From contig JAPPGI010000058.1 in assembly GCA_028874985.1 (NCBI GenBank), forward strand, positions 1-64,000: a DNA stretch of 64,000 nt. The letters run 5' to 3'. This DNA comes from Gemmatimonadota bacterium. GTDB taxonomy: Bacteria; Gemmatimonadota; Gemmatimonadetes; Longimicrobiales; Gaopeijiaceae. Under the pieces are notes generated by a model. It made no database searches and had not been told where the DNA came from. It worked only from the letters and a program-made list of their open reading frames with translations. The position numbers were made by a program, and so were the translations under genes. Of the stretch, positions 1-64,000 are shown in pieces (position 1 is the stretch's first letter; each line of letters begins with the position of its first letter).

Positions 1-54
1 CGGGCGCCAGTCTGTCGATACGTAATCATATTTATGTCCGCGTGTACTAGCGAT

Positions 55-101
55 CCGTGAACAAGGCCCCGCGAGCACCGAGAGCGGCGAGGCGCCGGGC
101 C
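55..101 (-). repeat. Dispersed 47-bp intergenic repeat, copy A
   Basis: This copy matches copy B (35082-35128, opposite orientation) at 44 of 47 positions by direct comparison. The core on the plus strand is GCGAGCACCGAGAGCGGCG. Its ends GGCCC and GGGCC are complementary and could close a hairpin. It lies beyond the integrase remnant at the left edge, outside any intact gene. Further, more diverged copies lie at 38895, 40786, 49215 and 59305. The function is unknown. Confidence 0.75.
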
Positions 102-214
102 GCCACGTGGTTGTAGTTTCGCATCTTGTTGCAGTGAATGTGTTTGCATGTTGGACAGCCGGGATTCCCGCTGATTGACTCCCGCCGTTTTCGATTTCAG
201 CCGCGAGCCCCGGT

Positions 215-484
215 GTCGGTCTTCCAGAGCCTTCCGAAGCTGTCCTTCATCGGCCCTCTGACAGCACCGGAGCACCGTCTTGGCCGTCTTCCAGCCGCCG
301 AGTCGGCGGAGCACCTTGAGAGGCTGGTCCATCAGGTCGGAGGCGAACTTGCGCCGCAACGAGTGCTGCGCCTCCCTCAAGGCATCCAAGGCCTCGGGAG
401 TGACGGGCGTGATATGTTCGGAGCCGACTTGTCGTGCTCCGCGCGCCAGACGACGGTTCCGCCCTCGAAATCGATGTCGGCCCA
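215..484 (-). pseudogene. Tyrosine recombinase (integrase) C-terminal remnant
   Basis: Two frames on the minus strand together read as the catalytic end of a phage-type tyrosine recombinase. The first frame gives WADIDFEGGTVVWRAEHDK (from about 484). A frameshift near 420-430 leads into the second, EHITPVTPEALDALREAQ. That segment joins directly to HSLRRKFASDLMDQPLKVLR and LGGWKTAKTVLRC. HSLRR matches the conserved HxLR(H) box and the last block the LGH/tyrosine box. Relatives normally have some 50-60 residues between the ALREA and HSLRR segments, so an internal deletion is likely. The residue expected to be the nucleophilic tyrosine (LRCYQ) is cysteine here (LRCCQ). Frameshift, deletion and lost nucleophile make it non-functional. 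The family call is from pattern recognition without a database search. Confidence 0.75.
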
Positions 485-852
485 CGATCTGCGCAATCGA
501 AAGCTCGCATGTGGAAGGCTTCTTGACCAGTCGAAGCGGTCACAAGCACGGAGTCCGCCGCCTCTATGGCAACGGTCGTGAGAACGTGCTCCGAAACCGA
601 GACGGCAACCGCTGCCGGGTCGGCCGACCGGACTTCCCAGGTTCTGTCCCCGCCCTCGAAGAATCCGAAGCAATCGGGGCGGGAGAAGTGGTCCGCGAGG
701 GACGTCTCCACCGTATCCCCGGCCAGCATGTAGAGGTCCGGCATCTCGCCATGCGGGTACCCGAACTCGGCTTCGCAAGGGGCGGCTCCTCCCGTACATG
801 CCGGCGTCGCCGCGACAACGGCGGTCAGGGCGATGTTTCTAGCTGTTCTCAT
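247..852 (-). CDS. Ig-like lipoprotein, 3' end replaced by integrase remnant
   Basis: The start at 852 has a good ribosome site (GGAGG, 6 nt upstream). The N-terminus is a lipoprotein signal with a Cys at about residue 19 (ATPAC). Residues 35-110 resemble the bacterial Ig-like module seen in repeat proteins: GDTVETSLADHFSRPD, then SADPAAVAVSVS and VLVTASTG. From about residue 120 the frame enters DNA that, in other frames, encodes an integrase fragment, so the last 80 residues are probably not native. The gene looks truncated by an insertion/deletion event. The exported N-terminal domain could still be made. No specific function is evident. Confidence 0.5.
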   Translation of the reverse strand: MRTARNIALTAVVAATPACTGGAAPCEAEFGYPHGEMPDLYMLAGDTVETSLADHFSRPDCFGFFEGGDRTWEVRSADPAAVAVSVSEHVLTTVAIEAADSVLVTASTGQEAFHMRAFDCADRGPTSISRAEPSSGARSTTSRLRTYHARHSRGLGCLEGGAALVAAQVRLRPDGPASQGAPPTRRLEDGQDGAPVLSEGR

Positions 853-863
853 TTCCCGCCTCC

Positions 864-1061
864 CTATCTCTTCAGGTTCTTGAGCCAGGTCACCCGGATG
901 TCGAGGGGGTCCCAGTCAGGCGGCTCTGCGGCCTTTTCCTTGACATCCGTCGGAAGGTCGACGGCTTGACGCGCCGCCGGGGGGATCTTGTCCACGGGTC
1001 TGTGTCGGGTCCCGGAAATTTCTTGGCTATTCGAGCGGTAGCTCACAAACTTCTGGGACAC
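864..1061 (-). CDS. Short hypothetical ORF, possible gene tail
   Basis: A 65-codon frame from a GTG at 1061 (a second GTG would give 43 residues) to a TAG at 864. The last 40 residues are charged and protein-like, with PPDWDPLDIRVTWLKNLKR at the C-terminus. It ends 11 nt before the lipoprotein start, with that gene's ribosome site in between, so the two would be co-transcribed. It has no recognisable domain and no clear ribosome site of its own. It may be the surviving 3' end of a longer gene lost in the same rearrangement as the neighbouring integrase scar. Confidence 0.3.
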   Translation of the reverse strand: MSQKFVSYRSNSQEISGTRHRPVDKIPPAARQAVDLPTDVKEKAAEPPDWDPLDIRVTWLKNLKR

Positions 1062-1077
1062 GACACCGGCGGCAACG

Positions 1078-1587
1078 TCAGCCGTCGAAGCGGCCGAGGT
1101 CCTCGGGACGGAGCTTGCGTAGGTGCTCCTCCAGCGTCTCGCCGCTGATCGCACCCTCGTCGCCCCCCGACTCCCCGTCGTCCGCCACCTCCACGGCCTG
1201 CCCCGCCGATTCCAGGAGGGCGTCGTCCGCGAAGATGCGCGCCTCCATTCGCAGCGCGATGGCGATCGAGTCCGAAGGCCGCGCATCGACCGAGATGAGG
1301 TCTCCCCCGCGGTCGATGATCATCTCGGCGAAGTACGTGCTGTTCTCCACCCGGGTGATGAGCACGTGCTGGAGCGTGCCCCCGAGGCCACCGAGCACCG
1401 AGACCAGGAGATCGTGCGTCAGCGGGCGCTGGAATGCGACCCCTCCCAGGTGCATGGCGATCGCACTCGCTTCGCCCGGTCCGATCCAGATCGGCAGGAT
1501 CCGGTCGGTGCCGACCTCCCTGAGAATGACCACGGGCGTATTCGACGTTCGGTCGAACGCCAGGCTCTGAACGCTGACCTCGATCAC
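1078..1587 (-). CDS. Bifunctional nuclease domain protein (DUF151)
   Basis: 169 residues from a GTG start. It matches the DUF151/BFN family in order: an N-terminal strand (MIEVSVQSLAFD), the core LPIWIGPGEASAIAMHL at about residues 31-47, and the helical segment DARPSDSIAIALR at about 101-113, which is the family signature. Family members have been reported with nuclease activity and stress roles, but the bacterial function is poorly defined. The acidic C-terminal tail (about 135-169) lies outside the core. It sits 28 bp downstream of metK in the same direction, so it probably shares that transcript. Confidence 0.85.
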   Translation of the reverse strand: MIEVSVQSLAFDRTSNTPVVILREVGTDRILPIWIGPGEASAIAMHLGGVAFQRPLTHDLLVSVLGGLGGTLQHVLITRVENSTYFAEMIIDRGGDLISVDARPSDSIAIALRMEARIFADDALLESAGQAVEVADDGESGGDEGAISGETLEEHLRKLRPEDLGRFDG

Positions 1588-1615
1588 CTGTCCATATCGC
1601 TTTCCGGACTCGCTC

Positions 1616-2800
1616 TCACAGCCCCAACACCGTCTTCAGGTCGTCTGCGCGATCGGTTCGCTCCCAGCTGAAGAGCCGTAACTCCCGATTCCCGGCTTTC
1701 ACCGTACGGGGCGTACGGCCGAAGTGTCCATAGGCGGCGGTTGGACGGAACACCGGGCTCTGCAGCTCCAGCTCCCGGATGATGGCCCGGGGCGTGAAGT
1801 CGAAGACGCGCTCTACCGCCCGCGAGAGTTCCGGGTCCGGCGCTACACCGGTGCCGAAGGAGTCGACCCAGATCTGCACGGGATCCGGCCTGCCGATCGC
1901 ATAGGCGAGCCGGACCTCGCACCGTGAGGCCGCGCCGGCCGCCACGAGGCTCTTTGCCGCCCAGCGTGCCGCGTAGGCGCCGGAGCGGTCCACCTTGGTG
2001 GCGTCCTTGCCCGAAAAGGCCCCACCCCCATGCCGTCCCATCCCGCCGTAGGTGTCCACGATGATCTTGCGCCCCGTCAGCCCAGAGTCGGCCGCGGGTC
2101 CGCCGAGGACGAAGCTGCCGCTGGGGTTCACATGGCAGACGGTGTCGTCGGGATCGAAGTGGTGCGCGGGGAGGGTCGGCGCGATGACCTTCGCGACGAC
2201 TTCGTCGCGGATCTCGTCCTGCAACAGCGTCGCGCCCCGATGTTCCTCGGCATGCTGGGTGCTGACCACCACCGTGGCGATGCGGATCGGCTTGAAGCCA
2301 TCGTATTCATAGGTGACTTGCGACTTGCCGTCGGGGCGCAGCCAGGGCAGCTCGCCCGACTTGCGCGCGGCCGCGAGTCGCCTGACGAGTTGGTGCGCGG
2401 CCGCGATGGGGGCGGGCATGAACTCGGGAGTCTCGTCGCACGCGAAGCCGAACATCATGCCCTGGTCCCCCGCCCCGCCCCCGTCCACGCCGGTAGCGAT
2501 CTCCGGCGACTGGGGAATGAGCGCGACCCGGCACGAAGTCCCGAATCTCGGCCTCTCGTACCCGGCCTCCTCGATCACCCCGTTCACCAGCCCGGGCACG
2601 TCCGGCCGCGCGCGCTCGGGGTCGGCCCCTACCTCCCCCGCCACAAGGACCGTGTCCGCCGCCACCAGGGTCTCGCAGGCCACCCTGCCCTCGGGATCCT
2701 CGCGCAGGATCTCGTCGACGACGGCGTCCGAAATCTGGTCGGCGATCTTGTCGGGATGTCCCTCCGTCACGGACTCGGAGGTGAACAGGCTCGGGCTCAA
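1616..2800 (-). CDS. metK: S-adenosylmethionine synthase
   Basis: Makes S-adenosylmethionine from methionine and ATP in the cytoplasm. The 394-residue length fits the family. Visible motifs are [13 protein letters not shown] (residues 14-26, His15 binding phosphate), [10 protein letters not shown] near residue 110, and the glycine-rich loop [19 protein letters not shown] near residue 255 that binds triphosphate. It follows ptsI by 114 bp and precedes the DUF151 gene. A candidate promoter overlaps the end of ptsI, so it may be expressed separately. No SAM-I riboswitch features (kink-turn GA pairs, GCAACC) were found in its leader. Confidence 0.97.
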
Positions 2801-2889
2801 CTTGGTTGCTCTCCGGAAAGGGAAACGAAGCAGGCGGGCGCCGCGGAAGGTCCTGTAGCGAACACGGTTACCACCGCGGCGGGACTGTC

Positions 2890-2918
2890 ATGGAAGAAGG
2901 AATCGGGCGAATCGTCAA
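2890..2918 (-). promoter_or_regulatory. Candidate sigma70-type promoter for metK
   Basis: On the minus strand, TTGACG at 2918-2913 is followed after 17 nt by TTCCAT at 2895-2890. The -35 box is good and the -10 weak. It would give a leader of roughly 80 nt before metK. The -35 overlaps the ptsI stop codon. This is from sequence resemblance only. Confidence 0.3.
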
Positions 2919-4690
2919 GACCCCGCGGGGTACCGGCCCCGCTCCAGCGTGACCGCGAGGGACGCGCTGAGAGCCTGTTTCACCCGGTTGCCGGTGGGTG
3001 CCTCGAGCGCGGCGGCGGCCGCTGCGCGCACCTCGTCGAGACGGCAACACCGCACCAGCCTCCTGATCTCCGGCAGCGAACGCCAGGCGACGGACAGGGA
3101 CTGGACGCCCAGCCCCAGCAGGAGGAGGGCTCCCAGCGGACGCGTTGCCATTTCCCCGCAGGCGCTCACCTCCAGGCCGGCGGTCTCGCCCGCACGCGCC
3201 GCCATCGCGATCTGCCGCAGGACGGCCGGGTGGAAGGGGTCGAAGAGGTGGGCCAGCCCGGTGCTCGTGCGGTCGACCGCGAGCGTATACTGAACCAGGT
3301 CGTTGGTGCCGATCGACAGAAAGTCGGCGTGGGTCGCGAGATTGCGCGTCGCGAGCGCCGCCGCGGGCGTCTCGATCATTGCGCCGACCTTCACCGGCCG
3401 CTTGATCTCGAAACCCTCCGCGCGCAGTTGCTCCGCGGCCCTGTCCAGGAGGTTCCGCACCGAGACCATCTCGCTCGCCGCGTTCACGAAGGGCACCATG
3501 ATCCGCACGTCCCCGTGCACCGTCGCCCGCAGGATGGCGCGCAGCTGCGTCAGAAAGAGCTCGGGTTCGTCCCTGCACACGCGCACCCCGCGCCTGCCCA
3601 GAAAAGGATTGTCCTCGGGGGGTGTGCGCAGGAAGACGGGGAACTTGTCTCCGCCCAGGTCGAAGGTTCGAATGAAGACGGCCCGGGAAGGAAACGCCTC
3701 CGCCACCGATCTGTAGGCGCGGTATTGTTCCTCTTCCCCGGGCATGGTGCTTCGGCCGACGACAAGGAACTCGGTACGGAAGAGCCCGACCCCGTCGGCG
3801 CCGAGCCTGCGTGCCCTGGCCGCTTCGCCGGGCAGGTCCAGATTGGCGCGCAAGGTCACACCCTGGCGATCCAAGGTCACGGATTCCTCCCGCGGACTCT
3901 CGGTCCCCTCCCGCCTCCACCCGCGCATCGCGGCGCGGCGGCGCTCGAAGCGATCCGCTTCACTCGCGTCCGGTTCGATCACCACGCGCCCGGAGAGACC
4001 GTCCACTATGATCTCCTGGCCGTCCCGGGCCCGGGTGCTGACGTCCCCGAGTCCCGCGGCGGCTGGAATCTCGAGGGATCTCGCCAGGATCGCCCAGTGT
4101 GAGGTCCGCGTCCCCCCGTCGGCGGCGAGACCCACCACTCTGGACGGATCGAGGCGGGCCACGAAGCTCGGCGTGAGGTCCCGCGCCACGGCGACGGTCC
4201 CACCTGAATCGCCCACGGGTGACCAGGGATCGGGAAGACCCAGCAACCGGCTCAGAATCCTCCCCTTGAGGTCTTCGAGGTCGTTCAGCCGGTCCAGGAC
4301 CATCGGATGGGAGGTGCGCGACCAGCGCTCCTTCAACTCCAGCATGCACCAGTCGAAGGCGCGCGCGGCCGAAAGGCGGCTCTCCGAAATGTAGCGCCTG
4401 GTACCCTCGACGACCTCCGGGTCGTCCAGCATCAGTATCTGGGGATCGAAGATGCGCGCCTCGATGGAACCGAGGCGGTTTTCCGTCTCGCGTTTGATTT
4501 CCTCGAGTTCGCACCGCGCCCGCCTCCGTGCGTGGCGAAAGCGCTCGATTTCACGCGTCCGCTCGTCGTCGGGAACGGTGACGTGCGGCGCGACGGGAAC
4601 GTCTCGCACGACACGCCGCACCCTTCCCCGGGCGATGCCCTCGGAAGCGGGGAAGCCCTCCAGGATCACGCGAGCGACCCCGTCACTCAT
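2915..4690 (-). CDS. ptsI: PEP-protein phosphotransferase (PTS enzyme I)
   Basis: Transfers phosphate from phosphoenolpyruvate to HPr. At 591 residues it is full length. The N-terminal HPr-binding and phosphohistidine domains include GGTRTSHWAILARSLEIPAA with the active His at residue 198. The C-terminal PEP-binding barrel shows GVGLFRTEFL, IMVPFV, IGTNDLVQYTLAVDR and the catalytic-Cys segment SACGEMA. Its start overlaps the HPr stop by 8 bp, so the two are probably translationally coupled. It belongs to a chain hprK, EIIA-Man, HPr, PtsI. No PTS permease subunits lie in the window, which suggests a regulatory rather than sugar-uptake role. Confidence 0.97.
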   Translation of the reverse strand: MSDGVARVILEGFPASEGIARGRVRRVVRDVPVAPHVTVPDDERTREIERFRHARRRARCELEEIKRETENRLGSIEARIFDPQILMLDDPEVVEGTRRYISESRLSAARAFDWCMLELKERWSRTSHPMVLDRLNDLEDLKGRILSRLLGLPDPWSPVGDSGGTVAVARDLTPSFVARLDPSRVVGLAADGGTRTSHWAILARSLEIPAAAGLGDVSTRARDGQEIIVDGLSGRVVIEPDASEADRFERRRAAMRGWRREGTESPREESVTLDRQGVTLRANLDLPGEAARARRLGADGVGLFRTEFLVVGRSTMPGEEEQYRAYRSVAEAFPSRAVFIRTFDLGGDKFPVFLRTPPEDNPFLGRRGVRVCRDEPELFLTQLRAILRATVHGDVRIMVPFVNAASEMVSVRNLLDRAAEQLRAEGFEIKRPVKVGAMIETPAAALATRNLATHADFLSIGTNDLVQYTLAVDRTSTGLAHLFDPFHPAVLRQIAMAARAGETAGLEVSACGEMATRPLGALLLLGLGVQSLSVAWRSLPEIRRLVRCCRLDEVRAAAAAALEAPTGNRVKQALSASLAVTLERGRYPAGS

Positions 4691-4949
4691 CGAAGCCGTC
4701 CCTGATCAGCCGGGCCAGCGCCTCCACAGCCCGGGCCGCATCCTCGCCTTCCGCGGTGATGGTGAGCGCGCTGCCTCGTTCCGCCGCGAGCATGAGCACC
4801 CCCATAATGCTCTTGCCGTTCACCGACAGCCGGTCCTTCGTCACCGTGATCGAAGAGGAGAAACTCCCCGCGAGCCTGACGAATTCGGCACACGGCCGGG
4901 CGTGCATGCCCGCCCGGTTGGGCACCTCCACCTCGAGGGAGCGGGTCAC
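4683..4949 (-). CDS. ptsH: HPr phosphocarrier protein
   Basis: 88 residues. The GTG start at 4949 overlaps the EIIA stop as GTGA, which decides the start. The PtsI phosphorylation site is His16 in NRAGMHARPC. Ser47 in VNGKSIMG is the residue HPr kinase modifies in other bacteria, and an HPr kinase gene is two genes upstream. Both phosphorylation sites are therefore intact, and HPr can receive a PEP-derived phosphate on His and an ATP- or PPi-derived one on Ser. It acts in the cytoplasm as the hub of this short phosphorelay. Confidence 0.95.
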   Translation of the reverse strand: MTRSLEVEVPNRAGMHARPCAEFVRLAGSFSSSITVTKDRLSVNGKSIMGVLMLAAERGSALTITAEGEDAARAVEALARLIRDGFDE

Positions 4950-5389
4950 GGTCCGGCAGCCCCCGGAAAACCCCCCGCGACGGGCCGGGGGCGGTTGCCG
5001 CCGATGGCCGACCGGCCCCTGTCGGCGAGGCTCGGCACAAGCTCCTCGAAGGCGAGCTTCCGGTGGAATACGAAATCCAGGAGCATGGGAAGATTGACTC
5101 CCGTGATCACGGGGACGCCGGGGCGTTTCCGGGTGACGATCAGTGCGGCCAGGTGGCAGCTTCCGCTCGGAAGATCGGTGAAGATCAGGTTCCGGGGACC
5201 GGTGAGTTCGGCCAGAATGCATGCACACAGCTCCTCCCGCCCGAGCCCGCGGTTGTGCACCGCGCACAGGTCCTCCGGGGCAGCGCCCGCGATCTGGCGA
5301 ACCGCACCCACGAGCCCTTCCGCGAGTCCGCCGTGGGCGACGACCACGCCCCGCGCCGGCTCACCGCCGGATTCGCGGGGGTCACTCAT
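4946..5389 (-). CDS. PTS EIIA component, mannose family
   Basis: 147 residues. The fold of the mannose-type EIIA is suggested by VVVAHGGLAEGL at residues 15-26, with His19 as the predicted phosphoacceptor, and by the later strand NLIFTDLPSGSCH. The C-terminal 25 residues are low complexity and unlike the core. It overlaps hprK by 8 bp and HPr by 4 bp. Partners EIIB, EIIC and EIID are not found in the window, so it likely relays phosphate for regulation. Lone EIIA-Man proteins of this kind are known from proteobacterial regulatory PTS chains. Confidence 0.88.
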   Translation of the reverse strand: MSDPRESGGEPARGVVVAHGGLAEGLVGAVRQIAGAAPEDLCAVHNRGLGREELCACILAELTGPRNLIFTDLPSGSCHLAALIVTRKRPGVPVITGVNLPMLLDFVFHRKLAFEELVPSLADRGRSAIGGNRPRPVAGGFPGAAGP

Positions 5390-6341
5390 AGTCCTCGATC
5401 AGCGAGTCGCGGGGATTCATCGCCCGCCGCAGCCCGTCGTCGAAGCGCGTGGGAACATCGACGCCCGAGTAGGCCAGCAGCTGGTTCATCGCGATGACCT
5501 CGCTGATCGCGATCAGGTTCTTGCCGGGATTCAGCGGGATGATCAACCGCGGAATCTCCACGCCGAGGATCTCCACCGTCTCCCGGTCGAGCCCGGTCCG
5601 GTCGTATTGGCGCGTGTCGTCCCAGGCCTGCAGGTCGACGATCACCTCGACGCGCTTCCGCTGGCGGGTGGCCCGGGTCCCGAACATGGACGCGACATCG
5701 ACGATGCCGATGCCCCGGATCTCCATGTGGAATCCCTGCCGCTCGTGCCCCTTCCCCATGAGCACGTCGTTTCCGCGCCGCGAGACGAACACCAGATCGT
5801 CGGCGACGAGCCGGTGCCCCCGCTGAACCAGGCCCAGGACGCATTCGGACTTGCCGATTCCGCTGGGGCCCGTGAAGAGAAGACCTATTCCGTAGACATC
5901 GGCCAGCGAACCATGGACGGTGGTGACCGGCGCCAGGACATCCTCGAGGTAGGGCTTGAGGGCGCGAAAGAAATCCCCCGTGACCATGCGGGTGCGGAAG
6001 ACGGGCACGCCCGCCCCGGCCGCGGCTTCCAGGAACGGATCGGGTACCGCCTGGCCGCGCGTCACGAAGACCGCCGGGACGTCGTGGGCGAAGACGACTC
6101 CGAGCCGCTCGGCCACCTCCTCGGGCGTGAGGGTGGCCAGATAGCTCATCTCGGTCTTGCCGAACACCTGGGTGCGCCCCTCCGGGAAACGCGCGGTGTA
6201 GCCGGCCAGCGACAGGCCCGGACTCGACACGTCCGGATTCACGATTCGGCCGTCGAGAGGGACGCCCGGCGTGAGTAGCTCCAGCCCCAGCGTCATCTTC
6301 CTGGCGCCGAAGAGCTGCCGGACGGTTACCGGAGAGGTCAC
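5382..6341 (-). CDS. hprK: HPr kinase/phosphorylase
   Basis: 319 residues from a GTG start. It phosphorylates HPr on its regulatory serine and reverses the reaction. The N-terminal domain covers about residues 1-130. The C-terminal kinase domain carries the catalytic His143 (TTVHGSLADVYG), Walker A GPSGIGKSE at 158-166, and the signature EIRGIGIVDVASMFG. The C-terminal NPGKNLIAISEVIAMNQLL segment is also typical. It overlaps EIIA by 8 bp. Its presence with an HPr that keeps the target serine indicates metabolic signalling by this PTS. Confidence 0.96.
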   Translation of the reverse strand: MTSPVTVRQLFGARKMTLGLELLTPGVPLDGRIVNPDVSSPGLSLAGYTARFPEGRTQVFGKTEMSYLATLTPEEVAERLGVVFAHDVPAVFVTRGQAVPDPFLEAAAGAGVPVFRTRMVTGDFFRALKPYLEDVLAPVTTVHGSLADVYGIGLLFTGPSGIGKSECVLGLVQRGHRLVADDLVFVSRRGNDVLMGKGHERQGFHMEIRGIGIVDVASMFGTRATRQRKRVEVIVDLQAWDDTRQYDRTGLDRETVEILGVEIPRLIIPLNPGKNLIAISEVIAMNQLLAYSGVDVPTRFDDGLRRAMNPRDSLIEDYE

Positions 6342-6365
6342 GGGCCGCCGGCTGCGGCCGCCGGG

Positions 6366-6683
6366 TCAGCTTGTGAAATCGGACGACGCATGGCGAAAAC
6401 CCTTGCGCCGCGATCGGTCCCGTCTGAGGCGACGTCTCACGTGGGTATCGAGGTCGTCCAGGGCCACCCGGAAGTCGGGCCCCTCGCCGCGCGCGACGAC
6501 AGGCTGGCGCCGGCGCCTGGAAACGATCGCTTCCACCGAGTGCGAACGGCCCTCGAGCCGAAACACCACGCTGACGTCCATCACCGCGGGGTCGAAGCGG
6601 GGCCATCGTCGCGAGAGAACGTCTACGCGCTTTCGCAGCAGTGTATCGACTTCACATCCGTGAGCGGTGATCCGTGTCGCCAT
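6366..6683 (-). CDS. hpf: Ribosome hibernation factor, HPF/RaiA family
   Basis: 105 residues, a short form of the family. The beta-alpha-beta fold is visible as an N-terminal strand and helix (LLRKRVDVLSRRWPRFDPAV), the strands VSVVFRLEGRSHSVEAIVS, and a helix VALDDLDTHVRRRLRR followed by a basic tail. Members bind the 30S decoding region and silence ribosomes in stationary phase. A strong ribosome site (GGAGG) lies 10 nt before the ATG. It is the first gene of the hprK-EIIA-HPr-PtsI chain, an arrangement close to proteobacterial rpoN-hpf-PTS clusters. Confidence 0.85.
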   Translation of the reverse strand: MATRITAHGCEVDTLLRKRVDVLSRRWPRFDPAVMDVSVVFRLEGRSHSVEAIVSRRRRQPVVARGEGPDFRVALDDLDTHVRRRLRRDRSRRKGFRHASSDFTS

Positions 6684-6772
6684 CGCGTCGCTGCCTCCAT
6701 GGTGGGGTTAGGGTGGGTGCCTCCGTCTACGGCTCCGGGTTTTCAGGGATTCATGGCACCGCCACAAGTTTA

Positions 6773-7978
6773 TCAGCCCGTGACGGAAGGGACACCCCGC
6801 GGGAGGTTTCCCACCCCCCGCAACCCGCTGTCCGCGGCGCCGAACTGCGCCGTCGCCACCTCCCCCATGAGCCCGCGCAGCAGATCCTCGAACGCATCCG
6901 TGACGCCTTCCCAGGAGTACCGTTGCGCCATGTCATGCGCCGCGCGTCCCATGCGGTCGCGATTCGCCGGTTCCAGCGCCGCGGCCAGCGCCGCCGCCAG
7001 CGCCTCTCCGTCTCCGTGCGGCACGAGGAAGCCGGTCTCGCCGTGACGTACGGTCTCCCTGAGCCCGGGAGAATCGGAAGCGACCGTCGGGGTGCCGCAC
7101 GCCGAGGCCTCGATGCTGGTGATTCCCCAGCCCTCCTTCGGAGAGGTGAGGGCGTGAACCCAGGACCTGGACAGCAACTCGTGCTTCTCTTCGTCGGGCA
7201 CGAAACCCGCGAAGTGAACGCTGTCCCGCATACCGAGCCGCCGGGCGGTCGCTTCCAGGTGCGCGCGCGCATCTCCCTTGCCCGCCACGATCATCCGGAC
7301 GTTCGTACCCTGCCCGCGCAGCCGCGCGATGGCGTGCAGCACGAGGTCGACCCGCTTGTAGCGCTTGAGCCGGCCCAGGTATACGACGGTGGGATCCGGG
7401 AACCGGGTGGTCGCCGGACCCAGCCCCTCCAGCTCAACCCCGTTGCGGATGACGGCGACCCGGGTGGGATCGAGGCCGCGCCGGGCGAGATCATCGCGCG
7501 TGCTGTCCGAGACCGCTACACACGGCAGCCCCCGGTACACGGCGGGAATGATTCGCTCGAAGAGCCAGGTGGCGGTGGCGAGCAGCGGATTCGCTTCCTT
7601 GAAGGCCGTGGCGCCGAAGAGGTGGTGGACGAGAAGGAGATGAACCCGGGCGCGGGCCCACCGTGGCGCCAGCATCGGCACCTTGTTCAGGTCCTCCACC
7701 GAGATGTCGAAGGGCTCGTCCCGGAGATGACGTTCGTAGTAGCCGGGCGCCGCCAGGTTGAAGGTGTGCCGGCCCCCCGTGCGATGCACGCGGATTCCGT
7801 CCAGTTCCGCATCGGGCGCGGCACCGGGCCAACCCGAGCACAGCAGCGTCACGCGGTGCCCGCGGCCGGCCAGCCGCCCGAAGACCTGGTGCAGGTGTTC
7901 CTCGGCACCACCCGCGTTGGGGTTTTCGCGATCCTGCCAGTTCGCGACCAGGATCCGAAGACGGGTGCGGGAGGGCAA
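6773..7978 (-). CDS. GT4-type glycosyltransferase
   Basis: 401 residues if the TTG at 7978 is the start. The reading frame continues upstream into nusB, and the only alternative near the nusB stop is a CTG, so the start is uncertain. The GT-B fold is seen in the N-terminal LRILVANWQDRENPNAGGAE (nucleotide-sugar transferase loop), VIRNGVE near the middle, VVYLGRLKRYKRVDLVL, and the C-terminal EGWGITSIEASACGTPTV, whose two glutamates match the donor-binding EX7E motif. It probably adds sugars to a surface polysaccharide or lipid at the membrane. The acceptor cannot be predicted. It follows nusB closely on the same strand. Confidence 0.88.
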   Translation of the reverse strand: MPSRTRLRILVANWQDRENPNAGGAEEHLHQVFGRLAGRGHRVTLLCSGWPGAAPDAELDGIRVHRTGGRHTFNLAAPGYYERHLRDEPFDISVEDLNKVPMLAPRWARARVHLLLVHHLFGATAFKEANPLLATATWLFERIIPAVYRGLPCVAVSDSTRDDLARRGLDPTRVAVIRNGVELEGLGPATTRFPDPTVVYLGRLKRYKRVDLVLHAIARLRGQGTNVRMIVAGKGDARAHLEATARRLGMRDSVHFAGFVPDEEKHELLSRSWVHALTSPKEGWGITSIEASACGTPTVASDSPGLRETVRHGETGFLVPHGDGEALAAALAAALEPANRDRMGRAAHDMAQRYSWEGVTDAFEDLLRGLMGEVATAQFGAADSGLRGVGNLPRGVPSVTG

Positions 7979-7995
7979 GGTCGCGGGGCCCGCGG

Positions 7996-8439
7996 TCAGC
8001 CGGAGCGGGCGGCGTGGTAGACCGCGTCCAGCACGCCGTTGACGAAGCGCGGCGACTCCGTGCCTCCGTAGCGTTCCGCCAGGCGCACGGCTTCCTGGAT
8101 CGCCACCTTGCCGGGCAGGTCGGTGAGGCACAGGATCTCGGTCGCTCCCAGACGCAGGATGCCCCGGTCCATAACCGACAGCCGGTCGAGGCGCCAGTTG
8201 TCCATGCAGGCGGCGATCAGCTCCTCGACCCGGTTGCGGTTGTCCGCGAATGTCTGCACCAGGCGCCGCAGGTACCGGATCCGGCCCGGAGCCACGGTCC
8301 GCTCCTGCATCGTGACGGCGAGCGCTTCGTCGAGCGTGGCCGAGTCGGCCAGGGTCTCCCAGCGGTAGTGAACCTGGAGAAACCAGGCCCGGGACCGGCT
8401 TCGGTCCCGGCGTCTCCGAGCCGCGATCGCCCGGCTCAA
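7996..8439 (-). CDS. nusB: Transcription antitermination factor NusB
   Basis: 147 residues, all-helical. Family features are the basic N-terminus with arginine-rich helix (RRRRDRSRSRAWFLQVHY), the central helix ending DNWRLDRLSVMDRGILRLGATEIL, and the C-terminal VAIQEAVRLAERYGG and FVNGVLDAVY. With NusE it binds boxA RNA in rRNA operons. Its ATG overlaps the ribH stop as ATGA, an arrangement (ribH-nusB) found in many bacteria. Confidence 0.95.
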   Translation of the reverse strand: MSRAIAARRRRDRSRSRAWFLQVHYRWETLADSATLDEALAVTMQERTVAPGRIRYLRRLVQTFADNRNRVEELIAACMDNWRLDRLSVMDRGILRLGATEILCLTDLPGKVAIQEAVRLAERYGGTESPRFVNGVLDAVYHAARSG

Positions 8440-8909
8440 GACCGGTTCGCGTCCCTCGGATGCGACGCGTAGAGTTCCAGCATGTCCAGCACCGCGTCGG
8501 CGAATTCACCGCCCTTGTTGGCCCCGTGCATGTCGGCGCGCAGCATCGCCTGCTCGCCGGTGTCCGTGGTCAGGACGCCGAAGACGACAGGGATATCCGC
8601 GGTGAGAGCCACCCGCCCCAGCCCGTCGCTGGCCTGGCCCGCGACATAGTCGAAATGGGCTGTTTCTCCGCGGATCACGCAACCGATCGCGAGGATGGCG
8701 TCGTATCTCCCCGAATCCGCGATTCTCCGGGCCGCCTGTGGCATGTCCCACGCCCCCGGCACGTACAGCACGTTCACGGCCTTGGACGTGATTCCCCGTT
8801 CCAGAAGCCGCCGGCGCGCGCCCCTGAGCATCTGCTCGGTTATCAGACTGTTGAAGCGCGACACCAGAAACGCGATCCGCGGTCCGCCGACTCCCCCCGC
8901 CTCCTTCAT
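8436..8909 (-). CDS. ribH: 6,7-dimethyl-8-ribityllumazine synthase
   Basis: 157 residues. The ATG at 8909 has an excellent ribosome site (GGAGG) and overlaps the ribBA stop by 4 bp. It condenses 3,4-dihydroxybutanone phosphate with the ribityl-aminouracil to give lumazine. Motifs are FLVSRFNSLIT for substrate binding, VPGAWDMP, AIGCVIRGETAHFDYV with the catalytic-His region, and PVVFGVLTTDTGEQA. It usually assembles as a pentamer or 60-mer. The gene sits between ribBA and nusB in the riboflavin operon. Confidence 0.96.
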   Translation of the reverse strand: MKEAGGVGGPRIAFLVSRFNSLITEQMLRGARRRLLERGITSKAVNVLYVPGAWDMPQAARRIADSGRYDAILAIGCVIRGETAHFDYVAGQASDGLGRVALTADIPVVFGVLTTDTGEQAMLRADMHGANKGGEFADAVLDMLELYASHPRDANRS

Positions 8910-10102
8910 CTCCCCACCTCCCCCTTCGCCGCGGCCCCGATCAGCGTGGCCGTTCCCGATACGTCGTTTCCGCCTGTCCACACCCCCTCGAACCGCTCCC
9001 GCCCCGTCACCTGCAGGGCGTACCCGTCGAGGCCCACGATACGCTTTCGGCTGTTGGTCAGCAGCCTGATCGAAGTCAGCCCCAGATCCAGCAGGATCTG
9101 GGCGCCGATGCCGTAGTCGCGCAATACCTGCCGCGGCGCCGCGGGATCCCTCTCCGCGGCCGGCCTTCCCACGGACCGGCGCAGGCGCTCGACCAGCCGG
9201 TCCCCGGCCCGATCCCGGTGTATGTAGACGATGACTCCCTCTCCCTCCGCCTGAATGCGCTTCATGGCTCCGGCCAGCAGACTGCCGTGGTGTTCCTCCA
9301 GCGACGCGAAGGTGTCCGCCAGCGGATTCTCGGCGTGCATCCGCACCAGGACATCCCGCTCTCCTCCGATGTCCCCGTTGACCAGTGCGATGTGCACCCG
9401 CTCGTCGATATCGCTCCGGTAGCCGATGAAGAGGAATTCGCCCCACGCCGTGCGCAACGGCGTCTCCACGACCCGCCTCACCAACCGTTCGCGCGCCAGC
9501 CGGTACGCCACCAGCTGCTCGACGGATATGAACCGGAGGTCGTGCTCCCGGGCCATCACGTCGAGCTCCGCCCTGCGCGCCATCGTCCCGTCCTCGTTCA
9601 GGATCTCGCAGATCACGCCGGCGGGCGCCAGTCCCGCGAGGCGCGCGAGGTCGACGGCGGCCTCGGTCTGGCCCACCCGGCGCAACACGCCGCCGCGGCG
9701 GGCGCGCAGAGGGAAGATGTGGCCGGGCCGCCTGAGGTCGTCCGGGACGGATGCCGGGTCGGCCAGGACCTGCACCGTTCTCGCCCGGTCTTGCGCGGAG
9801 ATCCCGGTCGTGACCCCGAAGCGGCGGTGGGCGTCCACCGAAACGGTGAACGCGGTGCCCTGGGGGTCCGTGTTGCGGTCGGTCATGAGGGGAAGTTCCA
9901 GCGCGTCGGCGCGTTCCGCCGTCATGGAGACGCAGATGAGCCCCCGCCCGAACTTGGTCATGAAGTTGACCAGCTCGGGGGTGATCATCTCCGCCGCGCA
10001 GACGAGGTCACCCTCGTTCTCGCGGTCCTCGTCGTCGGCGACGATCACGAGCCTGCCTTCCGCGATGTCGCGAACGGCCCAGGCAACGGAGTCAAGGGGC
10101 AT
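8906..10102 (-). CDS. ribBA: RibBA: DHBP synthase with degenerate GTP cyclohydrolase II half
   Basis: 398 residues. Residues 1-200 are the dihydroxybutanone-phosphate synthase domain, with VADDEDRENEGDLV (20-33), the acidic metal loop, and RRPGHIFPLRARRGGV. Residues about 205-398 align with GTP cyclohydrolase II. The three zinc cysteines of that family, normally in ECLTGD and LRCDCG contexts, are replaced here by Asn259, Glu270 and His272 (HAENPLADTFASLEEHHG). The first domain also has Gln145 (RRVGQTEA) where characterised enzymes use a metal-binding His. The second half is therefore probably not a GTP cyclohydrolase and may be structural. It overlaps ribE by 11 bp and ribH by 4 bp. Confidence 0.88.
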   Translation of the reverse strand: MPLDSVAWAVRDIAEGRLVIVADDEDRENEGDLVCAAEMITPELVNFMTKFGRGLICVSMTAERADALELPLMTDRNTDPQGTAFTVSVDAHRRFGVTTGISAQDRARTVQVLADPASVPDDLRRPGHIFPLRARRGGVLRRVGQTEAAVDLARLAGLAPAGVICEILNEDGTMARRAELDVMAREHDLRFISVEQLVAYRLARERLVRRVVETPLRTAWGEFLFIGYRSDIDERVHIALVNGDIGGERDVLVRMHAENPLADTFASLEEHHGSLLAGAMKRIQAEGEGVIVYIHRDRAGDRLVERLRRSVGRPAAERDPAAPRQVLRDYGIGAQILLDLGLTSIRLLTNSRKRIVGLDGYALQVTGRERFEGVWTGGNDVSGTATLIGAAAKGEVGR

Positions 10103-10718
10103 GGGCGAGGGGACTCCGGGGTAGCGACCCGGTGGCTTCGAGGATCCGCGCGACGTACTTGCCCACCAGGTCCGCCTCCGCGTTGACGGGATCTCCGGTC
10201 TCCAGGGCGGGGAAGTTCGTCCGTTCCCAGGTGTAGGGCACGATCGCCAACTCGCAGCGCCCCTCGCCGCGCAGGTCGTTCACCGTCAGGCTGACCCCGT
10301 TCAGGGCGATCGACCCGTGCAGAACCGTGGCGGCGAAGACGGCCTTCGGGAGTTCGAATTCGAGGAAGCGCGTCTCTCCGGAAGCCCGCCGGCCCCGAAG
10401 CGTCGCGACGCCGTCCACGTGCCCCTGCACCAGGTGTCCGTCCAGCCTGTCCCCGACTCTCAGCGCACGCTCCAGGTTGACCGCCGTGCCCCGCTCGTAC
10501 CGGCCCGCGACCGTACGCTCCAGGGTGGACGCGCCCGCATCGACCGTGAATGTGCCGGTATCGGCGGCGCGGACGGTCAGACATGCGCCGTCCACCGCCA
10601 CCGACTGACCGGCCGCGAGTTCGCCGGCGAAGGGAGCGCCGATGACGAAGGTGCGGCCGCCGCGCGCCCCGTCCACCGCCGCCACCTCACCGACGGCTTC
10701 GATGATCCCGGTGAACAA
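10092..10718 (-). CDS. ribE: Riboflavin synthase, alpha chain
   Basis: 208 residues. It dismutates two lumazines to riboflavin. The tandem barrel repeats are visible: MFTGIIEAVGEV at the start and GHLVQGHVDGVATL at the start of the second barrel (about residue 94). The catalytic-site segments VDGACLTV and LNGVSLTV occupy equivalent positions in the two repeats. The C-terminal tail after residue 195 is proline-rich and extends beyond the usual end. It lies 6 bp after ribD and overlaps ribBA. Confidence 0.95.
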   Translation of the reverse strand: MFTGIIEAVGEVAAVDGARGGRTFVIGAPFAGELAAGQSVAVDGACLTVRAADTGTFTVDAGASTLERTVAGRYERGTAVNLERALRVGDRLDGHLVQGHVDGVATLRGRRASGETRFLEFELPKAVFAATVLHGSIALNGVSLTVNDLRGEGRCELAIVPYTWERTNFPALETGDPVNAEADLVGKYVARILEATGSLPRSPLAHAP

Positions 10719-10724
10719 GTGGGG

Positions 10725-11876
10725 TCAGCCTCCACGGTCGAGGACGATGAGGGTGTCGCTTCCGAATCTCACCGGGTCGAGGCGTGCCTGCCACCCCCCG
10801 GCGGGCGGCGTGCGGGCTCCGGGGATCGTACCGGCGGCGTGCGGAAAGGCGGGGACCCCGCCCTCGCCGATGACGACGGGCGCGACGAAGAGGTAGAGCC
10901 GGTCCACGAGGCGCCCGGTCAGGAGTGACGCGGCCAGGACGCCGCCACCCTCGCAGAGGACGCTCCCCACCCCCCGCTCCACCAGCCCCCCCAGCGCGGC
11001 GGCCAGATCGAGTCCCCGCCGCGTCACCGGCACGGCGGCCACCTCGGCGCGCCCGGCCAGACGCCGTTCCAGCCCCCCGGCCGCATCGGACGCCGCCACC
11101 ACGATCGCGCGCCCTCCGACATCTCCGTTCAGCGCCCGCAACCCCGCAGTCGCCTCGCCACGCCGGTCGAGCAGCACGGGCACGGGCGGGACCCGCGGCT
11201 TCACGGCCCCCCTGGCCGTCAGCAGCGGATCGTCCGACTTCCAGGTCCGGGTCCCCACCAGGATCGCGTCGAAACCGGCGCGCAGGCGATGAACCTCGGC
11301 CCGCGCCTCCGCCCCGGTGAGCCACACGCGCCTGCCTCCGCCCGGCGCGATGCGGCCGTCCAGACTCACGGCCAGCTTGAGCGCCACATAGGGCCGGGAA
11401 CCCGCGGCCCGGTGGAAGAACACGGGGTTCTCCGCAGCCCAGTCGGCCCTGTCCCCGAACGGGCCGTCCACCCGGACCCCCCGCCGCCGCAGCCACTTCC
11501 CCCCTCCCCCCGCTTCCGCACCCGGCTCCGCGGCCCAGAAGACCGTGCGCGCCACCCCCGCCCGGTGGATCGCCTCCGTACACGGCGGCGTCTTCCCGGT
11601 GTGGCGGCAGGGCTCCAGGCTCGCATACAGCGTGGCGCCCCGGGCCCGCTCTCCCAGCCCTGCGAGCGCGGCGGCTTCCGCGTGCGGTCCCCCGAACTCC
11701 TCGTGCCGCGCTTCGCCGAGGACCGTCCCGTCCCGGGCCACCACCGCACCCACCATCGGGTTGGGATGCACCCGGCCCCAGCCGCCGCGCCCCAACTCGA
11801 CGGCCCGGGCCAGGAAACGGCGGTCGAGCGCCGCAAGGCGGTCCGCGCCCGCCCCGATGCGGGGAGCCGCGGTCAC
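10725..11876 (-). CDS. ribD: Riboflavin biosynthesis deaminase/reductase RibD
   Basis: 383 residues. The GTG at 11876 overlaps the upstream stop as GTGA, which fixes the start although the open frame continues further. The deaminase half (about 15-150) has the zinc site HAEAAAL and EPCRHTGKTPPC. The reductase half follows with VALKLAVSLDGRIA, ILVGTRTWKSDDPLLT and CEGGGVLAASLL. It deaminates and then reduces the pyrimidine intermediate that follows GTP ring opening. First of the contiguous ribD-ribE-ribBA-ribH genes. Confidence 0.95.
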   Translation of the reverse strand: MTAAPRIGAGADRLAALDRRFLARAVELGRGGWGRVHPNPMVGAVVARDGTVLGEARHEEFGGPHAEAAALAGLGERARGATLYASLEPCRHTGKTPPCTEAIHRAGVARTVFWAAEPGAEAGGGGKWLRRRGVRVDGPFGDRADWAAENPVFFHRAAGSRPYVALKLAVSLDGRIAPGGGRRVWLTGAEARAEVHRLRAGFDAILVGTRTWKSDDPLLTARGAVKPRVPPVPVLLDRRGEATAGLRALNGDVGGRAIVVAASDAAGGLERRLAGRAEVAAVPVTRRGLDLAAALGGLVERGVGSVLCEGGGVLAASLLTGRLVDRLYLFVAPVVIGEGGVPAFPHAAGTIPGARTPPAGGWQARLDPVRFGSDTLIVLDRGG

Positions 11877-12874
11877 GGAGTGACCCGGACGGAGACGGAG
11901 GCGAACCAGTGCCGGCGCGCGGGATCGTAGGCTCCCCTGCGATCGGCGAACGGATCCTCGACCCCATCCGCCCACCCGATTTCGGCGGATATCTGCGAGA
12001 TGAGGAAGTTGTACCAACCCCCCGCGAAGTAGACGGTACTCTCGCTCGCCAGCACCACGCCCGCGACCCCGGGATCGTCCAGTCCTCCGGCAGCAGCAGC
12101 AGCCGCCTCTCCCGTGTAGCGGTCCCATCCCGCGCCGGCCATGAGCCCCAGCGCGAACCAGTTCTTTCCCAGAACGGCCCGCAGCGACGTGACCTCCAGT
12201 TCGGCCTCCACCTCGCCCGGGTCGCCGTCCCCGGCGTCGCCGGCCTCGATGGCCCGGTGCCAGCGCCTCGCCAGCGATACCGAGATCCCGGGAACCGTGA
12301 ACGACTCCCGCAGAACCCCCACCCGCACCCCGAGTCCGACCCCCGACGACGGACCTGCGAAGCCCGCACTCCGCGGCAGCCACAGGTGTGAGAACAGGCC
12401 GGTCAGGTCCACGGACAGGATGCCCCCGACGCCCGGCGACAGCTGCATCCCGTCCACGAGGCCCGCGGCCACGACACCCCGCAGCCCGAACACGGTCAGG
12501 GTCTCCTCTTCCTCGAGTTCACGGACGGATTCACCGGAGAGCCGCGGCATCGCCAGCTGGACCCCGGCCAGCCCGAACGAGAACGCGATGCGGGGAACAC
12601 CGCCCAGACGGTGGCCCGCCGTACTGGCCGTGCCGGGCACGTCGCTGCCCAGCGCCGAACCGAGACCCGCTCCCCGCTGGACCGCCAGCGCCGTCAGCGC
12701 CAGTTCCCGGCACGCCGCGCCCCCGGCGGGACTCTCCTCGGCGCAGACCCCGGCGAGTTCGACCACCCCTTCCGTTTCGGCACGTCCCCGGGGAAGCTCC
12801 TGTGCGGAGACCGCCCCGAAGAACCCCAGGCAGGAGGCGGCCAGCAGCCCGTGGGCCGGCGGGGCGTTGCGCAA
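11873..12874 (-). CDS. Exported protein, probable outer-membrane beta-barrel
   Basis: 333 residues using the TTG at 12874, which has a GGAGG site 8 nt upstream. The N-terminus has a Sec signal (GLLAASCLGFFGAVSAQ). The C-terminal two thirds alternate glycine-rich hydrophobic strands (VGLGVRVGVLRESF, ISVSLARRW, TVYFAGGWYNFLISQISAEIGW) and end in strand residues (HWFASVSVRVTP), as a small barrel would. No family was recognised. It overlaps ribD by 4 bp and follows purM by 5 bp, so it is embedded in a metabolic operon. A link to riboflavin or purine transport is possible but unsupported. Confidence 0.65.
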   Translation of the reverse strand: MRNAPPAHGLLAASCLGFFGAVSAQELPRGRAETEGVVELAGVCAEESPAGGAACRELALTALAVQRGAGLGSALGSDVPGTASTAGHRLGGVPRIAFSFGLAGVQLAMPRLSGESVRELEEEETLTVFGLRGVVAAGLVDGMQLSPGVGGILSVDLTGLFSHLWLPRSAGFAGPSSGVGLGVRVGVLRESFTVPGISVSLARRWHRAIEAGDAGDGDPGEVEAELEVTSLRAVLGKNWFALGLMAGAGWDRYTGEAAAAAAGGLDDPGVAGVVLASESTVYFAGGWYNFLISQISAEIGWADGVEDPFADRRGAYDPARRHWFASVSVRVTP

Positions 12875-12879
12875 CGCGG

Positions 12880-13923
12880 CTACCTCCCTCCCGCCAGCTC
12901 GACACCCCGGCCCCGCACCACCTCGCCGAGACCCCAGGCAACGTCCCCCAGGGCGCCCAGGACCTCCGCTTCCCGCTCCGGCGACACCACCAGGATCATC
13001 CCCACGCCCATGTTGAAGACCCGGTACATCTCGGCCCCGGCCACGCCGCCTCCCCGCGCGAGCCGGCTGAAGACGTTCGGCACCGTCCACGACCCGATGT
13101 CCACGCGCGCCCCCAGGCGCTCCGGCAGCACGCGCGGAAGGTTCCCCGCGATCCCCCCGCCCGTTACGTGTGCCAGCGCCCGGATCCACCCGCGCTCCAG
13201 CAGCGGCCACACCTCCGCCAGGTAGGACCGGTGCACCCGCAGCAGCACCTCCCCCGCCGAAGCGTCCTCGCCCGGGAAGGGGTCGTCGACCCCCAGCCCC
13301 ATCCGCTCGAAGACGATGGTCCGGGCCAGGGTGAAGCCGTTGGTATGCAACCCCGAGGAGCGGAGCGCGACCAGGCGGTCTCCGGGACGCACCGCCGCGC
13401 CGTCGACGAGGCGCTCCCGCTCGACGACGCCCACCACGAAGCCGGCCAGGTCGTATTCGCCCGGCGCGTAGAAGTCCGGCATCTGCGCGGTTTCGCCCCC
13501 GAGCAGCGCGCAGGCGTTCTCGCGGCAGCCGCGGGCGACTCCCCCCACCACCGCCGCCACCACCCCCTCGTCCATCTCGCCGGTCGCCAGGTAGTCGAGA
13601 AAGAAGAGCGGCCGCGCGCCCTGCACGAGTATGTCGTTCACGCAGTGGTTGACCAGGTCGCGCCCCACGGTGTCGTGCCGACCGCACATGAACGCCACCT
13701 TGAGCTTGGTGCCCACGCCGTCGGCGCTCGACACCAGCACGGGCTCGGACATTCCGCGCGGCATCGCGTAGAGCCCGCCGAAGGCACCCGGCCCCGACAG
13801 GGTGTTCTCGTCGCCGGCGGCGTCGAGCAGCGGCCCCAGGGCGCGCTTGGCCCGGTCGGCCGCGTCGAGGTCGACGCCCGCGTCCCGGTAGGTCAGGGGA
13901 TCGTCCATGGTTCGTCGGCTCAT
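12880..13923 (-). CDS. purM: Phosphoribosylformylglycinamidine cyclo-ligase (AIR synthase)
   Basis: 347 residues. It closes the imidazole ring in purine synthesis using ATP. The start at 13923 overlaps the previous stop as TGATG; an internal ATG at 13908 is an alternative. Motifs are LVSSADGVGTKLKVAF, DLVNHCVNDILVQGARPLFFLDY, the metal/ATP loop LLGGETAQMPDFY, and HVTGGGIAGNLPRVLP. It lies between a PfkB kinase and the exported barrel protein in the long minus-strand block. Confidence 0.96.
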   Translation of the reverse strand: MSRRTMDDPLTYRDAGVDLDAADRAKRALGPLLDAAGDENTLSGPGAFGGLYAMPRGMSEPVLVSSADGVGTKLKVAFMCGRHDTVGRDLVNHCVNDILVQGARPLFFLDYLATGEMDEGVVAAVVGGVARGCRENACALLGGETAQMPDFYAPGEYDLAGFVVGVVERERLVDGAAVRPGDRLVALRSSGLHTNGFTLARTIVFERMGLGVDDPFPGEDASAGEVLLRVHRSYLAEVWPLLERGWIRALAHVTGGGIAGNLPRVLPERLGARVDIGSWTVPNVFSRLARGGGVAGAEMYRVFNMGVGMILVVSPEREAEVLGALGDVAWGLGEVVRGRGVELAGGR

Positions 13924-14849
13924 CACCCCGGGCCGCGGGCAGGTTCGGGCCGGCGCGCGGCCGCTCCGTCCAGGTACGCGACCCTGTCTTCCAGATCGGA
14001 CGGAGAAAGGCCCCGGAACCGATCGACCGAGAAATCCTCGACGGCGCAGGAGCCGGTTGCGGCTCCGAAGGCCACCGCCCGGCGGAGCGCCGCCGCGTCG
14101 AGCGATCCGGTGCGGTCGAGGTAGCCGAGGAATCCTCCCGCGAAGGCATCGCCGGCGCCGGTGGGATCGGTCATGCGGGCCGGCGGACACGCGGGACAGG
14201 TGAAGGACCAGTCGGCGGCGAAGAGGTCGGCCCCTTCCTCGCCCCGTTTCACCACCACCATCGCGGGACCCCGCTCCCGGATCCGCCGGGCGGCCCGCGC
14301 GAGGTCCGCCTCGCCGGCCAGCTGGCGGGCCTCCTCGTCGTTCACCAAGAGCACATCCAACCGGGACAGCACCCGCTGCAGCGCCTCGGGCGTGCGCTCG
14401 ATCCAGTAGTTCATGGTGTCGGCCGCCACCAGGTCCGGCGCTCGCACCTGATCCAGCACCCCGAGCTGGAGGTCCGGATCGATGTTGCCCAGGAAGACCA
14501 CCCCGGAGTCGCGCCACGCGGCCGGAATGACCGGATCGAAGTCCGCGAAGACGCCGAGACGGGTTTCGGTCGTCTCGCGGGCGCGGAAGTCGGCGCTGTA
14601 GCGCCCGCCCCAGAAGAAGCTCTCGCCGGGTCGCCGCACCAGGCCCGTGAAGTCCACTCCCCGCTCGCGCAGGAAGCGGAGCCGGGCGAGGGGGTAGTCC
14701 TCACCGACCACGCCGACGACGCGTACGCCGGTGAGCAGCGAAGCGGCGGCGCTGAAGAACACCGCCGAGCCGCCGATCACCCCGTCGACGCGGCCTGCGG
14801 GGGTCTCCACCGCGTCGAGGGCCACGCTGCCAACCGACAGAATAGGCAT
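13923..14849 (-). CDS. PfkB/ribokinase-family carbohydrate kinase
   Basis: 308 residues. The family fold is shown by the N-terminal MPILSVGSVALDAVETP and GGSAVFFSAAASLLTG, and by the C-terminal anion-hole and catalytic motif DPTGAGDAFAGGFLGYLD (Asp base at about residue 236). The substrate could be a sugar, a nucleoside or another alcohol and cannot be decided. Genes of this type beside purM and argS may serve nucleotide metabolism, which is inference only. It is the first gene after a 120-bp gap and so may have its own promoter. Confidence 0.85.
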   Translation of the reverse strand: MPILSVGSVALDAVETPAGRVDGVIGGSAVFFSAAASLLTGVRVVGVVGEDYPLARLRFLRERGVDFTGLVRRPGESFFWGGRYSADFRARETTETRLGVFADFDPVIPAAWRDSGVVFLGNIDPDLQLGVLDQVRAPDLVAADTMNYWIERTPEALQRVLSRLDVLLVNDEEARQLAGEADLARAARRIRERGPAMVVVKRGEEGADLFAADWSFTCPACPPARMTDPTGAGDAFAGGFLGYLDRTGSLDAAALRRAVAFGAATGSCAVEDFSVDRFRGLSPSDLEDRVAYLDGAAARRPEPARGPG

Positions 14850-14930
14850 ACTATCTGTCCGCTTTGGCAGGTGTACCGGAGGAACCTAGGTCCGAAAAGG
14901 ACTCTCTAAGGGGCGTGCGACAGATGATGG

Positions 14931-14954
14931 GACAGATTTCCGTCACAATCTGTC
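14931..14954. other. Perfect 8-bp inverted repeat between argS and pfkB
   Basis: GACAGATT and AATCTGTC flank an 8-nt spacer in the 119-bp gap. It lies 15 nt past the argS stop and 80 nt before the PfkB start. There is no T-run, so it is a weak candidate for an intrinsic terminator. It could equally be an operator for the downstream operon. A single GACAGAT half-site recurs just before the PfkB start codon (near 14852-14858). Confidence 0.4.
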
Positions 14955-14968
14955 TGCACTCACAACAG

Positions 14969-16660
14969 CTACTCACTCCTCACCATCCGTTGCGGTGCCT
15001 CGATGCCGAGCACCGCCAGCCCGTTGGCCAGCACCGTTCGCGCCGCCACGGCCAGCGTCAGCCGCGCGTTGCGGAGCGGCTCGTCGCCTTCCACCAGAGC
15101 CGCCAGTTCGGGACTGCGGGTCGGATGCCCGGCCTGGTACCACGAGTTCACGAGTCCGGCCGTGCGTTCCAGGTAGTCGCAGACCACGTGCGGCGCCCTC
15201 CCGCGCGCGGCCCGCCGCAGAAAGCCGGGGAACTCGCCGAGCCGGTTGATCAGCTCCCGCTCGGCCGGGGCGGCGAGTAGCGAAGCGTCCGCCTCGGGCG
15301 CGTCCGGTCCCTCCATTCCGTCCCACCCCCTGCGGCGTGCCAGTCGCGACAGCCGGCAGAGCCGGGCGTGCGCGTACTTGATCTTGTACACGGGGTTCTT
15401 GTCGGACTGGTCCAGCGCCAGGTCGAGGTCGAAGACGAGGTGGGCCTCGGGACGGCGCATGAGGAAGAAGTAGCGGGCCACGTCGGCCCCGACCTCCGCA
15501 ACCAGCTCCGCGAGCGTGGTGTAGGAGCCCGCCCGCTTGGAGAAGCGCACCTCCTCCCCGCCCCGCTCGACGGTGACCATCTGGTGCAGGACATACTCGG
15601 GATACCCCGCGGGGCGTCCCAGTGCCTGCAGGCCCGCGCGCACGCGGTCCACGGTGCCGTGATGGTCCGACCCCTGCACGTTGACGACCTCGTGGAAGCC
15701 GCGCTCCCACTTGCTCATGTGGTAGGCCACGTCGGGCAGGAAGTAGGTCGCGGAACCGTCGCTCCTGACCATGACCCGGTCCTTCTGGTCGCCGAACCGC
15801 GTGGTTTGCAGCCAGTGGGCGCCGTCACGGTGGTAGGTGAGGCCGGTCTCGTCGAGGGCGCGAACCGTCTCCGCGACGCGGCCGTCGGAGTGGAGACTGC
15901 TCTCCGGGTAGTACTCGTCGAATTCGACTCTGAATTCGGCCAGATCCCGCTCCTGCTCCTTGCGGAGTTCGTTCACCGCGAAGCCGCGCATCGCCTCCAG
16001 CGCCGCCTCGCCACGCTCCTGCTCGTAGCGGCGGCCCTCGCACTCCAGGAAGGCGCCCGCAATCTCCCGGACGTACTCCCCGTGGTAGCCGCCGTCGGGA
16101 ATCGGCTCGTCGTGGCCGAGCAACTGCTGGTAGCGGGCCCGCACGCTCTCGGCCAGGCGCAGGATCTGGCGGCCGGCGTCGTTGAAGTAGAACTCCCGGT
16201 GAACCCGCCACCCCGACCACTCCAGCAGCCGCGCGATCACGTCGCCCAGCGCGGCCTGGCGGCCGTGCCCGAGATGAAGCGGTCCGGTCGGGTTGGCGGA
16301 GACGAACTCGACCATGATCCGCCGCCCGCCTCCGTCCCGGCTCCCGCCGTAGCCGCCCCGCGTCGCAAGGATCCGGCGGAGCGTCCCCCCCACCGTAGCG
16401 GAGTCCAGGAAGAAGTTGAGGAATCCGGGTCCGGCGACTTCGATCCTCTCGACGCCCTCGATGCCATCGAGCCGCTCCCTGAGATCCAGCGCGATATCCC
16501 TTGGCCGGCGGCGCAGGCGCGAGGCGAGGGTGAGGGCCAGATTCGACGCCAGGTCGCCGTGGGCCGGGTCCTTCGGCCGGTCGAGGCGGACGCCCGCGTC
16601 CGGAGCGCCCAACCCGGCAGCGGCCTCCCGCAGCGCGTTCGAGATTCGCCGGGCGAACAT
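14969..16660 (-). CDS. argS: Arginyl-tRNA synthetase
   Basis: 563 residues from the ATG at 16660; the open frame runs further upstream through the neighbouring gene. Class I motifs: an N-terminal Add-1 domain, the HIGH box as ANPTGPLHLGHGRQ near residue 120, and a KMSKS equivalent reduced to VRFSKRAGS, as is common in arginyl enzymes. The C-terminal helical anticodon domain has ARLCRLSRLARR and ends QRMVRSE, close to the usual Met-x-R end. It charges tRNA-Arg. It starts 4 bp after the zinc-ribbon gene stop and is probably co-transcribed with it. Confidence 0.96.
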   Translation of the reverse strand: MFARRISNALREAAAGLGAPDAGVRLDRPKDPAHGDLASNLALTLASRLRRRPRDIALDLRERLDGIEGVERIEVAGPGFLNFFLDSATVGGTLRRILATRGGYGGSRDGGGRRIMVEFVSANPTGPLHLGHGRQAALGDVIARLLEWSGWRVHREFYFNDAGRQILRLAESVRARYQQLLGHDEPIPDGGYHGEYVREIAGAFLECEGRRYEQERGEAALEAMRGFAVNELRKEQERDLAEFRVEFDEYYPESSLHSDGRVAETVRALDETGLTYHRDGAHWLQTTRFGDQKDRVMVRSDGSATYFLPDVAYHMSKWERGFHEVVNVQGSDHHGTVDRVRAGLQALGRPAGYPEYVLHQMVTVERGGEEVRFSKRAGSYTTLAELVAEVGADVARYFFLMRRPEAHLVFDLDLALDQSDKNPVYKIKYAHARLCRLSRLARRRGWDGMEGPDAPEADASLLAAPAERELINRLGEFPGFLRRAARGRAPHVVCDYLERTAGLVNSWYQAGHPTRSPELAALVEGDEPLRNARLTLAVAARTVLANGLAVLGIEAPQRMVRSE

Positions 16661-16664
16661 GCGC

Positions 16665-17009
16665 TCAGGTGCTCTCGTCGCCTGCGACACCATTTCCCGG
16701 CTCCGACGCGGAACCGGCCGGAGCCGGGTCGCCACGCGGCTCTGGCCCGTCCGGACCCGCCGGCACGGGTGGGGCCTTCTCCCCTCCGCCCCCATCCGCC
16801 TCCTGGCGCGCCCTTCTCCTGTACTCCTCCGACCGGTGGTCGGTTATGTAGAAGCCATCGCCCCTGAAGAGAAACCCGGCACCCCCCGAGATCAGCCGAT
16901 CGGCCCGGCGTCCACAATCGGGACAGGGTGCCCCGGGCCGGTCGCTCATCCTCTGGAAGACTTCGAATTCGCGGCCGCAATCGCGGCATCGGTACTCGTA
17001 CGTGGGCAT
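16665..17009 (-). CDS. FmdB-type zinc-ribbon protein
   Basis: 114 residues. The N-terminus MPTYEYRCRDCG with CPDCGRRADRL forms a CxxC...CxxC zinc ribbon over about residues 8-35, followed by the family's short GAGFLFRGDGFYITDH segment. The rest (about 75-114) is a disordered Gly/Pro/Ala-rich tail. The family is often described as putative regulatory and its role is undefined. The upstream region (17010-17104) has no other gene, so a promoter for this gene and argS may lie there. Confidence 0.85.
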   Translation of the reverse strand: MPTYEYRCRDCGREFEVFQRMSDRPGAPCPDCGRRADRLISGGAGFLFRGDGFYITDHRSEEYRRRARQEADGGGGEKAPPVPAGPDGPEPRGDPAPAGSASEPGNGVAGDEST

Positions 17010-17104
17010 GGCGCGGGGCCGGGTCGGGGTGTCCTTTCGGGCGGCTCGCAAGCGTTTGCTCGAACAAAAGTAACACGCGCGCCGAGTCCGCCCGCCCGTG
17101 CGTC

Positions 17105-18652
17105 TCAAGGTGGATTGTCGTACGTCCCCCAGACGCTCCTGAGCGCGTCGCTGATCTCCCCGAGCGTTACCCCTCTCTTCACGGCCTCGATCATCACCGG
17201 CAGCATGTTGTCGTCACCGCGGGCGGCCGCGCCTACGTCAGCCAGCGACGCTGCCACCGCTCCCGGGTCCCGTCCCTTCCTGAATGCCGCCAACGCCGCC
17301 GTCTGCCGCGCCTCCAGCTCCCCGAAGTCGGGCCCGGCGGGCGGCTCGTGCGGTTCCCCGGTCGCGTGGCGGTTCACACCCACGACGACGCGCGTCCCGG
17401 CCTCCACCGCAAGCTGGTGCCGGTAGGCGGCGCGGTGGATCTCATCGCGCATGTGGTCGATCGCCTCCGGGGAACCGCCCATCTCCTCGATCCGCCACAT
17501 GAGCGTCAGCGCGTCGGCCTCGACGCGGTCGGTGAGGTGCTCCACGAGGAAGCTGCCACCCAGGGGGTCGGCCCAGGCGGCGACGCCCGACTCCGCCGCG
17601 AGAATCTGCTGGGTCCTCAGCGCCAGCCCGGCCGCCGCCGGGCCGGGCAGCGCCAACGCCTCGTCGTAGCTGTTGGTGTGCAGAGACTGGGTGCCGCCCA
17701 GGACACCCGCCAGCGCCTGGACGGTGACCCGCACCACGTTGTTGAGGGGCTGCTGCGCGGTCAGGGTGGAGCCGCCCGTCTGGGTGTGGAAGCGCAGCCG
17801 GCACGACCTGTCCGAGGCACCGAAGCGTTCCTTCATCACACGCGCCCAGATCCTCCGTGCCGCGCGGAACTTGGCGACCTCCTCGAAGAGGTCGTTGTGC
17901 GCGGCGAAGAAGAAGGAGATGCGGGGCGCGAAATCCTCCAGCGCGATTCCGCGGGCCAGCGCCCGGCGCACGTATTCCACGCCGTTGGACAGGGTGAAGG
18001 CGACCTCCTGGGCCGCCGTCGAGCCGGCTTCGCGCATGTGGTAGCCCGAGACCGAGATCGCGTTCCAGCGGGGCAGTTCGGCCGCCGCGAAGGCCATCAG
18101 GTCGCTCACCAGGCGGAGCGAGGGCCGCACCGGGTAGATGTACGTTCCGCGCGCGACGTACTCCTTGAGGACGTCGTTCTGGACGGTCCCCCGGAGACGG
18201 TCGCGGGACACCCCGGTCTCGTCGGCGACGGCGGTGTAGAGGGCGAGCAGGACCGGGGCCGTCGCGTTGATGGTCATGGAGCACGAGATCCCGCCCAGGT
18301 CGATGCCGCCGAGCAGAGTGCGCATGTCCGCGATGGAGTCGATCGCGACGCCCACCCGGCCCACCTCGCCCGCCGCCATGGCCGCGTCGGAATCGTAGCC
18401 CATCTGCGTCGGAAGGTCGAAGGCGACGGAGAGGCCCGTGGTTCCCCGCTCCAGGAGGAAACGGTAGCGCGCGTTGGTTTCCCCGGCCGTGCCGAAGCCG
18501 GCGTACTGGCGCATCGTCCAGAGCCTTCCCCGGTACATGGAGCGGTAGACGCCCCGGGTGAAGGGGAAGCTCCCCGGCGCGCCCAGATCCTCACCGCCGC
18601 GGAAGCCGTCGGGCGGCCCTTCGAAGAAGGCGGGGGCGTCGTCCCGGCTCAC
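17105..18652 (-). CDS. Methylmalonyl-CoA mutase large-subunit catalytic domain
   Basis: 515 residues, matching the catalytic (alpha) part without the C-terminal B12-binding domain, so a separate small subunit is expected elsewhere. Motifs: [20 protein letters not shown], the substrate barrel [37 protein letters not shown], and [21 protein letters not shown]. It isomerises methylmalonyl-CoA and succinyl-CoA with adenosylcobalamin. It overlaps the biotin-carrier gene by 4 bp, and biotin carboxylase follows in the same transcript, which ties carboxylation of propionyl-CoA to the rearrangement. Other acyl-CoA mutases of this family cannot be excluded. Confidence 0.93.
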
Positions 18653-19197
18653 GGCGTCTCCGGTTCCCCGAACTCGACCAGCACCTGACCCTTCTCCACC
18701 GCCTCACCCGGTGCGGCCAGCACCCGCGTCACCCTGGCCGCGCCCGGCGCCCGCAACTCGTTCTCCATCTTCATGGCCTCCACGATCAGCACGGTGTCTC
18801 CCGCTTCCACCACCTCGCCCTCGTCCACGGCCACCCCCACGACCAGCCCCGGCATGGGCGCCCTGAGGGACGCGACCTCCGCGCGCCCCCCGGCCGCCGC
18901 CGACAACTCCCGCACTCTGGCCCGGCGCGCATCCAGAACCCGGGCGGGAATGGTCCGGCCATCCACTTCCAACCGCCATTCACCCCCATGGCCACGGCGC
19001 GCAAGCAGCGCGAAGGAGCTGCCGTCGACAAGCAGGGAATGGCCGTGCGGCGGGCCGGCCGCGGCGAGCGATGCCTCGTGCTCGCGGCCTTCCACGGCGA
19101 CCCTGCCGTCCCGGCCCACCTCCACCTCGCAGCGTTCCCCGAGCAGGGAGACCACGTACCGGGCAACCCTCCGCGGACCCTTCGCCGGCGAACTCAT
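18649..19197 (-). CDS. Biotin carboxyl carrier (acyl-CoA carboxylase)
   Basis: 182 residues starting at the ATG at 19197, which overlaps the biotin carboxylase stop as ATGA. The C-terminal 75 residues form a biotinyl domain: [20 protein letters not shown], then the biotinylation motif [13 protein letters not shown] with the target Lys, then [13 protein letters not shown]. The N-terminal half is a small beta domain typical of carriers in propionyl- or methylcrotonyl-CoA carboxylases. It shuttles carboxybiotin between the carboxylase (19194-20711) and a transferase, most likely the one at 21842. Confidence 0.93.
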
Positions 19198-20711
19198 CGG
19201 CGCTCGCCGGGCCCAGGTGGCACGGCGGTGCCGACCCCGTGCGCCCACGGCGAAAGAGGACGGCCGGTTCGGCGGATGCGCGAGGCCGTTCCGTTTCCGC
19301 GCCTCCCGTGCTCGAGAAGCGCCGCCGCCACCACCAGCGCCTCGCGGCCGGCCGCCGGGACGTCCGCGGCGAAGAGCTCCGGGTGCTCTTCCAGGTAGGC
19401 GGTCGATAGCCGTCCGGCCAGGAAATCCGGCTCCTCCATGATCCGTGCGAGGAGGGGTGTGCCGGTGGAAACACCTCCGATCCTCAACTCTCCCAGCGCC
19501 CGCCTCATGCGCCGCACCGCCACCCCGCGGTCGGCGCCGTGCGTGATCAGCTTGCCGAGGAGGGGATCGTAGTGAAGGCCGACTTCGGTGCCCGCGGCGA
19601 TTCCGCCGTCCCACCGCACCCCCGGACCGCCGGGAACCTCCAGCTCACTGACGACGCCTGTCGCCGGCAGGAATCCCTCGAAGGGGGACTCGCTGGTGAT
19701 CCGGCACTCGATGGCGTGCCCCTCCAGGGGGATTCCCCGCCGCCGGAGCGGCAACGCCTCGCCCGAGGCGACCCGAAACTGCCATTCGACCAGATCGACG
19801 CTCGTGACCATCTCGGTGACCGGGTGCTCCACCTGCAGGCGCGTGTTCATCTCCAGGAAGAAGAACTCGCCGTCCCGGTGCAGGAACTCGACCGTGCCCG
19901 CCCCGACGTAGTCCACCGCCCGGGCCGCTCGCACCGCGGCCTCCCCCATCCGCCGCCGCTCCGCGGGGTCCAGCAGCGCCGACGGCGCCTCTTCGACCAG
20001 CTTCTGGTGGCGTCGCTGGATGGAGCACTCGCGCTCGTGCAGGTGCACCACGTTGCCGTGCGTGTCGCCGAAGAGCTGAACCTCGATGTGGCGGGGGCGT
20101 TCCAGGTACCGCTCCACGTATACGCTGCCGTCGCCGAATGCGGCTTCGGCCTCACGCACCGCGCCCGCGAGGGCGCCGGGGATGTCCTTCGCCCGCCGGA
20201 CCACGCGCATCCCTTTGCCGCCCCCGCCCGCGGACGCCTTGAGCACCACGGGGAAGCCCGTCGCCCCGGCCGCCCGGCGCGCCTCGTCCGCCGAGGCCAG
20301 CGGTGTGGTGGTCCCCGGCACCACCGGAACTCCCGCCGCCTCCATCCTCCGGCGCGCCTCGGTCTTGTCGCCCATGGCCCGGATCGTCGCCGCCGACGGT
20401 CCCACGAAGACGAGCCCGGCGTCCGTCACGGCCTCGGCGAAGTCCGCGCGCTCGGCCAGGAAGCCGTAGCCGGGGTGGACGGCGCGCGCGTTCGCCCGCC
20501 GGGCCACCTCGAGCAGTCCGGCGATGTTCAGGTAGCTCTCGGCGGCCGGGGCGGGACCGATCGGGTAGGCTTCGTCCGCGTGGAGCACGTGGGGAGCGCC
20601 CCGGTCGGGTTCGGAGAAGACCGCGACGGTGCGGATCCCGAGCTCGCGGGCCGCGCGAATGACGCGGAGCGCGATCTCCCCCCGGTTGGCGACCAGTACG
20701 GATTCGAGCAA
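19194..20711 (-). CDS. Biotin carboxylase subunit of acyl-CoA carboxylase
   Basis: 505 residues. It carboxylates biotin using ATP and bicarbonate. The N-terminal LVANRGEIALRVIRAA, HPGYGFLAER, the ATP-grasp loop KASAGGGGKGMRVV (about residue 160), HERECSIQRRHQKLVEEAPS and EMNTRLQVEHPVTEMV are all present. The C-terminal 50 residues diverge and are Arg/Gly-rich. Operon partners are the biotin carrier and the mutase. With the transferase at 21842 this makes a complete propionyl-CoA-type carboxylase. Confidence 0.95.
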   Translation of the reverse strand: MLESVLVANRGEIALRVIRAARELGIRTVAVFSEPDRGAPHVLHADEAYPIGPAPAAESYLNIAGLLEVARRANARAVHPGYGFLAERADFAEAVTDAGLVFVGPSAATIRAMGDKTEARRRMEAAGVPVVPGTTTPLASADEARRAAGATGFPVVLKASAGGGGKGMRVVRRAKDIPGALAGAVREAEAAFGDGSVYVERYLERPRHIEVQLFGDTHGNVVHLHERECSIQRRHQKLVEEAPSALLDPAERRRMGEAAVRAARAVDYVGAGTVEFLHRDGEFFFLEMNTRLQVEHPVTEMVTSVDLVEWQFRVASGEALPLRRRGIPLEGHAIECRITSESPFEGFLPATGVVSELEVPGGPGVRWDGGIAAGTEVGLHYDPLLGKLITHGADRGVAVRRMRRALGELRIGGVSTGTPLLARIMEEPDFLAGRLSTAYLEEHPELFAADVPAAGREALVVAAALLEHGRRGNGTASRIRRTGRPLSPWAHGVGTAVPPGPGERR

Positions 20712-20845
20712 AGCCGCCCCTCCCGGGAGCCGGGCGAATGTCAGCCGGCGGGTGGCGGCGCCCGATGCGATGCGCGCCGCCGTCCGCCGGCCGAATGAGT
20801 GGTACGGGCAGCCGGTCCGCGGCAGGTGCGGCGGACCGGCGGGTG

Positions 20846-21721
20846 TCAGCTAATGGTACCCGTTGCCGTGGTCTCCGCGCCATCGCGCCAGATCCGGAAC
20901 CGGATCTCTTCGTCGTCCTCGTAGGAGGAGAGAATGCGGTCGAGCTTGGCGATGTCGCCGACCCTCCGTCCGTCGACCGCGACGATCACGTCGCCGGGCC
21001 TCAGCCCCAGTGTGGAGTCGTCATCGACATCCGCGACCAGAACGCCCTCCTCCGTCCCGAAGTAGGAGCCGAGTTCGGGATTGAGTTCCAGGAGGTCGAG
21101 GCCGTGGCCCCCCTGCCAGCGGCCGCCCAGGCGAAACTCGTAGCTTCGGGGGGGAAAGCGAATTGAGGCTGACAACCGCTCGGGGATTTCGAGCGTGCGG
21201 AGGCGCGCGCCGAGTTCCCGCAACGTCTCGGCGTGTTCGAGGACGACTTGCTCCGGCCATGCCCGGGGAACCACCGTAAGGTTCAGCGTCTCCCCATCCC
21301 GGCGCACCGTCACTTCCACCGCCTCGCCTTCGGGCACCTCTTTCAGCAGAGCCCGCAGCCGCCGCTCGCGGAGGGATCCGCCGATGGGCAAACCGCGTTT
21401 CGCTTCGTCCTCCAGCGGTTCGGCCAGCTCGCGCCCGTCGATCCGCACGATGATGTCGTCTCTCCTGATCCCGGCCGCTTCCGCCGGCCAGTCCTCCATC
21501 ACCCGAGTCACCCGCAGTCCACTCCGGCCCATGGTTTCAACATAGACGCCCAGGATCGGCCTGGTGTCCATCTCGTTCTCGTAGTACCGGACAATGGGGT
21601 AGCTCTCCTCCTCCTCTTCCTGCGCCGCGCCCACCGCCGTCCACGCCGGCACGGCCACGAGCGCCAGCGCCGCAAGTCTCCCCCACTCGGTGAACCGTGT
21701 CACTGCTGTCTTCCGGGCCAT
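20846..21721 (-). CDS. Exported protein with two PDZ domains
   Basis: 291 residues with a Sec signal (LAALALVAVPAWTAVGAAQ) followed by an acidic run. The first PDZ domain is at about residues 55-150 (LGVYVETMGRSGLRVTRVMED, then DDIIVRIDGREL). The second is at about 215-290 (GVLVADVDDDSTLGLRPGD, VIVAVDGRRV). No protease domain is visible, so it is probably a periplasmic adaptor rather than an HtrA-type enzyme. It lies between the carboxylase transferase gene and biotin carboxylase on the same strand, separated by gaps of 120 and 134 bp, so the link may be only positional. Confidence 0.82.
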   Translation of the reverse strand: MARKTAVTRFTEWGRLAALALVAVPAWTAVGAAQEEEEESYPIVRYYENEMDTRPILGVYVETMGRSGLRVTRVMEDWPAEAAGIRRDDIIVRIDGRELAEPLEDEAKRGLPIGGSLRERRLRALLKEVPEGEAVEVTVRRDGETLNLTVVPRAWPEQVVLEHAETLRELGARLRTLEIPERLSASIRFPPRSYEFRLGGRWQGGHGLDLLELNPELGSYFGTEEGVLVADVDDDSTLGLRPGDVIVAVDGRRVGDIAKLDRILSSYEDDEEIRFRIWRDGAETTATGTIS

Positions 21722-21799
21722 ATCGCGTTCTCCCTTGTGTTGACGGGTTCCGGTCCCGCGGCTCCGCGGCTCGGCGAAGCCGCCCTGCTACAACCCCTT

Positions 21800-21841
21800 G
21801 AGACGCGGACGGCCGTCCCCGGGTTGCCCCCGGGGCCCGTC

Positions 21842-21843
<2 letters not shown>
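21800..21843 (-). terminator. Strong GC hairpin after the carboxyltransferase gene
   Basis: CCCCGGG (21817-21823) and CCCGGGG (21829-21835) form a perfect 7-bp stem with a 5-nt loop. The outer arms GAGACG (21800-21805) and CGTCTC (21838-21843) extend it. The outer arm overlaps the stop codon of the carboxyltransferase gene. No T-tract follows on the minus strand, so it is terminator-like or 3'-stabilising rather than a classical intrinsic terminator. Confidence 0.5.
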
Positions 21844-23386
<1,543 letters not shown>

Positions 23387-23412
23387 CCCCGGCCGGGGTA
23401 CGCGACCGCGGT

Positions 23413-24747
23413 TCACCGGGTGGGCGGATGAATCGACGGGACCGACCGGCCCGGGGACGGGTTCGGCGGAACGGCCGCGTCCACCGCATGCAGGGCGCCC
23501 TGGAAGATACGAACGGGAAAATATCGGCGCGTGAGGCGGCCGTCGGCAAAGGCGTACGTCCCGGTGGCACCCTCGAAAAGGCCGATCCGTTCCAGCGTGG
23601 CCGCAACCTCCGCCGGCTCGAGCGCGCCCTCGTTGTACGCACCCAGCGCCATCCGCAGCAGATCGAAGCCGGTAGCCGGAACCGAGCTGTTGAGCGACCT
23701 GCGAAAAAGGGTCTCGTACGCCGCAACGAACTCCGTCGGCGGCTCGCGCGGCTCGCCGGGAGGCGCGGTGCTCAGGGCAACGACACCGTCGGTATGCCGT
23801 CGCGCCACCCCGTCGACAACCGACGGCGCGGTCCATCCCGCCGTGCCGGCGACCTGCACGTCCGTTTCGTCAAGTCCGAAGAAGGCGATCTGGGGAGCCA
23901 GGAGTTCCAGATCGGAGGGTGGCGCCGCCACTACCAGCAACGAAGGCTCCAGGGACTTCACCTCCAGGAGGGGTTTCTCGAAGGTGGTGGTACCGGGGGC
24001 ATAGCGTATCCGTCGGCGAACGACGCCTCCCAACGATACGAAGGAACGCTGGAACGCGTCCATTTCGACGCCCTCGCGCGGACTGCGGGGGTGTACGATG
24101 ACAGCGTTCGCGAAGCCCAGTTCCCACACGGTCCGCGACAGGATCCTCCCCGCCTGCGGATCTCCCGCGCCGATGCTGTACACGCCGCTGCGCCCGTAGG
24201 GAATCTGCCTGACGGTAGGCGAGAAGAACGCCATGTCGCGGGGCGCGGCTCGTGCCGCGGCACCCATGTTGTCGGCATCGAGCGGACCAAGAATGGCGAG
24301 CGCCCCCCGCGTCACGAGGGCAGCCGTACCGCGAACGCTCCCGGACGCCGTACCCTGGTTGTCCTCAACCACGAGTTCCACGCGGAGGCCGGCCTCCCGG
24401 GCAAGCAGCACCCCGATTTCCAGACCTTCGATGAAGAGGCGCGCGTACTCGCGCAGCGAAGGCGGTCCCGAGACCGGCAGCACCGCCCCGATCACGAGGT
24501 CGGCGGGCTCCTCCTCCGCGGAATCACGCTGCGGCCCGGCCTCCGCCTGCTCCGGACCGGCCGTGTCCGCGGGCAGCCGGTCGAATTCCCCGCCCCCCCA
24601 GCCGGCCGAGCCGGTCCCGGCCGCGGCTGCGCCGGCCGGATCCGGCCGACCGGGAATACCGATGGTACAGGCGAACGCCGAATTGATCATCAGGCCCGCC
24701 ACGAACAGACGCACCACCGGTGCCGCGGACCCGGCATCCGGACTCAC
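23413..24747 (-). CDS. Periplasmic ligand-binding lipoprotein (type 1 SBP fold)
   Basis: 444 residues from a GTG at 24747 with GGGAG upstream. The N-terminus is a short hydrophobic signal with a Cys (SAFAC), suggesting a lipoprotein, then a disordered Gly/Ala/Pro linker. From about residue 75 the fold is that of branched-chain amino-acid or LpoA-like binding proteins: [49 protein letters not shown], then [19 protein letters not shown]. No permease genes are adjacent, so it may sense or present a ligand rather than serve an ABC importer. It follows rpsA by 88 bp on the same strand. Confidence 0.75.
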
Positions 24748-24835
24748 AACGCGCTCCCGGCCGTCCACGGAACGATCCCGCGTCGCACCGGGGGTGACGA
24801 AGGTGGGGGGGCGGCGGTCTGTTCCCCCTCGGTTC

Positions 24836-26842
24836 CTATTCTTCCGTTCGCTCCTCTTGCTCATCGGCGTCGACGGGCTCGGCTGTGTCGGCAGGTTCGG
24901 CGGCTCCGGTCGGCTCGGCGGCGTCAGGGGGCTCGGCGGCCGCGGCGGACTCGGCTGTGTCCGCAGGTTCGTCGGCGGCCGCCTCATCCGGCACCGGGGC
25001 CGCCTCCGCCTCGGCAGCGTGATCGGCCTCGCGTGGCCCAGCGTCCTCACGGTCTTCATCGGACCCCGCGGCTTCGTCCGGCCCGGCGGACTCGTCGGCT
25101 TCGACGGCCTCCTCCCCGGCGTCCCTCCGTCGCCGCGCGGGCGGCTCGACGACCTCGAGAACGATGCGCCGGTCGGAGGCGTCCGAGGATATCACACGCA
25201 GCGACACCGTGTCGCCGGCCTGGAAATGGTCGTCCAGGGCGTTGGCCGGGACGCCGGTATGGGAGCCGGGCACGAAGCCTTCCACATCGTCTCCCAGATC
25301 CACCACGACACCCCTGTCCTGGAGTCGCGCGACACGGGCATCAGTTTCGTACCCCTTGGAGAACCGCGTCACCAACCCCGGCCAGGGGTCTTCGTGCAGC
25401 TGCTTGATGCCTAGGGAGATACGCTTGTTGTCCGAGTCCACGTCCAGCACCATGACCTCGACCTGCTCGCCCTTCCGGACCACCTCCGAGGGGTGTTCCA
25501 CGCGGCGGGTCCAACTCATGTCCGAAACGTGAACGAGTCCGTCTATCCCCGCCTCGATCTCCACGAACGCCCCGAAGGAGGTGAGGTTCCGTACGGTTCC
25601 CGTGAGCCGTGTACCCGTCGGGTACTTCAGCGGCAGAGCGAGCCAGGGGTCCTCCTCGATCTGCTTCATTCCGAGCGAGATCTTCTCCTCCTTCGGATCG
25701 ACCTTGAGCACGACCGCCTCGATCTCGTCTCCGATCGCCACGAGCTTGGAGGGGTGACGCACGTTGCGCGTCCAGGACATCTCCGAGATGTGCACGAGCC
25801 CCTCGACGCCCTTCTGCAGCTCCACGAAGGCTCCATAGTTGGTGATCGACACGATCTTGCCGCGCACCCTTGCGCCCACGGGATAGCGGTCCTCGATGTC
25901 CGTCCAGGGGTATGGCAGCAGCTGCTTGAGACCCAGGGAGATACGCTCGCGTTCCCAATCGATGTCGAGCACCTTGACATCCAGCCGGCCACCGATCCTG
26001 ACCACCTCCGACGGATGTCCGACCCGTCCCCAGGACATGTCGGTGATGTGCAGCAGCCCGTCCAGTCCACCGAGGTCGATGAAGGCGCCGAAGTCGGTGA
26101 TGTTCTTCACAATGCCTTCCCGGACCTGTCCCGTGAGCAGCTCCTTGACCAGAGTGGACCGCTTCCTCTTGCGCTCGTGCTCCAGAATCACCCGGCGGGA
26201 CACGACGATGTTGCGACGCCGCTTGTTGAGCTTGATGATCATGAACTCGTACGTATCGCCGATCAGGTCCTCGATATTGGGAACCCGCCTGAGTGCGATC
26301 TGCGAGCCGGGCAGGAAGGCGTCCACCCCCATGATGTCGACGGTGACGCCGCCCTTGATCTTGCGGGTCAGCAGGCCCTTGACGGGGCGGTCGTTCTCGT
26401 ATGCCTCCTTGATCAGCTCCCAGACGCGCAGGAAGTCCGCCTTCTTCTTGGACAGGACGACCACGCCGTCCTCGTCCTCGAGGCTCTCGAGAAGCACCTC
26501 CACTTCACGCCCGGGCTCGACCTCATCCGGATCCTTGAACTCCTCGAGCGGAACGGCGCCCTCGCTCTTGAAGCCGAATTCGAGGATGACCGTGGACTCG
26601 CTGGTCCGCAGCACTCGGGCCTGTACGATCTGGCCCTCGCGGATATCGCCGGCGGCGGTGCGATGCTCGTCGAGCATGGCCTCGAAGGCGTCCCGGGAGA
26701 CGTCGAGGATCTCTTCGCCGTAGGGGTCGTGGAGCAGTTCCGGCGAGATTTCATCCGAGGGAATCGTGCCCGCGGGATGGGAAGCGGCGGAAGGGCCGGG
26801 GGGGGCGTCGGTCGCCGACTGGGGATCCTGGGGTTCGTTCAT
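24836..26842 (-). CDS. rpsA: 30S ribosomal protein S1 with long acidic tail
   Basis: 668 residues. Six S1 (OB-fold) domains follow each other between about residues 70 and 545. The four central ones carry clear signatures such as GIVKNITDFGAFIDLGGLDG, GKIVSITNYGAFVELQKG and GTVRNLTSFGAFVEIEAG. The first two domains are more diverged, as usual. After about residue 550 comes a tail of some 115 residues made of Ala, Glu, Asp and Pro with near-repeats of AEPADTAEP. It binds mRNA on the small subunit. It follows the cmk half of the aroA-cmk fusion, the classical cmk-rpsA neighbourhood. Confidence 0.95.
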   Translation of the reverse strand: MNEPQDPQSATDAPPGPSAASHPAGTIPSDEISPELLHDPYGEEILDVSRDAFEAMLDEHRTAAGDIREGQIVQARVLRTSESTVILEFGFKSEGAVPLEEFKDPDEVEPGREVEVLLESLEDEDGVVVLSKKKADFLRVWELIKEAYENDRPVKGLLTRKIKGGVTVDIMGVDAFLPGSQIALRRVPNIEDLIGDTYEFMIIKLNKRRRNIVVSRRVILEHERKRKRSTLVKELLTGQVREGIVKNITDFGAFIDLGGLDGLLHITDMSWGRVGHPSEVVRIGGRLDVKVLDIDWERERISLGLKQLLPYPWTDIEDRYPVGARVRGKIVSITNYGAFVELQKGVEGLVHISEMSWTRNVRHPSKLVAIGDEIEAVVLKVDPKEEKISLGMKQIEEDPWLALPLKYPTGTRLTGTVRNLTSFGAFVEIEAGIDGLVHVSDMSWTRRVEHPSEVVRKGEQVEVMVLDVDSDNKRISLGIKQLHEDPWPGLVTRFSKGYETDARVARLQDRGVVVDLGDDVEGFVPGSHTGVPANALDDHFQAGDTVSLRVISSDASDRRIVLEVVEPPARRRRDAGEEAVEADESAGPDEAAGSDEDREDAGPREADHAAEAEAAPVPDEAAADEPADTAESAAAAEPPDAAEPTGAAEPADTAEPVDADEQEERTEE

Positions 26843-27042
26843 TTGCGCATCGCCAGCAGGCAGCTAGCGCTCCGGTTACCACTCCGGCTCGGCGGGAGGC
26901 GCGGGCAAGCCGGGTTGAATGATGGGGTTGCGGCTCACAGGCCCGGCCCGCGGGGCCCGGAACCGCTTCGTCTTCTTCGCCGTCTGCCGAACGGACGCCC
27001 GCCAGCGGTGCCGACTCTGCCGGGGTCCCGACAGGGTACAGA

Positions 27043-27071
27043 TTTAAATGATAGCGGAAATCGAATCTCAA
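27043..27071 (-). promoter_or_regulatory. Candidate promoter for rpsA
   Basis: On the minus strand, TTGAGA (27071-27066) is followed after 17 nt by TTTAAA (27048-27043) in a locally AT-rich patch. It would give a leader of about 190 nt before rpsA, long enough for feedback control by S1. The rest of the 225-bp gap (26843-27067) is GC-rich, with GGGCCC-type short palindromes and no further gene. Confidence 0.4.
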
Positions 27072-29161
27072 CGGGATACTCGCCGCGCTTTCTCCACCAG
27101 CCGCACGATGCGATCGATCTGCTCGTCCGGTTCCAGGCCGGTGGTGTCGATCACGACCGCGTCCGGGGCCCGGCGGAGGGGTGCGACGCGGCGGGACGAG
27201 TCGCGTTCGTCGCGCCGTCTGAGCCGGTCGGCCTCCGCCTCGATCTCGGCCGGGCCCGGACTGCGCTCACCGCGTTGCAGGATGCGCCTGCGCGCCCTTT
27301 CCCGGGGGTCCGCGTCCAGGTGGACCTTCACCTTCGCGTCCGGAAACACCACGGAGCCCATGTCACGTCCTTCGGCGACCAGGCCGGCCCCTGCCCGGGC
27401 GGACCGCTGCAGATCAAGGAGGCCGGATCGCACGGCCGGAATGGCCGAGACCTGCGACACCCTCGCCGTGACCCGCTCACTCCGCAGATCCCGCTCGGGT
27501 ATCCGGTTCCCGTCCAACCACACCTCCATGCGTCCCTCTCCCCATTTCACGTCGATTTCGAGTGCCGCCAACTCCTCCGGGGTGACCTCCTCCAGCACCG
27601 CATCGGCGGTTCCCCTCTCGATCAGGCCCAGTGTGACGGCCCGGTAGACCGCACCCGAGTCCAGATGGCGAAAACCGAGCCGGAAGGCGACGGCGGCCGC
27701 GGTGGTCGACTTTCCCGAGCCGGCCGAACCGTCGATGGCGACCACCAGGCAACCGGCTTCGGGATTGGCGGCGGCATCCCCGCGTGCCGCATCGCGGCGG
27801 GTGTACGCGGTCCGTCCGCGCCGGTCACTCGCGCTCCGGTGCGGCAAACGAGCCAGCAGTTTCCAGAAGCCCGGGAAACTCACGTCCGCCACCCCGGGAT
27901 CGTCCACCCGGATGTCGCACCCGGGGGTGGCCCCCAACACCCCGAAGCACATGGCGATGCGGTGGTCGCCGAAGCACTCGGCGGCGCCGGCGAGGCGGCC
28001 CCGGGTACCCTCGATCTCCAGACCGTCGGGAAGCTCCTCCACCGCCACCCCGATCCGCCGCAAGTTCAGGGCCAGCGCCGTCAGACGGTCCGACTCCTTC
28101 ACCCGCAACTCCCGTGCTCCGGTAATCCTGGTGACACCCTCGGCCCGGGCCGCCAGGATGGCCAGGACCGGAACCTCGTCGATCATTGCGGGAATCTCCG
28201 CGCCCCCCACCTCCACCGCTCGCGGCGGCCCCATCGGGGCAGCCACCCGCAGGTCGCCCACCGGCTCACCACCCGCGGTCCCCCGCTGAGCGACATCCAC
28301 CCCTATCCCCATCCTGGCAAGCACGGGCAGGAGACCCGTCCGCGTTCCGTTGAGGCCGACACCGCGCACCGTGAGCGCCCCCCGGCAGCCGGAGAGCACG
28401 GCCCACGCCAGCAGGAACGCGGCCGACGAGAAATCCCCCGGAACCTCCATGTCCAGGGGTGCCAGCCGCGTGGGGGGCGCGGGGACACCGACGCTCCAGC
28501 CTCCTTCGACCGCCCCTGCGACAACGCTCACCCCCATGGCCTCCAGCATCAGCTCGCTGTGGTCGCGCGACCGCCTCGGTTCGCACACCTCCACCGCCAC
28601 CCCGGCTCCCACCCCGGCCAGCAGCACGGCACTCTTCACCTGGGCGCTCGCCACCGTCCCCCGGTGGCACAACGGGACGAGCGGCCCGCCCGTGACCCGC
28701 ATGGGGAGCCGGCCGGGGACTCCCAGGCAGTCGATTGCCGCCCCCATCCGTCTGAGCGGCCCGACAATCCTCTCCATCGGCCGGGACGTGAGGGACTCGT
28801 CCCCGGTGAGCACCGCCGTGAGCGGCTGCGCGGCCAGGGCGCCGGCGAGGAGCCGCGCCCCGGTTCCGCTGTTTTCCAGATCGAGAACCCCGTCCGGCTG
28901 CCGCCAGCCCCGCAGTCCCCGGCCCCGGATCCGAAGATCACTCTCCGGAGACCCCTCCAGGCCTCTGATCTCGACCCCCAGCCCGGCCAGTGCCCGGCCG
29001 GTCGCCAGCGGATCCTCACCGCGGAGCACGCCGCCGATCCGGCTCTCCCCCTCGGCCAGCGCCCCCAGAATCAGCGCCCGCTGGGTGATCGACTTGTCGC
29101 CGGGAACCCGGACGCTCAGTTCCCGCCCGCCGGGAAGCGCCTCTCCGCCGGTCTCAATCAC
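27068..29161 (-). CDS. aroA-cmk: Fused EPSP synthase-cytidylate kinase
   Basis: 697 residues in one uninterrupted frame from a GTG at 29161 with GGAG upstream, overlapping rnz by 8 bp. Residues about 1-435 are 3-phosphoshikimate 1-carboxyvinyltransferase ([58 protein letters not shown]). An Arg/Ala-rich linker follows. From about residue 467 to the end is cytidylate kinase ([50 protein letters not shown]). It links shikimate and pyrimidine metabolism in a single polypeptide. Both active sites look intact. Confidence 0.95.
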
Positions 29162-30065
29162 GGTAGCCGATCTCCAGTTCGAGCCCGTCCCGCGCAACCC
29201 GCGAAGCCGGGAAGACCGCGCGCGCCTGCTCTTCCAGCCGGGCGGGGGTCTCGGAGTAGCGGGCGGATAGGTGGGTGAGCACCAGCTCCCGCACTCTGGC
29301 CCGCGCGGCCACCCCGGCGGCCTCGGCGGCGGTGGAGTGCCGGGTTTCGCGGGCCCTCCTTCCCTCTCCGGCACCGAAGGTGGCCTCGTGTATGAGCAGG
29401 TCCGCCCCCATGGCCATCTGGACGGCTTCGCGCGTGGGTCTGGTGTCGCCGCTGTAGACCACCTTCCGCCCCGGGCGAGGCTGCCCGACCACATCCTCCG
29501 GCGAGATGACCCTCCCCCCGACCTCGATGGCCTCGCCGCGGTGCAGGCGGCCGAAGAGAGGACCTTCGGGAATACCCATCCGTCGCGCCGCTTCCACGTC
29601 GAAGCGGCCGGGCCGGGCCTCCTCGACCAGGGCGTAGCCGAGCGCGGGGACGCCGTGCTCCGCGTGAAACGCCTGCACCGCCCACCCGTCGAAGTCCACC
29701 CTGCGTCCGGGGGCCAGCCCCTTCACTTCGACGGGAAAGGCCATTCGCTCCGCCCCAAGGCGCACGGCCGCATGCAACGTCGCCTCCGTCCCGACGGGGC
29801 CGTAGACCGTCATCTCCTCCTCCCTTCCCTGAAGTCCCATCGTCCGGAGGAGGCCGGGAAGGCCTAGGAGGTGGTCCGCGTGTGCGTGCGTGATGAAGAT
29901 GTGGGCAAAGGAGAAGCCGGTTCCGTATCGCATGATCTGACGCTGCGTCCCCTCGCCGCAGTCCCACAGGAACGACTCCCCCTCCCGCTGCACGGCAATG
30001 CCGGACACGTTCCGGCGCACCGTGGGACGTGCGGCGGCGGTGCCGAGGAAACGTACTCGGATCAT
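29154..30065 (-). CDS. rnz: Ribonuclease Z (metallo-beta-lactamase fold)
   Basis: 303 residues. It matures tRNA 3' ends. The fold begins [14 protein letters not shown]. The metal-binding motif is [16 protein letters not shown], where the usual family form is HLHGDH, followed by VYSGDTRPT and LIHEATF and a C-terminal VLTHLSARY. The exosite insert near residue 150-180 is short. RNase Z is the best match, but related beta-lactamase-fold nucleases are possible because of the altered motif. It overlaps the aroA-cmk start and is the first gene of the aroA-cmk-rpsA chain. Confidence 0.88.
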
Positions 30066-30117
30066 GGAAGCGGGTTCCCGAGGTGGGGCGGCGGGTCGAA
30101 CAGGCTGCCCTAAACTG

Positions 30118-30189
30118 TAGCAGACCGGCGCTGCGGGGGAGTCCCCGGCGCGCGGGACTCGCTTGCCCGCCCGCTGCGCCGGATGCTAC
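30118..30189. other. Nested 72-bp imperfect inverted repeat
   Basis: Nested arms pair in order: GTAGCA (30118-30123) with TGCTAC (30184-30189), CGGCGC (30126-30131) with GCGCCG (30176-30181), GCGGG (30133-30137) with CCCGC (30166-30170), and GAGTCCC (30139-30145) with GGGACTC (30154-30160). That gives 24 bp in one extended hairpin with small internal loops and an 8-nt apex. It lies between divergent genes (rnz and the PLP enzyme), so neither gene's 3' end is nearby. It could be a small structured RNA, a MITE/REP-like element or a binding site. Confidence 0.55.
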
Positions 30190-30299
30190 GATGCGGCCAC
30201 CAGAGCCCGACGCGGACGCACCCACGTCGCGGGGGCGGCGGCGGCAGGCCGCCGCCGGGTGTCCGCGCGGGTGCCGTACCACCCAGCACCGAGAAAGAA

Positions 30300-31634
30300 A
30301 TGCGCAACCATTCTCCCGAAGCCGACGGAGACCGGCAACCCCCGAACCGGCGCGACTTCCTCGGCTCGGCGGCCGCCTTCATCGGGGCCTCCGGGCTCCC
30401 CGCCTTCAACGCGCAGGCCGTGGACATCGCGCGCGAGCTCGCCGGCCACCCGGGCTCGCCCGCCGACACGGCTGGGGACGAGAACTTCTGGGCCGAGGTG
30501 GCCCGGGCTTTCACCGTGGACCGGACGCTGGTCAACCTGAACAACGGGGGCGTGAGCCCCTCGCCATCCTTCGTGCAGGACGCCATGAAGCGCCACCTCG
30601 ACTACTCCAACCTGGCGCCCACCTACACGATGTGGAGGGTCCTGGAACCCCAGCGCGAGGGCGTTCGCGCCCGCATGGCACGGGAGTGGGGCGTGGACGC
30701 GGAGGAGGTCGCCTTCACCCGCAACGCGTCGGAGAGCCTGCAGACCTGCCAGTTCGGGTACGACCTGAAACCGGGTGACGAGGTCCTCACGACCACCCAG
30801 GACTACGGGCGCATGCTGACCACCTTCCGGCAGCGGGAACGCCGCGAGGGGATCGTGATGCGGCAGATCAGGGTCCCCGTTCCGGCCGAGGACCCCGCCG
30901 AGGTGGTGCGCCTCTTCGAGGAGGCCGTCACGCCCCGCACGCGGCTCATCCTCATGTGCCACATGATCAACCTCACGGGCCAGATCCTTCCGGTGCGCGA
31001 GATCGTACGGATGGCGCGGGGGCGCGACATCCCGGTAATCGTCGACGGCGCCCACGCGCTGGCGCACTTCCCGTTCAGGCTGCCGGACCTCGAGTGCGAC
31101 AACTACTCCACCAGCCTCCACAAATGGCTCTTCGCCCCCCACGGGACGGGGCTGCTCTACGTGCGGCGCGAGAGGATCCCCGAGATCTGGCCGCTGATGG
31201 CGGCCTCCGACGGCCTGAACGAGGACATCCGCAAGTACGAGGAGATCGGCACCCACCCCGCCGCCAACTACCTGGCCATCGGCGAAGCGCTGACCTTCCA
31301 CCAGGGGATCGGCGCCGAGCGGAAGGCCGAACGCCTGGTGTACCTGCGGGACTACTGGGCGAACCGGCTGCTGGAAGACGACCGGGTGAGCCTCAACACC
31401 AGCCGGAAGCCCGGATTCGCGTGCGGGATCGGCAACGTCCACGCGGAGGGACTCGAACCGGCTGCGCTGAGCACCTGGTTGTGGAACACCCACCGGATCA
31501 TCACGAGCCCGATCGGCCACGAGGAGTGCACCGGGCTGCGGATCTCGCCCAGCGTGTACACGACGCTGGAGGAGCTCGACCGCTTTTGCGAAGCGATGGA
31601 ATGGGCGATCGCGCACGGGTTGCCGCCAACGTAA
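30300..31634 (+). CDS. Tat-exported class V aminotransferase-like PLP enzyme
   Basis: 444 residues from the ATG at 30300. A twin-arginine signal (PPNRRDFLGSAAAFIGASG) lies at about residues 15-33, so the folded enzyme is probably exported with its cofactor. The class V fold follows: LVNLNNGGVSPSP, TRNASESLQT, ILMCHMINLTGQILPV, the cofactor Asp in VIVDGAHALAHFPF, and the Schiff-base Lys in STSLHKWLFAPHGTGLLYV. The closest named group is isopenicillin-N epimerase-like enzymes. The substrate is unknown. It is followed 5 bp later by the CopC-CopD gene. Confidence 0.88.
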   Translation: MRNHSPEADGDRQPPNRRDFLGSAAAFIGASGLPAFNAQAVDIARELAGHPGSPADTAGDENFWAEVARAFTVDRTLVNLNNGGVSPSPSFVQDAMKRHLDYSNLAPTYTMWRVLEPQREGVRARMAREWGVDAEEVAFTRNASESLQTCQFGYDLKPGDEVLTTTQDYGRMLTTFRQRERREGIVMRQIRVPVPAEDPAEVVRLFEEAVTPRTRLILMCHMINLTGQILPVREIVRMARGRDIPVIVDGAHALAHFPFRLPDLECDNYSTSLHKWLFAPHGTGLLYVRRERIPEIWPLMAASDGLNEDIRKYEEIGTHPAANYLAIGEALTFHQGIGAERKAERLVYLRDYWANRLLEDDRVSLNTSRKPGFACGIGNVHAEGLEPAALSTWLWNTHRIITSPIGHEECTGLRISPSVYTTLEELDRFCEAMEWAIAHGLPPT

Positions 31635-31639
31635 GGGCG

Positions 31640-33106
31640 GTGACGAGAGCAAGTCCTGAAACCCACCGGCGGTCCCCGCGTCGCGGGCTTCGGGCCCTGG
31701 CCGCCGGAGTCGCGGTGCCGGCGATTCTGGTGGCGGCCCCGGCGGCCGCCGGGACGAGCCCGCTCCACACCGAACTGAAGGAGTCGGGCCCGGCGGCGGA
31801 CACCGCGCTGGAGGCGTCCCCCGACGCGGTCACCCTCACCTACACGACCGACGTGCAGCTGGCCCTGAGCATCGTCACCGTTCGGGCCGCGGGTGCCGGC
31901 GGGGCCGTGGCGCCGGCTGGTGACCTGGCCTACCTCGCCGACGAAAGGCACGATGTGCTTGTGCTGCCGCTGAGCGAGCCGTTGGGGCCGGGCAGCTACA
32001 CCGTGGCGTGGACCACCGCGGGTCCGGATGGCCACAGGATCTCGGGCGACTTCGGGTTCCGGGTGGAGCCTCCTGTCGAGGAGACGCGGGGGGACCCCCC
32101 GGGAGCCGCGGCGGCTGCCGTCGATTCCGTGACGAATGTGGGAAATGTTCGCCGTGAGACCGCGCAGGCCGGCACCGCCGTGTCCGGATCCCGATTCCCG
32201 TTCAGCCGGACCTTCAACCGGCTCGTCCTCTACCTCGGGATCCTGGCGCTACTGGGCGCAGTGGCTTTCCGGTTTCTGGTGCTTGGCCGGTTTGCGCGCG
32301 GCGGCAAGGCGCGCGACGTGGTCCTGGCCGCCACGCGCCGGGTCTCGCTCGCTGCCGGCCTGGGGCTGGGGATCCTGCTGGCGCACCTTCCCCTGAGCCT
32401 CCTGCACCAGGCGGCGGTCTTGTTCCCCGGCGACATGCTCGGAAATCTGCGCGCGGTGGCCACTGGGACGCCCTGGGCAGTGGGCTGGTGGATGCAGCTG
32501 GCCGGCGCGCTGGCGGTCGCCATGGGTCTCGCCGTCGCGGGCAAGGGTGGAACTCGCCACGCCGGGTGGCGGATCGTCGCTCTGGGTGCCCTGACAATCC
32601 CGTTCTCACCGATACTCTCCGGGCACGGGTGGGCGGACAGCCCGCGCGCTCTCTCCGCAGCGGCCACGTACCTGCATGTGGTGGCCGCGGGGGGCTGGGT
32701 GGGGGGACTCGCCTGTCTGCTGTTCGCGGGGCTCCCGGCGCTGAGTGGACGAGGCGCCGGGGACTGTGCGGATGCACCTGGAGTCGCCGGAATGGTGGCG
32801 GCGTTTTCGCGGGTGGCCCGGATCGCCGTGGCGCTGCTGCTGGTCACCGGTGCGGTCAAGGTGTGGATCCACGTGGAGTCCCTCTCCGATCTGTGGACCA
32901 CGGCGTGGGGGAGGTCGCTGCTGGTCAAGGACGTTGTCGTCGCCGGGGTGCTGGCTCTCGGCTTTTACAACTGGCGCTTCGTGCGCCCGGCACTGGAACG
33001 GAGTCCCCGCATCGGACTCATCCGCAACCCGGCCACGATCGAATTGCTTCTCGGCGCCGCGGCCGTCGCCGTCACCGCGTACCTCGTCGCGCAGCCTCTG
33101 AGCTGA
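31640..33106 (+). CDS. CopC-CopD fusion, copper handling membrane protein
   Basis: 488 residues from a GTG. The N-terminal signal ends around APAAAG. A CopC-like beta domain follows (about 45-145: ASPDAVTLTYTTDVQL, then GPDGHRISGDFGFRV, which keeps the DxH-type copper-site residues). Then come about eight transmembrane helices of the CopD type (VLYLGILALLGAVAFRFLVL, then AAATYLHVVAAGGWVGGLACL with its conserved His, to the C-terminal end). The arrangement resembles Bacillus YcnJ, associated with copper uptake. Its last 35 bp overlap the convergent mscS gene. Confidence 0.85.
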   Translation: MTRASPETHRRSPRRGLRALAAGVAVPAILVAAPAAAGTSPLHTELKESGPAADTALEASPDAVTLTYTTDVQLALSIVTVRAAGAGGAVAPAGDLAYLADERHDVLVLPLSEPLGPGSYTVAWTTAGPDGHRISGDFGFRVEPPVEETRGDPPGAAAAAVDSVTNVGNVRRETAQAGTAVSGSRFPFSRTFNRLVLYLGILALLGAVAFRFLVLGRFARGGKARDVVLAATRRVSLAAGLGLGILLAHLPLSLLHQAAVLFPGDMLGNLRAVATGTPWAVGWWMQLAGALAVAMGLAVAGKGGTRHAGWRIVALGALTIPFSPILSGHGWADSPRALSAAATYLHVVAAGGWVGGLACLLFAGLPALSGRGAGDCADAPGVAGMVAAFSRVARIAVALLLVTGAVKVWIHVESLSDLWTTAWGRSLLVKDVVVAGVLALGFYNWRFVRPALERSPRIGLIRNPATIELLLGAAAVAVTAYLVAQPLS

Positions 33107-34352
33107 AGCGTTCACGGGACGCCTTCCTGAAGTCGACGCCCCCCGGCGCCTGGAACGCCCTCAACCCGAATTCCGGCAATATCGCGATCAGGTGGTCGAA
33201 GATGTCCCCCTGGAACCCCTCGTAGCTGGCCCACGCCGTGTCGTTGGAGAAGCAGTAGACCTCGATCGGCACCCCTTCCGGCCCGGGCGCCAGCTGCCGC
33301 GTCAGCAGCGTCATATCCTTGTGGGTCTTCGGATGCGCCTCCAGGTACTTCTGCACGTAGACGCGGAAGGTGCCCAGGTTTGTCAGCCGCCGGATTTCGG
33401 GAGTCACCTCCGGGTCCCCGGTGTTCTTCTCCTCGTTGTAGCGGGTGATCGCGGCGACGCTCTCGCGCATGTGGTCCCGCAGCAGCTCGCGGCGGGAGAG
33501 CTCCTCCACCTCGGCCTCGCTCAGAAACCGCACCGAGTTCATATCGAGCCTCAGCGACCGCTTGATGCGCCGCCCTCCCGACTCCGACATCCCCCGCCAG
33601 TTCTTGAACGACTCCGTGATGAACTTGTTGGTCGGGATCGTGGAGATCGTCTTGTCCCAGTTCTGCACCTTCACCGTGTGGAGGGCGATGTCGACGACCT
33701 CGCCGTCGCAGCCCGCCTGCGGCACGCTCACCCAGTCCCCGATCCGGACCATGTCGTTCGACGCGATCTGTATGCTGGCGACAAGCGACAGGATCGTGTC
33801 GCGAAAGACCAGCATGAGCACGGCGGCGAGCGCGCCGAGTCCCGACAGGAATACGACCGGCGACCTCCCGGCCAGGACGGCCACGATCACCACGGCGGCG
33901 GCGATATGGGCCACGAGCGTTGCCACCTGGAGGTACCCCTTGATGGGTCTCGACTTCGCTTCGGCGTAGCTCTCGTTGTAGATGTCGTTGACGGCGTCCA
34001 GGAACGCCTGGAAGGCGCGCACCACGGCGAACGCGATGTAGGCGGCCGCCACGCGCCGGACGAAGGTCCACGCCAGGAGCGGCATACCGACGGTCGGTGC
34101 AGCGCCACCCGCCTCGAGCGCGGGCCCGATCCCGAGGTAGGCCACCACCGCCGGAACCACGCGCGCCAGCCGTCTGAAGACGCCGCGTTCGATGAGGCGG
34201 TCGTCCCAGGTCGAACGCGTGCGCGAGGTAACTCCGCTGATCACGCGGTGCAGGATGCGCGAAGCCACCCAGCCGGCGGCCCACGCCGCCATCGCCAGCG
34301 CGGCCGCGGCGGCCGCCAGGGACGGCCAGTACTCGGGAAGTTGCATACTCAC
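33072..34352 (-). CDS. MscS-family mechanosensitive channel (YbdG-like)
   Basis: 426 residues. The N-terminus holds several transmembrane helices (WPSLAAAAAALAMAAWAAGWV, then LVAHIAAAVVIVAVLAG, and SGLGALAAVLMLVFRDTILSLVASIQI). The last is the pore-lining helix leading into the MscS beta domain (MVRIGDWVSVPQAGCDGEVVDIALHTVKVQNWDKTISTIPT at about 225-265). The long C-terminal domain, with THKDMTLLTRQL and the final DHLIAILPEFGLRAFQ, matches the YbdG/MscM subgroup. It probably relieves osmotic stress at the inner membrane. The 3' end overlaps copCD antisense. Confidence 0.9.
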   Translation of the reverse strand: MSMQLPEYWPSLAAAAAALAMAAWAAGWVASRILHRVISGVTSRTRSTWDDRLIERGVFRRLARVVPAVVAYLGIGPALEAGGAAPTVGMPLLAWTFVRRVAAAYIAFAVVRAFQAFLDAVNDIYNESYAEAKSRPIKGYLQVATLVAHIAAAVVIVAVLAGRSPVVFLSGLGALAAVLMLVFRDTILSLVASIQIASNDMVRIGDWVSVPQAGCDGEVVDIALHTVKVQNWDKTISTIPTNKFITESFKNWRGMSESGGRRIKRSLRLDMNSVRFLSEAEVEELSRRELLRDHMRESVAAITRYNEEKNTGDPEVTPEIRRLTNLGTFRVYVQKYLEAHPKTHKDMTLLTRQLAPGPEGVPIEVYCFSNDTAWASYEGFQGDIFDHLIAILPEFGLRAFQAPGGVDFRKASRERFSSEAARRGTR

Positions 34353-34563
34353 GGTTGCGTCGCCTCTCTTCGCCCGGTTCCCCGGCCGGCAGCTCGAGCG
34401 CCGGCCATGTGAATCCTCTCACAGGGGGTGGGCCCGGTGGCCGGCCATTCGCCCGCGGCCGCGGGGCTTGCGGTGGAGCGCACGGGCACCGCACCTTCGC
34501 ACGGTGGCGGACCTGGCCGGAATCGGCGAAAGCCGCAGTGCACTTCACCGGAGGCCGGATGAC

Positions 34564-34580
34564 CGGGAGCGCGGCTCCCG
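34564..34580. other. Short perfect hairpin between mscS and apaG
   Basis: CGGGAGC and GCTCCCG flank a 3-nt loop. It sits in the 297-bp region between the divergent mscS and apaG starts (34353-34649). Nothing else clear was seen there apart from an AT-richer patch with TATTCT near 34612 that might be an apaG -10 box. The hairpin's role is unknown. Confidence 0.35.
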
Positions 34581-34649
34581 CAAGCCGGGAGGACTCCCCG
34601 CGGGCCGCACGTATTCTAAACCATTGCCACCACAAGTCCACGGTAGCCC

Positions 34650-35075
34650 ATGATTCGAATGGCCCGCGACGCCGGCCCCCGACCCCCGATCCTGCCGGAC
34701 CGGATGCGCATCAGCGTCAGGCCCGTGTACTCGGTTGCGCATTCGCTGCCCCCCGAGCGGTACGTGTTCGCCTACTTCATCCGGATCGAGAACGTCGGCG
34801 ACGACACGGCGCAACTCTTCTGGCGTCACTGGAGAATCCACGATGAGGCCGGCGGCGACCAGGAGGTCAGCGGGGAGGGCGTGGTGGGGCAATGTCCCAC
34901 GCTGGCCCCCGGCGACTTCCACGAATACAACAGCTTCTGCGTGCTCGAGGGCCCGAACGGGTTCATGGAGGGCTACTACCACTTTCGCCGCGCGGACGGG
35001 TCGGTCTTTCGCGCCGAGATCCCCAGGTTCCTGCTGCGGGCGCCGTCGCAGGGGGGCGGAACCCACCTCGCCTGA
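34650..35075 (+). CDS. apaG: ApaG-domain protein
   Basis: 141 residues. The ApaG beta-sandwich (fibronectin-III-like) is clear: ISVRPVYS, YVFAYFIRIENVGDDTAQLFWRHW, GEGVVGQCPTLAPGDFHEYNSFCVLEGPNGFMEGYYHF. The N-terminal 18 residues before MRIS are extra, and a later Met could be the start. The family is linked to cobalt-magnesium phenotypes and, in eukaryotes, to F-box proteins, but its biochemical role is unsettled. It stands alone between the MscS gene and repeat copy B. Confidence 0.92.
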   Translation: MIRMARDAGPRPPILPDRMRISVRPVYSVAHSLPPERYVFAYFIRIENVGDDTAQLFWRHWRIHDEAGGDQEVSGEGVVGQCPTLAPGDFHEYNSFCVLEGPNGFMEGYYHFRRADGSVFRAEIPRFLLRAPSQGGGTHLA

Positions 35076-35081
35076 ACGCCC

Positions 35082-35128
35082 GGCCCGGCGCCTCGCCGCT
35101 CTCGGTGCTCGGGCGGCCTTGTCCACGG
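35082..35128 (+). repeat. Dispersed 47-bp intergenic repeat, copy B
   Basis: This is the best partner of copy A: read on the plus strand it equals the reverse complement of 55-101 at 44 of 47 positions, and weak similarity continues a further 10-15 bp. It begins 7 bp after the apaG stop and ends about 80 bp before the next gene. It is the only copy in this orientation. Confidence 0.75.
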
Positions 35129-35207
35129 ACTGCTATGTTCAGGAAACCCTCGCGGGCGAGGTTACGTACCAGACGACAGGCCTGCCATTCCCTTGCAACC
35201 CGACCGC

Positions 35208-36590
35208 ATGCCCCTCCCCTGCTTCCGCACCCGCGCCGCCCTCGTTCTCCTTGCATTTCACGTCCTTGGGGCTCCGCTCACCCCGGTGCGGGCCCAGCAC
35301 GATGGCCGGATGTGGGGGCGCGCAGTGACGAGAGACGGCGACATCCATGAGGGTTTCATTCATGTACGCGCGGCCAGGAGCAGCGGAAGCTGGGCCGATG
35401 TCCTCCTGGCCTCGCGGGAGATTCCGGAGGAGCATTACCGGGACTGGACCGACGCGACTCGTGGGGGCAGGAGCCACACCCGGGTGCTTGAACTGAAGGG
35501 TCACCGGATTTCATGGGTGGAGAAACACCCGGCGTTCGTCGGGCCTTCCCGCGTGGGAGTCCGCTTCGGCCACATCGCAGAGCTGACCTTCGACGACGAG
35601 GGGCGGCCCACGGCGACGATTCGCTCGCGGCACGGAACGGAACCGGCGCCGGGCGACACCGTGACGCGCCACTCCGGAGGGGAGGTCCGTATCGAGTCGT
35701 TCTGGCGGGGGGCGGAGGTGTGGGTCGACAAGGGAGACGGTTCGGCAAAGTTGCGGGGGCGTGACATCGAACAGGTCGAATTCGGGCCCGCGCCGGCCGG
35801 CCGCGTCCCGGCGTCCCTCCGGTTGTACGGGACTGTCGAGGACAAGTTAGGCCGGTCCTTCACGGGTTTCGTGACCTGGGACCTGCGCGAGATCCTGGAG
35901 TCGCACTTCCTCGTCGGGTTCTGGGAGGACGTGCCCGGGCTGGCGAACCCCTGGAGATCGGACGAATACCTGCGGTCCTTCCGCTTCGCCGATATCCGCT
36001 CGCTGGAGCGCACTCCGTGCTTCGCGAGGGTGATCCTCAAATCGGACTCGGTAGTGGAACTCTGCAACGAGCCGCTGGAACCGGATCCGGAGCCGGTGCA
36101 GATTTCGGACCCGGCCCTGGGACTGGTGGAGGTGGAGTGGCACCTGGTCCGGGTCCTTCGCTTCGAGCGCGCACCCGGCACCCCCGGTTACGACGCCTTC
36201 GACGGAGGCCGCCCGCTGTCCGGCACGGTCGTCACCAGCGAAGGCGAGGAGATCGCCGGGCGGATCCGCTGGGACGCCGACGAGGAGTGGTCAAGGGATC
36301 TGCTCCAAGGGAGTTCCGACGGTGTCGAACTGTCAATCGAATTCGGGAATATCGCGCACATCGAGAGGAAGGAGCCCGGGGGGGCGCGGGTGACGCTGCG
36401 CGACGGGCGCTCGTTCCACCTGACGGGCGGAAACGACGTGGACGAGGACAACCGCGGCATCTTCATCTTCTCCGCTGCAGTGGAGGAACCGGCCGGCGGC
36501 CGGTCCGTCGCCGAACGGCGCTACGTCGCATGGGAGGACTTTCGCGAGGCGCGGTTTCACCTCCCGGACGACCCGGGGTCCGGTTGGTGA
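35208..36590 (+). CDS. Secreted protein with three related beta-rich repeats
   Basis: 460 residues from the ATG at 35208; an in-frame TTG at 35193 is an alternative. A Sec signal (ALVLLAFHVLGAPLTPVRAQ) is followed by three repeats of roughly 100-130 residues. Each starts with a Gly-x-Val strand and a GxIxW/GFVTWD-type turn and ends with a strand like FGHIAELTF, FADIRSLERT or FGNIAHIERK. No known family was recognised. Its stop overlaps the next gene's GTG start (GTGA), so it is co-translated with an outer-membrane barrel protein and may be its periplasmic or surface partner. Confidence 0.6.
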   Translation: MPLPCFRTRAALVLLAFHVLGAPLTPVRAQHDGRMWGRAVTRDGDIHEGFIHVRAARSSGSWADVLLASREIPEEHYRDWTDATRGGRSHTRVLELKGHRISWVEKHPAFVGPSRVGVRFGHIAELTFDDEGRPTATIRSRHGTEPAPGDTVTRHSGGEVRIESFWRGAEVWVDKGDGSAKLRGRDIEQVEFGPAPAGRVPASLRLYGTVEDKLGRSFTGFVTWDLREILESHFLVGFWEDVPGLANPWRSDEYLRSFRFADIRSLERTPCFARVILKSDSVVELCNEPLEPDPEPVQISDPALGLVEVEWHLVRVLRFERAPGTPGYDAFDGGRPLSGTVVTSEGEEIAGRIRWDADEEWSRDLLQGSSDGVELSIEFGNIAHIERKEPGGARVTLRDGRSFHLTGGNDVDEDNRGIFIFSAAVEEPAGGRSVAERRYVAWEDFREARFHLPDDPGSGW

Positions 36591-38893
36591 GGACGTTCAC
36601 GGTCGCGCTCACGCTCGCCACGGGAGTCGCCGTCGCGGCGCCCGCGCGCGCCGGCGCCCAGTCCGGCTTCGCCCCCGACACCTTCGAGGATTCGGTGGCG
36701 CACCGGCTCTACGCGGCGGCCCGGGCCAACTGGAAGGCGCTGGACGAGTCCGTCCTGCGGTACACGGCCGTGATCCGGCAGAGATCCGCAACGGCCATGC
36801 GCACCTTCCTCCGGGACCGCGTCCTCTACCACAACGAGACGGCCGTGCGGGCCTTCTGGGAGCGGGATCACAGGCCGGTCATCCAGGTCCTCGGAACCCG
36901 CTCCGAGTATCCGGGGCGCGTGATCGAGGACGAAATGGACTGGCTCGACGACCTCTCCTTCGACCGGCCGTTCGAACCCGGGAGCGACCAGCTGCTCTTC
37001 GGGATCCCCGACCAGGACGTCCTTCCCCTCGAGCCGCGGGACGACGGATTCTGGCTGGCGCATCCCCTGGGCGGGGGAGCCGACTCGCTCTACCGCTTCC
37101 GCAGCGGCGACACCATGACGATCTCCTTCCAGGACGGGCGCCGGCTGAGGGCGATCCAGCTGGACGTCCTTGCCCGGGAGGCGGACGCCAACAGGATCAG
37201 CGGAACGCTGTGGATCGAACCCGAGTCCGGAGCGCTGGTTCGGGCCGTGTACCGGCTGAGCCGGAAGTTCGACGCCATGCGGGACATTCCCGACCTCGAG
37301 CGGGAGGAGGAACGCGGGACCTTCCGGTACGTGCCCGGGCTGTTGAAGCCCTGGACCTTCGATCTCACGGTGGTCGCGGTGGAGTACTCGCTCTGGGACT
37401 TCCGGACCTGGCTCCCCTACGCCATGCACCTCAAGGGCGAGGCTGCGGCGGGGATCTTCAGGTTCCCCCTCTCCACGGACGTTTCCTACGAGATCGAATC
37501 GGTCACCCTGGCGGAGAACGGGAAGGCGGACCCGGACGGGGACGCGGAGGCGGTCCATCCCGTCGCGGCGCCCCCCCTCAAGGAGGTGCACTTCGAGACC
37601 CGGGCCGAGGCGATGGCGTTCATCGCCCAGCTCTTGTCGGGTGACGAGGGCGTGGAGTACGAGCACCTCGACGATACGTTGACAGTTGTAGTCAACCGCT
37701 CGTCGGTGATCGCCCCCAGGGAGCGCCATCTCGTGTACGAGAGCCCCCACCTCCCTCCGCCCATCTGGCACGACGCGGCCGGGTTTCCGTCCGACGCCGA
37801 ACTGGAGGAGCTCGTCGAGCGTCTGGGCGACCTCCCGGCTCCATCCGTCGCCAAGGCCGCGCTGGGTCTCCATTGGGGCTGGGCGCGCCACGATCTCATC
37901 CGCTACAACCGGGTGGAGGGTCCCGCCTTCGGGGGCGGCCTGGAGTGGGAGCCGGGCAAAAGGTTCCATGTGCGCGCCTCTGGGTTCTTCGGGCTGTCGG
38001 ACCTGAGGCCCAAGTTGCGATTCGACCTTGAACGCTCGACGGTTCAGCGCCGGTTGTCGCTCGGCACCTTCCACGAGTTGCGGGCGACCGATCCTGACGG
38101 CAGACACCTCGGCTTCGGCAACTCTCTCAACGCGTTCCTCTTCGGCCGCGACGAAGGGGAGTACTACCGGGCCACCGGGGTCGACCTGAGCTGGCGGCCA
38201 CCCGACGGAGCGCGCGAGTCCCTTGTCCTGCGCGCATGGGCCGAGCGGCAGAGCGCGGTGAGCAACACAATCGATTTCGCCCTTTTCCGGGCCTTCGACG
38301 GCGACGGGACGTTCCGCTCCAACCTCGAGGCCGACGACGCCGAGGAGACGGGAGTCGAACTCAGGCTTTCACCGTGGTGGGGGCACGACCCCGGCGGCAT
38401 CCAGCTGGGAGCCGAAGTGGAAGGTCGCTGGGCCTTGTGGCGGGCACCGGGCGAGGACCGCCGGAGCGACTACCGGCAGGCCGGTGCCACGCTCCGGGCG
38501 ATCATCCCACTCGCGGGCGACGGCTGGCTCAGGTGGAACCTGGGTTTCGAGGCGGGGGCCGGGTCCACCTGGGGTGAAGCGCCCGCGCAGCGCTCCTGGT
38601 TCCTCGGCGGGGCCGGGTCGCTGCGCGGCTATTCGGCCTCCGTCATCTCGGGCCCGTCCTTCGCGCGGGGCCGGGTCGAGGTGTCCCGCACCTTCCACGC
38701 CGGATCCGCAATCCTCTTCGGCGACGCCGGCTGGGCCGGCGACCGAGACGCCTTCGAGGCGGACGAAATCCTCTACGGCATCGGCGTGGGGGGCAGTATC
38801 CTGGACGGGATCGTCCGCCTGGACCTGTCGCAGGGACTCAGGGGGCCGAACAAGCGCTTCCGCGTCGACCTCTACCTGGACGCGATTCTCTAG
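36587..38893 (+). CDS. Outer-membrane protein with C-terminal surface-antigen-like barrel
   Basis: 768 residues from a GTG at 36587 that overlaps the previous stop. Signal: VALTLATGVAVAAPARAGAQ. The first half (about 30-420) is a soluble region with alternating strands and no recognised motif. The second half alternates short amphipathic strands, as in a beta-barrel. Near residue 680 it shows GGAGSLRGY followed by RGRVEVSRTF, resembling the RGY/RGF-type element of Omp85 or surface-antigen barrels. The end, RFRVDLYLDAIL, is strand-like and terminates in a hydrophobic residue. DUF5686-type proteins are an alternative comparison. Confidence 0.65.
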   Translation: MRTFTVALTLATGVAVAAPARAGAQSGFAPDTFEDSVAHRLYAAARANWKALDESVLRYTAVIRQRSATAMRTFLRDRVLYHNETAVRAFWERDHRPVIQVLGTRSEYPGRVIEDEMDWLDDLSFDRPFEPGSDQLLFGIPDQDVLPLEPRDDGFWLAHPLGGGADSLYRFRSGDTMTISFQDGRRLRAIQLDVLAREADANRISGTLWIEPESGALVRAVYRLSRKFDAMRDIPDLEREEERGTFRYVPGLLKPWTFDLTVVAVEYSLWDFRTWLPYAMHLKGEAAAGIFRFPLSTDVSYEIESVTLAENGKADPDGDAEAVHPVAAPPLKEVHFETRAEAMAFIAQLLSGDEGVEYEHLDDTLTVVVNRSSVIAPRERHLVYESPHLPPPIWHDAAGFPSDAELEELVERLGDLPAPSVAKAALGLHWGWARHDLIRYNRVEGPAFGGGLEWEPGKRFHVRASGFFGLSDLRPKLRFDLERSTVQRRLSLGTFHELRATDPDGRHLGFGNSLNAFLFGRDEGEYYRATGVDLSWRPPDGARESLVLRAWAERQSAVSNTIDFALFRAFDGDGTFRSNLEADDAEETGVELRLSPWWGHDPGGIQLGAEVEGRWALWRAPGEDRRSDYRQAGATLRAIIPLAGDGWLRWNLGFEAGAGSTWGEAPAQRSWFLGGAGSLRGYSASVISGPSFARGRVEVSRTFHAGSAILFGDAGWAGDRDAFEADEILYGIGVGGSILDGIVRLDLSQGLRGPNKRFRVDLYLDAIL

Positions 38894-38894
38894 G

Positions 38895-38928
38895 CCGTGG
38901 AGAACGCCCGAGCGGCGAGGCACCGGGC
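38895..38928 (-). repeat. Dispersed intergenic repeat, copy C (internally shortened)
   Basis: It begins 2 bp after the barrel gene's stop with CCGTGGA and ends in GCGGCGAGGCACCGGGC. It aligns with copy A except for a gap of about 12 bp over the GCGAGCACCGAG segment. Its ends GCCCG and CGGGC can pair. Confidence 0.55.
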
Positions 38929-38978
38929 TGGAGAGGCGCGACGAGAGGGGAATAGCGGGGCCATTCGCCCGAGGAACA

Positions 38979-39062
38979 TGCCGGGGGCGGGACTCGAACC
39001 CGCATGGGACTGCTCCCGGGGGATTTTAAGTCCCCTGTGTATACCGATTTCACCACCCCGGC
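38979..39062 (-). tRNA. tRNA-Leu (UAA)
   Basis: 84 nt. On the minus strand the acceptor GCCGGGG (39062-39056) pairs with CCCCGGC at the 3' end, followed by discriminator A at 38979. The anticodon stem-loop is GGGGA-CTTAAAA-TCCCC with anticodon TAA. The T-arm contains GGTTCGAGTCC. A long variable arm, as expected for leucine, separates anticodon and T arms. CCA is not encoded. The 131 bp to the right, up to the next gene, hold no supported feature. Confidence 0.95.
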
Positions 39063-39193
39063 CGAGCATCAATCATACCTGGTTCCGCCGATCTACGTGA
39101 AGCCGTTCGTCAGGACGCACAGGAGCCACGCGGCTCCCAACGCGCCCGAGATCCATCGCCGGAACGATTCCCGGACTCACTCCATTCCGCGGA

Positions 39194-40735
39194 TCACTTC
39201 TTCAAGCAGATCAGGATCACCCCACCGGCGGCCTCGTCTCCGTAGAGCGCTACGGCCGCAGCACCCTTGATCACCTCTAATCTCTCGATGCCCTTGAGAT
39301 GCGGCCACGGCGTTGGATCCGGCCACGGCGCTGCATTGCCGTCGTCGTCCAGTGCGTTCCCGTGCATTGTGACCCGGACGCCTTCGATGATCAGGAGGGG
39401 CAAGGGTGGCGACTCAGCCATCCCCGAGAACTTGCCCCCCCACAGATTGTCCCGGTCGGACTGCTTCGGACTTTCGGCCACGGCTTCGACCATCTCCGCC
39501 ACCGAGGGCCGGCCCCGCGTGAAGATCCGGATGGCGCCGTTGGCACCCTCGTCGCCGTAGATCTCCCGGGACTTCGCACCATTGATCACTTCGACGCGAT
39601 CGACCACCCCTTCCCTCCTGAGGCCGCTCTCCGACCAGAGCCGGACCGATTCGGGCAGGTCTTCATAGCGCGCGACAGGCACGTCGTCCACGAACACGAG
39701 CGGAGCCGGGTCCGAGACGAACCATTCGGCCAGATAGCCGTCGTAGGAGCCCTGGGTCCATCCGGAAGGTTTGCCCCGGGGCTCCGGGGCCTGAACCTCG
39801 AACGCCTCGTCGATCGCGTCGCCGATTTCCGTCGGCAACCGCACGTCGCACGCCGTCACCAGTGCGCCCACCGCCACGCAGGCGAGAATGGCCGCGCGGC
39901 CCGCACCCAGCTTCTCTTGCTTCTCACTCATCGTCTTCAATCTCCTTTCAAGCAGGCTCCTGGATTTCCCCATCGCGGGGACGAATCCCCACCAGCCACG
40001 GGACCGGGTTCCCGCGTTCAGGAGGACCGTGCCGTAGTCGGCGACTCCGATCCCCGACGCCAGGACCCGTTCATCGCAGTCCATTTCCACCGCGGCGCGA
40101 AGCCGCCGGCACATCCACCAGATCGCCGGACTCCATGGGAACACCGCCGCGGCGAGGCCGCCATAGAGCAGCGCGAGATGGTCCCGGGCACGCGCATGTT
40201 CCTCCTCGTGCCGGATGATCGCGTCCCGGACACCCGGCTCAAGCTCCGACACCCATGCGGGGACGACCACCTTCGCTCTGGTGACGCCGACCAAGGCCGG
40301 ACCGAAGCGGCGGGAGACGTAGACCGGCGTTCCGGCCACCCCTGTGCGCTCCCAGCGGCGGCGCCTCCAGCCCATGACCAGCAGCACGCCACCGACAACG
40401 AGCATGGCCGTCAGGGACGCGGTGCCCCATGCAAGAGCCGCAATCCTGCTCGGATTCACGCCCCCGGGAACGGAAAGGGCCGGAGTCACGCTCCGGGCGT
40501 CCGCCACAGGTGCTCCGCTGACCAGCGACACGACGGCCGTCGTGGCCTCCAGCACCGGGGGAGCGACCGGCGCGCGCGTCCTTCCGGCCAGAGGGACTGC
40601 CACCGCCAGGGTCAACGCCGCGAGCCAGGCGAACCGGCGCGGCCATCCCGCGGAGACCGCCAACCGCTCCAGCGCCCATCCGCCAATCGCGACGATCCCG
40701 CCGACCAGCGCCGCATACGGAATCCAGGCAATCAT
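39194..40735 (-). CDS. M56 (BlaR1-like) metalloprotease with two TonB-plug motifs
   Basis: 513 residues from the ATG at 40735 with GGGGAGA upstream; a GTG at 40759 is in frame. The N-terminal half has transmembrane helices and the M56 zinc motif HEEEHARARDHL (about residue 180), as in BlaR1/MecR1 sensors, and a further helix ending near residue 310. The periplasmic C-terminus has no penicillin-binding domain. It carries two plug-like segments: DRVEVINGAKSREIYGDEGA with NGAIRIFTR, and ERLEVIKGAAAVALYGDEAA with GGVILICLKK at the C-terminus. These match the end of TonB receptor plugs. No BlaI-type repressor gene is adjacent. Confidence 0.88.
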   Translation of the reverse strand: MIAWIPYAALVGGIVAIGGWALERLAVSAGWPRRFAWLAALTLAVAVPLAGRTRAPVAPPVLEATTAVVSLVSGAPVADARSVTPALSVPGGVNPSRIAALAWGTASLTAMLVVGGVLLVMGWRRRRWERTGVAGTPVYVSRRFGPALVGVTRAKVVVPAWVSELEPGVRDAIIRHEEEHARARDHLALLYGGLAAAVFPWSPAIWWMCRRLRAAVEMDCDERVLASGIGVADYGTVLLNAGTRSRGWWGFVPAMGKSRSLLERRLKTMSEKQEKLGAGRAAILACVAVGALVTACDVRLPTEIGDAIDEAFEVQAPEPRGKPSGWTQGSYDGYLAEWFVSDPAPLVFVDDVPVARYEDLPESVRLWSESGLRREGVVDRVEVINGAKSREIYGDEGANGAIRIFTRGRPSVAEMVEAVAESPKQSDRDNLWGGKFSGMAESPPLPLLIIEGVRVTMHGNALDDDGNAAPWPDPTPWPHLKGIERLEVIKGAAAVALYGDEAAGGVILICLKK

Positions 40736-40785
40736 GCCCGCGTCTCCCCCCTTTGCCACAGCACGCTCACGAGGTTCGGCAGTCG

Positions 40786-40818
40786 GTCAATAAAGCCCCG
40801 CGAGTACCGAGAGCGGCG
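40786..40818 (-). repeat. Dispersed intergenic repeat, copy D
   Basis: This copy matches copy A at 29 of 33 positions, including GCCCCGCGAG and ACCGAGAGCGGCG, then diverges abruptly. It lies upstream of the M56 gene, between that gene and its candidate promoter, so it would be transcribed in the M56 leader. Confidence 0.65.
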
Positions 40819-40926
40819 GTCATCCGCTTTTCCCTCCATTCACCCTGGCGTTCTTGCTTGTTCAGCTGGTCCCCGCAGGTATTACCCCGCCGGTTCACGA
40901 AAGTTCTCGTACATGGATACGGTACT

Positions 40927-40956
40927 ACGGTAGGGGAGCAGGTGCGAATTTGTCAA
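40927..40956 (-). promoter_or_regulatory. Candidate promoter of the M56 protease gene
   Basis: On the minus strand a consensus TTGACA (40956-40951) precedes TACCGT (40932-40927) after 18 nt. The -10 box overlaps a direct repeat, TACGGTA-CTACGGTA read on the plus strand (near 40918-40932), a possible operator. The 275-bp gap (40736-41010) otherwise holds only repeat copy D. Confidence 0.5.
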
Positions 40957-41010
40957 CGACAATCTTCGTAAACGGTCTCCGTCGCAGATGGCCGGAGGGC
41001 GGTATTGGGA

Positions 41011-41925
41011 TCAGAGGATCGTCTTCCCAAGCGCGGAGGCCACCAAGCCCACCGCCAGGACGGCCGTGTGATTACGGTCGTCCAGGACCGGATTGAGTTC
41101 CACGACATCGAGGCTGAGGAGCCGGCCCGAGCGCGCCGCCTTCTCGCACACGAGGTGTCCCTCGCGATACGTCAGACCACCCTGCGCCGGTGTGCCCACC
41201 CCCGGCGCGACGAGCGGGTCGAGTGCGTCGAGATCGAGAGACAGGTGGAATCCGGCGGTTCCGGCGTTGGCGCGTTTCAGCGCCTCGTCCATGCAGGTGG
41301 CGACACCCCTTTCGTCGATCTCCGACATCGTGAAAACCCGTAGGCCGACCTCCGAAATGAGTTTCTTCTCACCCGCGTCCAGATCGCGGGCGCCCAGAAC
41401 ACTCGCATTCTCCGGTCTGATGCTGGGCAGTCGCCGGGTGAGGCGGTGGTGACCGTGTCCAAGCAGCACCGCCAGCGACATTCCGTGGATGTTCCCGCTG
41501 GGGGTGGTCTGGGGACGGTTCATGTCCGCGTGAGCGTCCACCCATATGACGCCGACGGATTCCCCCAGCCGCCGGTAGTGCGCCGCCACGCCGGCCACCG
41601 ATCCGATCGAAAGCGAGTGGTCCCCGCCCAGGACCAACGGAATGCACCCGACCCCCAGGCCCGACTCCACCACCTGACGCGTCTGCTCGGTCACCTTGGC
41701 GATTTCGTCGAGAAAGCGCAGCGCGGTCTCGCCGGCCCCGGTGGTCTCGAGCCCGCCGGCGGTGATGGTACCCAACTCGAGGATGTGATAGCCGATGGAC
41801 TGCAGCTCGCGCGTGATCCCCGCGATTCGCAGCGCCGAGGGCCCCATGTCGACTCCGCGGCGCCCCGCGCCGAGGTCGATGGACACCGAAAGAAGCGCGA
41901 TGTCGCGGTCGGCGAAATCGTTCAT
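41011..41925 (-). CDS. Arginase / ureohydrolase
   Basis: 304 residues from the ATG at 41925; the longer open frame upstream crosses a promoter region. It hydrolyses arginine to ornithine and urea, or a related guanidino compound. The binuclear manganese ligands are all visible: GGDHSLSIGS, DAHADMN with the following NIHGMSLAVLLG, and SLDLDALDP. The C-terminal LDVVELNPVLDD is typical of arginases rather than agmatinases. It faces a secreted amidohydrolase divergently across 185 bp. No arginine transport or ornithine genes are nearby. Confidence 0.93.
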   Translation of the reverse strand: MNDFADRDIALLSVSIDLGAGRRGVDMGPSALRIAGITRELQSIGYHILELGTITAGGLETTGAGETALRFLDEIAKVTEQTRQVVESGLGVGCIPLVLGGDHSLSIGSVAGVAAHYRRLGESVGVIWVDAHADMNRPQTTPSGNIHGMSLAVLLGHGHHRLTRRLPSIRPENASVLGARDLDAGEKKLISEVGLRVFTMSEIDERGVATCMDEALKRANAGTAGFHLSLDLDALDPLVAPGVGTPAQGGLTYREGHLVCEKAARSGRLLSLDVVELNPVLDDRNHTAVLAVGLVASALGKTIL

Positions 41926-41972
41926 GGCGCGAGGGCGGGACGAAAGCGAAGCGGGATCGCCGGTCTCGGCAT

Positions 41973-42002
41973 TTGGTCGCGGGCAACTGTAGACACTACC
42001 AT
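41973..42002 (+). promoter_or_regulatory. Candidate promoter for the amidohydrolase pair
   Basis: TTGGTC (41973-41978) is followed after 18 nt by TACCAT (41997-42002). It would give a leader of about 100 nt before the first amidohydrolase start at 42111. This is sequence resemblance only. Confidence 0.35.
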
Positions 42003-42110
42003 ATCCGTCGGTTACACGGCCGGTATCGTTCAAGGTCCGAACGCCGATGTCGTCGACTGCCCGTCCGGCGGCGTCGGATTGGAGTCTACTCAAAGATAGG
42101 GATTCGGCGC

Positions 42111-45100
42111 ATGCGCTACCTCGAGAGCGGTCGGTGGACGGCCGCGCTGCTGCTCCTCTCGCCCATGGCACTTCCGGCCCAGGAGGCCGGCAAGGACCCC
42201 GACCGGGGCCTCCCGCTGGAACCGGCGCACTGGGCGCGCTTCACCACCAGCGAGGGGACCTGGATCTCGCTCGACGTGAGTCCCGACGGACAGTCGATCG
42301 TCTTCGACATGCTGGGAGACCTCTACTCCATGCCCGCTGCCGGAGGCAACGCGACCAGGCTCACCGGCGGCATGGGCTACGACATGCAGCCGCGCTTCAG
42401 CCCGGACGGAGAACGGATCGCCTTCGTGTCGGACCGGAGCGGCGACAACAACGTCTGGCTCATGCCCGCCGCGGGAGGCGAGCCGCGGCAGCTCAGCAAG
42501 GGGATCGGAAGCCGCTTCCTGTCGCCGGAGTGGATGCCCGACGGCAAGTACGTCGTGGTCTCGAGAGCGGCTCCCTTCGCCGGACTGGAGAAGCTGTGGC
42601 TCTACCACGTTGACGGGGGAACGGGCCTGGAGATGGTCGGAGGGAGCGGCGGCCAGCGCATGCTGGGTGCGGCGGTGAATGCCGAGGGGCGCTACATCTG
42701 GTACGCGCAGCGCTTCGGCACCTGGCAGTACAACGCGATCCTTCCGCAGTACCAGCTCTGGGTCTACGATCGCAGGTCGGGGACCCGCACGCCCATGAGC
42801 AACCGGTACGGGTCGGCCTTCCGGCCCGCTCTTTCGCCGGACGGCACCCTGCTGGCCTACGGGACCCGCGAGGACGCCGAGACCGGGATTCGGCTCCGCG
42901 ACCTCGCCTCGGGAGAGGAGCGGTGGCTCGCCTACCCCGTCCAGCGCGACGACCAGGAATCGACCGCGTCGATGGACGTGTTGCCGGGGTACTCCTTCAC
43001 CCCCGGTTCCGACGCGCTGGTCATCTCCTACGGCGGCCGTATCTGGCGGGTGCCGGTGGACGGCGGCGACCCACGGGAGATCCCCTTCACCGTCGAGGCC
43101 GAGATCGCGATCGGCCCCGAGGTCGAGTTCGAGTACCCGATCGAGGACACGCCGACCTTCACCGTGAAACAGATCCGCGACGCGCGTCCCTCCCCCGATG
43201 GCGCCCGGATCGCCTTCAGCGCCCTGGACCGCCTTTACGTCGCCGAGTTGCCGGACGGGACCCCGGAGCGCGTCACCGCCGACGACGTGGGCGAGTTCCA
43301 GCCCGTGTGGTCCCCGGACGGGCGTCACATCGCGTACGTGACCTGGGACGACGACAGCGGCGAGGGCCATATCCGGCGGGTCTCCTCCGGGGGCGGCTCC
43401 GCCACGAACCTGACCACGGAAGCGGCATTCTACCGCGAGATCGCGTGGTCGCCGGACAGCGAGCGGATCGTGGGGATCCGAGTGGACCGGCGCAACATCC
43501 GGGAGTCCCTGGGCATGACCGCCGGGGGGTTGGCCGCGGAACTCATGTGGATCCCGGCGGACGGCGGCCCGGCAACCACGATCGGACCCACGCAGGGGCG
43601 GCGGCGGCCTCACTTCACGCAGGATCCGGACCGCATCTACTACTACGGCTTCGCAAGGGCCGACGCCGTTCCCGGCTCGCCCACGCCGCCGGCTCCGACC
43701 ATCGCGCTTTCCTCCGCCAGGTGGGACGATACGGACCGGCGGCGGCACCTGCGGGTTACCGCTCGCGCGGACCTGTCGGCCGGCGGTGTGCCCGTCGGCT
43801 ACCGGTATTCCGAAACGAGCGACCTGGCGATGCCCGAGGTCTTCGACGACGACGAGCCACGCGAACTCATCCTGCGCCTGGGCGCCGGAACGGTGATGAT
43901 GGCCCCGCTGGGCGACCTCGCTCTGGCCCGGATAGGCGACGACCTCTATGCGGTCACGGTCCCGGACCTCGGGGCCACCCTGCCGACGGTCGACGTCACC
44001 AAGCCCGATTCGGCCGGAGTCCCCGCCTGGAAGCTGAACCGGCTGGGAGTCGAATTCCCCACCTGGGGGGCGGACGGACGCACGGTGCACTGGTCGCTGG
44101 GCAACGGACTCTTCACCTACGACCTGGACGCGGCCGCGGGCGACCCCGGCTACGAAGCGGCCGAACGGCAGATCGCCGTCACCGCCGAGCGTGACATCCC
44201 CCGCGGCACGGTGGTTCTGCGCGGCGGGCGGGCCATCACCATGAACGGCGGCGAGATCGTCGAGAACGCCGACGTCGTCGTGACGGACAACCGCATCACC
44301 GCGGTGTCCGCGGGGCCCGGAGAGGTGCCCGAGGGCGCGCAGGTGATCGATGTCGGCGGCAAGACCATCCTGCCCGGCTTCGTCGACACGCATTCGCACA
44401 TGTGGAACCTGTGGGGTGTGCACTGGGAGCGTTCGTGGCTCTACCACGCCAATCTGGCCTACGGTGTCACCACCACGCGCGACCCCCAGACCGCCACCAC
44501 CGACGTGCTCGTCTACGAAGACCTGGTGCGCGCCGGCCGCATGACCGGTCCGCGCGTCTATCACACCGGACCCGGCGTCTTCTCCCGCGACTTCGTTCGC
44601 AGCTACGAACACGCGCTCGACGTGCTCCGCAAGTACAGCCGCTACTACGACACCAAGACCTTCAAGATGTACATGTCCGGCAACCGCCGTCAGCGCCAGT
44701 GGCTGATCATGGCCGCGCGCGAGCTCGGCCTGATGCCGACCACGGAGGGCGGGCTGGACTACCGGCTCGACATGACCCACGCCATCGACGGCTACCCGGG
44801 GATCGAGCACAACCTGCCGATCATTCCGACGTACGGCGATGTGGTCGAACTCTTCGCCACCTCGGGAACGGTCAACACGCCGACGCTGCTGGTGACGTAC
44901 GGAGGCCCCTGGGTCGAGAACTACTACTATACGCGGGAGGACGTCTTCGGCGACGAGAAGCTCACCCACTTCACGCCGAAGCGCGAACTCGACATCAAGG
45001 CGCGGCGCCTGCAGACCGATGGACCGGGGCCCGCCGGGTGGTTCATGGAGGAGGAGTACGTCTTCGACAGGCACTCGGCGTGGCTGAAGGATCTCGTGGA

Positions 45101-45485
45101 GGCGGGCGGGCGGACCGGAGTGGGCAGCCACGGACAGCTGCAGGGACTGGGCTACCACTGGGAGCTTTGGGCACTCCAGGCCGGTGGCATGAGCGAGCAC
45201 GACGCGCTGCGGGTCGCCACGCTGATGGGTGCCGAGGCGATCGGGCTGGGCGCCGACCTGGGATCGATCGAGCCGGGCAAGCTGGCCGACCTCGTGATCC
45301 TCGACGCCGATCCGCTCGACGACATACGCAACACCAACACGATCGACAAGGTCATGATGAACGGACGTCTCTACGACGGCGACACCCTCGACGAGTTGTG
45401 GCCCCGGCAACGCGCGGCTCCCTACGAGCCCTGGAGGCACACGGCTCCGGATGTGAGGGCCGGAATCAGGGGAGGTGAGAAATGA
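42111..45485 (+). CDS. Exported TolB-propeller amidohydrolase, copy 1
   Basis: 1124 residues from the ATG at 42111. A Sec signal (ALLLLSPMALPAQ) is followed by WD40-like PD40/TolB beta-propeller repeats over about residues 40-650 (SLDVSPDGQSIVF, RFSPDGERIAFVSDRSGDNNVW, QPVWSPDGRHIAYVTWDDDS). A second part (about 690-1110) is an amidohydrolase with VIDVGGKTILPGFVDTHSHM as the first metal motif, GVTTTRDPQT, and GLGADLGSIEPGKLADLVILDADPLDDIRNT at the end. It likely acts on peptides or cyclic amides in the periplasm; the substrate is unknown. It overlaps its paralogue by 4 bp. Confidence 0.9.
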   Translation: MRYLESGRWTAALLLLSPMALPAQEAGKDPDRGLPLEPAHWARFTTSEGTWISLDVSPDGQSIVFDMLGDLYSMPAAGGNATRLTGGMGYDMQPRFSPDGERIAFVSDRSGDNNVWLMPAAGGEPRQLSKGIGSRFLSPEWMPDGKYVVVSRAAPFAGLEKLWLYHVDGGTGLEMVGGSGGQRMLGAAVNAEGRYIWYAQRFGTWQYNAILPQYQLWVYDRRSGTRTPMSNRYGSAFRPALSPDGTLLAYGTREDAETGIRLRDLASGEERWLAYPVQRDDQESTASMDVLPGYSFTPGSDALVISYGGRIWRVPVDGGDPREIPFTVEAEIAIGPEVEFEYPIEDTPTFTVKQIRDARPSPDGARIAFSALDRLYVAELPDGTPERVTADDVGEFQPVWSPDGRHIAYVTWDDDSGEGHIRRVSSGGGSATNLTTEAAFYREIAWSPDSERIVGIRVDRRNIRESLGMTAGGLAAELMWIPADGGPATTIGPTQGRRRPHFTQDPDRIYYYGFARADAVPGSPTPPAPTIALSSARWDDTDRRRHLRVTARADLSAGGVPVGYRYSETSDLAMPEVFDDDEPRELILRLGAGTVMMAPLGDLALARIGDDLYAVTVPDLGATLPTVDVTKPDSAGVPAWKLNRLGVEFPTWGADGRTVHWSLGNGLFTYDLDAAAGDPGYEAAERQIAVTAERDIPRGTVVLRGGRAITMNGGEIVENADVVVTDNRITAVSAGPGEVPEGAQVIDVGGKTILPGFVDTHSHMWNLWGVHWERSWLYHANLAYGVTTTRDPQTATTDVLVYEDLVRAGRMTGPRVYHTGPGVFSRDFVRSYEHALDVLRKYSRYYDTKTFKMYMSGNRRQRQWLIMAARELGLMPTTEGGLDYRLDMTHAIDGYPGIEHNLPIIPTYGDVVELFATSGTVNTPTLLVTYGGPWVENYYYTREDVFGDEKLTHFTPKRELDIKARRLQTDGPGPAGWFMEEEYVFDRHSAWLKDLVEAGGRTGVGSHGQLQGLGYHWELWALQAGGMSEHDALRVATLMGAEAIGLGADLGSIEPGKLADLVILDADPLDDIRNTNTIDKVMMNGRLYDGDTLDELWPRQRAAPYEPWRHTAPDVRAGIRGGEK

Positions 45486-48400
45486 GTGCGCGAGCAATGG
45501 CATCGTCCATCCGGCGCGGGCGGTCGGCGGCCGCGCTCGCGGCCCTGTTGCTGGTGTCGGCGGCGGCTCTGGCGCCCACGGCCGAGGCCCAGTTCAGGGG
45601 CGGCGGCGGCCGGCCCGATCCCCTGCCCCTGTGCGCCGCCCGCACAGCCGAGTTCACCGCCGCCGAAGGCACCTGGATCTCCCTGGACGTGAGCCCCGAC
45701 GGGCGGACGATCGTCTTCGACCTGCTGGGCGACCTCTATACCATGCCCGTCACCGGGGGCAAGGCGTCACCCCTTCTTACGGGAATGGCGTACGAGGTGC
45801 AGCCCCGCTTCAGCCCGGACGGCGAGTCGGTCGCATACGTATCCGACAAGAGCGGGGGCGACAACGTGTGGACCATGCGGCTGGACCGCACCGACACGAC
45901 CCAGGTGTCGCGGGGGAATTCGAACCTCTACCTGTCTCCGGAGTGGTCCCCCGACGGCGAGTACATCGTGGCGAGCCGTTCCGGCGGGCTGGGCGGCGCG
46001 GCGCAGCTGGTCATGTACCGGGCGGACCGCGGGTCGCCGATCTCGATCCCGGGATCCAGCTTCCAGAAGAGGATCGGGGCGGCCTTCAGCCCGGACGGGC
46101 GTCATATCTGGTATGCGGCGGCGTTCGGGGACTGGTCCTACAACGCGACCTTCCCGATCTATCAGCTCTACCGCCACGACCGCGAGACCGGCGCGACCAC
46201 CCTGATGACGAATCGCTACGGTTCCGGGATCCGGCCGGCCATCTCCCCGGACGGAAGGTGGCTGGTATACGGCACCCGCTACAACGCGGACACGGGACTG
46301 CGCAAACGCGACCTGGAAACCGGCGAGGAATCGTGGCTGGCCTACCCGGTGCAGCGTGACGAGCAGGAATCTCGCGCACCTCTCGACGTGCTGCCGGGTT
46401 ACAGCTTCATGCCCGACGGCTCGGCGATCGTCATCTCGTACGGCGGCAGGATCTGGAGCGTGCCGATGGACGGAGGCGACCCCTCGGAGATCCCCTTCGA
46501 GGTCGAGGCCGAGGTGGCCATCGGGCCAAGCGTCAAGTTCGACTACCAGATCGATACGACCGAGATGGTCACGGCCAGCCAGATCCGCAATCCCGTGGCG
46601 GATCCCGATGGCGGGCGGATCGTCTTCACCGCCTTCGACCGGCTCTGGATCAAGGACCTGCCGGACGGAGAGGCGCGGAGGCTGACCGACGCGGACGTGG
46701 GCGAATTCCACCCGCAGTGGTCGCGTGACGGCCGGTGGATCGCGTACGTCAACTGGGATGACCGCGATGGCGGCCACATCATGAAGGTGCCCGCGAACGG
46801 AGGCGAACCGGCGCGGCTCACGGCGACCGCGGCGTTGTACTACAACGTGGCCTGGTCCCCGCATGGGGAACGGATCGTGGCTTCGCGGGGCGCCGCGCGC
46901 GACCTGAAGGAGGTGACCGGCTTCTACAGCCCCGTGGGCGGAGAGTTCGTGTGGGTCCCCGCGAGGGCTTCCGAACCGTCGGAGGCCGAGGTGATCTCAC
47001 CCACGGGGTTGCGCGACGCGGCCCACTTCGCCGCCGATGAGCCCGACCGCATATACGCCTACAGCCCGCTCGAGGGTCTGGTGTCATTCCGCTGGGACGG
47101 CACCGATGTCAAGCGGCACATGATGATAAGGGGCGGGCAGGGAGTCCCCGGCATCGCCGACCCGCATGTGGACCGGTGGGAGTTCCTTCCCCGGCGGGTG
47201 TTCCCCTGGCGCAGGCTTCCGGACCCGACGGACCCGGATCCGGCACCGCCGGCCGAGCCGGGATTCCCGTCTCCGGCGGGTCTGATCATGCTCTCACCGG
47301 AGGGTGACCGGGCCTTCGCCCAATTCGGCCGGGACATCTTCGTCGTCGACATGCTGCCCCAGGTCGGCGCCACACCTCCCACCATCACCCTGATGAACCT
47401 GTCCTCGTCACCGGTGCCCGTGCGGAAGGTGACGGATGTCGGGGGGGAATTCCCCTCCTGGGCGCCCGACGGGTCGGCGCTGCACTGGGCCCTGGGGAAC
47501 GTGTTCTTCACCTACGACCTCGACCACGTCGAGGCGGAGGAGGCCGAAGAGAAGGAGACCGCCCATGCGCGTGCGCTGATCCGGGCGCGGGCGCTGGCGA
47601 TCACCGACACGCTCAAGGAGAAACGGGCCGAGGCCGACAGCCTCGGGAAGGAAGACGAGGAGGTGTCCGAGGAACTCGAGGCCGAGATCGTCAGGCTGGC
47701 GGCGGATTCGGTGCAGGTGGTGGCCGATTCGTTGATGGCGCGGGCCGATTCCATTCGCAGGGCGGCCGACGAGGTTGCCGCGAAGGCGCAGGCGGTTCGC
47801 GACGGCGACAAGGAGATCCTCGAGGACTCCACCGAGACGTACGAGGCACACGAACGAAAGATCGAGGCCGGGTTGCCAAGGGATGTTCCGCGCGGGACGG
47901 TGGCGCTCACGGGCGGGCGGATCATCACGATGGGCAAGGCGCCCGGCGACACCACCGGTGAACCGCACGTGATCGAGAACGGCGTGGTGGTCGTGACGGA
48001 CAACAGGATCGTCGCCGTGGGGCTTGCCGATTCGGTCGAGATTCCCGACAGCGCCGAAGTCGTGGACGTCAGCGGCAAGACCCTTGTGCCCGGTTTCGTG
48101 GATACACACTACCACGCGCAGTGGCTGGTGCCCGAAATCCATCCCGAGGAGGTCTGGCAGTACCTGGCGACCCTGTCGTACGGTGTCACCACCACGCGCG
48201 ATCCCCAGACGGCCGTCACCGACATCCTCAGCTACACCGACCGGGTGCGCACCGGCGGCATGACAGGGCCGCGCATCTACTCGACCGGCCCCGGCGTCTT
48301 CAGCGGCGAGAACATCCGCGACGCCGACCACGCCAGGACGATCCTGCGGAGGTACTCCCAGTACTTCGACACCAAGACGCTGAAGATGTACATGACGGGG

Positions 48401-49210
48401 AACCGCCAACAGCGCCAGTGGATCATCCAGGCAGCCCGCGAACTCGAACTCATGCCGACGACGGAGGGCGGCCTCGACTTCAAGATCGACATGACGCACG
48501 CGATCGACGGCTATCCCGGCGTCGAGCACAACCTGCCGATCGCACCGATGTACCTGGACGTGGTGGAGGTCTTCAAGGAGTCGGAGACCACCAACAGTCC
48601 GACCCTGCTGGTGTCATACGGCGGTCCCTTCGGGGAAAACCACTTCTACGCGACCGAGGTGGTTCACGATGACCCCAAGCTCAACGTCTTCGTGCCCGCG
48701 GGGGAACTCGACGCGAAGGCGCGGCGGCGCGGCAGCGGGGGGGGTGGCAGCCCCGGCCGGGCCGGGTGGTTCCTCGAGGAGGAGCATGTCTTCCCGCGCC
48801 ACGGCGAGTTCGTAAGGAAGATGCTGGAGAACGACGCGCGGATGGCGGTCGGCAGCCACGGGCAGCTGCAGGGGGTCGGATACCATTGGGAGATGTGGGC
48901 GATGGGGGCCGGCGGTGCGTCGAACCACGACATCCTGCGGGCGGCTACCATCCTGGGGGCCGAAGCGATCGGATTCGGGAAGCAGCTCGGCAGCATCGAA
49001 GAGGGCAAGTTCGCGGACATCGTGGTCCTCGACTCGAACCCGCTCGACGACCTGCGCAACACGGTGGATATCCGTTATGTGATGAAGGACGGCCGCCTGT
49101 ACGACGGGATGACGCTCGACGAAGTGTATCCCGAGCCGCGTGTCCTGCAGCGCGAGCGCGCCCTCGACTCCGATCCGGCAAGCGTAGCGGCCGGGATCCG
49201 GGAGAGGTAG
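45482..49210 (+). CDS. Exported TolB-propeller amidohydrolase, copy 2 with coiled-coil insert
   Basis: 1242 residues. A strong site GGAGGTGAG precedes the ATG, which overlaps copy 1 as ATGA. Layout as in copy 1: signal (ALLLVSAAALAPTAEAQ), propeller repeats (SLDVSPDGRTIVFDLLGDLYTMP, RFSPDGESVAYVSDKSGGDNVW), then amidohydrolase (VVDVSGKTLVPGFVDTHYHA, GVTTTRDPQT, GSIEEGKFADIVVLDSNPLDDLRNT). Between the two lies an extra charged helical segment at about residues 690-800, containing VEAEEAEEKETAHARALIRA and repeated ADS units, predicted coiled coil. The metal motif is HYH rather than HSH. The two genes are clearly a tandem duplication and probably act together. Confidence 0.9.
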   Translation: MSARAMASSIRRGRSAAALAALLLVSAAALAPTAEAQFRGGGGRPDPLPLCAARTAEFTAAEGTWISLDVSPDGRTIVFDLLGDLYTMPVTGGKASPLLTGMAYEVQPRFSPDGESVAYVSDKSGGDNVWTMRLDRTDTTQVSRGNSNLYLSPEWSPDGEYIVASRSGGLGGAAQLVMYRADRGSPISIPGSSFQKRIGAAFSPDGRHIWYAAAFGDWSYNATFPIYQLYRHDRETGATTLMTNRYGSGIRPAISPDGRWLVYGTRYNADTGLRKRDLETGEESWLAYPVQRDEQESRAPLDVLPGYSFMPDGSAIVISYGGRIWSVPMDGGDPSEIPFEVEAEVAIGPSVKFDYQIDTTEMVTASQIRNPVADPDGGRIVFTAFDRLWIKDLPDGEARRLTDADVGEFHPQWSRDGRWIAYVNWDDRDGGHIMKVPANGGEPARLTATAALYYNVAWSPHGERIVASRGAARDLKEVTGFYSPVGGEFVWVPARASEPSEAEVISPTGLRDAAHFAADEPDRIYAYSPLEGLVSFRWDGTDVKRHMMIRGGQGVPGIADPHVDRWEFLPRRVFPWRRLPDPTDPDPAPPAEPGFPSPAGLIMLSPEGDRAFAQFGRDIFVVDMLPQVGATPPTITLMNLSSSPVPVRKVTDVGGEFPSWAPDGSALHWALGNVFFTYDLDHVEAEEAEEKETAHARALIRARALAITDTLKEKRAEADSLGKEDEEVSEELEAEIVRLAADSVQVVADSLMARADSIRRAADEVAAKAQAVRDGDKEILEDSTETYEAHERKIEAGLPRDVPRGTVALTGGRIITMGKAPGDTTGEPHVIENGVVVVTDNRIVAVGLADSVEIPDSAEVVDVSGKTLVPGFVDTHYHAQWLVPEIHPEEVWQYLATLSYGVTTTRDPQTAVTDILSYTDRVRTGGMTGPRIYSTGPGVFSGENIRDADHARTILRRYSQYFDTKTLKMYMTGNRQQRQWIIQAARELELMPTTEGGLDFKIDMTHAIDGYPGVEHNLPIAPMYLDVVEVFKESETTNSPTLLVSYGGPFGENHFYATEVVHDDPKLNVFVPAGELDAKARRRGSGGGGSPGRAGWFLEEEHVFPRHGEFVRKMLENDARMAVGSHGQLQGVGYHWEMWAMGAGGASNHDILRAATILGAEAIGFGKQLGSIEEGKFADIVVLDSNPLDDLRNTVDIRYVMKDGRLYDGMTLDEVYPEPRVLQRERALDSDPASVAAGIRER

Positions 49211-49214
49211 CGGT

Positions 49215-49240
49215 CCGTGGATAGCGCCCCGCGAGCACCG
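49215..49240 (-). repeat. Dispersed intergenic repeat, copy E (partial)
   Basis: It begins 5 bp after the second amidohydrolase stop with CCGTGGAT and continues through GCCCCGCGAGCACCG, matching about 22 of 26 positions of copy A, then diverges. It lies in the 53-bp space between convergent genes. Confidence 0.55.
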
Positions 49241-49263
49241 CCGTCCGCGCGGGCCGGTTCGTG

Positions 49264-50334
49264 TCAGCGCCGCGTCCAGATAAGGATGACGCCGCAACCC
49301 GCAGACATGGAGTACCGGGCCGGCAAGCCCGCGGACGAAGGGTACACTTCGATTCCGGCCACCGCGTCGGGATTCACGAGGTCGTCGATCCCGGCCGCCT
49401 CCGTCCCGCCATCGTGAACCAGGAGGTCATCGAGGAACACGCGGGGGTAGCAATACCCGTCCGAGAGAGAGAAGCGGCCACTGCGGAGCACCACCCTGCG
49501 CTGAGTGCCGCTTGCCTCGACCGTGACCCCGGGGAGGCCTGTGAACAGATCCGTCATCTCGCTCGGCGTACGGGTTTCGATGTCTTCACGATCGAGGAAC
49601 TTCCCCCAACCGTCCTCCCGCCGCTCGTAGAACCCCGCATCCTGCAAGGCGGCTTCGCGCCTCTCGACAACGACTTTCAAGGGCTCCAGATGAACAGGGT
49701 CCACGGAAAGCGAAGCCTGCACGCTGGTCATGCGTCCGGGCACTACGCGGACCGTGTCGCGGCGCGTGGCGTATCCGATCTGGGCGAACTCGATGATGTG
49801 CAGACCCGCTGCCAGCCCGCCCAGCATGAACCCGCCCCGCTCATCGGTGAGAACGCCCCCCCGGCCCACTCGCACCGCCGCGCCCACCAGCGGAGAATCA
49901 TCTTCGCTCGTAGTAAGGATACCCATGATGCCCGTCATCAGCCCGCCACCTGCCCGGTCCTCACCGGCTTCGGGGGCTTCGCGGGCCGGGTGCATCGCCA
50001 GCACGAAGCCCCTGTCACGCACGACCGGAAAGTCGTCCACCACGGGGCTGTAGCCCGGGTGGGAGAGTCGAATGCGGTAGAAGCCGATCGCGATGGCGTT
50101 CAATTCGAACTTTCCCTCGGCGTCCGTTTCGAGCCGGATCTCCGTGCCCTCCACCACGACCACCGCACCCGGGAGCGGACTGCCCGTCGCCGCATCGATC
50201 ACCCGGCCGGTGATGCGAACCGTCTTCGGTTCCGGCTCCTGCGCCGCACCCGCGCCCGAGGGGCCGACGAGGCCGGCCGAGATGAGCGGCAGGAACCCAA
50301 GGGCGGCCCGCAAGGCGGGACCCACCGCCACCAC
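49264..50334 (-). CDS. Barrel-less CarboxypepD-regulatory/plug protein, copy 1
   Basis: 356 residues from a GTG that shares one base with the previous stop (TAGTG). After a signal peptide come two carboxypeptidase-regulatory-like beta domains: VRITGRVIDAATGSPLPGAV at about 38, and a second from about 135 with GGVLTDERGGFMLGGLAAG. Then a TonB-receptor plug-like domain from about residue 230 (DLFTGLPGVTVEASG, VFLDDLLVHDGG) ends in GIEVYPSSAGLPARYS and GVILIWTRR. TonB-dependent transporters continue into a 22-strand barrel at this point, but here the protein stops. It is third in a row of three paralogues. The function is unknown. Confidence 0.8.
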   Translation of the reverse strand: MVAVGPALRAALGFLPLISAGLVGPSGAGAAQEPEPKTVRITGRVIDAATGSPLPGAVVVVEGTEIRLETDAEGKFELNAIAIGFYRIRLSHPGYSPVVDDFPVVRDRGFVLAMHPAREAPEAGEDRAGGGLMTGIMGILTTSEDDSPLVGAAVRVGRGGVLTDERGGFMLGGLAAGLHIIEFAQIGYATRRDTVRVVPGRMTSVQASLSVDPVHLEPLKVVVERREAALQDAGFYERREDGWGKFLDREDIETRTPSEMTDLFTGLPGVTVEASGTQRRVVLRSGRFSLSDGYCYPRVFLDDLLVHDGGTEAAGIDDLVNPDAVAGIEVYPSSAGLPARYSMSAGCGVILIWTRR

Positions 50335-51512
50335 TACCGCCCCCGGCCCGGCTGGCCGGCGCTGCCGGTAATCCTCGTCCAGACTGCGATGACCCCGCAG
50401 AACGAGCCCCCCGCGAACTGGGGCGGAAGCCCCGCTTCGGTGTGGTAGATCTCGATTCCCGCGATGGCGTTGGTATTGAGGAAACTGTCCAGGTGGGCGG
50501 GTTCTGATCCGCCGTTTGCCGTGAGGACGCCATCCACGTAGACCCTGGGGAAGCAGCGGTGGTATCCCGGGAGACCATCGGAGCGTGGGCCAGTTGGAAT
50601 CCGCAACCGGCCGATGCGCAGCACGACGTACTTTTCGATGCCGTTGAACGGGTCGGGGTAGATCTCCACCCCCGGAATGCCGGTGAAGAGATCCGTCATC
50701 TCGGCGGGCCCTCGGTTCTCGATATCCTGGCGGTCGATGAATCTCCCGAAGCCCATATGCCTGCGGTGGTAGAAATCCACGTTCTGCAACCTGACTTCGC
50801 GTCTCTCGACGGATACCTCGATTGGGTCCAGCGCCACGGGGTCGACGGACAGCGACACCCGGACGTTGGTGACGCGGCCGGCCGTGACCCGGATGGTATC
50901 GGCCCGCGGGGCGTAGCCGATCATGGAAAACTCGATCACATGCTGTCCGGGAATGAGCCTGTCGAGCAGGAACTCGCCCCTCGCGTCCGTAAACGTGCCG
51001 ATCTGTCCCTGGCCCGCCCGCACGGTTACGCCACCGAGCAGAGCATCCGATTCGTCGGTCAGCACCCCGACAATCCCCGTCACCAGCTCGCCATCACTGT
51101 GCCCGACCGGTTGCATCGACGTCTCGAAGCCCCCGGTGCGCATGACCGTGAAGTCGCCGACCGCCGGATTGTACCGGGGATGGGAGAGTTCGAGGCGATA
51201 CTCGCCCACCGCGATGCTCGGAACCGTGAACTCCCCCTCGCTGTCGGTTTCGAGCTGGAAGCCCGGCTGGACGCTCAGCCCCCTGGATGCAACTGTCACC
51301 GCCACTCCGGGGATCGGATCGCCGGTAATCCCATCTACGACCCGGCCCGTGATCGAGACCATCTCCTGGGCCACAGCTTCCCGGCCGGAAGTGAGCGGCA
51401 GTGCCAGAAGCGGTATCACCGTGGCCCAGATCCATGCCCGGCAGCCCGCCACGCGGGACCGGCAACTCTCCCGGTTCGCGAATCGCCTAGCCAACGTTCT
51501 CCGATCAATCAT
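50334..51512 (-). CDS. Barrel-less CarboxypepD-regulatory/plug protein, copy 2
   Basis: 392 residues. The start at 51512 is chosen by the strong AGGAGG site about 8 nt upstream; the open frame continues further. It has the same layout as its neighbours: signal, VSITGRVVDGITGDPIPGVA, second regulatory domain GTFTDARGEFLLDRLIPGQH, then plug-like NRGPAEMTDLFTGIPGVEIY, a VYVDGVL turn and the end GIEIYHTEAGLPPQFAG with GVIAVWTR. It ends about 18 residues beyond that motif with no barrel. It is co-transcribed with the 49264 gene. Confidence 0.8.
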   Translation of the reverse strand: MIDRRTLARRFANRESCRSRVAGCRAWIWATVIPLLALPLTSGREAVAQEMVSITGRVVDGITGDPIPGVAVTVASRGLSVQPGFQLETDSEGEFTVPSIAVGEYRLELSHPRYNPAVGDFTVMRTGGFETSMQPVGHSDGELVTGIVGVLTDESDALLGGVTVRAGQGQIGTFTDARGEFLLDRLIPGQHVIEFSMIGYAPRADTIRVTAGRVTNVRVSLSVDPVALDPIEVSVERREVRLQNVDFYHRRHMGFGRFIDRQDIENRGPAEMTDLFTGIPGVEIYPDPFNGIEKYVVLRIGRLRIPTGPRSDGLPGYHRCFPRVYVDGVLTANGGSEPAHLDSFLNTNAIAGIEIYHTEAGLPPQFAGGSFCGVIAVWTRITGSAGQPGRGR

Positions 51513-51712
51513 GTGTTTTCCCTCCTGACGGCCTGCAACGCCTCTGTGATCCCGGGCCATCCCCGAAAAGCTGCTCAACACCTCGCAAAGCGCCCTCCGG
51601 AGGACCGGTGGCGCTCCTCGGCGAAAACCGCGCGACGAGCTTCGCGCCCCCGGATCGCGGTCCCCGCCGAGGTGACTCGCCGACGCGCCTCGTCACGAGC
51701 AGGGTGCGCCCC

Positions 51713-51730
51713 TCGCCAACTATCATATAG
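51713..51730 (-). promoter_or_regulatory. Conserved upstream box of plug protein copy 2
   Basis: TCGCCAAC followed by TATCATATAG on the plus strand, i.e. TATGATA then GTTGGCGA on the minus strand. The same pair occurs at 53139-53160 upstream of copy 3. TATGAT resembles a -10 box, though no matching -35 is visible. The rest of the 317-bp gap (51513-51829) is a long leader whose 5'-UTR end (GGCCTG, then TGTGATCCC) also matches copy 3. No gene was found in it. Confidence 0.45.
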
Positions 51731-51829
51731 AATCCGGACTACCGGTCGCCAGTCGCGGAAACGCCCCGGGAGGGCTACGACCCCGGCGGCGCCGCCTGCC
51801 CGTACAGCCGACGCCCGCACCTTTCGCTG

Positions 51830-53050
51830 TTAGCCCGGCCCGGTTTTCCGGCTGCCCACGCCCCTCACCCTCGTCCATATGACGATTACCCCGCAGCGGG
51901 CTCCACCGGCCTGGTACTTGGCCGGAAGTCCCGCCGTAGAGGGGTAGACCTCGATCCCGGCGATGGCCGCGGGAGCGAGCAGGTCGTCCAGCCTGGCCGG
52001 ATCCGCTCCGCCGCTGTGCGCCAGAAGGTCGTCGATGTACACCGCGGGGAAGCAGCGGTTGTATTCGGGTGGCTGAAGACCCTTGAACCTCTCTCTTCTT
52101 TCCTCGATCTGCTCGTCCGTCAGGGTCCTGCTGCGCCACGGCAGGCGGCCGGACCGCAGCACCACGAACTTGCCGAGGGAACTCGTGGGGTGCGTAAAGA
52201 GTTCCACCCCCGGCATTCCGCTGAAGAGATCCGTAACTTCCAGGGGTCCCCGGTTCTCGATGTCCAGGCGATCGATGTACTCACCGAAGCCCACCTGCCT
52301 GCGGTGGTAGAAGCCCACCTCCTGCAACCTGGCTTCGCGTCTCTCTACGGAGACGACGATGGGTTCGAGCCCTACCGGGTCGACGCTCAGCGACACCTCC
52401 ACGTTGGTGACGCGGCCTGCCGTGACCCGTATGGTGTCGGCTCGAGCGGCGTAGCCGATCATGGAGAACTCCAGCACGTGCTGGCCGGCGATGAGGTCGT
52501 CGAACAGGAACTCTCCCCTCGTGTCCGTAAAGGTGCCCGTCTGTCCCTGGCCCGTCCGTACGGTTACGCCGGAGAGAGCGTCGCCCGTTGCCGCGTCGGT
52601 GAGGACACCGACGATGCCGGTCAGCAGTTCGTCATCTCCGAGCGCGACCGGTTGCATCGAGGTCACGAAGGGTCCGGCGCGCACGACCGTGAAGTCGCCG
52701 ACCGAGGGATTGTAGAGGGGGTGCCTGAGTTGCAGCCGGTACTCGCCCACCGCGATGCTCTGCACCGCGAAACGCCCCGCGCTGTCGGTTTCGAGCTCGA
52801 GGTCCGGCTGGTCGTCGGGACTCCTGGACGCGAAGGTCACGGCCACTCCCGGGATCGGATCGCGGGTGAGCGCATCCAACACCTGGCCGGTGATGGAGAC
52901 CATCTCCTGGGCCGCCGCCTCCCGCCCGGAGAAGAGAAGGAGCGCCATCAGCGTCACGGCCGCGGTCCGCATGCCCGGGCAGCGTCCCATCGCGCGGGGC
53001 CGGCCAGGCCAACCCGCGAATTCCCGAAAGGGTTTTCCTTGATCCAACAT
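51830..53050 (-). CDS. Barrel-less CarboxypepD-regulatory/plug protein, copy 3
   Basis: 406 residues from the ATG at 53050 (GGGAG upstream). A basic N-terminus precedes the signal (TLMALLLFSGREAAAQ). Then come two regulatory-like beta domains (VSITGQVLDALTRDPIPGVA, and GTFTDTRGEFLFDDLIAGQH) and the plug-like domain (NRGPLEVTDLFSGMPGVELF, then VYIDDLLAHSGGAD). It ends GIEVYPSTAGLPAKYQAGG and GVIVIWTR. It is the most upstream of the three tandem paralogues and has its own leader and box. It may present or scaffold ligands at the outer membrane, which is inference. Confidence 0.8.
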   Translation of the reverse strand: MLDQGKPFREFAGWPGRPRAMGRCPGMRTAAVTLMALLLFSGREAAAQEMVSITGQVLDALTRDPIPGVAVTFASRSPDDQPDLELETDSAGRFAVQSIAVGEYRLQLRHPLYNPSVGDFTVVRAGPFVTSMQPVALGDDELLTGIVGVLTDAATGDALSGVTVRTGQGQTGTFTDTRGEFLFDDLIAGQHVLEFSMIGYAARADTIRVTAGRVTNVEVSLSVDPVGLEPIVVSVERREARLQEVGFYHRRQVGFGEYIDRLDIENRGPLEVTDLFSGMPGVELFTHPTSSLGKFVVLRSGRLPWRSRTLTDEQIEERRERFKGLQPPEYNRCFPAVYIDDLLAHSGGADPARLDDLLAPAAIAGIEVYPSTAGLPAKYQAGGARCGVIVIWTRVRGVGSRKTGPG

Positions 53051-53138
53051 TCGTTTTGTCTCCCAAGAGGGCCTGATATGGTCTCCGTGATCCCCCGGCG
53101 GTTGCTTTGGCAGGCCGCGAGTACCTTTCCAGGGGACT

Positions 53139-53160
53139 TCGCCAACGTATCATACACACT
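53139..53160 (-). promoter_or_regulatory. Conserved upstream box of plug protein copy 3
   Basis: TCGCCAAC-G-TATCATA on the plus strand, equivalent to the box at 51713-51730 but with one extra base. It lies about 90 bp upstream of the start at 53050. The adjacent leader also matches copy 2, so the duplication included regulatory DNA. Confidence 0.45.
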
Positions 53161-53322
53161 ACTCGTCCGTCGGGTTCACGAACATCGCACCGACCGCCGA
53201 CGACGGGGCCCGCGCACGACGCTTCGCGCGCGGATTACGCACCCGGTAACGCAATTATCGGGAATCCCGGCGACCGTCGCCAGTCGGGCGACCCTGCCGG
53301 CCCCACGGAGACCCCCGGGGCC

Positions 53323-53351
53323 TTGATCCCCGCCTGACTCTCCGCTACCAA
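53323..53351 (+). promoter_or_regulatory. Candidate promoter for the metH transcript
   Basis: TTGATC (53323-53328), 17-nt spacer, TACCAA (53346-53351). It would start a leader of roughly 237 nt before metH that contains the structured domain at 53401-53537. The gap 53051-53595 holds this promoter, the divergent plug-protein promoter and the leader, and no protein gene was supported. Confidence 0.35.
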
Positions 53352-53400
53352 TGGAATAGGGGTCGGCGACAGGCCGCCCCCGAAAGGGAAATCACGGCGA

Positions 53401-53537
53401 TTTGTGGCGTATTGCGGCCGGGAACAGCTAAAAAGCCACCCGCGGCGACGCGGGTCTTCGATGCCGCCGGACACAAAGCCGGGAGTTCCACCGGAGACCG
53501 GCCAACTCCCCGGTCCCGGAAGCTGTTTCGCCACAAA
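53401..53537 (+). ncRNA. Structured leader domain, candidate riboswitch upstream of metH
   Basis: Perfect long-range helices close this region. TTTGTGGCG (53401-53409) pairs with CGCCACAAA (53529-53537), and AACAGCT (53423-53429) with AGCTGTT (53521-53527), separated by a 13-nt bulge on one side. Inside are a 7-bp hairpin with a GCGA tetraloop (53438-53455) and a stem GGGAGTT/AACTCCC (53481-53487, 53504-53510) capped by CCGG-AGA-CCGG. GTGGC in the outer helix could alternatively pair with GCCAC at 53435-53439, a possible switch. CCGGAGACCGGCC resembles the cobalamin-riboswitch B12 box, but the rest does not fit that class. It starts roughly 60-195 nt before the metH start. Confidence 0.55.
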
Positions 53538-53595
53538 AGCGTCCATGGGACCCGGCCCGGCCGGATCCCCTACACGCCGGGCTCCGGTGAAGGAA

Positions 53596-56500
53596 ATGCG
53601 GCATCCAGTGAGACCTGCCAGGGCGAAGACCGGTACGCCGTGGAGGCATCGGCGAATTCGCGCTGTCGACCGGATCCTCGAAGAGCGCATCCTCGTGCTC
53701 GACGGCGCGATGGGAACGATGATCCAACGGTACGGCCTCGGCGAAGCCGACTTCCGGGGCGACCACTTCACCACCCACCCCACCCCGCTTCTCGGCAACA
53801 ACGACCTCCTCTCGCTCACCCGCCCCGACGTGATCGGCGAGATCCACCGCGCCTACCTGGATGCGGGCGCCGACATCATCGAGACGAACACGTTCAGCGC
53901 CACGCGGCTGCCCATGGCCGACTACGGCGTGGAGGACGCCGTCGGCGAGATCAACCTCGCGGCGGCCCGGATCGCGCGGCAGGCCGCCGACGAGTACGCC
54001 GCCCGCACCCCGGACCGGCCCCGCTTCGTGGCCGGCATCCTGGGCCCGATGAACCGCACGGCCTCGATCTCGGCCGACGTGAACGACCCGGGGGCGAGAC
54101 AGGTCACCTTCGAGGAACTCCGCACGGCGTACGGCGAGCAGGTCAGGGCCCTGATCGCGGGCGGCGTCGACCTCCTCATGGTCGAGACCATCTTCGACAC
54201 GCTGAACGCGAAGGCCGCCCTCTTCGCGATCCTGGAGGCGCGGGAGGCGACCGGCCGCGACGTCCCCATCATGATTTCGGGCACGATCACCGACCAGAGC
54301 GGCCGCACCCTCACCGGCCAGACCCCGGAGGCCTTCTACAATTCGCTCGGGCACGCGGCCCCGCTGTCGTTCGGGCTCAACTGCGCGCTGGGGCCCGACG
54401 CGCTGCGTCCCTACCTGCAGGAGCTGTCCACCGTCTGCGAGAGCCGGGTGAGCTGCCACCCCAACGCGGGTCTCCCCAACGAATTCGGCGGCTACGACCT
54501 GTCCCCCGACGACATGGCGCGCACCATGGGCGAGTTCGCCCGGGCCGGCTTCCTCAACCTCGCGGGCGGGTGTTGCGGCACCACCCCCGAGCACATCGCC
54601 GCGATCGCGGGGGCGGTCGCGGGGGTGGCACCCCGCCGACGCCCCGATCACCCCGTGCGCACCCGCCTCGCGGGCCTGGAACCCGTGACCATCGGCCCCG
54701 ACTCGCTCTTCGTGAACGTGGGCGAACGCACCAACGTGACCGGGTCGGCCCGCTTCGCCCGGCTGATCAGGGACGGCGACTACGAGGCCGGGCTGGAGGT
54801 GGCGCGGCAGCAGGTGCGGGGCGGCGCCCAGATCATCGACGTCAACATGGACGAGGGGCTGCTCGACGCCGAGGCGGCGATGGTGAGATTCCTGAACCTG
54901 ATGGCCGCCGAGCCCGAGATCGCCCGGGTCCCCTTCATGATCGACTCTTCGAAGTGGGAGGTGATCGAGGCCGGGCTGAGGTGCGTGCAGGGGAAGGCGG
55001 TGGTGAACTCGATCAGCCTCAAGGACGGCGAGGACGCGCTGCGGGAGAAGGCGCGCCTGGCGCGACGCTACGGGGCGGCGGTGGTGGTGATGGCCTTCGA
55101 CGAGAGCGGCCAGGCCGACACCGCGGACCACAAGGTGGAGATCTGCGCGCGCGCCTACGACATCCTGGTGCGGCAGGAGGGGTTTCCCGCCGAGGACATC
55201 ATCTTCGACCCCAACGTCTTCGCCGTCGCGACGGGGATCGCGGAGCACAACGAGTACGCGTTGGCCTTCTTCGAGGCGACGCGCCGGATCAAGGCGAATC
55301 TACCCCATGCGCTGGTGAGCGGCGGCGTCAGCAACGTCTCCTTCTCCTTCCGCGGGAGCCACGGGGTACGTGAGGCCATGCACTCGGCATTCCTGTACCA
55401 CGCGGGTCTGGCAGGGATGGATATGGGGATTGTAAACGCCGGTGCCATAGCGGTTTATGACGAGATACCCGATGAATTGCTCGAAGCGGTCGAGGATGTG
55501 CTGCTCAACCGGAACGAGGAGGCCACCGAACGCCTGACGGCCCTGGCGGGCAGCTACCGGGGAAGCTCCGGAGGGGATACGGACGACCTCTCGTGGCGCG
55601 ACGCTCCGGTGGAGGCGCGGCTCGGCCACGCGCTGGTCCACGGCGTGACCGACCACATCGAGGCGGACACCGAGGAGGCCCGGCGGGGGGCGGAGCGCGC
55701 GCTGGATGTGATCGAGGGGCCCCTGATGACGGGCATGAACACCGTGGGGGACCTCTTCGGTTCCGGGAAGATGTTCCTCCCTCAGGTCGTCAAGAGCGCC
55801 CGCGTGATGAAGCGGGCCGTGGGGTACCTGGTGCCGTACCTGGAGCGCGAGAAACCGGCCGGCGGCACGTCCCGCTCGGCGGGGCGCATCGTGCTCGCCA
55901 CCGTCAAGGGGGACGTGCACGATATCGGCAAGAACATCGTCGGGGTCGTGCTGCAGTGCAACAACTACGAGGTCTTCGACCTGGGCGTGATGGTGCCCGC
56001 GGAGGTGATCCTGGGGAAGGCGCGCGAGGTGGAGGCCGACATCGTCGGGCTCTCGGGACTGATTACGCCGAGCCTCGACCAGATGGTGCACGTGGCCTCC
56101 GAGATGGAGCGCACGGGAATGGACATGCCGCTTCTGATAGGCGGCGCCACCACTTCGCGGGTCCACACCGCGGTGAAGATCGAGGAGAGGTACTCGGGGG
56201 CCACCGTTCACGTGCTCGACGCCTCCCGGTGCGCGGCGGTGGCGGGCAAGCTCCTGGACCCGGTCAGCCGGGCTCCGTACTCCGCCGGCATTCGCGAAGA
56301 GTACGCCGCCGTTCGCCGGAGACGGCAGGCCCGGGGCAAGCGGGCTCCGCTCCTGGCGCTCGAAGAGGCCCGCGCGAACCGGCTGAGGCCGAATTGGAGC
56401 CGGTACCGCCCCGTCCGGCCCACCTTCACCGGCGACCGGGTCTTCCCGAGCGCTCCGACGCGCCCCGTCGCCGGTGGCCACGGCCCATCGGCCGCGCCAC

Positions 56501-57471
56501 CGGCCCGGACCCGCCCCTCCTACGACCTGGACGAACTCACCGGACGGATCGACTGGACCCCCTTCTTCCACACCTGGGAGCTCAGGGGCACCTTCCCCGA
56601 CATTCTCGCCGACCCGGATACCGGGCCCCAGGCCACCTCCCTGCACGAGGACGCACTCGCACTCCTCGGCCGCATCCGGCGCGAGGGGCTGTTGGCCGCG
56701 CGGGCGGTGGTGGGACTCTACCCGGCAAACGCGGTGGGGGACGACATCGTCTTCTACTCCGACGAGTCTCGGAGCGACGTGCTGGCGGTGTTGCCATGCC
56801 TGCGCCAGCAGTTCGCCAAGGGAAGCGCGCGGCCGAACCTGTGCCTGGCGGATTTCGTGGCACCGGCGGGCTCGGGGGTGGCCGACTGGGCCGGGGCGTT
56901 CGTGGTCACCGCCGGGGAAGGCGTCAACGAGCTCTGCGCCGAATTCGAAGCCGCGGGGGACGACTACCGGAGCATCCTGGCGAAGGCGCTCGCAGACCGC
57001 CTCGCCGAGGCCTTCGCCGAACGGATGCACGAGCGCGTGCGCAGGGAGTTCTGGGGATACGCGCCGAAGGAGTCTCTGACGAACCGGCAGCTGATCGCCG
57101 AGGAGTACGGCGGAATCCGGCCGGCGCCGGGGTATCCGGCCTGTCCGGATCACTCGGGCAAGCGGACCATCTTCGAGTTGCTGGACGCGGAGAGGATCGG
57201 GGTGACGCTGACCGAGAGTTGCGCCATGTTCCCCGCCGCGTCCGTATCCGGGCTCTATGTCGGGCACCCGGACAGCTTCTATTTCGGGGTCGGACGGGTC
57301 GGTCGCGACCAGCTCGAGGACTACGCGCGGCGCAACGGGATGGGCGTGGAGGAAACCGCACGGTGGCTGGCGCCGAACCTGGCGGAGGAGGACGGGACCG
57401 CGGGCTCGGGCCGCGTGGTGACGGCGGCGGGCGCGGGCGCGGGCGGGCGGGCGGAGGGCGGCGGTGGCTGA
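53596..57471 (+). CDS. metH: Cobalamin-dependent methionine synthase
   Basis: 1291 residues from the ATG at 53596 (GGTGAAGGA upstream); the longer open frame crosses the structured leader. All four modules are present: homocysteine domain ([16 protein letters not shown], zinc site GLNCALGP and [11 protein letters not shown]), pterin domain ([15 protein letters not shown]), cobalamin domain with lower-ligand motif [16 protein letters not shown], and the SAM-dependent reactivation domain ([32 protein letters not shown]). It methylates homocysteine with methyltetrahydrofolate. It overlaps the next gene by 8 bp. A Gly/Ala-rich end follows the last domain. Confidence 0.97.
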
Positions 57472-59314
57472 CCTGCGTGCGATGCTCGGCGAGGGGCGGG
57501 CTCTCGTGGCCGACGGCGCGATGGGCACGATGCTCTACGAACGGGGCGTCTTCCTGAACGTCTGCTACGACGAACTCAACGCCACGCACCCCGAGCTCAT
57601 CGCGGAGGTGCACGCCCGGTACCTCCGAGCCGGAGCGGAGATCCTGGAGACCAACACCTTCGAGGCGAACCCGGTCAAGCTCTCGTCGTACCGGCTGGAG
57701 GACCGAACCGAGGAGCTGAACCGGCGCGCCGCCGGGATCGCAGTGCGGGCGGCGGGTGGCCGGGCCGCGGTGGCGGGCGCGATCGGGCCGCTGGGCATCC
57801 GCGTCGAGCCGCTGGGGCCGACATCGCTGGAGGAGGCCCGGGAGTACTTCGGCCGCCAGGTGGACGGGCTGCTGGAGGGCGGGGTCGACGGGTTCATCCT
57901 GGAGACCTTCTCGGACCTGGCCGAACTGGAGCAGGCGCTGCGGGCGGTGAGGAGCCGGTGCGGCCTGCCCGTGATCGCCCAGGTGACGGTGGAGGGCGAC
58001 GATGGGAAGACCGCCTCGGGCGTCTCCGTCGAACAGGCGGCGCGCGCGGCCGACGAGTGGGGCGCCGACGCGGTTGGACTCAACTGTTCGGTCGGCCCGG
58101 CCGTCGTGCTGGAGGCGCTGGAACGCATGGCCCGGGTCACCTCCCTCCCCCTCTCCGCCCAGCCCAACGCGGGACAGCCCGTTGCCGTGCGCCAGCGCAA
58201 GATGTACCTCACCCGGCCCGACTACATGGCCCGGTACGCGCGCCGCCTGGTCGACGCGGGGGCGCGCATCGTGGGCGGCTGTTGCGGCACCACCCCGGAG
58301 CACATCCGCAGCATCGCCGAGCATGTCAGGGCGAGCCGGCCACGCGCGTCGCCGGTGCGGATCACACGCCGGGCGGCCCCCGATGTGCGCGGCGGGCCGG
58401 TCCGGCCGCTGGCGGCGCGTTCGACCCTGGGCCGCCGCCTCGCGGACGGCGACTTCGTCACCTCGGTACAGGTGCTGCCCCCCCGCGGATGGAACACCGA
58501 AGCCCTCGTGCAGGACTGCCGCGCCCTGGCCGCGGCCGGCGCCGACGTGATCGCCGTGCGGGAGGACCGCGGCGCCGCCCGGCTGGGTGTGTTCCCCACC
58601 GCCGCCCTGATCGCGCGCTCGTGTCCGGGCGTCGAGCCGCTGGTCCACTACACCTGCCGCGACCGCAAGCTCCCGAGGATGATCAGCGATCTCCTGGGCG
58701 CGGCGGCCACCGGCATCCACAACGTCCTCCTCCTCACCGGCGACCCCCCGGGTCCCGCCCCCTACCCCGACTACCGGTCCGTCGTCGACGTCGACTCGAT
58801 CGGCCTCACGAATGTCGTCACGGGTCTGAACAACGGGGTCGACCCCTCCGGCAACGATCTCGGCGAGCCGGCGGGCTTCGTGGCGGGCGTCGCCCTCGAC
58901 CAGTCGGGGCGCGACCGGAGGCGGGAACTGGCGCGATTCCGCTGGAAGGTGGACGCCGGAGCCGACTTCGCCGTGACCCGGCCGGTCTTCGACACCGGCG
59001 CGCTGCGGCAATTCCTGGCCGAGGTTGAACGGAAGATCCCGGTGATCGCGGGAATCCTGCCGCTCGAGAGCTCCCGGCAGGCGGAGTTTCTGCAGAACGA
59101 GGTTCCGGGCGTTCATGTGCCGGACCGGGTGGTGGAGCGGATGCGCCGGGCGGAGGGGCGGGGTTCGGGCCGGGCCGCCGCCGAAGGCGTGGAGATCGCG
59201 TGCGGGATCGCGGGAGAGCTGCGGGGCCGGGTCGCCGGGGTGCAGATCTCGGCCGTTCGCGAGGGGGTGGGAGCCGTGTTGGGGGTGGTGGAGGGGCTGG
59301 GGGTCCGTGGATGA
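57464..59314 (+). CDS. Homocysteine methyltransferase-MTHFR fusion
   Basis: 616 residues from a GTG overlapping metH. The N-terminal half (about 1-295) is a homocysteine S-methyltransferase ([14 protein letters not shown], zinc cysteines in GLNCSVGP and [11 protein letters not shown]). The C-terminal half (about 315-615) is methylenetetrahydrofolate reductase ([69 protein letters not shown]). The same fusion is known in Bacillus as YitJ. With MetH it makes methyl-folate and uses it in adjacent proteins. The last codons lie inside repeat copy F. Confidence 0.95.
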
Positions 59315-59351
59315 GGCCGCCGGAGCCCGGAGGTTGCCGAGGCACCGGTCC
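59305..59351 (-). repeat. Dispersed intergenic repeat, copy F (diverged)
   Basis: An ungapped alignment with copy A over 47 bp gives about 33 matches, including CCGTG, AGGCC, CGAGGC and CCGG. It spans the stop codon of the methyltransferase-MTHFR fusion, so part of it encodes the end of that protein. The remaining gap to the convergent gene (59315-59380) holds nothing else. Confidence 0.4.
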
Positions 59352-59380
59352 GGCCGGGTTTGTCCACCGGCTCCCGGCAG

Positions 59381-60346
59381 TCATCGCTTCCGCGTCGAAC
59401 CGCGTGACTCCCATGCTTCACCCTGCGCTCGTTCAGCGCTTATCCCCCCCACCCTCCCCAGCCGCCGCGCTGCTTCGCGGATCGGCAGGTTGCTCACATA
59501 CACCTTATCCGCCCCCACCGTCCTGAGACGGCGCACCGACCGCGCACAGATCTCGTCGGCGCCCGTCCCGGCGGCGAATTCCGCCGTGATCTCGCGGCCC
59601 GGGACCGGAAAGTACCGGTTGAGGTAGTCCAGCGTCCCGGGATTCGCGCTCCGGTACAGGAACACTCCGTACACGACCGGGAGGTCCACGCCCAGGCGAT
59701 CCAGCTCGGCGCGGAAGCGCTCCACCGGGCCGAGCGAGTGGTGGGACACGATCTGCGTGAGGACGAAGTCGGCGCTGAAGTCGTCCGCGGCCACGAAGCG
59801 GGCCTGCTCCACCGGATCGCGGTGCGGGTTCGCCCACCCGCCGAGCGGGAACCCGGGCTGTTCGCGCCGCAGGATCGCGCGCAGATCCTTGCCGTGCGGG
59901 ACGCAGCGCTCGGGCCCTACCGAGTGGTCGCCCCCCACCACCGCCACCCCCGCCACCCCCAGCCCCATCGCCCTCTGCGCGAACAGCCGGCAGTACGCCA
60001 GCGGGTGCTTGCACGTCAGGAAGGGCACCACCGTTGCCAGGTCCGCGGCACCGCCCAGATTCGCGGCCAGGTGGGCCAGACTCTCCTCCTCCGGATCTCC
60101 GGCGGCGTCGTCGGTGAGGAGGACGAAGGTGCCGCTGCGGGCCAGGCGCCGAAGCGCATGGTACATGTCGATCCAGACATCCATGCCGCGGGCCGCGTCC
60201 AGCCCCAGGCGCGGAGGCCGCAGTTCGACCCCGACAAGGGGCCCGGGTTCGTGCAGACGTTCCACGATGCCCTCCGGAGGGCGGGACCGGTGGACGCCGC
60301 CGGGGCCCGGCCGCCCCATCCGGGCTTCACTGGCCGCCGCGCACAT
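59381..60346 (-). CDS. Divergent methylenetetrahydrofolate reductase-like protein
   Basis: 321 residues from the ATG at 60346, which overlaps the upstream stop (TGATG) behind a GGAGG site. The reductase barrel can be followed: LVGVELRPPR at the start, TFVLLTDDAAGDPEEES, VPFLTCKHPLAYCRLFAQRA, GVAVVGGDHSVGP (the place of LTGD in typical enzymes), then FSADFVLTQIVSHHSL. It is diverged from the MTHFR half of the neighbouring fusion, so its substrate or partner may differ. It is convergent with that fusion and co-transcribed with the M24 peptidase. Confidence 0.75.
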   Translation of the reverse strand: MCAAASEARMGRPGPGGVHRSRPPEGIVERLHEPGPLVGVELRPPRLGLDAARGMDVWIDMYHALRRLARSGTFVLLTDDAAGDPEEESLAHLAANLGGAADLATVVPFLTCKHPLAYCRLFAQRAMGLGVAGVAVVGGDHSVGPERCVPHGKDLRAILRREQPGFPLGGWANPHRDPVEQARFVAADDFSADFVLTQIVSHHSLGPVERFRAELDRLGVDLPVVYGVFLYRSANPGTLDYLNRYFPVPGREITAEFAAGTGADEICARSVRRLRTVGADKVYVSNLPIREAARRLGRVGGISAERAQGEAWESRGSTRKR

Positions 60347-61734
60347 CACCCCTCCGTCAGCCGCACCAGTTCGTCCACCCCCACCGGAAGCCCGGCGGTC
60401 AGCACCTCGGCGCCCTCCCCCGTGATCAGCACGTCGTCCTCGATCCGGATGCCGGTTCCCTCCAGGGCGGGCAGCTCCGGATCGCGGCCGGGCGGGAAGT
60501 AGAGCCCCGGCTCCACGGTGAACACCATGCCGGGCTCGAGCCGCACCGGTCCGCTCCGGTCGCGGTAGGGTCCGGCGTCGTGGGTGTCCAGCCCGAGCCA
60601 GTGGGAGGTCCGGTGCGGGAAGAACGGGCGGTAGAGCTTCCGCTCCCCCACCTCCTCGGGCGGCCCCTTCACGGCACCGACCGCGACCAGTCCCTCCGAG
60701 ACCTCGCGAACGGCCGCCGCGTGAACCCCGTCGAGCGTCGTGCCCGGTGCACAGGCGGCCACGGCCGCCCGGTGAGCGTTCAGCACCACTTCGTACACTT
60801 CGCGCCGGACGCCCTCGAGTCCCCGCGACGCCGGGACGGTTCGCGTGATGTCCGCGGCGTAGCCGCCGTACTCGGCCCCCGCGTCCACGAGGACCAGGTC
60901 GTCGGCGCCGACGCGGGAGTCGTTGGCCGTGTAGTGGAGCGTACACGCGTTCACCCCCGCGGCGACGATCGTCGTGAAGGCGGGGCCGCCGGCGCCCCGG
61001 CTCCGAAACCCGAACTCCAGCGCGGCCTCAACCTCCCACTCCCCCACGCCCGCCCGGACCCTCGGCAACGCCTCACGGAAGGCCGCCACGGTGATCTTCG
61101 CGGCTCGCCGAATGCGTGCGATTTCGGCGGCGTCCTTCCGCAGGCGCAACCCGTCCAGGATCGCGCCGGGGTCCACGAGCCGGTACGGGCCGACTCCGTC
61201 CCGCGGCCTGCGGCTCCATCCGCCGCGGAGAGCTTCCCGGACCACCCGGTCGCACATCTCGCTCGCACCGAGCCGGTACCAGATCCCGTCTCCCCCGGCC
61301 AGCAACCCGGACGCGCGCGTGGAAAAGTCCCCGAGGGGAAGGACCCTGTCGGCACCGAAGGCGGCCCTCGCGTCGTCCGGATCGCGCATGGACCCCGTCC
61401 AGAGTTCCCTTGCCGGGTCCCGTTCCGGCACGAACAGCACGAAGCGGTCCTCGTCCGCGAACCCCCTGAAGAGGGCGATGCCGTCGGGCAGGTCCCACCC
61501 CGTCAGGTACAGCAGTTCCGAGTCGGCGCGGTAACGGTACTCGGAGTCTCCGCTCCTGAACCGTACCGGGGCGGCGGGAAGCACCATCGCCCCGTCCCCG
61601 AGCCGCGAGAAGAGCCGGTCGCGACGGTCGCCGTGCGGGATCGGTGGGAGCGACCCGCCGCTGCGCGGGCCGCCGCTCACCGCGGGCCGGCAGCCCGTAG
61701 GCAGGACCCTCCCGGCATTCGACCCGCGATGCAT
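60346..61734 (-). CDS. pepP: M24 family aminopeptidase P-like metallopeptidase
   Basis: 462 residues from the ATG at 61734. A GTG at 61680 would start nearer the usual family beginning (GDRRDRLFSRLGDGAMVLP). The N-terminal creatinase-like domain is followed by the pita-bread catalytic domain with its metal ligands in LVDAGAEYGGYAADITRT, HWLGLDTHDAGPY, VFTVEPGLYF and GIRIEDDVLI. It removes N-terminal residues before proline in peptides. It shares a strand with the upstream S9 peptidase, 19 bp away, which suggests joint peptide degradation. Confidence 0.92.
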   Translation of the reverse strand: MHRGSNAGRVLPTGCRPAVSGGPRSGGSLPPIPHGDRRDRLFSRLGDGAMVLPAAPVRFRSGDSEYRYRADSELLYLTGWDLPDGIALFRGFADEDRFVLFVPERDPARELWTGSMRDPDDARAAFGADRVLPLGDFSTRASGLLAGGDGIWYRLGASEMCDRVVREALRGGWSRRPRDGVGPYRLVDPGAILDGLRLRKDAAEIARIRRAAKITVAAFREALPRVRAGVGEWEVEAALEFGFRSRGAGGPAFTTIVAAGVNACTLHYTANDSRVGADDLVLVDAGAEYGGYAADITRTVPASRGLEGVRREVYEVVLNAHRAAVAACAPGTTLDGVHAAAVREVSEGLVAVGAVKGPPEEVGERKLYRPFFPHRTSHWLGLDTHDAGPYRDRSGPVRLEPGMVFTVEPGLYFPPGRDPELPALEGTGIRIEDDVLITGEGAEVLTAGLPVGVDELVRLTEG

Positions 61735-61753
61735 CCGGGCCCGGTCGCTTCGC

Positions 61754-63883
61754 TCACCCGCCCGCACCCGTCTCGGTGCGCCTCCGGGGCGGGTTCTCGA
61801 CAAGGAAATGAACGAACCAGCTCCGGATTCGCTCCAGCCGGTCCACGAGCAGCCACGGTTCGCCGGTCCGGGACAGGCCGTGCGACGACCGGGGGTAGCG
61901 CACCATCTCCACGGGCACGCCCAGCTTCTTCAGCGACATGAACCACTGTTCACCGTCCCCGATCGGGGTGCGGTAGTCGTTCTCGCTGTGAATGATCAGG
62001 GTGGGCGCGGTGACGTTCTCGACGTAGGAGATCGGGGAGAGGCGGCGGTAGAGGTCCCGCTGCTCCCACGGCGGCCCGTAGAACTCGTACTCGGTGAGGC
62101 GCTGAGCATCCGAGGTGCCCCACCAGCTCTCCCAGTTGACGATCGAGCGCGAGGTCACGGCCGCTTGGAAGCGATCGGTCGTCGCGGTCAGCCAGTTGGT
62201 CATGAAGCCGCCGTAGCTGCCACCCGACACGCCCAGGCGGTTCGCGTCGATCTCAGGGTACGCCGCGAGCGCCGCCTCGACGCCGGCCAGGTAGTCCTCC
62301 CGGTCCACGATGCCCCATTCTCCCCGGGTGGCGTACTGGAAATCGTGCCCGTACCCGGAAGACCCCCGCGGGTTCGTGTAGAGCACGAAGAAACCGGCCG
62401 CGGAGAGGACGTGAAAGGTGGGAAAGAAGGTGTTCCCGTAGGCCGAGTGGGGGCCGCCGTGGATCTTCAGCACCATCGGATGGGATCCGCCGGGACGAAA
62501 GCCGACCGGCTTCATGACCCAGCCCTCGACTTCGGTCCCGTCTTCGACCGTCCAGGCCAAGCGCTCGGCCGGCATCAGGGTCACCGCGGACAGCCAGCCG
62601 TCGTTGAAGCGGGTGACCTTCTGTTCGCTCGAACCGTCCGGCGGGCCCACGAACAGTTCGGCGGGCGTGACCGCGTCCGTGCCGGTGAAGGCCATGACGC
62701 CCCCGGCAGCGGAGAATGAGAACGAGGACAACCTGCGCGTACCGCTGGTAACCTGCCGCACCCCCTCGCCGGGCGCCACCGCGAAGAGGTGCCGGTCGCC
62801 GCGAATCCCGGCGGAGAAACGGATGCCGCCGGCAGTCCAGTTCGGAGCCCCGGGACGCAGGTCCCAGTCGGCGGTGAGGTTGACCGGGACACCCCGGAAG
62901 TGGCCGTCGGATCCGATCTCCGCCATCAGCAGATCGGTCTGGCTGCCCCTCGCGGGTGTCGACAGGAACGCCAGGTGGAGGCCGTCGGGAGAAACGGCCG
63001 GGGCGCTCTCGGTGCCGGGGTTCGAGGTGAGCCGGCGCACCGTACCTCCCCGGATGTCGACCGCCCAGATGTCTCCCGAGTTTTCGGAGTCGAGCTCGTC
63101 GTCCTCACGTTCGTCCCCGGTGAAGAAGATCACGCTTCCGTCGCGGGACCAAACCGGGTTTCCCACATTGAACGACACCCGCGTCAGTTGGTCAGGCGCT
63201 CCTCCGGCCGCGTCCACCACCATCAGCTGCCGCTTCTCCCGCGCCAGGTAGTGTGGCTGCAGGGCGAGCCGCCCGTCCTGCTTGTAGCGCATCGAGGTCA
63301 CGACCCGCCCGTCAAACCGGGCGGGGTCGAGTGTGCGCGTCACGGCATCCGGCGCGATCCAGCCGTCGCGCCCCGTCGCCTCGCCCTCGTCGTCTTCCGC
63401 GGACTCATCGTCATCCGGCACCTGGACATAAGCGATCAGGGATCCGTCCGGGGACCATACCGGGGCCCCTTCGACCCCCTCGACGTGGAAGGCTTCGCCG
63501 CCCGGACCCCGCACGCGGACGAACCAGACCGTGTTGGGGTCGTCGCCGCGCGGGGATGAGAATGCGAGCAGCGACCCGTCGGGGGACCAGCGCGGATCGC
63601 TCGATTCCTCGCCGGAGCTGGTGACCGGGAACGCGGCACCCACGGGGCGGCCACCGGACAGCGGCTGCAGCCAGATTTCGCGGTGACGCCGGTTTTCCTC
63701 TTCCACCACCGTCGTGACCGTGAAGGCCACATTCGCTCCATCCGGCGAAACGGCAACGTCGCCGACGCCGACCAAGCGGTAGTACAGCCCGGGCGCGTAG
63801 CCCGGGTTCTGGGCACTCAGACCGCTGGTTGCATGCAAGACGCAAAGAGCCGCTGCAACAACGGCTATCGGGCCGGACCGCAT
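61754..63883 (-). CDS. Exported S9 family prolyl peptidase (DPP-type)
   Basis: 709 residues using the ATG at 63883, which has GGAGG 8 nt upstream and gives a clean signal (VAAALCVLHATSGLSAQ); the frame also has an ATG at 63961. A TolB-like propeller covers about residues 30-430 (VAVSPDGANVAFTV, DPRWSPDGSLLAFSS). The alpha/beta-hydrolase follows with the nucleophile in GVSGGSYGGFMTNW, the Asp region IIHSENDYRTPIGDGEQWF and the His in YPRSSHGLSRTGEP. It cleaves peptides in the periplasm. The remaining 117 bp to the window edge hold a GC-rich stem (CGGCG/CGCCG near 63926-63940) and no gene. Confidence 0.93.
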   Translation of the reverse strand: MRSGPIAVVAAALCVLHATSGLSAQNPGYAPGLYYRLVGVGDVAVSPDGANVAFTVTTVVEEENRRHREIWLQPLSGGRPVGAAFPVTSSGEESSDPRWSPDGSLLAFSSPRGDDPNTVWFVRVRGPGGEAFHVEGVEGAPVWSPDGSLIAYVQVPDDDESAEDDEGEATGRDGWIAPDAVTRTLDPARFDGRVVTSMRYKQDGRLALQPHYLAREKRQLMVVDAAGGAPDQLTRVSFNVGNPVWSRDGSVIFFTGDEREDDELDSENSGDIWAVDIRGGTVRRLTSNPGTESAPAVSPDGLHLAFLSTPARGSQTDLLMAEIGSDGHFRGVPVNLTADWDLRPGAPNWTAGGIRFSAGIRGDRHLFAVAPGEGVRQVTSGTRRLSSFSFSAAGGVMAFTGTDAVTPAELFVGPPDGSSEQKVTRFNDGWLSAVTLMPAERLAWTVEDGTEVEGWVMKPVGFRPGGSHPMVLKIHGGPHSAYGNTFFPTFHVLSAAGFFVLYTNPRGSSGYGHDFQYATRGEWGIVDREDYLAGVEAALAAYPEIDANRLGVSGGSYGGFMTNWLTATTDRFQAAVTSRSIVNWESWWGTSDAQRLTEYEFYGPPWEQRDLYRRLSPISYVENVTAPTLIIHSENDYRTPIGDGEQWFMSLKKLGVPVEMVRYPRSSHGLSRTGEPWLLVDRLERIRSWFVHFLVENPPRRRTETGAGG

Positions 63884-64000
63884 CGGGGAAGCCTCCGTCC
63901 CGGCTGCATGCCCGTTCGTGTGCGGCGGCGCGTCGCGCCGAAGCCTCATTGAAATCGTCATTCCCGAATCCCATTCGTTGCCATGCGGAGGCAGGTCGCT

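What the first reader, a model, noticed from the sequence alone, without database searches (positions are those of the whole stretch)
53401..53537. Strongly structured leader upstream of metH, no riboswitch class fits
Two perfect long-range helices (9 bp and 7 bp) enclose a GNRA-capped 7-bp hairpin and a second stem with a CCGG-AGA-CCGG tip, all between a candidate promoter and the metH start. GTGGC of the outer helix can also pair with GCCAC at 53435-53439, giving two exclusive folds. The sequence CCGGAGACCGGCC resembles a B12 box, but the GGGAA/GGUG core and GCCACUG elements of cobalamin riboswitches are not in order. MetH needs both cobalamin and SAM, so control by either is plausible.
Basis: partly seen in the sequence, partly recalled or inferred. 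Interest (0 to 1): 0.72.

Follow-up and report, generated by a model that had tools for sequence, protein, structure and literature searches.

The report
Compact SAM-II riboswitch upstream of metH
The stretch before the vitamin-B12-dependent methionine synthase gene carries a shortened SAM-II-type RNA element that the standard RNA-family cut-off misses; it is predicted to sense S-adenosylmethionine and would switch the gene off when that product is plentiful, and the same genome carries a match to a second, unrelated SAM-riboswitch family before another likely methionine operon.

Summary
Window 53391-53440 is a divergent SAM-II (RF00521) type pseudoknot: P1 53395-53398/53417-53420, P2a 53404-53408/53435-53439, core GAUUU...UAUUGC...GCUAAAA. 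Rfam misses it (15.3 bits, cut-off 36), but a model built without genus rows finds it as the only hit at E<=1 in the genome (54.6 bits), and a metH leader of another genus in the family passes Rfam's cut-off (53.2 bits). In this genus P1 is 3-4 bp and P2a 5 bp (20 of 20); outside, 6 bp (41 of 87) and 3 bp (71 of 87) are commonest. Terminator-like hairpins follow 55 of 87 elements outside the genus but 2 of 19 inside, so control is perhaps translational (inferred). The genome also has a SAM-I match; 49 of 395 phylum genomes carry both classes, although a 2007 survey found no species with both. SAM binding is untested.

The parts
53391..53440 (+). SAM-II-type aptamer (whole model match)
   Evidence: R2 (no genus rows): 54.6 bits, E 2e-9, only hit at E<=1 in the genome; R1, which includes this row, 63.6 bits; RF00521 15.3 bits, below cut-off 36
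53395..53398 (+). P1 5' strand CGGC (pairs 53417-53420)
   Evidence: alignment A1 and pair counts; P1 length 4
53399..53403 (+). GAUUU, third (triplex) strand of the SAM site by homology
   Evidence: near-invariant in A1 (largely forced by the search pattern); role from passages of PMC6061858
53404..53408 (+). P2a pseudoknot 5' strand GUGGC
53412..53415 (+). UUGC, 5' strand of the SAM-binding part of P2
53417..53420 (+). P1 3' strand GCCG
53427..53434 (+). GCUAAAAA, 3' core of P2 / SAM site
   Evidence: SAM-contacting U by homology with PMC6061858
53435..53439 (+). P2a pseudoknot 3' strand GCCAC
53438..53455 (+). hairpin H1 directly after P2a, ACCCGCG-GCGA-CGCGGGU; no U-tract
   Evidence: kept in 6 of 6 leaders compared, window included; closing pair G-C in two, A-U in four
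53481..53510 (+). second hairpin with CCGG-AGA-CCGG tip; the tip is shared only with L006 among six leaders
   Evidence: alignment
53521..53537 (+). anti-aptamer strand AGCUGUUUCGCCACAAA (pairs 53401-53409 and 53421-53429)
   Evidence: 2 of 5000 shuffles; CGYYRC part kept in 6 of 6; predicted pair probability 0.71-1.0 in 5 of 6, 0 in L004
53540..53543 (+). CGUC, outer part of the anti-aptamer strand pairing 53396-53399
   Evidence: UCGCC in the other five leaders
53589..53594 (+). Shine-Dalgarno-like GAAGGA
   Evidence: sequence; aligned with GGAGGA or GAGGAG of relatives
53608..57471 (+). metH, GTG start, 1287 aa
   Evidence: start placed from the conserved GTGA; NCBIfam NF007024 1996 bits, cut-off 1497; Pfam
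57464..59314 (+). bifunctional homocysteine S-methyltransferase / methylenetetrahydrofolate reductase, overlapping the metH end
   Evidence: NF006396 606 bits, cut-off 453; Pfam

Best explanation
The metH leader carries a compact SAM-II-type pseudoknot aptamer (53391-53440) that is predicted to bind S-adenosylmethionine and would lower expression of metH, and probably of the overlapping second methionine gene, when SAM is abundant. Shown by sequence comparison: the pseudoknot, its unchanged core and its place before metH in many genomes of the phylum. Inferred: without SAM, the strands 53396-53409 (P1 and P2 5' sides) pair with the downstream anti-aptamer strand 53521-53543; with SAM, P1 and P2a form instead and release that strand. 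Because this genus mostly lacks the U-tract terminators of its relatives, the release is taken to act on translation of metH (about even odds); which partner the freed strand then takes is not established. The confidence given is for the first sentence.
For: R2, trained on 81 rows without any from this genus, finds one hit at E<=1 in the window's genome, at 53391-53440, 54.6 bits, E 2e-9, and hits 20 of 23 genus genomes (misses G003, G010, G016). L024, a metH leader of another genus in the family, scores 53.2 bits with RF00521 (cut-off 36) and shares the core, though its J is longer. P1 covaries where the search pattern left the 5' side free: columns 5-31 U-A 31, G-C 23, C-G 6; covariation score 0.152 against 0.097 in shuffles, 0 of 500 reaching it, at most 0.061 when slid. 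Core bases matching the SAM-V/SAM-II ligand site are kept (passages of PMC6061858). The downstream gene is metH in 64 of 106 pattern loci; representatives of other downstream groups are SAM synthetase, a Cys/Met PLP enzyme, homoserine dehydrogenase and a PLP-family enzyme, four more gave no Pfam family. Anti-aptamer helix: 6 of 6 leaders keep CGYYRC opposite GUGGCG with only wobble-compatible changes. Terminator-like hairpins 2 of 19 in the genus, 55 of 87 outside.
Against: RF00521's cut-off is not reached by the window (15.3 bits), and no Rfam family's by 19 of 19 other genus leaders tested. P1 is only 4 bp (3 bp in 14 of 20 genus members). The core was largely fixed by my search pattern, so its invariance overstates conservation. 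Two of the five measures do not exceed shuffles (pairs changed on both sides, 115 of 500 as high; further pair types, 421 of 500), and P1 cells are paired in only about 75%. The two outer P2a pairs are unpaired in 45 and 68 of 101 rows; they are a genus trait. The inner AACAGCU/AGCUGUU helix is not kept in relatives. The predicted fold of L004 does not use the anti-aptamer helix. Pairing of the freed strand with the Shine-Dalgarno region is no better than shuffles (p 0.13-0.57). For the window the composite anti-aptamer pattern alone is weak (looser form in 9.7% of shuffles; strict form not met). Three of 23 genus genomes lack the element. No binding or expression data.
Confidence: 0.84

Rival explanations
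1. Same SAM-II aptamer, but the output is premature transcription termination at or after hairpin H1, through a U-poor or Rho-dependent terminator, not translation. (A rival to the output step only, not to the aptamer.)
For: H1 sits where many relatives have U-tract terminators directly after P2a; its two first pairs overlap P2a; [quoted passage not shown]
Against: No U-tract after H1 in the window (UCUUCG) and terminator-like sites in only 2 of 19 genus loci; the only two terminator-like sites found in 53200-53720 are on the minus strand.
Confidence: 0.35
2. A SAM-II-derived aptamer that has changed ligand (for example SAH or another adenosyl compound).
For: P1, J and P2a lengths changed in the genus; variant riboswitches with changed ligand exist for SAM-I (passages of PMC10853860).
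Against: The core positions that contact SAM by homology are unchanged and the gene context is still methionine synthesis.
Confidence: 0.07
3. A cobalamin riboswitch or B12-box element.
Against: No cobalamin match at E<=10 in the leader, while the same model finds one over its cut-off elsewhere in the genome, 75 bits; the box-like tip is missing from 4 of the 6 leaders compared.
Confidence: 0.02
4. The stretch is coding: an upstream-extended MetH, or chance GC-rich folding.
For: A GTG frame is open from 53404 into metH.
Against: Aptamer-to-LDGAMG spacing (less a constant) is 197, 217, 221, 243, 190 and 239 in the six nearest leaders, so the frame is not kept; conservation is concentrated in the aptamer, H1 and the start region.
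Confidence: 0.01

Closest known systems
SAM-II (SAM_alpha) riboswitch, RF00521
   Same: Pseudoknot with P1 and P2, core GAUUU / UAUUGC / GCUAAAA, before methionine genes, presumed OFF switch (passages of PMC1273637)
   Different: P1 3-4 bp, J 6-9 nt, P2a 5 bp in this genus; score below the Rfam cut-off; target metH, whereas PMC4239095 passages list metY, hom, metA, metX, metC and metW in Proteobacteria; no U-tract terminator
SAM-V riboswitch (metY type)
   Same: Same ligand-binding triplex core; translational control (passages of PMC6061858)
   Different: SAM-V has an extra P3 helix, a 2-bp P2a and usually the Shine-Dalgarno inside P2a; no SAM-V match here at E<=10
SAM-II long loops, RF01726 (named in passages of PMC2864571)
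   Same: Some relatives of the window (L028, L030, L039, L070, L074) have long J segments that look hairpin-bearing by eye
   Different: The window has the opposite, a shortened J; no RF01726 match at E<=10 in the leader
SAM-I riboswitch, RF00162
   Same: SAM-sensing class with a match over its cut-off in the same genome, before a MetX-like gene followed by a Cys/Met PLP gene
   Different: Unrelated fold; controls a different step
Cobalamin riboswitch, RF00174
   Same: A class one might expect for a B12 enzyme
   Different: No match in the leader; one over the cut-off elsewhere in the genome

Membership tests
SAM-II (RF00521) | Score at or above Rfam's gathering cut-off (36 bits) | tested here: not met
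   15.3 bits; 0 of 19 other genus leaders. Out-of-genus L024 meets it, 53.2 bits; 221 of 395 phylum genomes have a match over it. Hence filed as a SAM-II-type variant, not as a formal RF00521 member
SAM-II (RF00521) | Stem P1 closing the loop that holds the pseudoknot strand | tested here: met
   4 bp in the window, 3-4 bp in 20 of 20 genus members, commonest 6 bp elsewhere; covariation at columns 5-31 and 8-28
SAM-II (RF00521) | P2 pseudoknot between the P1 loop and the 3' tail | tested here: met
   5-bp P2a plus UUGC/GC-AA; columns 18-74 C-G 84, U-G 11, U-A 5, other 1 of 101
SAM-II (RF00521) | Conserved SAM-site nucleotides (GAUUU, UAUUGC, GCUAAAA) | tested here: met
   All present in the window; contact roles taken from passages on SAM-V/SAM-II
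SAM-II (RF00521) | Located before methionine or SAM biosynthesis genes | tested here: met
   metH; metH in 64 of 106 loci
SAM-II (RF00521) | Binds SAM and rejects SAH | not testable with these tools
   needs in-line probing
SAM-V | Extra P3 helix and Shine-Dalgarno within P2a | tested here: not met
   Start codon 168 nt after P2a; no SAM-V match at E<=10
Cobalamin (RF00174) | Rfam model match | tested here: not met
   none at E<=10 in 53100-53800

The most novel reading that the evidence does not exclude
A new compact SAM-II subtype in which P1 has shrunk to 3-4 bp while P2a has grown to 5 bp, working through an anti-aptamer strand that invades P1 and P2, in bacteria that split methionine synthesis between two unrelated SAM sensors: SAM-I on the metX operon and SAM-II on metH. 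If the two classes keep the affinities reported for other members (about 4 nM and 10 uM, passages of PMC1273637), the pair would make a two-threshold switch: first step off at low SAM, remethylation off only at high SAM.
Probability: 0.35. Interest if true: 0.68.

Novelty: new variant of a known kind. Interest (0 to 1): 0.52.

Why it matters
It extends SAM-II-type control to the B12-dependent methionine synthase in Gemmatimonadota (323 of 395 sampled phylum genomes carry a match to the element; not all of these were checked for metH) and exposes a compact subtype that Rfam's model does not report in this genus. [quoted passage not shown] That makes a direct test possible of why a cell would keep two different RNA sensors for one metabolite.

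Tried and rejected
Cobalamin, SAH, SAM-V and long-loop SAM-II readings: no Rfam match at E<=10 in the leader. The SAH search of the own genome found nothing but rang in no control genome either, so it says nothing.

Anti-Shine-Dalgarno pairing of the freed strand, which looked attractive by eye (for example CUCCUCGCC against GGCGGAGGAG in L003 and L006), is not better than shuffles in any of six leaders (p 0.13-0.57); dropped as evidence.

A wider antiterminator, a copy complementary to CGCUAAAA in the loop of the downstream hairpin, is striking in single loci (L060, L101, L125) but reaches p<=0.05 in only 14 of 87 out-of-genus and 2 of 19 genus loci, and U-tracts inflate such matches; kept as a lead only.

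A second type of rival pairing in the other 14 genus leaders (P2a 3' strand with a downstream GGC) is predicted in some and not in others; not claimed. The sigma-70 scan found no promoter.

Full report
What was checked. In the whole window one tRNA alone reaches an Rfam cut-off. With relaxed limits the second of four matches over 53100-53800, and the best on the metH strand, is SAM_alpha (RF00521, the SAM-II riboswitch) at 53384-53451, 15.3 bits, E 0.88, cut-off 36. That would normally be dismissed as chance.

Relatives. A search with the MetH N-terminus in 59 genomes, the window's own included, gave 34 with a match; 30 loci were kept. The leaders of 27 of these 30 share one block, GGCGATTTGYGGCRTATTGCGGCC...GCTAAAAAGCCAC or close to it; L021, L022 and L026 lack it. 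In L024, a metH leader from another genus of the family, the block scores 53.2 bits with RF00521, over the cut-off (14 loci were given to that call, and none of the other 13 passed). A degenerate pattern of the block found 106 contigs, by their titles mostly Gemmatimonadota, with Fermentibacteria, Anaeromyxobacter, Nitrospirae, Planctomycetota and others; the phylum name of the window rests on these titles. An alignment of 101 distinct elements shows P1, the P2 pseudoknot and the core. P1 covaries at positions whose 5' side the pattern left free (columns 5-31: U-A 31, G-C 23, C-G 6, G-U 1, unpaired 40 of 101; some lineages have a shifted or bulged P1). The covariation score is 0.152 against a shuffled mean of 0.097, 0 of 500 shuffles as high, and the slid controls reach at most 0.061; but two of the five measures, pairs changed on both sides (115 of 500) and further pair types (421 of 500), do not exceed the shuffles. 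Much of the core is fixed by the pattern itself, so its invariance there is not independent evidence; the Rfam model, made by others, of 395 phylum genomes over its cut-off.

Independent test. A model built from 81 rows without any from this genus (R2; other same-family rows were kept) finds one hit at E<=1 in the whole genome, at 53391-53440, 54.6 bits, E 2e-9, and hits in 20 of 23 genus genomes (E-values of such models are rough). The misses are G003, G010 and G016; the metH leaders of the first two carry no such block, and G016 gave no metH match. The model of all rows (R1, which includes the window) hits 323 of 395 phylum genomes. So the window element is a divergent relative of SAM-II, although it fails Rfam's cut-off, as do 19 of 19 other genus leaders tested.

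Why Rfam misses it. In 20 of 20 genus members P1 is 3 or 4 bp, the J segment 6-9 nt and P2a 5 bp; in 87 out-of-genus elements the commonest values are P1 6 bp (41) and P2a 3 bp (71). In 22 of the 87 the simple count gives P1 of 1-2 bp, in many of which a bulged P1 is visible by eye. The aptamer counted from P1 to the GCC is 43 nt in the window, against a median of 52 outside the genus. The bases that contact SAM in the related SAM-V structure (third-strand U's, U-U-G of P2, the U and A's of GCUAAA; passages of PMC6061858) are present.

What it controls. The downstream gene is MetH (Pfam; NCBIfam NF007024, 1996 bits), GTG start at 53608 by conservation, followed by an overlapping bifunctional homocysteine S-methyltransferase / methylenetetrahydrofolate reductase. 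Across the 106 pattern loci metH follows on the same strand within 1.5 kb in 64; some flanks are too short to tell. A group of 18 has SAM synthetase (one representative tested). Of seven further representatives tested, three are a Cys/Met PLP enzyme, homoserine dehydrogenase and a PLP-family enzyme; four had no Pfam family. A Proteobacterial survey reported SAM_alpha only in Rhizobiales and Rhodobacterales, before metY, hom, metA, metX, metC and metW (passages of PMC4239095). I found no paper joining SAM-II with Gemmatimonadota (open-licence papers only, and only under those words).

The rival fold. The nested pair of matches occurs in 2 of 5000 shuffles. In the six nearest leaders (window, L006, L003, L004, L005, L009; grouped by eye on their shared J sequence) the aligned 3' strand reads CGCCAC, CGCCGC, CGCUGC, CGUCAC, CGCCAC, CGCCAC, always complementary to the invariant GUGGCG when G-U is allowed. 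Five of six also hold UCGCC a few bases on, complementary to GGCGA at P1; the window has CGUC instead. Predicted pair probabilities are 0.71-1.0 in five, 0 in L004. The strict composite pattern occurs in 2.1-6.4% of shuffles of the five leaders that meet it; the window meets only the looser form, which occurs in 9.7% of its shuffles. Since the leaders are related these are not independent. Hairpin H1 (53438-53455) is kept in 6 of 6, its closing pair G-C in two and A-U in four.

Mechanism. I read this as an OFF switch: SAM stabilises P1/P2a, otherwise the anti-aptamer strand holds their 5' sides. Terminator-like hairpins with a U-tract follow the element in 55 of 87 out-of-genus loci but in only 2 of 19 genus loci, so translation is somewhat the likelier output here; a Rho-dependent or U-poor terminator at H1 remains open. 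The step from the freed strand to the ribosome is not identified: pairing with the Shine-Dalgarno region is not better than chance.

Two SAM sensors in one genome. The same genome has a SAM-I match (82.3 bits, cut-off 44.4) before a MetX-like gene (best NCBIfam match NF006449, 289.8 bits, just under its cut-off 296) and a Cys/Met PLP gene; MetX-like genes lie in the three other genus SAM-I loci checked. SAM-I is found in 20 of 23 genus genomes. By hand comparison, 49 of 395 phylum genomes have both classes at E<=0.01, a few of the SAM-II matches weak (44 counting only SAM-I matches over the cut-off), 18 of them in this genus. G001 and G021 are single-contig genomes with both on that contig, so mis-binned contigs cannot explain those two. 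[quoted passage not shown] two searches for a later report gave none, which does not show that there is none.

Verdict. A known aptamer kind in a new compact variant and a setting I did not find described, with a plausible but incompletely resolved expression platform.

Noticed in passing
L194 (G000:C115:12492-12603, minus): SAM-I riboswitch match in the same genome, before a MetX-like and a Cys/Met PLP gene; both SAM classes in 49 of 395 phylum genomes.
   Followed up: partly
L192 (G000:C119:14036-14216): A cobalamin riboswitch match over its cut-off elsewhere in the genome, 75 bits.
   Followed up: no
L028, L030, L039, L070, L074, L099: SAM-II-type elements of relatives carry an extra hairpin-like insert in the J segment (by eye), resembling long-loop SAM-II.
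   Followed up: no
L040, L081, L112: An ATG follows the P2a 3' strand within a few bases (GCCAGGATG and similar), a layout that suggests direct translational control.
   Followed up: no
L060, L101, L125: The hairpin region just downstream holds a complement of the aptamer core GCUAAAA, a possible antiterminator.
   Followed up: partly
window 53435-53455, minus strand: H1 plus the complement of GCUAAAAAGCC makes terminator-like sites on the opposite strand.
   Followed up: no
window 49264-53050, minus strand: Three adjacent related genes with carboxypeptidase-regulatory-like domains and weak TonB plug matches, transcribed away from metH.
   Followed up: no
L022 (G010) and L021 (G003): metH leaders of two genus members without the element; in L022 an imperfect inverted repeat lies upstream of metH.
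   Followed up: no
genus g12 (G033, G122, G128, G140, G197, G252, G300, G396): A genus of the same family with SAM-I but no SAM-II match in the eight of its genomes listed.
   Followed up: no
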